DNA from: an uncultured Geobacter sp.
GTDB taxonomy: Bacteria > Desulfobacterota > Desulfuromonadia > Geobacterales > DSM-12255
Reading direction: 5' to 3'
DNA length: 42,780 bases
Assembly (NCBI GenBank): GCA_937860145.1
Contig: CALMBF010000181.1
Span: forward strand, 1 to 42,780
Shown here: one piece after another, positions 1 to 42,780 of the stretch
How positions within the stretch are numbered: the stretch's first letter is position 1
How the letters are laid out: the number at the start of each line of letters is the position of its first letter
The notes under the pieces: model-generated
Database searches by the model: none
Told to the model about the DNA's origin: nothing
What the model saw: only the letters and a program-made list of their open reading frames with translations
Translations under genes and position numbers: made by a program

Positions 1-203
1 AGAGCAAAACAATAACCAGCTGTTTTTATTCAACTAAACGTTGGGACACTACTGATTACAGATATATTTGAGTACATGCTATCGGATTGGACGGAGGTCG
101 TTGAAATCGTGAAGATATTCATTACAAGGAAGTTTGTAGGTCGTTAATGTTGGGGTTCAAGGATCGTGGTCTGGACCGCTCAATCAGTTAAAGGAGGATT
201 GAC
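1..203. other. Left-edge intergenic stretch
   Basis: No open reading frame, RNA gene or convincing repeat can be supported here. It forms the 5' leader of the plus-strand gene starting at 204 and ends in a strong Shine-Dalgarno (AAAGGAGG, seven bases before the ATG). No -35/-10 pair with good spacing stands out, so the promoter position is left open. The left end may hold the 3' flank of a gene outside the window. Confidence 0.4.
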
Positions 204-485
204 ATGTCAGGCAAGGCAATACATTTCAGTGTTCGCATGGGGATTGTTACGATTATTTTCGCTTCAGGTTTTTTCTGTGGATCGCTGACTCAGCGGAAGG
301 CTTTTGCAGACTGGGGAGAAATCGGAGGGGTTCTCCTTGACCAGGTAAGTGAAAGTGGCGGCACAGTCGGGAGTATTGCTCAACTCGGGAAGACCATAAC
401 TGAGATGGAAAAAAATGTCAGCAATCTGCAACAAAATATCGAGACGTTGAAAAAAGTCAAAACGGCACTGGGAGCCAAGAAATAA
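204..485 (+). CDS. Small secreted or anchored hypothetical protein (93 aa)
   Basis: I do not recognise a family. Residues about 10-35 form a hydrophobic segment ending in QRKAFA-D, which looks like a Sec signal peptide with cleavage after Ala, or a single N-terminal anchor. The mature part is about 58 residues: a short glycine-rich stretch (GEIGGVLLDQ), then a heptad-like helix rich in Glu, Lys, Asn and Gln from about residue 62 to the end, suggesting a coiled coil. A very good ribosome binding site (AAAGGAGG) supports the ATG at 204. It is one of only two plus-strand transcription units in the window and is closed by a strong hairpin terminator, so it is probably monocistronic. An envelope location is inferred; the function is unknown. 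Confidence 0.7.
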   Translation: MSGKAIHFSVRMGIVTIIFASGFFCGSLTQRKAFADWGEIGGVLLDQVSESGGTVGSIAQLGKTITEMEKNVSNLQQNIETLKKVKTALGAKK

Positions 486-518
486 AATCGTACTGGATAA
501 ACGATTCTGCAATAAATG

Positions 519-550
519 AAAAGGGGTTAGCCGTTGAGCTAACCCCTTTT
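519..550. terminator. Bidirectional intrinsic terminator
   Basis: A 12-bp perfect stem (AAAAGGGGTTAG at 519-530 against CTAACCCCTTTT at 539-550) with an 8-nt loop has A-runs on one side and T-runs on the other. It sits between the plus-strand 93-aa gene and the minus-strand tRNA-Pro, so it can end both convergent units. Confidence 0.9.
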
Positions 551-556
551 CTTAAA

Positions 557-633
557 TGGTCGGTGCGACTGGATTCGAACCAGCGACCACCAGACCCCCA
601 GTCTGGTGCGCTACCAGGCTGCGCTACGCACCG
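557..633 (-). tRNA. tRNA-Pro (anticodon GGG)
   Basis: Read on the minus strand, a full cloverleaf is visible: acceptor stem CGGTGCG/CGCACCG, D stem GCGC/GCGC, anticodon stem CCAGA/TCTGG with loop CTGGGGG (anticodon GGG), variable TGGTC, T arm with TTCGAAT, discriminator A, and an encoded CCA at 557-559. The gene lies 21 bp downstream of the merR-like gene and directly before the convergent terminator. It may be transcribed at the tail of the ihfA-merR unit. A TAGTAT -10-like hexamer just upstream lacks a good -35, so a private promoter is uncertain. Confidence 0.97.
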
Positions 634-654
634 ATATCGGCTGACCATTCAATA

Positions 655-990
655 CTACTCGAGAATTTTTCTAAGTTTCTGCAATTCCTGCTTGATGTGG
701 CTGAGAAGCTTTTTCTGCTCTTCCTGCTCTTCCGGATCAGTTCTACGAGACGGGGTGATTCTCGTTTTTGCTCCGGCAATGGTTAACTTCTCGCGGTACA
801 GAAGCTCTTGTATCTGTTTTGCCAGTTCCAGATCGCGTTGTGAATACAATCGCTGACCTGTTTTAGACTTCTGAGGCTTTAATTGCTCGAACTGTGTTTC
901 CCAAAATCTCAGTACGGAAGTGTTTATTTTCAGTAGTTCGGCGACTTCACCGATCCGGTAATACAGCTTATGGGAAGCTGCTGACGTCAC
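655..990 (-). CDS. MerR-family transcriptional regulator (111 aa)
   Basis: The N-terminal half is a MerR winged-helix DNA-binding domain: YYRIGEVAELLKINTSVLRFWE (helix-turn-helix plus the conserved RFWE) and the wing QRLYSQRDLELAKQIQELL. Residues about 85-111 (EEQEEQKKLLSHIKQELQKL) form the usual dimerising coiled coil. There is no C-terminal effector domain and no cysteine metal site, so it is a short MerR protein of unknown signal. The GTG at 990 is preceded by GGAGGAG with tight spacing. The gene lies 17 bp downstream of ihfA and is almost certainly co-transcribed with it. This ihfA-merR pairing behind pheST is, to my knowledge, common in related genomes. Confidence 0.9.
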   Translation of the reverse strand: MTSAASHKLYYRIGEVAELLKINTSVLRFWETQFEQLKPQKSKTGQRLYSQRDLELAKQIQELLYREKLTIAGAKTRITPSRRTDPEEQEEQKKLLSHIKQELQKLRKILE

Positions 991-1007
991 ACCTCCTCCA
1001 TCTGCAC

Positions 1008-1283
1008 CTATTTATTGATGGATGCCTTCAACACCTGGCTTGGTTTAAACGTGAGAATTCTACGGGCCGTGATAGTAATTTCTTCGCCAGTTTGCGGATT
1101 CCGACCGCGCCGATCTGCTTTCTCTTTAACAACAAAGTTACCGAATCCGGCAATCTTTATTTTGTCACTCTTCTCAAGGGTGCTTTTCATGATATCAAAG
1201 ACTAGCTCAACGAGTTCCGCTGACTCTTTCTTCGAGAAGCCAACCTTCTCATAAATCTTTTCTACAATGTCCGCCTTCGTCAT
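1008..1283 (-). CDS. ihfA: Integration host factor alpha subunit
   Basis: HU/IHF-family DNA-bending protein of 91 aa. The N-terminal dimerisation helices (TKADIVEKIYEKVGFSKKES) are followed by the beta-arm region with the signature GFGNFVVKEKADRRGRNPQTG, where the Pro intercalates in the minor groove, and by ITARRILTFKPSQVLK. Length and sequence fit IhfA rather than HU, and the position after pheT matches the pheST-ihfA order in many Proteobacteria. IHF bends DNA at sigma54 promoters, relevant here because a sigma54 activator gene (pilR-like) is also in the window; a regulatory link is only inference. A good promoter lies in the gap to pheT, so ihfA and merR can be transcribed independently of pheST. 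Confidence 0.95.
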   Translation of the reverse strand: MTKADIVEKIYEKVGFSKKESAELVELVFDIMKSTLEKSDKIKIAGFGNFVVKEKADRRGRNPQTGEEITITARRILTFKPSQVLKASINK

Positions 1284-1339
1284 AGCATCCTCAAGTTATT
1301 GATTATCCGTAACTATCTGTTCGTCAACGGCGGATATGG

Positions 1340-1368
1340 TTTATAACACACGGGGTCATGAATGGCAA
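1340..1368 (-). promoter_or_regulatory. Sigma70-type promoter of ihfA-merR
   Basis: On the minus strand, TTGCCA (1363-1368) and TATAAA (1340-1345) are separated by exactly 17 bp. Transcription would start near 1333, giving a leader of about 50 nt to the ihfA ATG at 1283. The promoter sits in the 129-bp gap between pheT and ihfA, the largest gap inside this gene block. Confidence 0.7.
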
Positions 1369-1412
1369 CCGATTTTTAACATTATTTGCAAAAGAACGTT
1401 GCGATTATAATC

Positions 1413-3818
1413 CTACCTCTGCGTGACGCCGAGTTTTGCGGTCAGGGTGTTAATAACTTTCTGATGGAACTTGTTCACCTCTTCGTCTGTCAGGGTAGAA
1501 TCAAAGGAACCGTAACGTACCCGTACCGCGATACTCTTCTGCCCTTCAGGTATTTTATCACCCTTATAGAGGTCGAAAATTTCAACTGAACGAAGCTTGT
1601 CGATGTTAGTACTGGTTATGCATTCTATAATGGCGCTCGCCGACGTCTCGTCAGCAGCGAGCATGGCGATATCCCGATAGGTGTCAGGAAAACGTGAGGG
1701 AGCTGTTATGACGCTTGTGACAGCGCTCTGGTCAACCAGTTTAGCGAAGTCGAGTTCGAAATAACAGACCGGTTTGTCCAGTTCGAAGGCTTCCTGTACA
1801 TCGGGATGAATTTCGCCGATGGTGCCGATCAATTCGTTGTTACATAGGATGGCTGCTGCTTTGCCAGGGTGATAGAACGGCTCTACACCGCCCTGGACGA
1901 ATGTGAGTGCCGGGAGCTTGAACTTGTCCGCGACTGCTTCGATGACCCCTTTTGCGTCAAAAAAGTCAACCGACTCCTTTGACTGATTCCATCCTTCGGG
2001 GTGACGGAGTCCTGACATGATGCCGGCTACATGGAGCGGTTCATCGGGAAGTTCCTCGCCTGGTCTGATCAAGTATACCCGCCTCATTTCGAAAAGGCGT
2101 AGGTTGAAGTTTCTCAGGCTGAAATTTCGCGCCGTGGTCTGCAATAGCGCCGGGAGCAAGGTGGTTCGCATGACAGCATGTTCATCAACCAGCGGGTTGA
2201 GAAGAGACACGGCAGCGGATCGCTTGTCGGATTCTGGCAGTTTGAGTTTGAGCAGGTCCGCATGGGAGGCGAAACTGAAGTTGATTACTTCGTTGAAACC
2301 CTCTCCCACCAGGAGATTTTTCAGCTCCCGTTCAAGTTGCTGGTTGCGCGGGATCCTGTCTGAAAATACCTGGGCAACCGGCATGGACAGGGGGATGTTC
2401 TCGAAGCCGTGGAGTCTTGCCACCTCTTCTATCAGGTCGATCTCCCTCTCGATATCGACTCTGAATGAAGGTATGGCAACACGGAGAACTCCCTCACCGA
2501 CCCGTTCGACGCCGAATTCCAGACGAGTAAAAATTGCTGCGATCTGTTCTTCGTCAAGGCTCAGACCGAGAATCTCATTTACACGGCTGATTCTTGCCGT
2601 GACGGTTTTCTCGGGTATCTGTGACGGATAGACGTCAATGGTTCCCCTGGCAACCTTTCCCCCCGCAAGCTCGGCAATGAGGGATGCCGCACGGTCAAGC
2701 GCAACGGTAAGGATGTTGATGTCGGTACCACGTTCAAAACGGTGGGATGATTCGGTATGCAGGCCGAGTCGTTTGCTTGTGAGGCGTATTGCCGACGGAT
2801 TGAAGTAGGCGCTTTCCAGGAGTATGTCGGACGTATCGTCGGCTATTTCCGAGTTCTCTCCACCCATGATGCCGGCGAGGGCAACAGGGCGTTCATCGTC
2901 CCTGATGGTCAGATCGGAATGGTTGAGAACTCTCTCCTGGCCGTCCAGAGTTGTGAATGTCTCCCCTTCTCCGGCTCTGCGAACGATTATCTTGCCGCCT
3001 GAAAGCTGGCGGTAATCGAAGGCGTGCAGTGGATGACCGTATTCAAGCAGGACGTAGTTGGTAACGTCAACCACATTGTTGATCGAGCGCTGGCCGAGGG
3101 CTTGAAGTCTGTTGACCAGCCACCGGGGTGACTGGGCGATGCTGCAGCCACTGATGTAACGGGCTGTATAGCGAGGGCACAGATCGGCGTCGTCAATCCG
3201 CACTGAGGCAACCTTTGAGATATCGCTGCCCTCTTCCTTGACATCGGGCCGATTGTAACGGACTTTTTTCCCGAGCTTAGCGGCGATCTCCCTGGCTACG
3301 CCGATAATGCTGAGGCAGTCGGCCCTGTTGGGAGTAAGACCGATTTCAAAGATCGTATCCTTAAGACCAAGGGCTTGGAAGACCGGAGCTCCCAAGGGGA
3401 GGTCAGCATCAAGAACCATTATGCCGGCAGACTCCTCGGCCAGCCCCAGTTCTTTTTCGGAACAGAGCATGCCGAAGGATTCCTCCCCGCGTATTTTGGA
3501 CCTCTTGATCTTGAAATCACCCGGAAGGACGGCTCCGATCTGGGCCAGGGCAACCTTGTCGCCTGATCTGAAGTTCTGGGCACCGCAGACAATGCTGAGT
3601 ATCTCTGTGCCGTTGTTTACCCGGCACAGGGAGAGTTTGTCCGCATTCGGATGTTGGGCGCGTTCTTCGACCAGGGCTACGATGACGTCATCAAGTCCTT
3701 CACCGAGCTGTTCTATGGCGTCTACTTCCAGCCCGAGCATGGTGAGGAGGTTGGAAAGTTCATGGGGGGAAAGATCGAAGTCAACAAATTCCTTGAGCCA
3801 GTTGTAACTTACTTTCAT
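1413..3818 (-). CDS. pheT: Phenylalanine--tRNA ligase beta subunit
   Basis: Beta chain of the alpha2beta2 PheRS, cytoplasmic, 801 aa, the normal length for the long bacterial form. An N-terminal core beginning MKVSYNWLKEFVDFDL precedes the EMAP-like tRNA-binding domain at about residues 40-150, the B3/B4 editing domain (FEIGLTPNRADCLSI), the B5 region, a catalytic-like core, and a C-terminal ferredoxin-fold anticodon-binding domain (SRFPDTYRDIAMLAA onward). The reading frame is open to 3869, but the ATG at 3818 gives the conserved family N-terminus and is preceded by GGAG, so I choose it. It lies 103 bp downstream of pheS with no obvious terminator between them, so the two are probably one transcript. 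Confidence 0.97.
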   Translation of the reverse strand: MKVSYNWLKEFVDFDLSPHELSNLLTMLGLEVDAIEQLGEGLDDVIVALVEERAQHPNADKLSLCRVNNGTEILSIVCGAQNFRSGDKVALAQIGAVLPGDFKIKRSKIRGEESFGMLCSEKELGLAEESAGIMVLDADLPLGAPVFQALGLKDTIFEIGLTPNRADCLSIIGVAREIAAKLGKKVRYNRPDVKEEGSDISKVASVRIDDADLCPRYTARYISGCSIAQSPRWLVNRLQALGQRSINNVVDVTNYVLLEYGHPLHAFDYRQLSGGKIIVRRAGEGETFTTLDGQERVLNHSDLTIRDDERPVALAGIMGGENSEIADDTSDILLESAYFNPSAIRLTSKRLGLHTESSHRFERGTDINILTVALDRAASLIAELAGGKVARGTIDVYPSQIPEKTVTARISRVNEILGLSLDEEQIAAIFTRLEFGVERVGEGVLRVAIPSFRVDIEREIDLIEEVARLHGFENIPLSMPVAQVFSDRIPRNQQLERELKNLLVGEGFNEVINFSFASHADLLKLKLPESDKRSAAVSLLNPLVDEHAVMRTTLLPALLQTTARNFSLRNFNLRLFEMRRVYLIRPGEELPDEPLHVAGIMSGLRHPEGWNQSKESVDFFDAKGVIEAVADKFKLPALTFVQGGVEPFYHPGKAAAILCNNELIGTIGEIHPDVQEAFELDKPVCYFELDFAKLVDQSAVTSVITAPSRFPDTYRDIAMLAADETSASAIIECITSTNIDKLRSVEIFDLYKGDKIPEGQKSIAVRVRYGSFDSTLTDEEVNKFHQKVINTLTAKLGVTQR

Positions 3819-3921
3819 ATGGTCACACTTTCTCCGCTGCCCCTGGCACGAAGTGGAGGGACAGACCATGAGTGAGGTAATATACGTGAGTCAGATGCTA
3901 TAACTTGTCGATATCCAGTGT

Positions 3922-4938
3922 TCAGAATTGCGACAGGAAACGGACATCGTTCTCAAAAAGCAGTCGCATGTCATTGATTCCGTATTTGAGCATTGCGACC
4001 CGTTCGATTCCCATGCCGAAAGCAAAACCGTTAACCTTCTCGGCATCATAGCCAACGTGACGGAAAACCTCTGGGTCGACCATGCCGGCACCGAGAATCT
4101 CCAGCCAGCCGGAATTCTTGCAGACGCGACACCCCTTGCCACGACAGATGACGCACGCTATATCCACCTCGGCGCTCGGTTCGGTGAACGGGAAGAAACT
4201 CGGTCGTAGGCGAACGCCGATATCGTTGCCGAACATCTGGTTGGTGAAAATGGTCAGGATCCCCTTGAGGTCGCCGAAAGTGATCCCTTTGTCAACCATC
4301 AGACCTTCGATCTGGTGAAACATCGGTGAATGGGTGGCATCGTAATCACAGCGGTAGACGGTGCCTGGGGCTATGATTCTGACCGGTGGTTGCTGCTGCA
4401 GCATTGTTCGAATCTGGACAGGAGAGGTGTGCGTACGAAGCAGCAGATTGTCCTGCACAAAGAAGGTATCCTGCATGTCCCTGGCCGGATGGTCCTTTGG
4501 GAAATTAAGTGCTTCGAAATTGTAGTAATCCAGCTCAATTTCGGGACCTTCTGCAACAAGAAAGCCGAGACCAGAAAAGATATCGCAAATCTCCTCCACG
4601 ACGAGAGTCACCGGGTGCTTGGTCCCCCGGGGTGATCGCCTGCCAGGCAGGGTCACGTCAATTCTTTCATTCTGTAACTTGGCTTTTTTCAGTGAGGCCT
4701 TCAAGGTAGCAGCGCACGTGGCGAAGCTCTCTTCAAGGCAGTCGCGAACAGAGTTGACAACCTGTCCGATTACCGGGCGCTCATCAGAGGAAAGGGCGCC
4801 GATACCTTTCATGATGCTGGTGAGCTCTCCTTTTTTCCCCAGAAATCTGACCTTCAGTGCCTGAAGCTGTTCTTCGGTCGTGACGCCGGCGAGTGCTGCA
4901 AGTGCATCCTTCTGCATCTGTTCAAGCTGTTGTCTCAT
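3922..4938 (-). CDS. pheS: Phenylalanine--tRNA ligase alpha subunit
   Basis: Catalytic alpha chain of PheRS (338 aa), which forms Phe-tRNA(Phe) together with PheT. An N-terminal coiled-coil arm that contacts tRNA covers about residues 1-85. The class II synthetase core follows: [14 protein letters not shown] (motif 1 region), [33 protein letters not shown] (motif 2) and [15 protein letters not shown] (motif 3). Two in-frame ATGs lie six bases apart. AAGGA is only 2 nt before the first (4944) but 8 nt before the second (4938), so I take 4938. The gene begins 71 bp after rplT, and this gap is filled by a terminator-like hairpin, suggesting attenuation or partial read-through from the ribosomal protein genes. 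Confidence 0.96.
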
Positions 4939-4954
4939 GCACATGGTCCTTAAA

Positions 4955-4993
4955 AAAAAAGAAATGGAATGCGTAACATTCCATTTCTTTTTT
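4955..4993 (-). terminator. Terminator-like hairpin between rplT and pheS (possible attenuator)
   Basis: On the minus strand a 17-bp perfect stem (A-run, GAAATGGAATG, loop TTACG, CATTCCATTTC, T-run) is followed by nine T residues ending at 4952. The pheS Shine-Dalgarno AAGGA starts only two bases later. The stem core is 11 bp with few G-C pairs, so strength is moderate. No promoter is evident between it and pheS, so transcription of pheST probably depends on passing this hairpin or on a promoter inside rplT. In Escherichia coli pheST is controlled by attenuation at a comparable position; equivalence here is inference. Confidence 0.7.
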
Positions 4994-5009
4994 CTGTGAT
5001 GGTTTGTGG

Positions 5010-5363
5010 TTATGCTCCTGCTTTGGCCACACCCGCAATCTGTGCGAATCCGGCAGGATCCGATACGGCCAGATCAGCCAGAACCTTCCGGTCAATCTCG
5101 ACCTTTGCCTGCTTGAGGCCGTGGATCAATTTGCTGTACGTCATGCCGTTCAAACGTGCGGCGGCATTGATGCGCACAATCCAAAGCGCGCGGAAATCAC
5201 GCTTTTTCACGCGACGGTCGCGGAATGCGTAATTAAGGGCGCGGTCCACCGCTTCGGTGGCGCTCCTGAAGAGTTTGCTCCTGGCGCCGCGGTATCCCTT
5301 GGCAAGTTTCAGTACTTTGTTTCTTCTTTGTCTCGCTTTGAAACCTCTTTTTACGCGTGGCAT
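5010..5363 (-). CDS. rplT: 50S ribosomal protein L20
   Basis: Standard 117-aa bacterial L20, a 23S rRNA-binding protein needed early in large-subunit assembly. The Arg/Lys-rich N-terminal extension ([25 protein letters not shown]) and the globular C-terminal part ([26 protein letters not shown]) are intact. The ribosome binding site AAGGAG precedes the ATG at 5363. It follows rpmI in the classic infC-rpmI-rplT order. In other bacteria L20 represses translation of rpmI-rplT; I did not identify an operator here. Confidence 0.98.
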
Positions 5364-5474
5364 GTACTACTCCTTTTGGTGTATTTCACCGGATCCGCAA
5401 GGGGAGACGATTTCCTCGCGGTTCACGGCAACTTGTAGGGCATGAGACGTGAATGAATCACTCTCATGGTCTTT

Positions 5475-5672
5475 TTACATGTAGGGGATCAGTCGTGCAA
5501 TGTTCTTCTGGTCCACAGCGGCAACGAGTCCGCCGTGACGAAGGTTGCGCTTGCGTTTGCGGGTCTTGCTTGTGAGAATGTGGCTTGTAAAAGCCGAACT
5601 TCTCTTGATCTTGCCGGTCCCTGTCTTCTTGAAACGCTTTGCAGCGCCGCTGTTTGTCTTGATTTTAGGCAT
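5475..5672 (-). CDS. rpmI: 50S ribosomal protein L35
   Basis: Typical 65-aa L35: [23 protein letters not shown] at the start and the conserved [30 protein letters not shown] end. AAGGAGAAGG lies directly before the ATG at 5672. It is 27 bp after infC and 111 bp before rplT. The spacer to rplT contains no terminator that I can see, so the three genes should be one transcript. Confidence 0.98.
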
Positions 5673-5699
5673 ATCCTTCTCCTTCTGGCAGTCTTTGTG

Positions 5700-6212
5700 T
5701 TATTTTTTGGGGGCGACAATCATGAACATGCTCCGCCCCTCCATTTTGGGTTTTACTTCAATTACGGCTACATCTTCGAGATCCTGCGCAAAACGATCAA
5801 GTGCTTTCTGACCGTACTCCATGTGGGTGATTTCCCGGCCACGGAAAACAAGGGTGATCTTGGCCTTGTTCCCTTCCTCGAGAAACCGCCTTACATGCTT
5901 GATCTTGAAGAGCATGTCGTGTTCATCTGTTTTCGGTCTGAGCTTGACCTCTTTCAGTTGCACCTGAACCTGCTTCTTTTTTGCTTCCTGCAACTTCTTG
6001 CTCTGCTGGTACTTGAACTTGCCGTAATCCATGATGCGGCATACGGGGGGGACGGCGGTCGGTGAAACTTCAACCAGGTCAAGTTGCTGGCTTTCTGCCA
6101 TAGAGAGAGCTTCCTGGATCGAAATAACGCCGATCTGCTCACCTTCGGCGCCAATTACCCGGACCTCTCTGGACCTGATTGCCTGATTGATGTTAACCGT
6201 TGCTTTAGCTAT
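5700..6212 (-). CDS. infC: Translation initiation factor IF-3, ATA start codon
   Basis: IF-3 (170 aa) keeps ribosomal subunits apart and checks start-codon pairing. The first ATG in frame (6101) would cut off most of the N-terminal domain. Extending upstream gives the family N-terminus AKATVNINQAIRSREVRVIGAEGEQIGV, which begins at an ATA codon at 6212 behind a strong TAGGAGGT. The N-domain then continues through LVEVSPTAVPPVCRIMDYGK, and the C-domain carries KEVKLRPKTDEHD and the KVRRFLEEGNK-type region (here KHVRRFLEEGNKAKITLVFRGRE). infC is known to use rare ATT-type starts so that IF-3 can repress its own synthesis; ATA fits that scheme. The Shine-Dalgarno overlaps the thrS stop codon, which implies coupling to thrS. 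Confidence 0.95.
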   Translation of the reverse strand: MAKATVNINQAIRSREVRVIGAEGEQIGVISIQEALSMAESQQLDLVEVSPTAVPPVCRIMDYGKFKYQQSKKLQEAKKKQVQVQLKEVKLRPKTDEHDMLFKIKHVRRFLEEGNKAKITLVFRGREITHMEYGQKALDRFAQDLEDVAVIEVKPKMEGRSMFMIVAPKK

Positions 6213-6223
6213 GACGCCACCTC

Positions 6224-8134
6224 CTAGTGGAATTCCGCAGCTTCATTCATGATGAAGCTTATGAATTGATCGACGGTCATGGGGTCAAGGTTCTTGCCGT
6301 CCCTGAAACGTGGAGTCACCGTCCCGGTCTCAAGTTCCTTATCACCTATGATCAGCATGTAGGGTATCTTCTGCAACTGGGCTTCCCTGATCTTGAAGCC
6401 GAGCTTTTCGTTGCGCAGATTCTTTTGTATTCTCACTCCTGCAGCGCGCAGTTTTTCGTACAGTTCTGCTGCATATGGTGCCTGGGCATCCGTTACCGTC
6501 AGCAGGATGGCTTGGACAGGTGAAAGCCAGAGCGGGAAGTTGCCGGCAAAATGCTCGATCAGGACACCGATGAAGCGCTCAATGGAACCGAGGATGACCC
6601 GGTGAACCATGACCGGGCGTTTTTTCTCGCCGTTACTGTCGACATAGGTAAGGTCAAAGCGCTCGGGGAGCGTAAAATCGCACTGGATTGTAGCACACTG
6701 CCATTTCCTGTCAAGGCAGTCACGTAGCTTGATATCTATTTTGGGACCGTAAAAGGCCCCATCTCCCTCGTTAATTTCGAAGGGACGACCCGAATCCTTC
6801 AGGGCACCGAGCAACGCACCGGTTGCCCTTTCCCAGTCTTCATCGGAACCTATTGACTTTTCCGGCCTTGTCGAGAGTTCCATGTCGAACTCGAAGCCGA
6901 ATTTGCCCATCACCTCGGTGACGAATGAGATCACACCCTTTATTTCTCCATCCAGCTGTTCCGGTGTGCAGAGAATGTGAGCATCATCCTGGGTGAAACA
7001 GCGGACGCGGAGTAACCCGTGCAGTACCCCTGCCCTCTCGTGGCGATGAACGGTCCCGAGCTCGAAGAAGCGGAGGGGGAGATCGCGGTAGCTGCGAAGC
7101 TGTGATTTATAGATCATCATGTGGGCGAGACAGTTCATCGGCTTGATGCCGAAGCCCTGTTCATCCACTTCGGTGAAATACATGTTCTCGCGGTAGTTCT
7201 CGTAGTGGCCGGAACGTTGCCAGAGCTCAGACTTGAGAATCTGCGGGCCGACGACAATGTCATAACCGCGCTTCAGGTGCTCTTTTCGCTCGAAATCCTC
7301 AAGGATCGTACGGAGCATGGCGCCTTTCGGATGCCAGATGGCAAAACCAGCACCGACTTCGTCGCTGAACGAAAAAAGATCCAGCTCTTTCCCAAGCTTA
7401 CGGTGGTCACGACGCTTTGCCTCTTCGATCCGTTCAAGGTAAGCATCAAGCTCTTTCTTGTCGGTGAATGCCGTGCCGTATACACGCTGCAGCATCTTCC
7501 GTTTCTCGTCACCCCGCCAGTAGGCGCCGGCGATCGAGGTCAGCTTGAATGCCTTGCAATAAGCGGTGGAAGGAAGGTGGGGACCTCGACAAAGGTCGGC
7601 AAAGTCGCCCTGGCGGTAAAGGGACACTGTTTCGACGCCGAGATCCTCGATCAGCTCAACCTTGTAATCTTCGCCCATGTCGCGAAACATCTTGATGGCG
7701 TCGTTGCTGGAGAGGACCTGACGTTCGATTGGCTGGGCAGCCTTTGCCAGTTCCAGCATCTTCTGTTCTATTTTTTCCAGATCATCCGGCGTAAACGGAT
7801 GGTCCATGTCGAAATCATAGTAAAAACCGGTGTCAATGGCTGGACCGATGGTTACTTTTGCCTGGGGAAACAGAATCTTCACCGCCTGTGCCATGAGGTG
7901 GGAAGTGGAGTGCCTGATGATTTCCAGTGCCTCAGGACTCTTGTCGGTAATGATGGCTACATCGGCGCCGTCAGGTATGGCAGTGGCAAGGTCGACGAGA
8001 TCGCCGTTGATCTTGCCGGCAATCGCCGCCTTGGCCAGGCCTGCACCTATGGATGCTGCTAAGTCACGGACAGTTGCACCCGATGGCAGTTCCCTTGTCG
8101 AACCATCCGGCAAATTCACCGTTATATTGCTCAT
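6224..8134 (-). CDS. thrS: Threonine--tRNA ligase
   Basis: Class II synthetase of 636 aa, the usual bacterial length. Domains in order: TGS domain (residues 1-62, [17 protein letters not shown]), the editing/second additional domain with the HxxxH motif [12 protein letters not shown], the catalytic core with [25 protein letters not shown] and the motif 2 region [22 protein letters not shown], then [20 protein letters not shown] (motif 3) and the HGTP anticodon-binding domain from about residue 540. GAGG lies 7 nt before the ATG. The gene begins 15 bp beyond a tRNA-Val terminator, so its promoter is either the tRNA promoter with read-through or unseen. Its TAG stop is shared with the infC ribosome binding site. 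Confidence 0.98.
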
Positions 8135-8148
8135 AGGTCGCCTCGTAA

Positions 8149-8175
8149 AAGAAAAGGCATCGCTGCCGATGCCTT
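8149..8175 (-). terminator. Intrinsic terminator between tRNA-Val and thrS
   Basis: On the minus strand AAGGCATCG (8167-8175) pairs with CGATGCCTT (8154-8162) around a 4-nt loop, followed by the T-rich TTTTCTTTT. It lies 30 bp after the tRNA-Val 3' end and 15 bp before thrS. It may define the tRNA 3' end and reduce read-through into thrS. Confidence 0.75.
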
Positions 8176-8204
8176 ACACATTTGTTCGCTGCTCTGTAAA
8201 GCAA

Positions 8205-8279
8205 TGGTAGGCGCGGACGGTCTCGAACCGTCGACCTCTACCGTGTCAAGGTAGCGCTCTCCCCCTGAGCTACGCGCCT
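8205..8279 (-). tRNA. tRNA-Val (anticodon GAC)
   Basis: The minus strand folds into a perfect cloverleaf: acceptor AGGCGCG/CGCGCCT, D stem GCTC/GAGC, anticodon stem CTACC/GGTAG with loop TTGACAC (GAC), T stem GACGG/CCGTC with loop TTCGAGA, discriminator A, and encoded CCA at 8205-8207. It stands between the glycosyltransferase gene (22 bp upstream) and thrS, with its own promoter and terminator. Confidence 0.98.
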
Positions 8280-8298
8280 GCAAACAAAACGAACGTCA

Positions 8299-8327
8299 TT
8301 ACTAGCAATGGTGGCCGATAAAGTCAA
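8299..8327 (-). promoter_or_regulatory. Sigma70-type promoter of tRNA-Val (and probably thrS)
   Basis: On the minus strand TTGACT (8322-8327) and TAGTAA (8299-8304) are separated by 17 bp. Transcription would start near 8291, about 12 bp before the tRNA. The promoter lies inside the last codons of the glycosyltransferase gene, and the first three bases of the -10 are that gene's TAG stop codon. No other promoter is evident before thrS. Confidence 0.7.
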
Positions 8328-9447
8328 GCACTTTATTCGATATTTTTTTATCAATCCGTAACTGCTGTAAAATTGCGGTGGTTACCGCGTCCGGGAGTAT
8401 TTCCGACAGGCAGCTGACGTTGCAGGGGCACGGGGGGGTGGTGCCGAATCTCGTGCATGGCGAGCAGGGGAGTTCCCTGTTCACGACAGTGTGTCGAGTC
8501 CCCCGTGGTGCCCATTTTGCAGCGATCCCCGGACCGAACAGGGAAACCGTCGGGACTCCTAAACCGACGGCGATATGTAGAACTCCCGAATCGCCGGAAA
8601 GGAGGAGTGACGAAGCGGAAATGATTGCCGCTGTTCCGGCAAGCGTGGTACGGCCTGCAAGGTTGAGTGCTCTGGTGTCCTTGACGATCTCCTCCCCCTG
8701 CTCCCTGTCGACTGCTCCGCCTACAATCACCGATCTCAGGCCGTGATGTTCCAGCGATTTTACCACGCTGTTGAACCGTCTGCTCCCCCAGCGTCGCTCG
8801 GCAATACTGGCCCCGGGGAAAATGGATATGAATGGTGTTCCCCCAACGGGGTGTAACAGTGTTGTTGCCCGTTCCTTTTCACTCTCTGGCACAAATAGGA
8901 AAACAGTCGAACCGTCATGTGCCTCTCGAATGCCAAGGGGGGTAAGAAGGTGCAGGAAGCTGCTGACCTCGTACTCGTCGTGTCGGTAAGGAACCGCATG
9001 GGTGAACATCCGGCGCCGCTCGTTGGTGTCGAATCCTATGAGGCGGGGAGCACCGGTTAACCGCGCGACCAGGGCAGAAAGCCGGTGCCACTGTTCAGTA
9101 TCAATGACCAGGTCGTAGGTGCCACGCAGGACCTGCAGCAGACCGTTAGGGGTGTCGTAGAGCAGAACCTGGTCTATTCCCGGTATGAGAGCGAAGGTGT
9201 CGCTGTTACGCTTCTCAGCAAGAATCTGTATCCGTGCGTGGGGGAAAATCCGTTGCAGTCTGTAGATTGCAGGAGCCAGTAAGGCGGCGTCGCCGATGCC
9301 GCCCGGCCTGATGACGAGTATCGAACGGATCTCCCCGGCGGGTGCCGTGCAGGGAGGTGCTGGCAGAATGCGTGTGGCCAGTTTGCCGAATACGCTGTCA
9401 AGACCCTTGAGCAGTCTAACGTTGTCTCGTAGGGGGATTTTTTTCAC
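8302..9447 (-). CDS. Glycosyltransferase family 9 (heptosyltransferase-like)
   Basis: ADP-heptose:LPS heptosyltransferase fold, 381 aa. Residues about 42-65 carry the family start ILVIRPGGIGDAALLAPAIYRLQRIFP. The C-terminal half shows the nucleotide-sugar site: FISIFPGASIAERRWG, then LLLSGDSGVLHIAVGLGVPTVSLFGPG. It ends with the Cys-rich tail typical of this family (ELPCSPC...PPCPCNVSCLSEI). GT9 enzymes act at the cytoplasmic face on LPS core; the acceptor here is unknown. The GTG start at 9447 overlaps the pilR TGA by four bases (GTGA), so the gene is translationally coupled to the pilus regulator, an unusual partner. It could act on lipopolysaccharide or on a pilus-linked glycan; the sequence does not decide. 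Confidence 0.88.
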   Translation of the reverse strand: MKKIPLRDNVRLLKGLDSVFGKLATRILPAPPCTAPAGEIRSILVIRPGGIGDAALLAPAIYRLQRIFPHARIQILAEKRNSDTFALIPGIDQVLLYDTPNGLLQVLRGTYDLVIDTEQWHRLSALVARLTGAPRLIGFDTNERRRMFTHAVPYRHDEYEVSSFLHLLTPLGIREAHDGSTVFLFVPESEKERATTLLHPVGGTPFISIFPGASIAERRWGSRRFNSVVKSLEHHGLRSVIVGGAVDREQGEEIVKDTRALNLAGRTTLAGTAAIISASSLLLSGDSGVLHIAVGLGVPTVSLFGPGIAAKWAPRGTRHTVVNRELPCSPCTRFGTTPPCPCNVSCLSEILPDAVTTAILQQLRIDKKISNKVLDFIGHHC

Positions 9448-10817
9448 TCTTCTTCCATGCCGTGCTTGGAGAGCTTGTATCGAAAGGAGCGGAAGGTCAT
9501 GCCGAGCATTTCAGCCGCCCGCTTTCTTATACCACCTGATTTTTCGAGGGCTTTAAGAAGGTATTTCTTCTCTATGTTGTCCAGGTACTTGTCCAGATCC
9601 ATCCCTTCAGGAGGAATTTCGAACAGGTCCATGCGTTGCTGTGCCGTGTGCAAGCGCAGTACGTGCTGTGGCAGTGTATCGAGTGTTATCTGTCTGGTGC
9701 CGAGCGCAACAGAGCGTTCGACGATATTTTCCAGTTCCCGGACATTACCCGGGAACTGGTAATTCAGCAGCAGATTAAGGGCGTCTGGGGAAATGATATC
9801 ATGGGTAGAGCTGTTTCCGGTGTGCTTCCGGAAAAAATGTTCAAGAAGCAGAGGGATGTCTTCGGCGCGTTCCCTTAATGGCGGGAGGTTTAGCTGCACA
9901 ACATTCAGGCGATAGTAGAGGTCTTCCCGGAAGTTGCCATCTGCAACCTGCTGTTCCAGGTCCCTGTTGGTGGCAGTCACGATGCGTACATCCACACGTC
10001 GGGTTTCTCCCCCCCCTACCCTGCGGATTTCACGCTCCTGTAGTACCCTCAGCAGCTTCGCCTGAAGAAGCAAGGGCACTTCTCCGATTTCGTCCAGGAA
10101 CAGGGTGCCGCCGTTCGCCTGCTCGAACAGCCCCGCCCGCTCTGAGACCGCGCCGGTGAAGGCGCCCCGGGCATGGCCGAAGAACTCGCTTTCCATCAAT
10201 GTTTCAGGGATGGCTCCACAGTTGACTGCCACGAATGGTTTGTCACGTCTTTCGCTGTTGCAGTGGATCGCTTTTGCGACCAGTTCCTTGCCGGTGCCGC
10301 TTTCACCGCAGATCAAAACGGTTGCGGCACTGGCGGCAACTCTCTCGATTAGGGAGAAAATATCGAGCATTTTCCGGCTTTTCCCGATAAGACCATTACA
10401 GCTTTGGGTGCTCTGGACCTGGCTCTTGAGCTTGGTGTTCTCTCGTACAAGGAACTGTTTTTCAAGGGCGTTCTTGACCAGTAATTTTATCTCATCCACC
10501 TTGAACGGTTTGGAGATGTAGTCATACGCGCCGAATTTCATCGCTTCCACGGCCTGCTCCGTCGTGGAAAAGGCGGTAATCATCAAAACGGCTGTGTCGG
10601 GTGAAAAGGACTTTATTTTTTCAAGCAACCCGATGCCGTCAAGTCCCGGCATATTGATATCGGATATGACCAGGTCAACGTCAGATTTCTCCAGTATGTT
10701 CAGCGCTTCAGCTCCGCTTGCGGCCGTGATAGAGGAATATCCCTCTCGTTCAAGAAGAATTGCGAGAAATTCACGCATACTGAGTTCGTCGTCTACAACC
10801 AGAATAGTAGGGCTCAC
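9444..10817 (-). CDS. pilR: Sigma54-dependent response regulator, PilR type
   Basis: NtrC-class activator of 457 aa. The receiver domain (1-120) has the acidic pocket DD (9-10), phospho-acceptor Asp53 in ISDINMPG, and Lys in ISKPF. The AAA+ domain (about 143-365) has Walker A GESGTGKE (171-178), the sigma54-contacting GAFTGA (218-223) and Walker B GGTLFLDEIGE. A C-terminal Fis-type helix-turn-helix covers about 415-455 (RKRAAEMLGMTFRSFRYKLSKHG). The start is GTG. Its place directly after a membrane histidine kinase and pilC/pilT/pilB supports PilR, which in other bacteria activates pilin transcription with RpoN. No pilA and no sigma54 promoter (TGGCAC-N5-TTGC type) is seen in the window. Confidence 0.9.
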   Translation of the reverse strand: MSPTILVVDDELSMREFLAILLEREGYSSITAASGAEALNILEKSDVDLVISDINMPGLDGIGLLEKIKSFSPDTAVLMITAFSTTEQAVEAMKFGAYDYISKPFKVDEIKLLVKNALEKQFLVRENTKLKSQVQSTQSCNGLIGKSRKMLDIFSLIERVAASAATVLICGESGTGKELVAKAIHCNSERRDKPFVAVNCGAIPETLMESEFFGHARGAFTGAVSERAGLFEQANGGTLFLDEIGEVPLLLQAKLLRVLQEREIRRVGGGETRRVDVRIVTATNRDLEQQVADGNFREDLYYRLNVVQLNLPPLRERAEDIPLLLEHFFRKHTGNSSTHDIISPDALNLLLNYQFPGNVRELENIVERSVALGTRQITLDTLPQHVLRLHTAQQRMDLFEIPPEGMDLDKYLDNIEKKYLLKALEKSGGIRKRAAEMLGMTFRSFRYKLSKHGMEEE

Positions 10818-10874
10818 TGTTGCTCTCTTTGAAAAGTGATCGGTTTATTAGAATATGATGCCAATCAACTTATT

Positions 10875-12533
10875 TTAGACTTTCTCATTTTTAAAGGTAA
10901 CGGGCAGTGTGATCCTGAAACAGGCTCCACCAGAGATGTCATTCTCGGCAATGATACTGCCGCCGTGGGCTTCGATAACCCTGTAGACCATGGCCAGGCC
11001 GAGTCCGCTCCCCCCGGTTTTAGTGGTAAAAAAGGGCTCGAAGATCATATCCATGTCTTCCGGTGAGATCCCGTTACCGCTGTCATGTACCGATATCTCG
11101 AGAGTGCCTGTCGTATCATCGGCGTCGGGAAAAGGGAGGTTGTAGTGACTGTTCAGCATCACGGTTCCTCCTTCGGGATTAGCCTCAGCTGCGTTGAGAA
11201 GTAGATTCAGGATTACCTGACGAACCTGGTCATGGTCGGCGAATATCTGCTTTCCTCCCGGAGTGGAATTCCGGATATCCATAAGGGAGAACCGCTTATC
11301 CCCCCGCAGCAGTTCAATGATCTCGTCGATCATGACCTGAAGGTTGAACCAGCATTTGTCAGGATGTTTCGGACGAGCGTACTGGAGAAAATCGCCGAGC
11401 AGTTTATCCAGGCGATCCGTTTCACGTATGACGATATCGAGCAGTTTCCGGTCAGATTCGGGTACTGTCCTTGTCTGAGCGATCAATTGAACAGAGCCGC
11501 TGATCGAGGCAAGAGGGTTTCTTACCTCGTGGGCGATACGTGCCGAAAGCTCTCCGATCGCCGCTAAACGATCAGACTTCTTTAGTTGGGTTTCCAGCTC
11601 ACGTATTCTGGTGACATCGAAAAAATCGATGACCGCGCCAATGCAGTTCCCCTCCTTGTCAGAGAACGGTGTTGACTTGAGGCTGAGGATTCTTCTCTCC
11701 CCGTCACAGTTCGTGTGAATGGTGTCGCTTCTGTCCTTTCCCGAAAGCAGTGCGGCAAGAGACCCTGCCTCCGGCATAATTTCGTCGATCCGCCTGTCAT
11801 AAACATCAGCCGGATTTACTCCTGCTATGTACGAAGCGCTTCGGTTGAACACGCGGATATTCCCACTGCTCGTAATGGTGACAAGTCCGCTGTCGAGATT
11901 TGAGACGATGATGCTGTTCAGTTGTTTCAGCTCATCATAATCTATCTCCTTTTTGCGGAGAGCCGTTTCACTCTTCCGGGCCCGTTCTGAAAGATAACCT
12001 GTCAGTACGGCAGTAAGACAGAAGGCAAGCAGGTTGGTCAGAATCAGCAGGGTTATATGAGTGCTGCCGTAGTAATCGCCTACTTCCGGGAACAGGCCGA
12101 ATCTGACCAGTTTACCGAAATAGTGAAAATCAATTATCGTGCCGTAGATGATGCCACAGAGACTTGCGGTATACACGGCATCACGGCGGGCAAAGAGCAG
12201 GCCTGCATTGATGATGGCAAGGTTGTAGAAAAAGGCATAGGAGGAAGAAATCCCGCCGGTCAGCACAACGAGGAAGGAAACGAACACAATTTCCCATATG
12301 ATCTGGGCATAGGCAACCGCAGACAGGTATTTAGCCGGCAGACCGAAGGTTGTCAGGGAGAGTACTGAAAAACAGTATGTGACGATGATGAGACGGGTAA
12401 CAACACGCAGCATCTCGTCGGTGAAGAAATAGGGTTGGCGGAAGTTTAAATAGGTGATCGTGACGAGAAAAAACGAGACAATGACAAGCCTGGCCAGTAT
12501 CAACCAGGCCAGGCTTTTTTTTCGTTCATTCAT
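10875..12533 (-). CDS. pilS: Membrane sensor histidine kinase, PilS type
   Basis: 552 aa. Residues about 10-185 hold around six transmembrane segments in an N-terminal sensor module, as in PilS. A PAS-like domain follows at about 200-310 (LNSIIVSNLDSGLVTI...FDVTRIRELE). The HisKA dimerisation domain contains phospho-acceptor His335 in ELSARIAHEVRNPLAS. The HATPase domain shows NLLLNAAEANPEGG (N box), HDSGNGISPEDMDMIFEPFFTTKTGGSGLGLAMV (G boxes) and a final GGACFRITLP. The ATG at 12533 overlaps the pilC stop by one base (TGATG). It should phosphorylate the following response regulator at Asp53. The signal is unknown; in other bacteria PilS senses pilin in the inner membrane. Confidence 0.9.
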   Translation of the reverse strand: MNERKKSLAWLILARLVIVSFFLVTITYLNFRQPYFFTDEMLRVVTRLIIVTYCFSVLSLTTFGLPAKYLSAVAYAQIIWEIVFVSFLVVLTGGISSSYAFFYNLAIINAGLLFARRDAVYTASLCGIIYGTIIDFHYFGKLVRFGLFPEVGDYYGSTHITLLILTNLLAFCLTAVLTGYLSERARKSETALRKKEIDYDELKQLNSIIVSNLDSGLVTITSSGNIRVFNRSASYIAGVNPADVYDRRIDEIMPEAGSLAALLSGKDRSDTIHTNCDGERRILSLKSTPFSDKEGNCIGAVIDFFDVTRIRELETQLKKSDRLAAIGELSARIAHEVRNPLASISGSVQLIAQTRTVPESDRKLLDIVIRETDRLDKLLGDFLQYARPKHPDKCWFNLQVMIDEIIELLRGDKRFSLMDIRNSTPGGKQIFADHDQVRQVILNLLLNAAEANPEGGTVMLNSHYNLPFPDADDTTGTLEISVHDSGNGISPEDMDMIFEPFFTTKTGGSGLGLAMVYRVIEAHGGSIIAENDISGGACFRITLPVTFKNEKV

Positions 12534-13747
12534 CAGCCGACCGCGCCGGCAAGCTTGAATATGGGGAGGTACATGGCGACAACAAGGCCACCTACCGTTG
12601 TGCCGAGAAATACCATCAGGAGAGGTTCCATCATTGCGGTCAGGTTGCCGACTGCATCGTCTACCTCGTCATCGTAAAAGTCGGCAATCTTGTTGAGCAT
12701 GGCATCCATGGCACCGGTCGCCTCACCGACCGAGATCATCTGCACGACCATAGGCGGAAAGACACCGCTCTCGCCAAGAGGTTCAGCCATTGTCTTCCCC
12801 TCTGAAATTGCCTGTCGAACCTTGTAAATCGCCTCTTCGACGATCTTGTTGCCGGCTGTCTTGGCAACGATCTCCAGTCCGTCCATGATGGGAACACCGC
12901 TGCTTATCATGGTGCCGAGAGTACGGGTGAACTTGGCGACAGCAACTTTGCGGATAAGGATACCGATGACCGGCATCTTGAGGAACATGCGGTCCATCGT
13001 CTTTCTGCCGACAGGGGTCGCATAATATTTGCCAATGGCGACCTTGATGCCGTAAATGGCTGCGATTATGACCAGTATGTACTTCTTCAGGAAGTTACTC
13101 ATGGCAATGACTATCAGTGTGGGGGCTGGCAAAGTTCCGCCGAAATCGTCGAACATCTTGGCAAACGTGGGGATGACGAAGACAAGGATGACGCCGATGA
13201 CGAGTACGGCTATGGAAATAATGGTGGCAGGATACACCATGGCGCCCTTTACCTGCTTCTTCAACTTCATGGCCTTTTCGATATACGCTGCCAAACGATT
13301 GAGGATCGTGTCGAGAATACCACCGACCTCACCAGCCGCTATGAGGTTGACGTAGAGCTGGTCAAACATCCGGGGGTGTTTTGCCAAGGCATCGGCAAAG
13401 GTTGAGCCGCTTTCCACCGATTCCTTGATGTTGTAGAGTGCCGCCCTGAAGGATTTGTTCTGTTGCTGGCTGGCAAGAATATCGAGGCACTGGACCAGGG
13501 GGAGACCGGAGTCGATCATGGTGGCAAATTGCCGGGTGAACACTACCAGGTCCTTGGTATCTACACTTCCTCCACCACCTTTCCCCAGAAAGGGGATGTT
13601 AATTCCTGCCTTTTCGCTTTTGATGGTGATGTTGGTGAACCCGAATTTCTTCAGCTGAGCCTCAACCATGGCTTCATTGGCAGCTTCCATGACACCTTTT
13701 TGTTGGGCGCCGGCCTTTGTTCTTGCTTCCCATGTGAATTTTGGCAT
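12533..13747 (-). CDS. pilC: Type IV pilus inner-membrane platform protein PilC
   Basis: GspF/PilC family, 404 aa. A soluble N-terminal part (PKFTWEARTKAGAQQKGVMEA) is followed by the two homologous GspF domains (about 68-193 and 272-394), each ending in membrane segments (near 170-195, 210-245 and 370-395). The repeated GSTFADALAKHPRMF and GKTMAEPLGESGVFPPMVVQM motifs and the end MVFLGTTVGGLVVAMYLPIFKLA are typical. It anchors the PilB and PilT motors. GGAG before the ATG supports the start. It is separated from pilT by 98 bp in which I see no terminator or good promoter. Confidence 0.96.
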   Translation of the reverse strand: MPKFTWEARTKAGAQQKGVMEAANEAMVEAQLKKFGFTNITIKSEKAGINIPFLGKGGGGSVDTKDLVVFTRQFATMIDSGLPLVQCLDILASQQQNKSFRAALYNIKESVESGSTFADALAKHPRMFDQLYVNLIAAGEVGGILDTILNRLAAYIEKAMKLKKQVKGAMVYPATIISIAVLVIGVILVFVIPTFAKMFDDFGGTLPAPTLIVIAMSNFLKKYILVIIAAIYGIKVAIGKYYATPVGRKTMDRMFLKMPVIGILIRKVAVAKFTRTLGTMISSGVPIMDGLEIVAKTAGNKIVEEAIYKVRQAISEGKTMAEPLGESGVFPPMVVQMISVGEATGAMDAMLNKIADFYDDEVDDAVGNLTAMMEPLLMVFLGTTVGGLVVAMYLPIFKLAGAVG

Positions 13748-13845
13748 TCAGGACTCCAGGAATGTGTAGAAATTGATTACGTACCTATTGATTTTGCTGA
13801 AATGTCGATCATATTGTCTTGCCGGAACCGCATTGGTGCCGACGA

Positions 13846-14949
13846 CTAACGATTCATAGGGCGACGCGGCATCCCTGATCCCATACCAGCATTGCCGAGC
13901 ATCTGCCTGAACTCATCGGGATCGGACGAACGGCCCATGGCGTCTTCGAGGGTTATCTGACGGCGCTGGTAGAGGTTCAAAAGGCATTGGTTCATGGTCT
14001 GCATGCCGAACTTTTCCTGGCCGACCTGCATCTGGGAGTAAATCTGGTGGATCTTATCCTCCCGGATCAGGTTGCGGATCGCCGGGTTTGGCACCATGAC
14101 TTCCAGGGCCAGGGCTCGACCCGAGCCGCTCGCCTTGGGGATGAGAATCTGGGAGAGAACCCCTTCGAGAACGAAGGAGAGCTGTGTCCTTACCTGGGTC
14201 TGCTGGTAAGGAGGGAAGACGTCGATGATGCGGTTTATTGTCTGGGCGCAGGAGTTTGTGTGCAGGGTAGCAAAGCAGAGGTGCCCGGTTTCCGCCAGGG
14301 TAAGCGCAGCCTCGATGGTTTCGAGGTCGCGGAGCTCACCGACCAGGACGACATCGGGGTCCTGACGAAGCACGTATTTGAGGGCATTTTTGAATGCCTT
14401 GGTGTCTGCACCGACCTCGCGCTGGTTTACCAGGCACCCCTTGTGAGGGTGAAGATATTCGATGGGGTCTTCAATGGTAACGATGTGGTCGTGGCGCTCG
14501 GTATTGATCTTGTCGATCATTGATGCCAGCGTCGTGGATTTGCCGCTCCCTGTCGGACCGGTGACCAGAATGAGACCGCGGGACTTGTCGCAGAGTTCCT
14601 TGACGACCGGAGGGAGTCCGAGCTCTTCGAAGGTGAGGATTTTGTAGGGGATTACCCTGAAGACACCGGCTACAGCTCCCCGTTGGACAAATATATTGCC
14701 ACGGAAACGGGAAAGCCCCTTCACACCGAAGGAGAGGTCAAGCTCGTTTTCCTCCTCGAACTTATGTTTCTGGGCTTCAGTCAGGACGCTGTAACAGAGT
14801 TGCTTGGTTTCCACGGCCGACATCGGCGGAAGATTGGTCGGGGTCAATTCGCCGTCGATCCGGATCTGGGGCGGGGAGTTGGTGGTTATGTGGAGGTCGG
14901 AGCCGTTTCTGTCGACAAGCTCTTTCAGCAGTTGGTGAAGATTTATCAT
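13846..14949 (-). CDS. pilT: Type IV pilus retraction ATPase PilT
   Basis: Hexameric GspE-superfamily ATPase of 367 aa, cytoplasmic. Visible: PAS-like N-terminal domain with GSDLHI, Walker A GPTGSGKS (131-138), the Asp box TIEDPIEYLH, Walker B-like DPDVVLVGELRD, the His box THLCFATLHTN type (TGHLCFATLHTNSC), and the PilT hallmark AIRNLIRE near the C-terminus. That last motif marks a true retraction motor rather than PilB or PilU. The ribosome binding site TAGGAG overlaps the pilB stop codon, so translation is coupled to pilB. Geobacter genomes carry several pilT copies; the one in this cluster is the PilT4 type by position. Confidence 0.95.
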   Translation of the reverse strand: MINLHQLLKELVDRNGSDLHITTNSPPQIRIDGELTPTNLPPMSAVETKQLCYSVLTEAQKHKFEEENELDLSFGVKGLSRFRGNIFVQRGAVAGVFRVIPYKILTFEELGLPPVVKELCDKSRGLILVTGPTGSGKSTTLASMIDKINTERHDHIVTIEDPIEYLHPHKGCLVNQREVGADTKAFKNALKYVLRQDPDVVLVGELRDLETIEAALTLAETGHLCFATLHTNSCAQTINRIIDVFPPYQQTQVRTQLSFVLEGVLSQILIPKASGSGRALALEVMVPNPAIRNLIREDKIHQIYSQMQVGQEKFGMQTMNQCLLNLYQRRQITLEDAMGRSSDPDEFRQMLGNAGMGSGMPRRPMNR

Positions 14950-14957
14950 GTTAACTC

Positions 14958-16664
14958 CTAGTCATCAGAGACTGTTACCCTCAGGACCTCTTCAAGCGAA
15001 GTTACACCTTCCTTCAACTTTGTCAAACCGGACTGACGCATGGTCTTGATGCCGAGGCGCATGGATTCCCGCTTGATTTCTGCGGTATTGGCCCCGTTGA
15101 GGATCAGCTCCCTGATCGGCTCAAGCATCGGCATGACCTGGTAGAAGCCTACCCTCCCCTTGTATCCCGTGCCGTTGCATACCGGGCACCCGGCCCCCTT
15201 GTAACAGACATAACTCTCTGCTTCTTCAGGAGACACGCCGGCTGCGATGAGAGCCTTTACCGGGATATCCTCTACCACCTTGCATTCGCCGCAGACACGG
15301 CGTGCGAGTCGTTGAGCAGTAATCAGGTTGACTGCGGAGGCAACGAGAAACGGTTCGATACCCATGTTGAGCAGGCGGTTGATGGTGGATGGCGCATCGT
15401 TGGTATGAAGAGTCGAAAGAACCAGGTGGCCTGTGAGGGCCGCTTTGACACCTATCTCGGCTGTCTCGAAGTCCCGAATTTCACCGATCATGATGATGTC
15501 GGGGTCCTGACGGAGGAAGGAACGAAGGGCAGCGGCGAAATTGAGGCCGATATCCTCGTGCATCTGTACCTGGTTGATGCCGGCAAAGTTGAATTCGACC
15601 GGGTCTTCTGCGGTGGAGATATTTTCTGTCGTCTTGTTCAGTTCGGAAAGAGCCGAGTACAGTGATACGGTCTTGCCGCTCCCTGTCGGACCGGTAACCA
15701 GGCACATGCCGAACGGCTTGTGAATCTCGTGCTGGAAGCGTTCGAGAGCATCCGGCTCATACCCCAGCTTGGTCATGTCCAGTTGCAGGTTCGACTTGTC
15801 CAGGAGGCGCATGACGATTTTTTCGCCGAACAGGGTGGGAAGGACGGAGACGCGGTAATCCATATCCTTGCCACCACCGAGCTTTATCTTGATACGACCG
15901 TCCTGGGGAAGGCGGCGCTCTGCTATGTCAAGTTCGGCCATGATCTTGATACGGGATGTTATGGCGTTTTTCAGCTTGAGGGGTGGCTTCATCACTTCGT
16001 ACAGGACGCCGTCGATGCGGTAACGGACACGGAAAGAGCGCTCGTACGGTTCTATATGGATGTCGCTGGCTTTTTTCTTGATGGCATCGGTAAGGATCAG
16101 GTTGACGAGCTTCACTACCGGAGCGTCTTCAGTGGCCCGCTCCAGGGAGGAAACGTCGACATCTTCATCGTCTCCAACGACCTCGAAGTCCTCCATCTCC
16201 AGATCGCTCATCACGTCTGCAAGGGAAGCCGACTGGTCGTAGAACTTGTCGATGGCCGCTTTGATTGCGGCCTCTGAGGCAACGACAACTTCCACGTTGT
16301 AACCGGTCATGAACTTGATGTCGTCGACGGCAAAAATGTTGGAGGGGTCGCTCATGGCGACAATAAGTGTCGAACCGGCGCGGTTGACCGGGATTATCTG
16401 GTATTTCTGTGCCACATCGGCGGGAATTATCTTGATGACAGCCGGTTCGACCTCCAGTTCGGAGAGGTTGATCGATGGCACCCCGTACTGCTTCGAGAGA
16501 AAGGAGGTGAGATCCTGTTCGCTGATGTATCCATTCTTGATGAGAATGGTTCCCAGTTTCAGTTGGCCAGCCGACTCCTTCTGTTCCTCAAGGGACTTTG
16601 CCAGATGTTCCCGGGTTATCAGGTTGTTGGCAACCAGGATTTCTCCCAGTCTGCTCATCTGCAT
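14958..16664 (-). CDS. pilB: Type IV pilus extension ATPase PilB
   Basis: 568 aa. The N-terminal MshE/GspE-N domain (about 1-145, LGEILVANNLITREHLAKSLEEQK) is followed by the GspE ATPase core: SDIHIEPYE, Walker A GPTGSGKT (about 325-332), Asp box TAEDPVEF, Walker B-like DPDIIMIGEIRD and His box TGHLVLSTLHTND. A zinc-binding four-Cys module (CGEC ... CPVC near residues 455-495) is intact. The frame is open to 16679, but GAGG has 5-nt spacing to the ATG at 16664 (MQMSRLGE), which I choose. PilB powers pilus assembly with PilC. It heads the pilB-T-C-S-R-GT9 unit and has a good promoter 40 bp upstream. Confidence 0.96.
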   Translation of the reverse strand: MQMSRLGEILVANNLITREHLAKSLEEQKESAGQLKLGTILIKNGYISEQDLTSFLSKQYGVPSINLSELEVEPAVIKIIPADVAQKYQIIPVNRAGSTLIVAMSDPSNIFAVDDIKFMTGYNVEVVVASEAAIKAAIDKFYDQSASLADVMSDLEMEDFEVVGDDEDVDVSSLERATEDAPVVKLVNLILTDAIKKKASDIHIEPYERSFRVRYRIDGVLYEVMKPPLKLKNAITSRIKIMAELDIAERRLPQDGRIKIKLGGGKDMDYRVSVLPTLFGEKIVMRLLDKSNLQLDMTKLGYEPDALERFQHEIHKPFGMCLVTGPTGSGKTVSLYSALSELNKTTENISTAEDPVEFNFAGINQVQMHEDIGLNFAAALRSFLRQDPDIIMIGEIRDFETAEIGVKAALTGHLVLSTLHTNDAPSTINRLLNMGIEPFLVASAVNLITAQRLARRVCGECKVVEDIPVKALIAAGVSPEEAESYVCYKGAGCPVCNGTGYKGRVGFYQVMPMLEPIRELILNGANTAEIKRESMRLGIKTMRQSGLTKLKEGVTSLEEVLRVTVSDD

Positions 16665-16711
16665 ATAGACCTCGTTCAAAAAATTATATCAAATCACATT
16701 TTAATTTTCTG

Positions 16712-16740
16712 ATACTAGAACTCCAACAGGCAGGTGTCAA
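16712..16740 (-). promoter_or_regulatory. Sigma70-type promoter of the pilB operon
   Basis: On the minus strand TTGACA (16735-16740, a perfect -35) and TAGTAT (16712-16717) are separated by 17 bp. Transcription would start near 16705, giving a leader of about 40 nt. The site lies in the 102-bp gap between the DUF2723 gene stop and pilB, so pilBTCSR can be expressed apart from the tatC-led genes upstream. Confidence 0.75.
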
Positions 16741-16766
16741 GAATATCGTGACGACCACTCCAAGTT

Positions 16767-18623
16767 TCAGCGGACTCCGTAGCGCGCCAGCACCTGATTG
16801 ACATCCATTGAGAGTTCAGGGGCAATCTGGGCGGCGCTGCGCAGGTTCTGCAACCCCTCGCTCAGTCTCCCCTGCCTGAGCAGTTCCTCCCCTACTTCGA
16901 GTCGGCTGTTGGCGTAAATGAGAATCGCTTTTCCCGTATCCAGGTCGCGGAAAAACATTTCATTTCCCCCAAGATCACGCGGCGAATAAAGACCCCATAC
17001 GGAAAGGTCGGGCGAGCTGCTCGTTTTTGCCGATTCCGTCAGGAGCTGGTAGGTAATGCCGCGCTGGAGAAACCTGTAGCCACCGAACGGCACGGAAAAA
17101 CGTGTCGAGTAGTCAATGAGAACGGGGCGTACGGGGTACTGCTCTGCCACGGCAAGGAGGAGCACATTTTCCGGTGACTGTGATTCCAGGGGGATCCTCC
17201 TGAGGATGCTCCGGGTAAACAGGTGAGGAAATGCGTCGAGGTACCAGTCGAACACCAGGTGGGGAGTATGGAGGAGATCCAGGTCTTCGCGCATCTTTTC
17301 GACCCCCTGGATGTACCAGAGCGGGAAAGCGCCACTGTCTCCCCAGGTGTAGAGAGCGGCACCCTGGGGGGCAGAGCGGAGAACGCTCGAACCGTAATCA
17401 AAGGCAACATAATTGAGGTGCTGGTCGTTTTTAACATAATTGAGAGCACAGACCATTGTCGGCAGAGCCAGCAACAGGGTAGCGGCCATCGCCCGTGCAG
17501 GCAGTGCCTTGTTGCTGAGACGCAGAACGGTCAGACCCTTGCCGATCGACAGGTAGAGCCCGATACCGACAAATACGGCCGAGTAGAGATAGAGCGGAGT
17601 AAAGAACTCCTCGGTAAGGAAAATCAGCTCTTCCGTTGCGTTGAAGTAGCCGGCGATGACCAGGAGAAAGCAGAACAGCGCGATAAGGTAGGCGATGACC
17701 TCTGCCCGTTTTCTCGTGAAGATTGCAGCCATGCCGAGGATCATGAGGAAAAGCCCGAACGTGGTGAACTCGTGGGGGACATTGAAGGCATTTATCTGTG
17801 CCCAGAGAAGCGACCAGCCCCGCTCCACTTTTTCCGTCGGATACCCCTTGCGGAGAAAATGCCAGAGGAACTGCTCCTTAGTCTGGGGGTTTGCCCAGTT
17901 GAGAAGAGGGAATTTGGTGGCCCGTATGGGGAGATGCAGGTTGATGGCAAAACCGAGGATGCCGAACAGAACGGAGATAATGAAATCCCTGATCCTGAGA
18001 GCTATTTTCCAGTTCATGGAGATGATCAGGAAAGCAAAAGACGGGATCATGAGAATAATGGTCTGGTGCGCTCCCGTGGCAAGACCGCACAGGAAGGTGG
18101 CGATGAAGATATACGACGGTCGCTCCTCCCCCTGGCGGTAGGAGTCGCGCCAGCGGAGGATCAGGTAGAGGATGAGTGCCACGATGAAGGAGACGAGGGG
18201 ATAAGGCTTATCATGGTTGGATTGCAGCCACAGCCTGGGAGAACAGGTAAAGGTCAGGGCCGCTGCCAGGGCAGCACTCTTGCGCAGCATGCTGTTCAAG
18301 GCGCTGTCCGGTGTGATCTCCTCCTGTTTCAGGAGATATGTCACAAGGAGGTAGACACCGAAACAGGCCAGGGAACCGGAGATGGCTGTCGCGAAGTTTA
18401 CTCTGAACGCTATGCTGCCGAAAGGGAGCCAGGTGAACGGCTTGGCATAGTTGAGAAAAAACGGGTAGCCCGGTGAATGGGCGGAGCCGAGACAGGACGT
18501 TGCGGTTATGAATTCTCCGCTGTCGAAGAACGTAACCGAGGGGGCAAGGGTCAGAAGGTAGATTGTCAGTGGCAGAAGAACCGATAGTAGTGCAAAGACG
18601 TCCAGACGTTTTGCAAGAGACAT
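16767..18623 (-). CDS. DUF2723 multispanning membrane protein with C-terminal TPR-like tail
   Basis: 618 aa. The N-terminal DUF2723 signature is clear: LTLAPSVTFFDSGEFITATSCLGSAHSPGYPFF, with the acidic FDSGE loop characteristic of GT-C-type polyprenyl-linked glycosyltransferases. About ten transmembrane segments cover residues 15-430. A soluble periplasmic domain follows, and residues about 560-610 (RLEVGEELLRQGRLSEGLQNLRSAAQIAP) look like one tetratricopeptide repeat. Two ATGs compete; AAGGAG has 8-nt spacing to the one at 18623, so I use it rather than the open-frame limit at 18659. It probably transfers a sugar from a lipid donor to an envelope acceptor; donor and acceptor are unknown. 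Confidence 0.8.
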   Translation of the reverse strand: MSLAKRLDVFALLSVLLPLTIYLLTLAPSVTFFDSGEFITATSCLGSAHSPGYPFFLNYAKPFTWLPFGSIAFRVNFATAISGSLACFGVYLLVTYLLKQEEITPDSALNSMLRKSAALAAALTFTCSPRLWLQSNHDKPYPLVSFIVALILYLILRWRDSYRQGEERPSYIFIATFLCGLATGAHQTIILMIPSFAFLIISMNWKIALRIRDFIISVLFGILGFAINLHLPIRATKFPLLNWANPQTKEQFLWHFLRKGYPTEKVERGWSLLWAQINAFNVPHEFTTFGLFLMILGMAAIFTRKRAEVIAYLIALFCFLLVIAGYFNATEELIFLTEEFFTPLYLYSAVFVGIGLYLSIGKGLTVLRLSNKALPARAMAATLLLALPTMVCALNYVKNDQHLNYVAFDYGSSVLRSAPQGAALYTWGDSGAFPLWYIQGVEKMREDLDLLHTPHLVFDWYLDAFPHLFTRSILRRIPLESQSPENVLLLAVAEQYPVRPVLIDYSTRFSVPFGGYRFLQRGITYQLLTESAKTSSSPDLSVWGLYSPRDLGGNEMFFRDLDTGKAILIYANSRLEVGEELLRQGRLSEGLQNLRSAAQIAPELSMDVNQVLARYGVR

Positions 18624-18658
18624 GGGCATGACTCCTTGAAGGTGATGGCAGGTCTGCA

Positions 18659-19396
18659 TCAGCGCGGTTTTCGTGCCATGGCAAAATAGCCGTTACCGAG
18701 GTCTGTCGGGAAAAACAGGCGCTGGATAAAGTAAAATGGCAACATGGTTATGTCGTTGAACAGCAGATTGAATATAAGGGAAAAATCGGTAAAGAGCCAC
18801 ATGCCGCCGCTGTTTCTGGTCCGCTCGTCCAGCCTGGACTCCCTCTCCAGGCGTTTGGCGATCGCCCTGTCATAAAAAGGCTTCATCAGGTTGTAGAGCG
18901 GCACGCCATATGAGTATATGGTGATTGCTTCGAGCCCCGAATCACCTAGTTTTGTCTCCAGGTCAGTCCGTTCATAGCGCCTGATATGGCCGCAGAAGTC
19001 ATCGTTCGCTCCCCACCTGCTCTGGTGGGCAGGTACGGTCAGGAGCAACCACCCTCCCGGTTTGACCCTGTCGACCAGGAGCCGCAGGAATCCCCTGTCG
19101 TCGTCCCAGTGCTCCAGAACCTCTGACGCTATCACCGCGTCGAAATGCTCCCGCACGTCCGAGATGTCGACCTGCTGTACCGTTATATTCGGGGAAAGGT
19201 TGTGACCCCTGGCGATTTCAATGGCGTCAGCCGAGATGTCGATCCCCATGCCGCGGTATCCCTCCCTGTCCAGTGCGATCAGGAGGTCTCCTGCTCCGCA
19301 ACCGACTTCGAGAAAAGAGGCCGTACCTGTCTTGCCCAGCGCATCGATGATCACCTTTTTTTTCAAAAGGTAGCTCGGGGTCGGGTACCATTTCAT
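18659..19396 (-). CDS. Class I SAM-dependent methyltransferase
   Basis: 245 aa. Motif I FLEVGCGAGDLLIAL (about 26-40), the acidic motif II end GMGIDISADAIEIA, post-I VIASEVLEHWDD and the region LLLTVPAHQSRWGANDDFCGHIRRY identify the methyltransferase-11/UbiE-like fold. The tyrosine/arginine-rich HIRRYERTDL segment is common in methyltransferases of glycan and lipid clusters. The C-terminal end has a hydrophobic patch (ITMLPFYFIQRLFF) that may bind membrane. Its start overlaps the preceding gene's stop by four bases, so it is coupled to the flippase-like gene. The substrate is unknown; a lipid-linked glycan or membrane lipid is a guess from context. Confidence 0.85.
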   Translation of the reverse strand: MKWYPTPSYLLKKKVIIDALGKTGTASFLEVGCGAGDLLIALDREGYRGMGIDISADAIEIARGHNLSPNITVQQVDISDVREHFDAVIASEVLEHWDDDRGFLRLLVDRVKPGGWLLLTVPAHQSRWGANDDFCGHIRRYERTDLETKLGDSGLEAITIYSYGVPLYNLMKPFYDRAIAKRLERESRLDERTRNSGGMWLFTDFSLIFNLLFNDITMLPFYFIQRLFFPTDLGNGYFAMARKPR

Positions 19397-20418
19397 GGCG
19401 TGTCCTCTGCTGTACCGTATTTGCCCAGAGAGGCAAAGGATATCTTCTCCGTCCAGAGGAAAAAGAAACCGAGCAGTATCACGGGGAAGAAATTGATCGC
19501 GTGCATCACCAGGGCGACACTCAGTGCCTGCTCTTTGGGGACATTGAAGGCCATCAGCCCGTACATGCAGGCCGCATGGTAGGTTCCTATGTAGCCGGGA
19601 GATGCCGGAACCATAACGGCAAAAACCAGAAACACCAGGATGAACATCGCCGCCGTTATGGGCAGGTCAATGCCGAACGCCTTGAGGAGCAGGTCGACCG
19701 GCCAGGTGGCGGTTCCCCAGATCAGTGCCGAGGAAACCAGCAGCGCACCAAGTTCTCCCGGCTTGGAACTGAGACGGATGCCGGAGATGAAAGAACCGAG
19801 CAGGGGGATGATTTTGGAGGACACTGCTGCAGGAAACGGTTTCAGGAGCGCGCTGACAAATTTCAGGGTGGCACCGGTAGCCCTTTTCAGGAACACGAGG
19901 AAGACAATGACCCCGACATACAGGGAAAGGGTCACATAGCCGCCGGTTATCAGGCCATTTTGCACTTTTTCCATGCCGGGGGGCAACTGGACGGTGAAAA
20001 ATGTCACGACCAGTATGATCAGCACCGAAAAACCGTCGCACAGCCTGTCGAGGACCAGGGTAGCGAAAACGGAACTGGTCTCCAGTTGCTCCTTCTCCGC
20101 CAGCACGTAGGCGCGGATGATCTCCCCGAGTCGTGCGGGGAGCAGATTGTTCGCCATGTAGCAGATGATGGTCGCAGCAAGGAGGTTGCGCGGAGCGGCC
20201 TTTTTCTGGGGAAGAACGAGGTAGTGCCAGCGAACGGCCCTGAGACCATAGCTGACAAAGGTCACGAACAGGGCCAGTGACAGGTATCCGTAATGAAGGG
20301 TACGGAATGCCGCGCCAAGCTGGTTGAAGTCGATCTTTCTGAAGAGGAGCCCCATGAAGAAGAGGCTGATACCGATACCTGCAAGGAATTTCTTGTCGAC
20401 CTTACCGGTACTGTTCAT
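19393..20418 (-). CDS. Lysylphosphatidylglycerol synthase/UPF0104-type membrane protein
   Basis: 341 aa with about eight transmembrane segments and the family motif NNLLPARLGEIIRAYVLAEKE (near residues 82-102), plus SPGYIGTYHAACMYGL in the second half. This is the flippase-like transmembrane half of MprF/AglD proteins without the aminoacyl transferase domain. Members occur widely beside glycosyltransferase and polyketide-sugar genes and are thought to move or modify lipids. The gene overlaps ribF upstream and the methyltransferase downstream by four bases each, so it sits in a tight operon. The biochemical role is unproven. Confidence 0.82.
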   Translation of the reverse strand: MNSTGKVDKKFLAGIGISLFFMGLLFRKIDFNQLGAAFRTLHYGYLSLALFVTFVSYGLRAVRWHYLVLPQKKAAPRNLLAATIICYMANNLLPARLGEIIRAYVLAEKEQLETSSVFATLVLDRLCDGFSVLIILVVTFFTVQLPPGMEKVQNGLITGGYVTLSLYVGVIVFLVFLKRATGATLKFVSALLKPFPAAVSSKIIPLLGSFISGIRLSSKPGELGALLVSSALIWGTATWPVDLLLKAFGIDLPITAAMFILVFLVFAVMVPASPGYIGTYHAACMYGLMAFNVPKEQALSVALVMHAINFFPVILLGFFFLWTEKISFASLGKYGTAEDTP

Positions 20419-21377
20419 ATCCCCTCCAGGTATTCGCTGTAGACCACCAGCGGTGTCGCAGCGAGAATCCGGCGGCAGTTGGCAACATCATCGGCAATGG
20501 CCCGTTTCAGTTCGTCGGTGGAATTGAATCGTTTCTCTCCCCTGAGTCGTTCGATGAAATAGATACGCAACTCCTGGTCGTACAGTTCGCCGTCAAAATC
20601 GAAGATGAACGTTTCTATGGAAATCTCGGCAGCACCGAACGTCGGGTTGTTGCCGATGTTGCAGGCACCGTCGTACAAACGGTCATTCAGCTTCACTTTG
20701 ACGGCATAGACACCGTCCGCCGGGATGAGTTCCTTGTCGGTCACGATGTTGGCAGTCGGGAAGCCAAGCGATTTGCCGCGGTGGGCGCCGTGGACAACCC
20801 TGCCGCCAAGGGAAAAGTGGCGACCGAGATAACGGACCACGTCCGCCACATCGCCCGCGGCGATCATGCGTCGGATCAGGGAACTGCTGTAGGTAGTCTC
20901 ACCGCGGGAGATCGGCGCCAGTTCTTCCACGGTGAACCCGAACCGGTCGCCATACCTGCAAAGCATGGCAAAATCCCCTTCCCGGTTGCGGCCGAAGGCG
21001 TAATCATACCCGATGATCAGTTTCCTGGTGCCGATAATGCCGATGAGATATTTTTCGATGAATTCACCGGACGGTATGGCAGCAAAATCCGAGTCAAAGG
21101 GAATGATGATCAGGTAGTCGACCCCGGATGCTTCGATAAGGGTTATTTTCTCTTCAAGGGTATTGATCAGGCGGATGTTGCGCGTCGACGTGACTACCCG
21201 CAGAGGATGGGGGTCGAAGGTGACGACAACCGATACGCCGTCCCCCTCCCGTGCCGCCTGCTTCAGGCGGCGGAAGATCTCGCGATGACCGAGGTGGACC
21301 CCGTCGAAGTTACCGATCGTGACCACCGGATTATGCAGCGGTTCGGAAATTTCGGAAAAACTGCGATGGATGATCAT
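20415..21377 (-). CDS. ribF: Bifunctional riboflavin kinase/FMN adenylyltransferase
   Basis: 320 aa. Makes FMN and FAD from riboflavin. The N-terminal nucleotidyltransferase domain has TIGNFDGVHLGHREIF, VTFDPHPLRV and GYDYAFGRNREGD. The C-terminal riboflavin kinase domain begins near 185 with GRVVHGAHRGKSLGFPTANI and includes GVYAVKVKLNDRLYDGACNIGNNPTF and the catalytic-loop FDGELYDQELRIYFIERLRGEKRF. The frame is open to 21446, but the ATG at 21377 gives the family N-terminus and overlaps the tatC stop as ATGA. Linkage of ribF to tatC fits a need for FAD in exported redox proteins, but that is only suggestive. Confidence 0.96.
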   Translation of the reverse strand: MIIHRSFSEISEPLHNPVVTIGNFDGVHLGHREIFRRLKQAAREGDGVSVVVTFDPHPLRVVTSTRNIRLINTLEEKITLIEASGVDYLIIIPFDSDFAAIPSGEFIEKYLIGIIGTRKLIIGYDYAFGRNREGDFAMLCRYGDRFGFTVEELAPISRGETTYSSSLIRRMIAAGDVADVVRYLGRHFSLGGRVVHGAHRGKSLGFPTANIVTDKELIPADGVYAVKVKLNDRLYDGACNIGNNPTFGAAEISIETFIFDFDGELYDQELRIYFIERLRGEKRFNSTDELKRAIADDVANCRRILAATPLVVYSEYLEGI

Positions 21378-22228
21378 GCCGGCTGTCCGTCCCCTTCCAC
21401 GGTGGGGGGCACGGCTCTTTTTCTGCCGAAGAGGAGTGCCACCCAAATGCTGATTTCGTACATCAAATAAAGGGGAACCATGATGACGAACATGGTGATG
21501 AGGTCCGCGTGGAAAGCTGCAACGATGGAACTGGCGAGGAGCGCGTATTTCCGGTTACGGGCGAGCAGGCTGTAGTTGATCAGGCCCATTCTGGAGAGTA
21601 GCAGGGCAATCACCGGCAGTTCGAATATCAGACCGAAAATCAGTATCAGCCTGAGGCAGAAGTTTACATAGGCACTGAGGTTGAACCAGCTCTGCAATCC
21701 TTCCATCTCGTAGGAGAGGGAAAAATTGATAATGACCGGCCAGATGATTATCAGGAAGAACAGTGCCCCCAGGCAAAACGTAACCGTTGCCGAGGTGACA
21801 AAGGGGACCACCATCCGTTTCTCCCTGAAGGTCAGGGCCGGGGCAACGAACAGCCAGACCTGGTAAAAAATGATTGGAAGGACGATGATGAAACCGGCTA
21901 TCAGCGAGATCTTGCACTGGACGAAAAACGGCTCCAGCGGTGCGCTGTAGTTCAGTCGCCGTTCCTTGGCACTTTCCTGGACCTCGCGATCGAGCTTGTA
22001 GTGGGAGTACAGGGCGGGGAAACGCTCTTTCACCGAGGCGTAGACGCTTTTTTTGATGTCCGTCAGATATGTTTTGCCGGTCAACGGCTTTTCGATGAAT
22101 GAGAGCAGGTCGGTACTGTAGTTCCAGGAGACGCCCATGCCGATGACGAGGGCGACAAAAATGATTATCAGCCGTTTGCGCAGCTCAACCAGGTGTTCGA
22201 TAAAAGGGAGTACTTTTTCCTGAGTCAT
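21374..22228 (-). CDS. tatC: Sec-independent protein translocase subunit TatC
   Basis: 284 aa. TatC binds twin-arginine signal peptides in the inner membrane. The N-terminal FIEHLVELRKRL motif (F-x-H-L-x-E-L-R-x-R) is complete, followed by six predicted membrane segments, with FREKRMVVPF and the loop ELPVIALLLSRMGL before the last helices. The periplasmic first loop is longer than in Escherichia coli (about residues 40-110, including ASVKERFPALYSHYKLDREVQE). The frame extends to a TTG at 22255, but the ATG at 22228 gives the expected start with GGGA upstream. No tatA or tatB is beside it; they must lie elsewhere. It heads the operon running to the DUF2723 gene. Confidence 0.95.
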   Translation of the reverse strand: MTQEKVLPFIEHLVELRKRLIIIFVALVIGMGVSWNYSTDLLSFIEKPLTGKTYLTDIKKSVYASVKERFPALYSHYKLDREVQESAKERRLNYSAPLEPFFVQCKISLIAGFIIVLPIIFYQVWLFVAPALTFREKRMVVPFVTSATVTFCLGALFFLIIIWPVIINFSLSYEMEGLQSWFNLSAYVNFCLRLILIFGLIFELPVIALLLSRMGLINYSLLARNRKYALLASSIVAAFHADLITMFVIMVPLYLMYEISIWVALLFGRKRAVPPTVEGDGQPA

Positions 22229-22259
22229 GAGTCGGTTCCCGAAGTGTGAAATCAATTAG

Positions 22260-22288
22260 TAATAACACAGCGAAAAGCAGCGGCGCAA
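22260..22288 (-). promoter_or_regulatory. Putative sigma70 promoter of tatC
   Basis: On the minus strand TTGCGC (22283-22288) and TTATTA (22260-22265) are separated by 17 bp. Transcription would start near 22253, about 25 nt before the tatC ATG. The -35 is only partly consensus. Confidence 0.45.
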
Positions 22289-22321
22289 CAGGTTTGCTCA
22301 CCCCTTACGTAAGCCACCTGT
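22288..22321. repeat. Inverted repeat with central palindrome in the tatC-bioB gap
   Basis: ACAGGT (22288-22293) and ACCTGT (22316-22321) flank a perfect 10-bp palindrome CTTACGTAAG (22304-22313). The left arm abuts the -35 of the putative tatC promoter. It could be a regulator binding site for tatC, or chance; no family consensus is recognised. Confidence 0.4.
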
Positions 22322-22360
22322 ATACGCGCGCCGTCACGATAGCTGGAACGGCCCGGAGAA

Positions 22361-22390
22361 TGTCAACCACACAAAACAATCTGGTTGACA
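22361..22390. promoter_or_regulatory. BirA (biotin repressor) operator before bioB
   Basis: TGTCAACC (22361-22368) and GGTTGACA (22383-22390) form a perfect 8-bp inverted repeat with a 14-bp spacer. This matches the known bacterial BirA operator pattern (TTGTnAACC, 14-16 bp, GGTTnACAA). The right arm contains a perfect -35 TTGACA (22385-22390), so a bound BirA dimer would block RNA polymerase. A -10 is less clear; TTTAAA at 22410-22415 is possible with a 19-bp spacer. Biotinyl-AMP-loaded BirA would therefore repress bioBDA. birA itself is not in the window. Confidence 0.8.
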
Positions 22391-22462
22391 ATGCACCTGC
22401 CCCATGTCATTTAAAAGAGCTGTAAAACTATGGTAGTGACGTACCAAAATGTGGAGGAGTCG

Positions 22463-25515
<3,053 letters not shown>

Positions 25516-25521
<6 letters not shown>

Positions 25522-25552
25522 AAAAAGGGGGCTCAGCCCCCTTTTTTCATGC
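25516..25552. terminator. Strong bidirectional terminator after bioA
   Basis: A near-perfect stem GCATGAAAAAAGGGGGC / GCCCCCTTTTTTCATGC with a 3-nt loop (TCA), flanked by A- and T-runs. It ends the plus-strand bioBDA unit and, read the other way, the minus-strand unit of the small gene at 25573. The bioA TGA stop is inside the stem. Confidence 0.92.
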
Positions 25553-25572
25553 ATGTTAAAACCGCCACTAAG

Positions 25573-25965
25573 TTAAAACGTACCCCGTATCAGGTTGGCC
25601 TTTACCGCCAGCACCACTTGACCCCGCGTCGTTTCCTGAAGGTCCGGCATGACCGTCGGAATAGCAAGCTTGACCTTGCCGTTCTCATACTCTGCAACGG
25701 CCCGGTTGATGCTGGTGACAACGCCTACCCCCGCACCGGCTATGGTGCCGACAGCGGCTCCGTAGGCGATGTAGTCAAGATGGTCGGATGCGTGCTTGGT
25801 GAACGCAAGAGAAGCCGTGCCCAGCACGGTCCCGATCAGTCCCCCGTAGATACTGTCTTCCAAAACTACCTTGAGCGTGTTTTCCGCAGCATGCACGGGT
25901 ACGGTCCACGAAGCTGTCAGCAGCATGACTGTTGCGGCTATGACGGCGTGTCTAAACTTTTGCAT
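25573..25965 (-). CDS. Small exported glycine-zipper-like protein (130 aa)
   Basis: I recognise no named family. Residues 1-27 form a signal peptide (QKFRHAVIAATVMLLTASWTVPVHAA, cleavage near HA-A). The middle holds two small-residue hydrophobic stretches, YGGLIGTVLGTASLAF and YGAAVGTIAGAGVGVV, which resemble glycine-zipper helices that pack in membranes. The C-terminal part is soluble and beta-like (VKLAIPTVMPDLQET). The frame extends to a GTG at 25980, but GGAGG lies 5 nt before the ATG at 25965. It is separated from the upstream tRNA nucleotidyltransferase gene by 186 bp. An envelope or outer-membrane-associated role is inferred. Confidence 0.75.
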   Translation of the reverse strand: MQKFRHAVIAATVMLLTASWTVPVHAAENTLKVVLEDSIYGGLIGTVLGTASLAFTKHASDHLDYIAYGAAVGTIAGAGVGVVTSINRAVAEYENGKVKLAIPTVMPDLQETTRGQVVLAVKANLIRGTF

Positions 25966-26089
25966 CTGCTCCTCCCCCACGGTAGTTTCAACAGCTAATC
26001 TGCTGCAATAAATCAGCCAAAAACGACGATTCGGTCACAGTTTGCCGTCTGTTCTGCTTCCAGCCGCCATGGCATGTCGCCCTGCCCTG

Positions 26090-26116
26090 CTACGGTTAAA
26101 CGTGATTAACCTGTAG
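26090..26116. repeat. Inverted repeat downstream of the tRNA nucleotidyltransferase gene
   Basis: CTAC-GGTTAA (26090-26099) and TTAACC-T-GTAG (26106-26116) pair around a 6-nt loop with one bulge. It lies 36 bp past the stop codon at 26152 on the transcribed side. There is no T-run, so it is not a classical intrinsic terminator. It may be an RNA hairpin at the 3' end or an operator for the following small gene. Confidence 0.4.
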
Positions 26117-26151
26117 TCCGTGCCATGGTAGTGATAGCACGTCATTTACCA

Positions 26152-28794
26152 TCAAACTGCTGCATTAGGCGGTTGTTTCACCAGAAGGGATTTCGCCAGG
26201 GCCAATTCGTCCTCACGGCTTGATACCATCCCGTCAAGCCGGGCATCCAGCACCCGGTCGAGGATGACGCGATACGCCGGCCCCCTGGGGAGTCCGAGCT
26301 TTTTCAGGTCTTCACCCGTGATGAGGGTTTTCATGGTGCATGAGTGGGTGAAATAGGTTGAAATATGCCGCCGTATCTCGGCACGGTCCGTCCTGGCCAT
26401 CATGTGAAGTATCGTCTCCACCGGAAGGTCCCGTAACCACCGGTACAGTTCGCTCTGGAGCAGCTGTTTTCCTCTTCGTACTCTCTTTATCATCTCGTCC
26501 AGTATCTGGAACCCCTTCTGCCTGCTTTCCGCAAGGCGCTGCCGGTAATGGACATTGATGGCAAGGCGGACGCATGTCTCCTGGAAGACCTCCGGTTCCA
26601 GGGGGGAGCAGAGGGCGAGAAAATATACCGCCCACCGTTCGAAGGGTTGTTGCAGGTAGAGGAGGTCGTACCAGGTGGTGACCTGGCGGCTCTCGTCGAG
26701 GAGGGAGTGGACTTCGGGGGTGTACCTGAGAGCCGGATTGATGTAGCGGAGCAGGCCGAGTGCTGCCATCCGCTCGATAGCGTGTTGCGGTTCCTTTTCT
26801 CGCAGGATATGGACCAGTTCCGCCAGAAGGCGCTTTCCTCCGAGCCGCTCGAGGAAGTCCATCCTGACCGCATTGCGGATGAGATGCTCGGTGTGCGCGG
26901 CGATGTGGAAGCCGAGGCGCTGTTCGAAGCGTATGGCGCGGAACACCCTGGTGGGGTCTTCCACAAAGGAGAGGTTGTGCAGCACCCTGATGCATTTCTC
27001 CTTCAGGTCGCGCTGCGCACCGAAAAAGTCGACCAGACGGCCGAACTCCCTGGCTCCCAGGTTGATCGCCAGGGTATTGATGGTGAAATCCCGGCGGTAG
27101 AGGTCCATTTTCAGGGAAGAGCTTTCCACGGTCGGCAGCACGCCCGGCGAGTCGTAGTATTCCATCCTGGTGCTGGCTACATCGACCTTGAGATTATCGG
27201 GCATGAGAATGACGGCCGTGCCGAACTTTTCGTGGCTCTTCACCCGGCAGCCGTTTCGGCGGGCAAACTCGGTGGCGAACCGGATACCGTCCCCTTCTAC
27301 CGTGATATCGATGTCCAGGTTTTCCACCCCGAGGAGGAGGTCGCGCACAAAACCGCCCACGGCAAACACTCGGTAACCGCACTCGTCCCCGATGCTCCCC
27401 AGTTCCTTCAGCAACCGGAAGACGCGCGGGGAGAGCGCTCGTTTCATCCGTGTTTCCACTTCACGATTCTGCAGCGTGTGATCGGTGGCCAGGTCGGTGA
27501 TGCGGTCTCCCGAGTGCATGTACCTGAGGAGGTCGGTCCTGGTGACGACACCGACGAGGGAGTCGTTGCTGAACACCGGTACGAAGCGACGGTTGTGGCC
27601 GGAGAGGTAATCCTTCAGTTCCATGATGCGCGATTCGGGGGTCGCGCTGTAGTATTCGGTGTTCATGTACTCGCTGACCGGAAGGGTGCCTAGGTTATGG
27701 TAAATAGCCTTTTCGACGATCTGCCGGGAGATGAAGCCGACCATCTTCTCCCCGCGGAGAACAGGCATGGCATTCACGTTGTAACGGATGAGGAGCTCCC
27801 TCGCTTCGGCCAGGCTCGTCTCTGCGGGCATCGATTTGACGGGCGAGGACATGATGGCGGCCACGTTATGCAGCGTCCTGACCTGGCTATGCAGTATGGC
27901 ATCAAGGCGGTCGAGGACCTGGAGCACGGTAAGGTCCTTCACCGTTGCCGATGCCGCGGTAGCATGCCCGCCGCCGCCGAACTCGCGAAGGAGATCGCCG
28001 ACATTGACCTCGGGGCAGCGGCTTCGTGCGACGAGGTAGACGCGGCTACCCATGCCGACGACGAGAAAGAGCACGTCGAGGTTCTCCATGTCGCGCATCA
28101 TGTGTGCCAGCGCGGCAATATCGCTGACATAGTATTCCAGGCTGGCATGGGCGATAGTGATTTCGATGCCGTTGAAACTTATCTGCTTGAGGGAGTGAAG
28201 CAGGTCGTTCAGTAGCGAAACCTGCTCGGCGGTGAGTTCCTGGGAGACGAAGTCGGCGACCGTGTTGAGCTGCGCCCCGTGCTTCAGCAGCCAGGCGGCT
28301 GCGTAGTAGTCGTCCTCTGTTGTCCCGGGGAAGGTCAGCCGTCCCGTATCTTCATAGATGCCGAGCATCATGAGGGTCGCCTCTATGGGTGACACGTCCA
28401 CGTTGCGCTCCATGAGCATGGTCGCCAGGATGGTTGTGGACGAGCCGCAGGAGCGTATGACGCCGCCGGCCGGGACAATACTCCCCTCAACATCGGGGTG
28501 GTGGTCGTAGATATGGATTTCCAGACCCGGCCGATCGAGGATTGCCGCAAAAGGGCCGATGCGGCCGGCGTGCTGGCAGTCCACGAGGATGAGGCGGGTT
28601 ATCTTGTCAAGGTCGATGTCTTTGAGGCGGGTAAAGTTGAAGGCGTAGGCGGCTGATTTGAGGAAGAAGTCACGCAGGCTTTTCTCCTGGGAACCGGAGA
28701 AAACCATCAACGCGTCGGAGTAGAGTTTCCTGGCGGCGACCATTGCCCCGAGGCAGTCGAAATCCGCATTCATGTGGGTGGTTATGACATCCAT
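26152..28794 (-). CDS. DHH-CBS-nucleotidyltransferase fusion (A-adding/CCA-type tRNA nucleotidyltransferase)
   Basis: 880 aa, about twice the length of a plain CCA enzyme. Residues 1-310 form a DHH/DHHA1 phosphoesterase module (THMNADFDCLGA, DHH at 97-99, GGGGHATAASATV). Two CBS motifs cover about 315-435 (MSSPVKSMPAETSLAEARELL; GVVTRTDLLRYM). The C-terminal class II polymerase-beta nucleotidyltransferase has FAVGGFVRDLLLGVENLDIDITVEGDG (metal Asp-x-Asp), RRDFTINTLA and VEDPTRVFRAIRFEQRLGF. Geobacter sulfurreducens is known to have separate C- and A-adding enzymes, and this DHH-CBS architecture fits the A-adding type. It could instead add all of CCA. It is 6 bp after scpB and ends the operon. 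Confidence 0.85.
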   Translation of the reverse strand: MDVITTHMNADFDCLGAMVAARKLYSDALMVFSGSQEKSLRDFFLKSAAYAFNFTRLKDIDLDKITRLILVDCQHAGRIGPFAAILDRPGLEIHIYDHHPDVEGSIVPAGGVIRSCGSSTTILATMLMERNVDVSPIEATLMMLGIYEDTGRLTFPGTTEDDYYAAAWLLKHGAQLNTVADFVSQELTAEQVSLLNDLLHSLKQISFNGIEITIAHASLEYYVSDIAALAHMMRDMENLDVLFLVVGMGSRVYLVARSRCPEVNVGDLLREFGGGGHATAASATVKDLTVLQVLDRLDAILHSQVRTLHNVAAIMSSPVKSMPAETSLAEARELLIRYNVNAMPVLRGEKMVGFISRQIVEKAIYHNLGTLPVSEYMNTEYYSATPESRIMELKDYLSGHNRRFVPVFSNDSLVGVVTRTDLLRYMHSGDRITDLATDHTLQNREVETRMKRALSPRVFRLLKELGSIGDECGYRVFAVGGFVRDLLLGVENLDIDITVEGDGIRFATEFARRNGCRVKSHEKFGTAVILMPDNLKVDVASTRMEYYDSPGVLPTVESSSLKMDLYRRDFTINTLAINLGAREFGRLVDFFGAQRDLKEKCIRVLHNLSFVEDPTRVFRAIRFEQRLGFHIAAHTEHLIRNAVRMDFLERLGGKRLLAELVHILREKEPQHAIERMAALGLLRYINPALRYTPEVHSLLDESRQVTTWYDLLYLQQPFERWAVYFLALCSPLEPEVFQETCVRLAINVHYRQRLAESRQKGFQILDEMIKRVRRGKQLLQSELYRWLRDLPVETILHMMARTDRAEIRRHISTYFTHSCTMKTLITGEDLKKLGLPRGPAYRVILDRVLDARLDGMVSSREDELALAKSLLVKQPPNAAV

Positions 28795-28799
28795 CCCGC

Positions 28800-29360
28800 C
28801 TACTCGTCTGTCAGCGGCAAGGGCACCTGTTCGGCGTCACTGCCGGAATCGGCCAGCTCCTGAATCTCCCGCAAGGTGGGGAGGCTTGCCAGGTCCTTCA
28901 GGTCGAATGTCTCCATGAACTCCCTGGTGGTGCCGTAGATGAGGGGTTTGCCGGGTATGTCCTTCTTGCCGAGGATACGGACCAGTTTTTTGTCCAGCAG
29001 ATTCTTCAGGACTCCGCCGGAATCGACGCCGCGCAGGTACTCTATCTCGGCCCTGGTGACCGGCTGCCGGTAGGCAACGATCGCCAGCGTCTCGAGGGAC
29101 GACGGACTGAAGCGCACGGGTTTCACCCGTTTCAACCTCCTGATGTAGTCGGCATACTCGTGGCGGCTGCGGAATTGATACCCTCCCGCCACGGAGACCA
29201 GTTCAACCCCCCGCCCCTCGGCACGGCAGTCGTCGGCAATAGCCGCTATGGCGCTCTTTATCTCTTCCCTCTCGAACTCCTCGAGCAGGGTACCGATACG
29301 GTCGAGGGAGAGGGGGGAATCGGAGACAAAGAGCAGGCTTTCAACAAGGCCCTTAAGCAT
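28800..29360 (-). CDS. scpB: Segregation and condensation protein B
   Basis: 186 aa. Paired winged-helix kleisin-binding protein of the bacterial SMC complex. Visible motifs: LVESLLFVSDSPLSLDRI in the first winged helix, then SSLETLAIVAYRQPVTRAEIEYLRGVDSGGVLKNLLDKKLV and GKPLIYGTTREFMETFDLKDLASLP in the second. The frame is open to 29414, but the ATG at 29360 gives the family N-terminus and overlaps the scpA stop by 8 bp. It acts with ScpA and SMC in chromosome compaction; smc is not in the window. Confidence 0.94.
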   Translation of the reverse strand: MLKGLVESLLFVSDSPLSLDRIGTLLEEFEREEIKSAIAAIADDCRAEGRGVELVSVAGGYQFRSRHEYADYIRRLKRVKPVRFSPSSLETLAIVAYRQPVTRAEIEYLRGVDSGGVLKNLLDKKLVRILGKKDIPGKPLIYGTTREFMETFDLKDLASLPTLREIQELADSGSDAEQVPLPLTDE

Positions 29361-30174
29361 AGGTGATGTCAATGGGTAACTCCGCTGTCTGCACATCCCC
29401 GGGGAGAACGGCACTCCGTATCCAGATGTTTCCGTAGCTCTCGACCTGGGTGAGTTTGATCATTTTGAGGCGGCACAGTTCCAGTATAGCGAGAAAGGTC
29501 GCCACAATAAACTCCCGCGTGAGGTTGCCGAGAAAGAGATCTTCGAAGGTGACCATCTCCTTCCCCTGGAGGAAATCGAGAATATCGGCAATCCTGTCGG
29601 CTATGCTGATGTTTTCCGAGCCCACCTCGTGAAAGCTTTCCTTGGGTGCTTTGGCAAGAATCCGCCTGAAAGCGTCCACCAGGTCGAACACCTCTATCTC
29701 CGCGAACGTCTCTTCGGGGACAACTTCCTCGAGTTCGGGTGAAGGAAAGTTGCGGGCAAAAACGTCCCTGTCCAGGACGTTGCGGGAGGCCAGGTCGATC
29801 GCTGCCTGGCGGTATTTTTCATACTCCAGGAGCCGGCGGACCAGCTCTGCCCGGGGATCTTCTCCCGATTCATCCTCCCCGCCTGAGTCGACCGGGGTGG
29901 GGAGCAGCATCTGGGACTTTATCTGGATCAGGGTCGATGCCATTACCAGGAATTCCCCTGCAATGTCCAGGTTCAATTCCCGCATCACGTCCAGGTAGTC
30001 CAGGTACTGCCGTGTTATTTCGGCGATGGGTATGTTGTAGATGTCCACCTCGTTCTTCCTGATGAGGTGGAGCAGCAGGTCGAGGGGGCCTTCGAAAGCC
30101 TTGGTCCTGACCAGGCAGGCAATGGAGGATTCGTCGGGGAACAGCTGATTCTGGACGGAGTCGGTCGCCGTCAT
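29353..30174 (-). CDS. scpA: Segregation and condensation protein A
   Basis: 273 aa kleisin subunit of the SMC-ScpAB complex. The N-terminal domain contains FEGPLDLLLHLIRKNEVDIYNIPIAEITRQYLDYL and EFLVMASTLIQIKSQMLLP, both hallmark segments. An acidic linker (SGGEDESGEDP) follows, and the C-terminal winged helix includes VTFEDLFLGNLTREFIVATFLAILELCRLKMIKL. Its ATG overlaps the trpS TGA by one base. The trpS-scpA-scpB run shows no gaps, so expression is coupled. Confidence 0.95.
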   Translation of the reverse strand: MTATDSVQNQLFPDESSIACLVRTKAFEGPLDLLLHLIRKNEVDIYNIPIAEITRQYLDYLDVMRELNLDIAGEFLVMASTLIQIKSQMLLPTPVDSGGEDESGEDPRAELVRRLLEYEKYRQAAIDLASRNVLDRDVFARNFPSPELEEVVPEETFAEIEVFDLVDAFRRILAKAPKESFHEVGSENISIADRIADILDFLQGKEMVTFEDLFLGNLTREFIVATFLAILELCRLKMIKLTQVESYGNIWIRSAVLPGDVQTAELPIDITYA

Positions 30175-31157
30175 CAGACCTTGATCGCTTCCCTGACCTG
30201 CCGCATCGTCTCGGAAGCCTGCCGGGCGGCACGGCGGCTCCCATCGGCCAGGATGTCGTCAACCATGGAGGGATTGGCGGTCAGCTCCTCGCGACGGGAG
30301 CGGAACGGCGCGAGGGCTGATACCAGTGCCTCGGCCTGGATCTTCTTGCAGTCGACACACCCTATCTGTGCCCCCCTGCAGGCCACGCCGATCTCCTCCT
30401 TCTGTGACTCGGTCAGGTAGATGTTGTTGAGCGAGTAGGCAACGCACCGGTCAGGTTCACCGGGGTCGCTTCGTCTCACTCGCTGGGTGTCCGTGACCAT
30501 GGACATGACCTTCTTGCGGGTTTCATCGGCCGTTTCGGAGAGGAAGATGGCATTGCCGTAAGATTTGCTCATTTTGCGGCCATCGAGACCGAGTACCTTG
30601 GGCGTCTCGGTCAGGAGAGCTTCCGGTTCGGGGAAGACCTCGCCGTAGAGGTAATTGAAGCGACGGGCGATTTCGCGGGTGATTTCCAGGTGCGGCAGCT
30701 GGTCATGGCCGACCGGAACACGTGCGGCCTTGTAGAGGATGATGTCGGCGGCCATCAGGACCGGGTAGCCGAGGAAACCGAAGGTCGAAAGGTCCTTGGC
30801 GGCGAGGTTCTCCTGCATCTCCTTGTAGGTAGGGTTGCGTTCCAGCCAGGATACGGGGGTGATCATGGAGAGGATCAGGTTCAGCTCCGCGTGCTGATGG
30901 ACGGCACTCTGGCAGAAGATGGTGCTTTTCCCGGGGTCGATTCCGAAGGAGAGCCAGTCAAGCACCATGTCGCGGATGCTTTCGGCGATACCGTCGGTAT
31001 TGTTGTACTCGGTTGTGAGGGAGTGCCAGTCGGCGGCAAAGAAAAAGCATTCGTATTCGCGCTGCAGTTCGAGCCAGTTGGCCAGAACGCCATGGAAGTG
31101 TCCGAGGTGTAGTTTGCCGGTCGGCCGCATGCCGCTGACAATGCGCCTGTTGATCAT
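30174..31157 (-). CDS. trpS: Tryptophan--tRNA ligase with a probable [4Fe-4S] cysteine motif
   Basis: 327 aa class I synthetase. The HIGH-type signature is GKLHLGHFHG (residues 14-23) and KMSKS is at 195-199. The C-terminal part carries Cys238, Cys260, Cys267 and Cys270, spacing C-x21-C-x6-C-x2-C. Thermotoga maritima TrpRS binds a [4Fe-4S] cluster through C-x22-C-x6-C-x2-C at almost the same residue numbers, so this enzyme very likely holds the cluster near the anticodon-binding region. AAGGAGC precedes the ATG at 31157. It lies 12 bp after the site-2 protease gene and one base into scpA. Confidence 0.95.
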   Translation of the reverse strand: MINRRIVSGMRPTGKLHLGHFHGVLANWLELQREYECFFFAADWHSLTTEYNNTDGIAESIRDMVLDWLSFGIDPGKSTIFCQSAVHQHAELNLILSMITPVSWLERNPTYKEMQENLAAKDLSTFGFLGYPVLMAADIILYKAARVPVGHDQLPHLEITREIARRFNYLYGEVFPEPEALLTETPKVLGLDGRKMSKSYGNAIFLSETADETRKKVMSMVTDTQRVRRSDPGEPDRCVAYSLNNIYLTESQKEEIGVACRGAQIGCVDCKKIQAEALVSALAPFRSRREELTANPSMVDDILADGSRRAARQASETMRQVREAIKV

Positions 31158-31169
31158 GCTGCGGGCTCC

Positions 31170-31850
31170 TTATCGCATCAGGTATTGGGTGACTGAAAAG
31201 ACCAGTCTGTTCTGGGGGCCGGCGAGAAACGTGATCCCCAGTTCCAGAAAGGGAAATATGAAGTATTTGAACAGGTCGGTGAAAAAGACCAGGACAATGA
31301 TGATGATCATGCCGTATGGCTCCACCCGGGCAAGGGCTTCGGCCTGGCGGTACGGCAGTAGACCGACCAGGACTCTTCCGCCGTCCAGCGGGGGGAGAGG
31401 GATGAGGTTGAAGATGGCCAGGAGGAGGTTGATGTAGACGGAAAAGGCAAGCATCAGCACGACCGGGTCGAGGAAGAGCTGCAGCCATGAGCTGTCGGGG
31501 ACCGGTTCGCTTGCTGCAACGATGAACCGCAACAGTCCGGCAGAGACCGTGGCTAGGATCATGTTGGTGACCGGTCCCGCGGCGGCGACCCAGATCATGT
31601 CCCGTTTCGGGTTGTGGAGATTGTTGAAGTTGACCGGGACCGGTTTTGCCCACCCTATCCCGACCACGATCACCATCAGCGTGCCGATGATGTCCAGATG
31701 CTTGAGCGGGTTCAGGGTCAGCCGGCCCAGTGAACGGGCGGTGGGGTCCCCGAACCTGTTCGCGATGAAGCCATGGGAGACCTCGTGGCAGGTGATGGCC
31801 ATCAGTCCGGGCACCAGCATTATGGAGAGCTTGAGAAAAAAATTTTCCAT
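31170..31850 (-). CDS. Site-2 protease family (M50) membrane metalloprotease
   Basis: 226 aa, about five membrane segments. The zinc motif HExxH is HEVSH at residues 22-26 (ITCHEVSHG), and the second motif NPLKHLDIIGT supplies the Asp ligand region. This is the short, PDZ-less group of M50 peptidases, common beside trpS and scpAB in many bacteria. It would cut within the membrane; substrates are unknown. The conserved GGRVLVGLLP loop is present. Only a weak ribosome binding site (GGAA) is seen before the ATG, 3 bp after the preceding gene, so translation probably depends on coupling. Confidence 0.88.
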   Translation of the reverse strand: MENFFLKLSIMLVPGLMAITCHEVSHGFIANRFGDPTARSLGRLTLNPLKHLDIIGTLMVIVVGIGWAKPVPVNFNNLHNPKRDMIWVAAAGPVTNMILATVSAGLLRFIVAASEPVPDSSWLQLFLDPVVLMLAFSVYINLLLAIFNLIPLPPLDGGRVLVGLLPYRQAEALARVEPYGMIIIIVLVFFTDLFKYFIFPFLELGITFLAGPQNRLVFSVTQYLMR

Positions 31851-31853
31851 CGG

Positions 31854-32306
31854 TCAGTGTTCCGGCTGGGCGGGTGGTGAAGGTTTGGCAGCCCCGCCCT
31901 GCCCCTCTCTGGGCTGGTTGATGCCGGTACCCATCAGCCCTTTGTTCCCCTTCTGCAGGGTATTGTAAAAGGTGAGAGGGACCGGAGCCCCTTTGTCGGC
32001 AGCGGGGAGCGCATTGAGGGGGTGCTGCGGCTGGGCCGGTGGTTGTCCTTCCTGGGAGGGCTGTACAGGGGCTTGCTGGGGCTTGGCCGAAACGGCCGGC
32101 TTGGCCGGCTGTGTCTGGAGCTGGGGCGGGGCCTTGTAAAACCTCCCGCCCGGCCGGTACAGGTACCATCCGGTCCCCATGCCGAGCAGGAAGGCGGTGA
32201 CCAGCATGATCAGGATGAGAAGCGCATAGGGCCAGGCCGACGGCCTTTGGGGCCGCTTGGGCTGCATCCGCTGGGACTGGCGCCGTTCGCTGTAATCAAT
32301 GACCAT
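31854..32306 (-). CDS. Single-pass membrane protein with Pro/Gln-rich periplasmic tail (150 aa)
   Basis: A basic cytoplasmic start (residues 1-24) is followed by one transmembrane helix (WPYALLILIMLVTAFLLGMGTGWYL, about 25-49) and a low-complexity tail rich in Pro, Gln and Ala. A more ordered stretch lies near residues 105-128 (VPLTFYNTLQKGNKGLMGTGIN). This plan resembles the linker part of SPOR-domain proteins found beside argS in related genomes, but no SPOR domain follows: the next gene starts 3 bp after the stop. It may be a shortened SPOR protein. If so, it has lost its peptidoglycan-binding end. It lies between argS and the site-2 protease in a tight operon. Confidence 0.7.
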   Translation of the reverse strand: MVIDYSERRQSQRMQPKRPQRPSAWPYALLILIMLVTAFLLGMGTGWYLYRPGGRFYKAPPQLQTQPAKPAVSAKPQQAPVQPSQEGQPPAQPQHPLNALPAADKGAPVPLTFYNTLQKGNKGLMGTGINQPREGQGGAAKPSPPAQPEH

Positions 32307-32309
32307 GGG

Positions 32310-33998
32310 TTACATTCTCTCCGGTGCCGAGACCCCGAGCATGGCGAGGGCGTTGGCGATGGTCTGCCTGACCCGGTCCAAGAGGTAGAGCCGTGCCGAG
32401 GTCAGGGCGGGGTCGTCACCGAGCACCCGGTGGCGGTTGTAAAACGCGTGCAGTTCGCTGGCAAGGCCGTGGAGATAGGATGCGATCCTGTGGGGCTCGA
32501 AATTGTCCGCCGCCCCCTGGACGACCTCGGGGAACGACGCCAGCGCCTTGATGATGTTGATCTCTTCCACCGTGTCGAGCAGACTTATCCCCGTTGCCGA
32601 GGGAGCGGGGATGTCGCCGCTCTCCCTGGCGCTCTCGAAGATGCGGCAGATCCGCGCGTGGGCATACTGTACATAATAGACCGGATTGTCCGAGGAATGC
32701 TGCTTGGCCAGGTCGATGTCGAAGACGAGCTGGGAATCGGGCTTGCGCATGATGAAGAAATAGCGGGTTGCGTCCCTCCCCACTTCATCGATGAGGTCAC
32801 GCAGGGTCACGTAGCTGCCGGCGCGCTTGGAAATCTTCACCTCTTCCCCGCCGCGCATGACGGTGACCATCTGGTGGAGCACGTATTCCGGCCACCCCGT
32901 GGGGATGCCTGCGTCGAGGGCCTGCAGTCCTGCCCGTACCCTGGTGACGGTGCTGTGGTGGTCGGCACCCTGCTCGTTAATGACCCGGACGAAACCGCGT
33001 TCCCACTTGTTCAGGTGGTAGGCGACGTCGGGTACGAAGTAGGTGTAGCCGCCGTCGGTCTTGCGCATCACCCGGTCCTTGTCGTCGCCGAAGTCGGTCG
33101 TCTTCAGCCAGAGGGCACCGTCCTGCTCGTAGGTGTGGCCGCTGTCGATGAGCCGCTGAACGGTGCTCTCGACCAGCCCGTCACGGTAGAGGCTCGATTC
33201 GAGAAAATAGTGATCGAATCCCACGTCGAATGCCTGCAGGTCCTGATCCTGCTCCCGGCGCAGGTAGGCGACGGCGAAGCGGCGGATCTCCTCGAGGTCG
33301 GCTGCGTCGCCGGCTGCCGTCACATCCTGGTCGCCGGCATGAACGCTCTCCCCTGCCAGGTAGGCACGGGCAACATCCTTGATGTACTCGCCCTGGTATC
33401 CGTCCGACGGCCAGCGGGGGTCGTCGGGCTCGATGCCGAGGCAGCGCGACTGCACCGAGAGGGCCAGGTTGGTTATCTGCTGGCCCGCGTCGTTGTAGTA
33501 AAATTCGCGGGTCACGTCCCACCCGGTGGCTGCCAGCAGCCTGCAGATCGTGTCGCCGATGGCAGCTCCCCGGCCATGACCGATGTGAAGGGGGCCGGTA
33601 GGGTTGGCACTGACGAACTCGACCTGCACCTTGCGCCCCTGCCCGGCATTCGAGCGACCGTAATCCCCGGCACGGGATTCAATGGCCGGGAGCTGCTGCT
33701 GCCATGCCTGTTTCTGCAGCGTAAAATTGATGAACCCCGGGCCGGCGATCTCGATACGGGCGAACATGCCGGACGTTTCGGCAAGCCGTGCGACAAGGAC
33801 TTCGGCAACTGCCCGGGGAGCCTTGCGCTCGGCCTTGGCAAGCTGCATGGCTATGTTGGTGGCGAAATCGCCATGGTCCTGGTTTGCCGGTGTTTCGATG
33901 ACTATGGACGGTATCTGTCCCGAGACAAGAGAGCCGGAGGCGTAACACTCCTCCAGCGCTGTTTTGACGATGTCGCGGACATTTTCTCTGATTGTCAC
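32310..33998 (-). CDS. argS: Arginine--tRNA ligase
   Basis: 562 aa class I synthetase. The N-terminal additional domain that reads the tRNA D-loop covers about 1-110. The catalytic core begins with [23 protein letters not shown], which carries the HIGH motif. [19 protein letters not shown] takes the place of the KMSK loop, as usual in ArgRS, and a helical anticodon domain ends with the conserved ...[10 protein letters not shown]. The start is GTG with AAGGAG 6 nt upstream. It is 68 bp after ftsB and 3 bp before the next gene. Confidence 0.97.
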
Positions 33999-34066
33999 AA
34001 CTGCTCCTTATCCTTCGCGTGCGGCTCTATCTTCCGGTGCCACCAGCGTGCACCCATCCGCTGATT

Positions 34067-34372
34067 TCACTGCTTCTTTGCACCCTCTTCCGGTTTCTGC
34101 TGGGCAGGGAACTGGTAAATGATCTCGTTTTTGCGCACCATGCCGAAATCCCGCCGGGCGATGCTCTCCAGGTAGCGGCGGTCGTTCTTCAGTGCATCGA
34201 CTTCCCGGACCAGCTTCATGTTCTCACCTTTGATGGCTTCCAGGCGCTGCTGTACCTGCTGTTTTTCCTTGTTGAGATGATAGATGCGCAGCAGTCCCCG
34301 TTCGCCGAAGACCGTGAAGTACAGTATGAAGGCGATTGCCAGACCGGGAATGATGTACATCCGCTTCTGCAT
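34067..34372 (-). CDS. ftsB: Septum formation initiator, FtsB/DivIC family
   Basis: 101 aa bitopic protein. A short cytoplasmic start is followed by one transmembrane helix (about 6-22, IIPGLAIAFILYFTVFG), then a periplasmic leucine-zipper coiled coil (about 28-65, LNKEKQQVQQRLEAIKGENMKLVREVDALKND) and the FtsB-type end YLESIARRDFGMVRKNEIIYQFP. FtsB bridges FtsL and FtsQ in the divisome. The gene is 18 bp after uxs and 68 bp before argS. It could be named divIC; sequence alone does not separate the two names. Confidence 0.88.
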   Translation of the reverse strand: MQKRMYIIPGLAIAFILYFTVFGERGLLRIYHLNKEKQQVQQRLEAIKGENMKLVREVDALKNDRRYLESIARRDFGMVRKNEIIYQFPAQQKPEEGAKKQ

Positions 34373-34390
34373 AGCCGTTGGGCTCCTCTG

Positions 34391-35323
34391 CTACTTCATG
34401 CGACCGGAAAAGTATGCAATGGTGTTCTTCAAACCGTCTTCCAGGGGGACGGATGGTTTCCAGCCGAGTTTCTCTCCCGCAAGGGTGATGTCCGGTTGCC
34501 TCTGTTTCGGATCGTCTGCCGGGAGCGGCTTGAAGACGACGCGTGAACGGCTGCCGGTAAGGGAGATGATCCTCTCGGCAAACTCCAGAATGGAGGTCTC
34601 TGCAGGGTTCCCCAGGTTCACCGGGCCGATGAAACTGTCACGGTTCATCATGGCCACCAGGCCATTCACCAGATCGTCGACGTAGCAGAAAGACCTGGTC
34701 TGGCTGCCGTCGCCGTAGACGGTGATGTCTTCCCCCTTGAGAGCCTGGATGATGAAATTCGAAACGACACGGCCGTCGTTTTCAGCCATCCGGGGACCGT
34801 ACGTGTTGAAGATCCTCACGAGCCGTATGTCAACGCCGTTCTGGCGGTGATAGTCCATCATCAGGGTCTCGGCGACCCTCTTCCCCTCGTCGTAGCAGCT
34901 CCTGATGCCGATGGGGTTGACATTCCCCCAGTACTCCTCGGTCTGGGGGTGGACCTGGGGGTCGCCATAGACCTCTGATGTGGAGGCCTGGAGGATGCGC
35001 GCCCGGACCCTCTTTGCCATCCCGAGCATGTTGATGGTCCCCATCACGCTTGTCTTGACGGTCTTGACCGGGTTGTACTGGTAGTGCACCGGTGAGGCGG
35101 GACACGCGAGGTTGTAGATCCTGTCGACCTCGAGGAGGATCGGCTGGATGATGTCGTGACGGATCAGTTCGAAGTTTCTGTTGTCCAGCAGGTGGCTGAT
35201 GTTCTGCTTGCTGCCGGTGAAAAAATTGTCGAGGCAGATGACCTCGTGGCCGTCTGACAGCAGCCGTTCACACAGGTGTGAACCGATGAAGCCTGCGCCG
35301 CCGGTGACAAGGACACGCATCAT
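34391..35323 (-). CDS. uxs: UDP-glucuronate decarboxylase (UDP-xylose synthase)
   Basis: 310 aa extended short-chain dehydrogenase. The NAD site is [10 protein letters not shown] (8-17). The catalytic Ser/Thr-Tyr-Lys set is in [10 protein letters not shown], with Tyr144 and Lys148 in SCYDEGKR. The UXS family features [12 protein letters not shown] and [10 protein letters not shown] are present, which favours decarboxylation of UDP-glucuronate over simple C4 epimerisation. It directly follows ugd with ATGA-type overlap, so the pair converts UDP-glucose to UDP-glucuronate and then UDP-xylose. The xylose is probably used in lipopolysaccharide or exopolysaccharide; no xylosyltransferase is visible here. 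Confidence 0.88.
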
Positions 35324-36681
35324 TTCCCTCCGCCGATGGTCTGGGTTGCCGAGCCGTTGCGACCGAGGGGGACGTAGGTGAATCCCGCCCCTTTCATCCG
35401 CTCTGGCTTGTACAGATTGCGTCCGTCTATGATGAGAGGCGTCTTCAGTTCAGCGGCAATCCGGTCGAAGTCGGGATTGCGGTACTCGCTCCAGTCGGTA
35501 ATGATCACCAGTGCGTCTGCATCGCTGAGGATTTCGTACTGGTTGTGACTGTACGTTACCCGGTCGCCGAAGAACTTTTTCGCCTCCTTGAGGGCCTCGG
35601 GATCGTGGACGCGGACTTGAGCGCCCAAAGAGAGGAGTTTTTCGATGATCGTCAGGGAGGGTGCTTCACGCATGTCGTCGGTGCGCGGCTTGAAGGAGAG
35701 CCCCCAGCAGGCGATCGTCCTCCCCGCAAGCGGCGTCGGAGAATCGTTGCCGAGCAGGGTGAGCACCTTGTCGGAGAGAACATTCTTCTGCCGTTCGTTG
35801 ACCTCTTCCACCGCCTTGAGCAGGAGAAAATCGTACGAACACTCTTCCGCCGTCTTGATGAGGGCCTTTACGTCCTTGGGGAAGCAGGAGCCGCCGTACC
35901 CCGGTCCGGGGAAGAGAAAATCGTAGCCGATGCGCGAATCGGAGCCGATCCCCTCCCGTACCGCTGCCACGTCCGCGCCCATGCATTCGCACAGGTTGGC
36001 GATCTGGTTCATGAAGGAGATGCGCGTTGCCAGCATGGCATTGGCAGCGTACTTGGTCATCTCGGCGCTGCGGATATCCATGACGATCATCCGGTTGTTC
36101 TTGCGCATGAACGGCTCGTACAGCTCTTTCATGATTTCGGCGGTCCTGACGTTATCCGTGCCGATGACGACCCGGTCCGGCTTCATGAAATCGTCGATGG
36201 CGGCCCCCTCCTTGAGAAACTCAGGATTGGAGACCACGTCGAATTCATACGAGACGCCGCGACTGTTCAGCTCCTCCTGAATGGCAGCACGCACCTTGTC
36301 GGCGGTCCCGACCGGCACGGTGGACTTGTCGACGATGATTTTATACCCCTGCATGAACCGGCCGATGTTGCGGGCAACGCCGATGACGTACTGAAGGTCG
36401 GCCGAGCCGTCCTCCCCCGGAGGAGTTCCCACGGCGATGAAGTTGATGAGGGAAGCCTTGACGGCCGCCTCGATGTCCGTGGTGAAGGCAAGGCGCCCCT
36501 CGGCGCTGTTGCGCAGTATCATCTCCTTGAGGCCGGGTTCGTAGATCGGGATGATCCCCTGCTTGAGCCCTTCGATCTTGGTTTCGTCGATATCGACACA
36601 GGTTACGCTGTTGCCGCTTTCCGCGAAGCAGGCACCGGCCACAAGACCCACATAACCGCTTCCGATAACTGATATTTTCAT
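35320..36681 (-). CDS. ugd: UDP-glucose 6-dehydrogenase
   Basis: 453 aa NAD-dependent enzyme that oxidises UDP-glucose to UDP-glucuronate. N-terminal Rossmann motif [15 protein letters not shown], central [17 protein letters not shown], catalytic Cys266 in [15 protein letters not shown], and the C-terminal UDP-binding domain with [17 protein letters not shown] are complete. GGAG lies 8 nt before the ATG. It begins a new unit after rsmA, with an extended -10 promoter in the 67-bp gap. All following genes to 26152 run in the same direction with short gaps, so read-through into ftsB, argS and beyond is likely. Confidence 0.95.
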
Positions 36682-36718
36682 GAAAAAGACTCCGCAGACT
36701 TACTTGAAGTAAAAAGGA

Positions 36719-36727
36719 TTTATAGCA
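36719..36727 (-). promoter_or_regulatory. Putative extended -10 promoter of ugd
   Basis: On the minus strand TGC-TATAAA (TATAAA at 36719-36724, TG at 36726-36727) forms an extended -10. No -35 with good match is seen at 17 bp. The site is in the rsmA-ugd gap and would start transcription about 30 nt before the ugd ATG. Confidence 0.45.
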
Positions 36728-36748
36728 CAGCACCGCAAGGAGGTTCCA

Positions 36749-37579
36749 CTATTTTCCCGCGGAATGTCTCTCTGCCAGAAGCGTTCGTGTCAGCAGGGCG
36801 AATTCATCGAGGGTCAGTGTTTCACCACGGCGCCCCCCGTCGATGCCGGCCGTGGAGAGTATGGCTGCCAGGCGCTCGCTGTCAGCCACCAGGTCGGCCG
36901 ACCGGAGGCAGTTCCACAGGGTCTTGCGGCGCTGGCTGAAGGATGCCTTGACCACCTGCCGGAAGAGGCGTTCGTCCCCCACGTCTGCCCGGGGTGCTGC
37001 CAGCGGCCTGAAGCTGAGCACCACCGAATCGACCTTCGGTACCGGATGGAATGCCCCGGGCTTGACGACGAACTCCCGGGTGACATCGAAATGAAGGCGG
37101 CAGAACAGGGTAAGGATCCCGTACTCCTTGCAGGCAGGCGGCGCAGCCAGGCGGTCACCGACCTCTTTCTGCAGCATCAGTATGAGGTGGGAGAAGAGGC
37201 GCGGCGTTTCCAGGAACTTGAGCAGTACCTGGGAGGAGATGTTGTAGGGGAGGTTGGCCGCCACCTTCCAGGGGGCGGTGCTGCGGCTGCCGAGGAGTTG
37301 CTGCAGGTCGGTGTCGAGGATGTCGGCTTCCACGACGGCAAAGTTGTTATGGGAGGCAAACTCCTTTGCCAGGAGCGGCGCGAGGCGGCGGTCCAGTTCC
37401 ACCGCCACCACCGATGCTCCCGAGGAGACCAGTTCCCGGGTCATCGCCCCCTGCCCCGGACCGATCTCGAGGATATGATCGCCACTACGGGGAGCAACCA
37501 GGTCGATGATGCGGTTGACCACGTTGCGATCGACGAGAAAGTTCTGCCCCAGCATTTTCACTGCCCTGATAGTTCCCAC
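36749..37579 (-). CDS. rsmA: 16S rRNA dimethyladenosine transferase
   Basis: 276 aa KsgA-family enzyme that dimethylates two adjacent adenines in helix 45 of 16S rRNA. KMLGQNFLVD at the N-terminus, motif I ILEIGPGQGAMT, VVAVELD, and the catalytic NLPY at residues 109-112 are present, with the C-terminal helical domain VVKASFSQRRKTLWNCLRS. The GTG at 37579 shares one base with the tsaD stop (TAGTG). An ATG at 37555 would remove the conserved residues before GQNFL, so I prefer the GTG. Confidence 0.94.
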   Translation of the reverse strand: MGTIRAVKMLGQNFLVDRNVVNRIIDLVAPRSGDHILEIGPGQGAMTRELVSSGASVVAVELDRRLAPLLAKEFASHNNFAVVEADILDTDLQQLLGSRSTAPWKVAANLPYNISSQVLLKFLETPRLFSHLILMLQKEVGDRLAAPPACKEYGILTLFCRLHFDVTREFVVKPGAFHPVPKVDSVVLSFRPLAAPRADVGDERLFRQVVKASFSQRRKTLWNCLRSADLVADSERLAAILSTAGIDGGRRGETLTLDEFALLTRTLLAERHSAGK

Positions 37580-38607
37580 TACGGTCTCGTCTCCAGTTCT
37601 GTGCTGATGGTATCGAGCGGCCAGTTCGGGACGGCGTCGAAACCGAGGCCGGTGATCCCCCGCTCGTGGTAGAAATCACCCGGTACTCCGAGCATGGCGG
37701 CGTTGTCGGCGCAGAGGCCCGGCGACGGGAAGTACACGGAGACCCCCTTCTTCTCGGCGAGATTCTTCATGGCGCTCCGTAGACCGCTGTTGCAGGCAAC
37801 GCCACCGGCAACCACCAGGCGTGAGCACCCCGTGCGCTCCAGGGCCGAAGCCGCCTTTCCGGTGAGCACCTGACAGACCGCCTCCTGGAAGGAGGCGCAG
37901 AGGTCGGGGAGCAGCGCCTGGCTTGCATATTCCGGATGGCGGCGCAGGTGTGTCATGACCGCGGTTTTCAGGCCACTGAAGCTGAAATTCAGGCTTCCGT
38001 CGTGGAGCAGGGGGCGGGGGAAACTGATGGCGCGGGGGTTTCCCTGGCCGGCAAGACGGTCGATATGGGCGCCACCGGGATAGGGTATCCCCATCAGTTT
38101 GCCCACCTTGTCGAAGGCTTCGCCGGCCGCGTCGTCGATGGTCTGGCCCAGGGTACGGTACTGCCCCACCCCCCTGACCTCGTAAAGATGGGTATGTCCA
38201 CCGGAGACGACCAGGGCGACGAAGGGGAACGCCACCTCCTGCTCAAGTAGGATTGCCAGCAGGTGAGCCTCGATGTGGTTGACCGCCACGAGGGGAATAC
38301 CCCTGCCGATGGCAAGCCCCTTGGCGGTACAGACCCCGACCAGCAGTGCCCCGATCAGACCCGGTCCGCGGGTTACCACGATCCCTTCCATGTCCTCAAT
38401 GGCAGTGCCGGCTTCGTTCAGTGCCTGCTCGACGACGAAGTCGATGCTCTCCAGGTGCTTGCGGGATGCGATCTCCGGGACCACTCCGCCGTATTCGGCA
38501 TGGATGTCGATCTGGGAAGCGACGACACTGGAGAGGACTGTCCGTCCGTCCCGCACGACCGCCGCGGCGGTCTCGTCACAGGATGTCTCGATACAGAGTA
38601 AAAGCAT
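37579..38607 (-). CDS. tsaD: tRNA threonylcarbamoyladenosine transferase TsaD
   Basis: 342 aa Kae1/YgjD family, which transfers threonylcarbamoyl to A37 of ANN-decoding tRNAs. IETSCDETAAAVV at the N-terminus, metal-binding His111 and His115 in VNHIEAHLLAI, VVSGGHTHLYEV, the DDAAGEAFDKVGKLMGIPYPGG segment and LVVAGGVACNSGLR are all intact. It follows the inverted-repeat element, whose near end is 59 bp before the ATG. No strong ribosome binding site is seen. Partner genes tsaB, tsaC and tsaE are elsewhere. Confidence 0.96.
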   Translation of the reverse strand: MLLLCIETSCDETAAAVVRDGRTVLSSVVASQIDIHAEYGGVVPEIASRKHLESIDFVVEQALNEAGTAIEDMEGIVVTRGPGLIGALLVGVCTAKGLAIGRGIPLVAVNHIEAHLLAILLEQEVAFPFVALVVSGGHTHLYEVRGVGQYRTLGQTIDDAAGEAFDKVGKLMGIPYPGGAHIDRLAGQGNPRAISFPRPLLHDGSLNFSFSGLKTAVMTHLRRHPEYASQALLPDLCASFQEAVCQVLTGKAASALERTGCSRLVVAGGVACNSGLRSAMKNLAEKKGVSVYFPSPGLCADNAAMLGVPGDFYHERGITGLGFDAVPNWPLDTISTELETRP

Positions 38608-38666
38608 AGATATTCAGGAAGTTCTTTCAGGCAGTGCTGCCGCTAAGGAGAATTATTGGTTCTGAA

Positions 38667-38787
38667 TAAGTCACAATTTTCGATGCAGGAGCTGGGCGTC
38701 CCGAGGATGGTCGCTGAGGCGTAGCAGCGCTACGCCGCACAAGAACAGCCGAGGGCAACCGGCTGCCTGCGCGAAAAGTGTGACTTA
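38667..38787. repeat. MITE-like inverted-repeat element abutting phoH
   Basis: Ends match as TAAGTCACA (38667-38675) and TGTGACTTA (38779-38787). The match continues inward for about 26 bases with few changes (TTTTCG, GCAGG, AGC). A perfect internal hairpin GGCGTAGC/GCTACGCC with a 3-nt loop lies at 38718-38736. If the outer TA at each end is a target duplication, the core is 38669-38785 (117 bp). It has no reading frame of its own. On the minus strand the phoH stop codon TAA is made of the TA plus the first A of the element. I associate repeats of this look with Geobacter genomes; copy number is unverified. Confidence 0.8.
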
Positions 38788-40101
38788 CAAAAGATTGGCA
38801 GCGAGTTCGGCCAGTTCCGACCTCTCCCCCTTCGTCATCGTAATATGTCCGGTTATCTTGAGGTTTTTGAGGCGTTCGACAAGATACGTTAAACCGTTGC
38901 TCGAAGAGTCCACGTAGGGATTGTCGATCTGGTAGGGGTCACCGGTAAGAACGATCTTGGTCCCCTCCCCCGCCCTGGTGATGATGGTCTTGATCTCGTG
39001 GGGGGTGAGGTTCTGTGCCTCGTCGACGATCATGAACTGGTTGGGGATGGAACGTCCGCGGATATAGGTGAGTGGTTCGATCTCCATGATTCCCATCGCC
39101 ACCAGTTCCTTGTATCCCTTGCTGTGGCGCTTTTCAGCCTCGTGCCCGGAGAGGAGCAGTTCCACGTTGTCGAAGATCGGCTGCATCCAGGGGGCGAGCT
39201 TCTCCTCTATGTCCCCGGGAAGGAACCCGATATCCTTCCCCATGGGGAACACCGGACGGGATACCAGTAACCGGTTGTAGACGTTCTCCTCGGCAACCTT
39301 GTGCAGGCCGGCGGCAATCGCCAGCAGCGTCTTGCCCGTGCCAGCCTTGCCCACAAGGGTGACCAGTTTGATGGAGTCGTCCAGCAGCATGTCCAGGGCA
39401 TAACTCTGCTCCCGGTTGCGGGGGAAGATGCTCCAGATACCGTCCTTCCCCCCTTTGCGGAGGGGGAGGATCTTCTCCTGAGTGGCATCGTAGCGGCCGG
39501 AGGCGGAATGGGCGGCATTGGCAGCGTCAGTCATGGTGACGTACTGGTTGGCGAGCATGTTCGCCATGGGGGCGATCCACCCCTGGCCATGGAACGTGTC
39601 GACCGTGACGGCCTCCACGGCCACCTCGGTCATGCCGCTGTAGAGATCCTCTATTTCCACCTTGTCGGACTCGTAATCTTCGGCGGTCAGGCCGAGGGCA
39701 TCGGCCTTGATGCGCAGGTTGGTATCCTTGGACACGAGGATGACGGGGCACTTGTCTTCCTTGTGCTTGATGTCCATGGCAACGGCCAGGATCCTGTTAT
39801 CCCCCTTGTCGATGCGCAGCTCGGGAGGAAGGGCACTGATGGCCCTTTCTTCGAAGATCTCAACCCTCAGGATACCGCCGGAGGGGAGAGAAATCCCCTT
39901 CGAGAGGCACCCGCTGGAGCGGAAGTCATCGAGGAGACGCGAGACCTGACGGGCGTTTCTGCCGGTTTCGTTCATGTCCTTCTTGAACTTGTCGATCTCC
40001 TCGATCACGGTGATAGGCACGACAATGGTGTTCTCCTGGAACCGGTAGAGAGCGTAGGGATCGTACAGCAGGACATTGGTATCGAGAACAAAAGTTTTCA
40101 T
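38785..40101 (-). CDS. PIN-PhoH ATPase/ribonuclease-like protein
   Basis: 438 aa. The N-terminal PIN domain (1-140) keeps acidic residues Asp7 (LDTNVLLYD), the EE of VIEEIDKF, Asp101 (DNRILAVA) and Asp126 (SKDTNLR). The C-terminal PhoH ATPase has Walker A GKAGTGKT (251-258) and Walker B MIVDEAQN (DEAQ at 360-363), plus GLHK...VSRPVFPMGKDIGFLPGD. PhoH2-type proteins of this build unwind and cut RNA in mycobacteria. AAAGGA precedes the ATG. It follows a lipoprotein gene by 14 bp. The stop codon is completed by the inverted-repeat element, so the natural stop may have been remade on insertion. Confidence 0.93.
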   Translation of the reverse strand: MKTFVLDTNVLLYDPYALYRFQENTIVVPITVIEEIDKFKKDMNETGRNARQVSRLLDDFRSSGCLSKGISLPSGGILRVEIFEERAISALPPELRIDKGDNRILAVAMDIKHKEDKCPVILVSKDTNLRIKADALGLTAEDYESDKVEIEDLYSGMTEVAVEAVTVDTFHGQGWIAPMANMLANQYVTMTDAANAAHSASGRYDATQEKILPLRKGGKDGIWSIFPRNREQSYALDMLLDDSIKLVTLVGKAGTGKTLLAIAAGLHKVAEENVYNRLLVSRPVFPMGKDIGFLPGDIEEKLAPWMQPIFDNVELLLSGHEAEKRHSKGYKELVAMGIMEIEPLTYIRGRSIPNQFMIVDEAQNLTPHEIKTIITRAGEGTKIVLTGDPYQIDNPYVDSSSNGLTYLVERLKNLKITGHITMTKGERSELAELAANLL

Positions 40102-40115
40102 GGAAATCCTTTCGC

Positions 40116-40388
40116 TTACTTGGCGTAGAAACGCAGTTTCAGCCCGGTGCTCGTGGCGAGCAGCTTGATGTAATATTCGTCGCCGAAGCGGGTTTTACCC
40201 TCCAGCACGGCTTCGCCTTCACGATTGAGGGTAGCGAGAACGCTTTCAGGAGAATCCTTGATGGTGAATTCGGAGAAGATGTTTGTCTTGTAAAGATCCT
40301 GCCTGGTCACAGTTCTTTCGGGGGCAATCGAGCAGCCGACCAGTACCGTGAACGACAACGCGGCAAGGCAGCGCAGGGTATGTTTCAT
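40116..40388 (-). CDS. Small putative lipoprotein (90 aa)
   Basis: The frame is open to 40682, but that part reads antisense-free low-complexity sequence over the preceding gene; the ATG at 40388 has AAAGGAG upstream and starts a clear lipoprotein signal (KHTLRCLAALSFTVLVGC). The lipobox is LVGC, with the lipidated Cys at residue 18. The mature part (about 73 aa, SEFTIKDSPESVLATLNREGEAVLEG...LLATSTGLKLRFYAK) looks like a small alpha/beta domain. I do not recognise the family. Residue 2 of the mature protein is Ser rather than Asp, which suggests outer-membrane sorting by the Lol rule known from enterobacteria. It is placed between a cysteine desulfurase-like gene and phoH. Confidence 0.78.
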   Translation of the reverse strand: MKHTLRCLAALSFTVLVGCSIAPERTVTRQDLYKTNIFSEFTIKDSPESVLATLNREGEAVLEGKTRFGDEYYIKLLATSTGLKLRFYAK

Positions 40389-40428
40389 TGCGGAACTCCT
40401 TTGATGGGGAATGCGCCCCGGAGATGAC

Positions 40429-41577
40429 TCAACGTGCTGTTCCGGCAAGTTCGGCGACAGCTGCCACGAACCGGTCGATATCCTGTTCGGTGTTGAACAG
40501 GCCCGGGCTGACCCTGACCGTCCCCAGGGGGAAGGTGCCGATGGACTTGTGGGCAAGGGGGGCGCAGTGCAGGCCGACCCGGACGGCGATGCCGTAACGG
40601 TGGTCGAGTACAAAGCCGATATGCGACGGATCCATGCCGGTAATGGTGAAGGAGACCACGGCGCAGCGCGGCCTCCCGTCATCCGGGGTATACACCGTCA
40701 CCCCGGGGATGGCGGCCAGGCCTTTGATCATGCGGTCAACCAGAGCCATCTCGAAGGCATGGATGGATGCAACACCCCTGGCGGCGACAAATTCGACACC
40801 GGCAAGCAGGCCGGCCAGTGCGGGAGTATTCACGGTGCCGCTTTCGTAGCGTTCGGGGAGCGAAACGGGCTGGGTCAATTCCGATGAACCGCTGCCGGTC
40901 CCTCCGTGGAGGAGCGGTTCGAGCTCTATCCCCGGGGCAATATAGAGGAAGCCGGTCCCCGGCGGGCCGTAGAGCCCCTTGTGGCCGGGCGCGGCAAACA
41001 GGTCTATCTGCATGGCATCCACGTCGATGGGGTAGCTGCCCGTGCTCTGGGCGCCGTCGACCAGGAAGCGGACTCCCCGCTCCCTGAGCAGAGGGCCTAT
41101 CTCCTCCACCGGATTGACCGCGCCGGTCACGTTGGAGCAGTGGGTCATGGCCACCAGTTTCGTCTCGGGACGCAGTGCACTCATGATCTGCGCGGCTGTC
41201 ACGTACCCTGCGGGATCGCTCTGCACCCAGGTCACCTCGACGCCGGTCGCTGCGGCATGATGAAGCGGCCGGGCCAGGGAGTTGTGCTCCATAGAGGTGG
41301 TTACCAGATGGTCACCGGGTCTTACCAGCCCCTTGACGGCAAGGTTGAGTCCCTCTGTGGCACTGTGGGTGAACACGATGCGGCTCGACTCGCCGATGCC
41401 GAGAAGCTCTGCCAGAGCCTCCCGTGCCTGGAAAACAATCCGGGCCGCTTCGACGGACCGGCTGTGGCCGCCGCGACCCGGTGCCACGCCAACGGCCCTC
41501 AGGGTACGGTCAGCGGCCCGGTAGACCTCTTCGGGCTTGGGAAATGTCGTTGCTGCGTTGTCGAGGTAAATTGACAT
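40429..41577 (-). CDS. Cysteine desulfurase family protein (class V aminotransferase)
   Basis: 382 aa PLP enzyme. YLDNAATTFPKPEEV at the start, SATEGLNLAVKGL, TSMEHNS, the cofactor Asp in LVDGAQSTGSYPIDV, the PLP Lys200 in APGHKGLYGPPG and a Cys338 in VGLHCAPLAHK match the SufS-like subgroup often annotated as cysteine desulfurase family of uncertain function. It would release sulfur from cysteine as a persulfide on Cys338. No scaffold (iscU, sufU) or regulator is beside it, so the acceptor is unknown. It could serve Fe-S, thionucleoside or selenium metabolism. No strong ribosome binding site is visible. Confidence 0.88.
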   Translation of the reverse strand: MSIYLDNAATTFPKPEEVYRAADRTLRAVGVAPGRGGHSRSVEAARIVFQAREALAELLGIGESSRIVFTHSATEGLNLAVKGLVRPGDHLVTTSMEHNSLARPLHHAAATGVEVTWVQSDPAGYVTAAQIMSALRPETKLVAMTHCSNVTGAVNPVEEIGPLLRERGVRFLVDGAQSTGSYPIDVDAMQIDLFAAPGHKGLYGPPGTGFLYIAPGIELEPLLHGGTGSGSSELTQPVSLPERYESGTVNTPALAGLLAGVEFVAARGVASIHAFEMALVDRMIKGLAAIPGVTVYTPDDGRPRCAVVSFTITGMDPSHIGFVLDHRYGIAVRVGLHCAPLAHKSIGTFPLGTVRVSPGLFNTEQDIDRFVAAVAELAGTAR

Positions 41578-41603
41578 TGGGTCTGTCTTTCGCTCTGCTG
41601 CCG

Positions 41604-42780
41604 TCAGTCGTTGGCAAGGGGGTCCGCTGCCAGCAGGGGGTCGGTCTGTACGGCACCGGCGTGCTTGCTGAACACCGTTTTTTCGCTCTGTTCCCTGCTG
41701 GCGGAGCCGAACCAGTTACCGCCGGCATAGAAGGTCTCTTCGCCAAGGTATAACAGATTATAGCTTGTATTGTCGACGAACGCATTATCCCAGAGCACCG
41801 GCAGATGGTCGCCGGTCTGCAGGCCGATCCTGTTGCCGGAGAAACGGTTGCCGTTCAGCTTTATCCGGGACGCGGACAGCACACACCCTGTCTCGACGTT
41901 GTCCCGGAAGGTCGACTGGGTAATCGTCCCTTCTCCCCTCGTTATCCGGGCACCCGTCTCGCTGCCCCTGACAACGAAACGTTCGAGTCTCACCTGGGCA
42001 TCTTCGGCAGTCAAGCCGTTCTGTCCGTTGTCCGTGAGGGTGACATCGCTGGCCATGAGGGAGGAGGCGCGGAGGGCAATGCCGTTGCGGTTGCTCTCTA
42101 GGCGGACCGTGTCGAGGGTGAGTTCGCTGTTGGCAGCCACGATACCGCTGCCATTCCTGGTGATCCGGGCGTCCTTCAGGGTCGCGACGCTCTCCTGAAG
42201 CTGGAGGGCTGTGACGGTGCTGCTGATGGTGACGTCCCGTGCGGAAAAGGAGGAGAAGCGGGCAAGCAGGGCTGTCTCCGCCCCTTCGATGCGGAGGTGC
42301 TGGAGGATGTTTTTCTTTTCGCTCCCCGAAAGGACGATGCCGCGCCATTCACCCCGGGACGGTTCACGGCTGAGGGGGGTGATGAGAACCGGGTTTTCCG
42401 CCGAGCCGTTCACGGCAATGCGGCCCAGGATGTGGATGCCGCAGCCGGGGCTCATGCGCACGGTCGTCCCCGGTGTGATGGTGAGGGTCGCCTGAGGCGC
42501 GACGGTGACCCAGCCGTCGAGCTGGACCTTGTCCTGCCACCGGACATCTTCACGGTAAACCGTGCCGCGTATGTGGAGCGCATCCGGGAAGGGTGCGGTC
42601 CTGTCAGTCTCCTGGCCGGGTGGCGCCACGGCTTTCACCCCTGATGGTACCGGTTCCTCGGGGTGAATGATGACGATAGGTGGCGAGGGGAGCGCCGGGA
42701 CCGGCTCCGGTTGTGTGGTAACCGGCCTTTCGGGTGGAGGGTTGTGAGGTTCCTGCTGCAGGGGGGCCACGACGGGGGGC
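41604..42780 (-). CDS. Right-handed beta-helix repeat protein, N-terminus beyond the window
   Basis: Incomplete: the frame runs off the right edge, and the GTG at 42770 is probably internal. The visible 388+ residues begin with a Pro-rich linker (about 1-60), then a module WQDKVQLDGWVTVAPQATLTITPGTTVRMSPGCGIHILGRI, then a ladder of short beta-helix coils (GIVLSGSEKKN, DARITRNGSGIVAANSEL, DVTLTDNGQNGLTAED, STFRDNVETG). It ends with DNTSYNLLYLGEETFYAGGNWFGS. This is the NosD/pectate-lyase-like parallel beta-helix fold, typical of exported carbohydrate- or surface-binding proteins. The Pro-rich region suggests a tethered, surface or periplasmic protein. No catalytic residues can be assigned. Confidence 0.75.
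   Translation of the reverse strand, partial: PPVVAPLQQEPHNPPPERPVTTQPEPVPALPSPPIVIIHPEEPVPSGVKAVAPPGQETDRTAPFPDALHIRGTVYREDVRWQDKVQLDGWVTVAPQATLTITPGTTVRMSPGCGIHILGRIAVNGSAENPVLITPLSREPSRGEWRGIVLSGSEKKNILQHLRIEGAETALLARFSSFSARDVTISSTVTALQLQESVATLKDARITRNGSGIVAANSELTLDTVRLESNRNGIALRASSLMASDVTLTDNGQNGLTAEDAQVRLERFVVRGSETGARITRGEGTITQSTFRDNVETGCVLSASRIKLNGNRFSGNRIGLQTGDHLPVLWDNAFVDNTSYNLLYLGEETFYAGGNWFGSASREQSEKTVFSKHAGAVQTDPLLAADPLAND

Follow-up and report, generated by a model that had tools for sequence, protein, structure and literature searches.

A palindromic element at the phoH stop codon of an uncultured Geobacter sp. belongs to an extensive, old family of small, probably mobile repeats

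The hairpin element between phoH and tsaD

The window, that is, the whole stretch of 42,780 nucleotides analysed here from an uncultured Geobacter sp., contained a 121-nt imperfect palindrome at positions 38667–38787, located between two minus-strand genes and with the stop codon of the upstream gene inside it. The upstream gene (38785–40101) was presumably of the phoH type (PIN + PhoH), while the downstream gene, called in the same direction (37579–38607), was taken to be tsaD, whose start at 38607 lay 177 nt past the phoH stop. The terminal arms of the palindrome (38667–38682 and 38772–38787) were 16 nt long, with a complementarity of 94%, and the whole element folded at −69.4 kcal/mol, compared to a mean of −41.3 kcal/mol in shuffled sequences (z = −7.9; none of 200 shuffles equalled it). 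A perfect inner hairpin, located at 38718–38736, read GGCGTAGC-AGC-GCTACGCC on the plus strand and GGCGTAGCGCTGCTACGCC on the phoH strand, the latter matching a published central palindrome, GRCGTAGCGCTGCTACGCC. As phoH is encoded on the minus strand, the element, when read in phoH sense, began with the three bases of the phoH stop codon TAA (38785–38787), which close it in plus-strand coordinates, and this TAA paired with a TTA at the far end. In the same sense, the outer stem of the fold consisted of a 5′ arm holding the phoH stop (TAAGTCACA, 38779–38787, minus strand) and a 3′ arm (TGTGACTTA, 38667–38675, minus strand), the head of the element (38787) being beside phoH and its tail at 38667. 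Hence, the inverted-repeat ends, the perfect internal hairpin and the phoH TAA within the end of the element, all of them claimed in the original prediction, were confirmed. The TA claimed at both ends was likewise present, although it formed part of the paired arms and was not proven to be a target duplication; indeed, no target duplication was recognisable at this copy.

No ORF of at least 60 aa was found inside 38667–38787, in line with the non-coding nature of a MITE. Moreover, the Rfam covariance models gave a single unrelated match in positions 38400–39000 (E = 5, below the gathering score) and none at the gathering score in three loci carrying copies of the element.

The family and the phoH site in related genomes

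When the element was searched against the host genome with BLAST, 38 matches were obtained, among them the window copy, which was the only full-length match, while the others covered the centre. A total of 30 copies were inspected; they lay in hairpins with a length of around 120 nt, although some folded poorly. Across copies, the centre GGCGTAGC-AGC-GCTACGCC and its neighbouring positions were nearly constant, and the outer arms varied yet kept their complementarity. An attC-like site, considered because of the fold, was rejected, as attC sites show the reverse of the pattern seen here, in which the centre is conserved and the outer part varies. Furthermore, ten host copies (L199, L200, L201, L203, L204, L207, L209, L210, L211 and L212, on contigs C58, C11, C200, C201, C57, C144, C12, C90, C198 and C129) harboured a second palindromic repeat of about 90 nt (CCCTCTCTCTATCTC...) nested in the loop of the core hairpin, and other, differing insertions were found in the middle of L213 (host contig C1) and of the phoH copy of genome G005 (L183).

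A covariance model was built from 28 out of the 30 inspected copies, the odd copies L024 and L029 being omitted from the alignment (A1). The window copy matched it on the minus strand over 38667–38787 (model R1, 85 bits, E = 2.1e−16), and 66 matches were obtained in the host at E ≤ 0.01, of which 45 had E ≤ 5e−9, part of the weaker ones being the opposite strand of the same palindrome. The family was therefore multicopy. Applied to 28 genomes of the order, among them the host, the same model detected it in 24, with no match in the four genomes of family f2. Phylum-wide, with stricter filters, 21 out of 148 genomes had matches at E ≤ 1e−6, among them the host and three others of the same order. 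In addition, an exact search of named genomes found at least 112 stretches, and the 80 titles listed were mostly from Geobacter, Geotalea, Oryzomonas, Pelotalea, Pelobacter, unnamed Geobacteraceae and Deltaproteobacteria. Three of these 80 belonged to a MAG labelled Nitrospirae (GWC2_56_14), in which L048, L073 and L087 showed the core and class B-like copies, from either transfer or misbinning. In distant families (L268–L283), the class A element mostly appeared inside a further outer stem, TAGTTTCCATCC ... GGATTGGAAAC, and in several of these loci a TAG closed a long open frame.

The pairing was maintained despite the variation of the arms. In A1 (MAFFT, 28 copies), 89.6% of the cells were paired, compared to 71.6% after shuffling and 40–46% when the structure was slid; changes on both sides were found in 29 out of 38 pairs (186 cells vs. 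61.8 in shuffled alignments), and the covariation score was 0.487 (0.171 shuffled, 0.11–0.20 when slid), these values being counted on an RNAalifold structure derived from the same alignment, with shuffles that keep the relatedness of the copies. The variation concerned the outer and middle helices, while the core helix hardly varied. Such compensatory changes could alternatively stem from template-switch repair of palindromes, and not from selection.

A literature search for the letters of the core matched only one paper, where Aklujkar et al. 2009 described the central palindrome GRCGTAGCGCTGCTACGCC in G. metallireducens and reported sequences resembling it from G. sulfurreducens, G. uraniireducens and Desulfotalea psychrophila (PMC2700814). 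The repeats of that account and those found here share an identical GRCGTAGCGCTGCTACGCC, the intergenic location and the presence of many copies, also in other Geobacter, and both the central palindrome and the multicopy intergenic occurrence in Geobacter relatives were observed for the present element. One copy of the published family was also reported at the same place in two species, between dapAB and dapL (PMC2700814). In contrast, the passages of that paper dealing with these repeats do not mention a covarying hairpin of 120 nt, a position at stop codons, an orientation or duplications. Nor was any account of stop-codon targeting by this family found in the literature, mostly open-access, on Geobacter repeats and MITEs, as far as its relevant passages go. 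In Geobacter-type bacteria, the family to which this element belongs is large, old and made up of small mobile repeats.

The phoH gene was found in 25 out of the 28 genomes (host included), and the element stood right behind its stop codon in ten of them (G000, G002, G004, G005, G006, G009, G011, G014, G017 and G024), while one genome (G001) had a decayed remnant and the other 14 lacked the element, with tsaD not being found beside phoH in two of these. The element was therefore not fixed in the orthologous phoH–tsaD gaps. The outer arms were common to G000 and G004, which belong to different genera, while among their congeners G001 kept only the remnant and G007 had a gap of 4 nt; for this reason, the insertion most likely predates the split of the two genera, as judged from these sequences. 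Between G000 and G004, 40 pairs were unchanged, three had changed on both sides and four were broken. In other genera, the arms at the phoH site differed and still paired (GGAGTGC/GCACTCC, GGAACGCG/CGCGTTCC and GAAACGCG/CGCGTTTC). Moreover, the copy that G005 carried at this position was of class B, which implies repeated insertion or conversion at the site. The phoH stops of the ten element-bearing genomes included TAA, TAG and TGA, and TAA was also common to relatives without the element. The original prediction had the stop codon regenerated by the insertion, which is not needed, because the TAA is shared with element-free relatives, the copy most likely predates the split of the genera and no duplication is recognisable. 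That the outer stem was a pre-existing hairpin used as a target was rejected for this site, given that its arms appeared behind phoH in none of the 14 element-free relatives and that G007 had only the 4-nt gap. Nevertheless, other long hairpins were found behind the phoH stop in the element-free G020, G018, G021, G013 and G019 (L190, L191, L193, L195 and L197), so that a target of this kind is conceivable in general.

Stop codons and target duplications

The positions of the copies relative to genes were analysed in 137 out of 186 copies, the rest being folded to <100 nt or duplicates (own loci were fetched twice among the 186); 85 of them, window copy included, were assigned to class A and 52 to class B. 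With a home-made codon-score gene caller, and orthologous copies possibly counting more than once, the head end of class A adjoined a stop codon in 77 out of the 84 copies with a called neighbour and a start codon in the other seven. In 76 out of 84 the distance to the stop was <20 nt (one copy was at −32 and the others ranged from −20 to +13, with negative values arising from folds running into the gene). Between co-directional neighbours, 70 class A copies had the order stop–start and only six the order start–stop (P = 6e−15). For class B, the head adjoined a stop in 34 out of 51 copies and a start in 17, and both orientations were used (27 vs. 11), limiting the argument from orientation to class A.

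Such a position would not result from a free choice of TA, as only 189 out of 1,540 TA dinucleotides lay in a stop codon in 316 co-directional gaps without the element. Furthermore, TAG accounted for 62 out of 107 flush stops, compared to 121 out of 510 stops in the other called genes, obtained by subtraction (P = 2e−11). Specifically, the flush stops of class A were 41 TAG, 18 TAA and 17 TGA (n = 76), and those of class B were 21 TAG, seven TAA and three TGA (n = 31), the TGA stops of both classes not fitting an NTAR target. The orientation bias of class A is also unexplained by insertion into NTAR sites, which are nearly symmetrical. In a separate case, the putative nuoA frame of G002 at L229 (probably nuoA–nuoB) had no stop before the element and seemed, by eye, to end at the TAG of the core. 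A variant of the element with a different core, CGTCATTGCGACGTACC... in L242 (G009) and CGTCATTGCGGCGTACT... in L247 (G006), was observed right behind a TAG stop.

The two classes differed in their ends. Inside their flanking 4-mers, class B copies with both ends measured 137–162 nt, 140 being the usual length, and their ends were fixed, near (C/G)AGGYTGTTGAAAAAC, forming terminal inverted repeats common to the class, while the arms of class A, window copy included, were complementary but without a common terminal sequence. Perfect 4-bp duplications were found in 11 out of 41 class B copies, compared to 2.0 expected (0 out of 20,000 shuffles), namely CTAG, TTAG (two), GTAG (two), ATAG, CTAA (two), TTAA, TAAG and AGGG, nine of which corresponded to NTAG or NTAA; the AGGG/AGGG pair (L224) had no TA. 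The remaining 30 copies had no identical flanking 4-mers, either from age or otherwise. Among eight of the 11 duplicated copies examined for stops, the head was at a called stop in five and the tail in one. The match extended to the base before the TA, position 1 being identical in 22 out of 41 copies vs. 13.3 expected (50 out of 20,000 shuffles were as high). In the heads of 106 class B copies, the TA position had T in 67% and A in 64%, confirming that TA is frequent at other copies, and the preceding base was C in 29%, T in 38%, G in 17% and A in 16%.

An empty site was available for the close pair G002/G011, where ACATAGGAGGG corresponded to ACAATAG-element-ATAGGAGGG, with one extra A; this single site fits a duplication of any length from TA up to ATAG. 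In the same pair, class B copies occupied the same sites in reversed orientation at L220/L246 and L221/L243, by inversion or repeated insertion. For class A, the test covered the copies folding to 112–127 nt (55 out of 85), and perfect 4-bp duplications appeared in four of these 55 clean copies vs. 0.6 expected (1 out of 1,000 shuffles), as the best of 16 offsets, so that the support is weak once corrected; one of the four was ATAG at the TAG stop of L123.

The transposases searched for were DDE_3, PF01609 and Y1, in a host assembly that is a draft, 95% complete. DDE_3 (PF13358) had no match in six of the eight genomes tested, host included, and the two genomes with matches did not include Oryzomonas japonica, which had the most class B ends among seven genomes compared. 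At the nine PF13358 loci of these two genomes, neither class A, class B nor core motifs were found with ≤3 mismatches, except for one class A match with three, and a candidate inverted repeat around the IS630-type gene of G009 differed from the ends of the family. Similarly, PF01609 (IS4/IS5) matched in four out of six genomes but neither in the host nor in O. japonica, and the five PF01609 loci had no class B end with ≤2 mismatches. The only Y1 gene of the host was on contig C166, in which the covariance model had no match. Finally, no facing pairs of class B ends at IS size were seen by eye in seven genomes (one mismatch), and class B pairs at such a distance in L058, L063, L073, L125 and L139 enclosed host-type genes, also judged by eye.

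Origin and possible role of the element

Alternative accounts of how the copies moved were compared with these data. The original prediction proposed a MITE of the IS630/Tc1 type that hit the TA of the phoH stop, duplicated it and regenerated the stop. IS630/Tc1 elements duplicate TA (PMC2170065), and IS630 is cited in the reference list of that paper as preferring the TA in CTAG. The frequency of TA at class B heads, the TA at both ends of the window copy and the duplicated TA of the single empty site agree with the prediction. However, the duplication comprised 4 bp including the base before the TA, in one case without any TA, PF13358 was absent from the host and from O. japonica, and the inverted repeat in G009 was a different one, which makes this type quite unlikely for the family. 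It is largely refuted by the 4-bp duplications, although finding CAGGYTGTTGAAAAAC at the ends of an autonomous DDE_3 element would revive it; no IS630-type transposase with matching ends was found in the eight genomes tested. IS5-type elements produce a 4-bp YTAR duplication, similar in length and form to that observed, in contrast to the lack of PF01609 matches in the host and O. japonica. Mobilisation as a REP, by a transposase of the Y1 (RAYT) type, would account for the palindrome, its intergenic location, the excess of TAG at stops and the Y1 gene of the host. Single-strand Y1 transposition is not expected to leave 4-bp duplications, though, and the class B heads (106 copies) had no terminal GTAG tag, the Y1 contig had no copy matching the model and the elements were 121–146 nt long instead of 20–40, so that this explanation was considered very unlikely.

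A non-mobile family of regulatory RNAs, like the ‘predicted short RNA elements’ of Aklujkar et al. 2009, would explain the shared core palindrome, the covariation, the sense orientation behind stops and the same phoH place in several genera. It is unlikely nonetheless, given the copies at dozens of unrelated loci, the differences in presence and absence between sister species and the terminal repeats and target duplications of class B, with which the term ‘non-mobile’ is hard to hold. As for intrinsic termination or attenuation in the phoH–tsaD gap, the hairpin right behind the stop was very stable and one short terminator-like match was found within the element on the phoH strand; on the other side, no T-run followed the long hairpin on that strand and class A copies were mostly between co-directional genes. 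Such a function is highly improbable, and the terminator role of the original prediction was accordingly not sustained.

The explanation that we favour, and regard as reasonably probable, is that the element is an old class A copy of a non-autonomous, MITE/REP-like family that spreads at stop codons, now probably serving as a post-stop hairpin in the mRNA. The MITE-like nature in the original prediction holds in kind, given the multiple copies, the association with stops and the repeats, duplications and empty site of class B; its insertion at the phoH stop finds no duplication at that copy. Small stable stems, many copies and a location within operons are also described for MITEs of other bacteria, among them Chunjie from Geobacter uraniireducens (PMC10969869), RUP and NEMIS/Correia (PMC2229807), and class B shares with them the terminal repeats and duplications. 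In contrast, class A has no common terminal sequence, the duplication is of 4 bp and mostly NTAR and no parent IS was found, Chunjie being set beside the family by its description. Insertion would occur preferentially at stop codons by a transposase acting in trans, which would duplicate 4 bp, mostly N-TAG or N-TAA, as shown for class B, weakly indicated for class A and presumed for the window copy; a gene hit at its stop would in this way keep a stop. The phoH copy would now be immobile or rarely mobile.

Once inserted, a copy would become part of the operon mRNA. Selection on the RNA hairpin is probable, given that the stems stayed paired by compensatory change and that class A copies share one orientation. 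Most likely, the hairpin would form a highly stable structure just past the stop, between cistrons, and serve as an end point for 3′–5′ decay or a site of RNase III-type cutting, and possibly as a ribosome brake at the stop, by likeness to the REPs of E. coli; by this analogy, the hairpin between phoH and tsaD may have such a role in its mRNA. It is conceivable, albeit doubtful, that a mobile family landing at stop codons has had its older copies co-opted as sense-oriented post-stop hairpins that tune mRNA ends and termination in Geobacterales and beyond. If so, a repeat family without a mechanism since 2009 would be explained, landing at stops would be a way for a mobile element to proliferate within operons while doing little damage, and orientation, covariation and RNA ends would provide a clear test of repeats becoming regulatory RNA.

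Palindromes behind genes are also known from REPs: those with GTAG ends often supply the TAG stop to flanking ORFs (PMC3733652), while in E. coli ribosome stalling has been linked to REPs at ≤15 nt from a stop, and mRNA half-life to REPs located in 3′ UTRs (PMC12306157). An earlier study cited there placed 260 out of 496 E. coli REPs at a stalling distance from a stop, and the paper's own count is 446 out of 4,072. Compared to the REPs described in these sources, the present family is longer (121–146 nt), has 4-bp duplications and showed neither the GTAG tag nor a link to RAYT. The distance from the phoH stop to the window copy was 0 nt, within the ≤15 nt of the translation-modulating REPs of the E. 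coli type.
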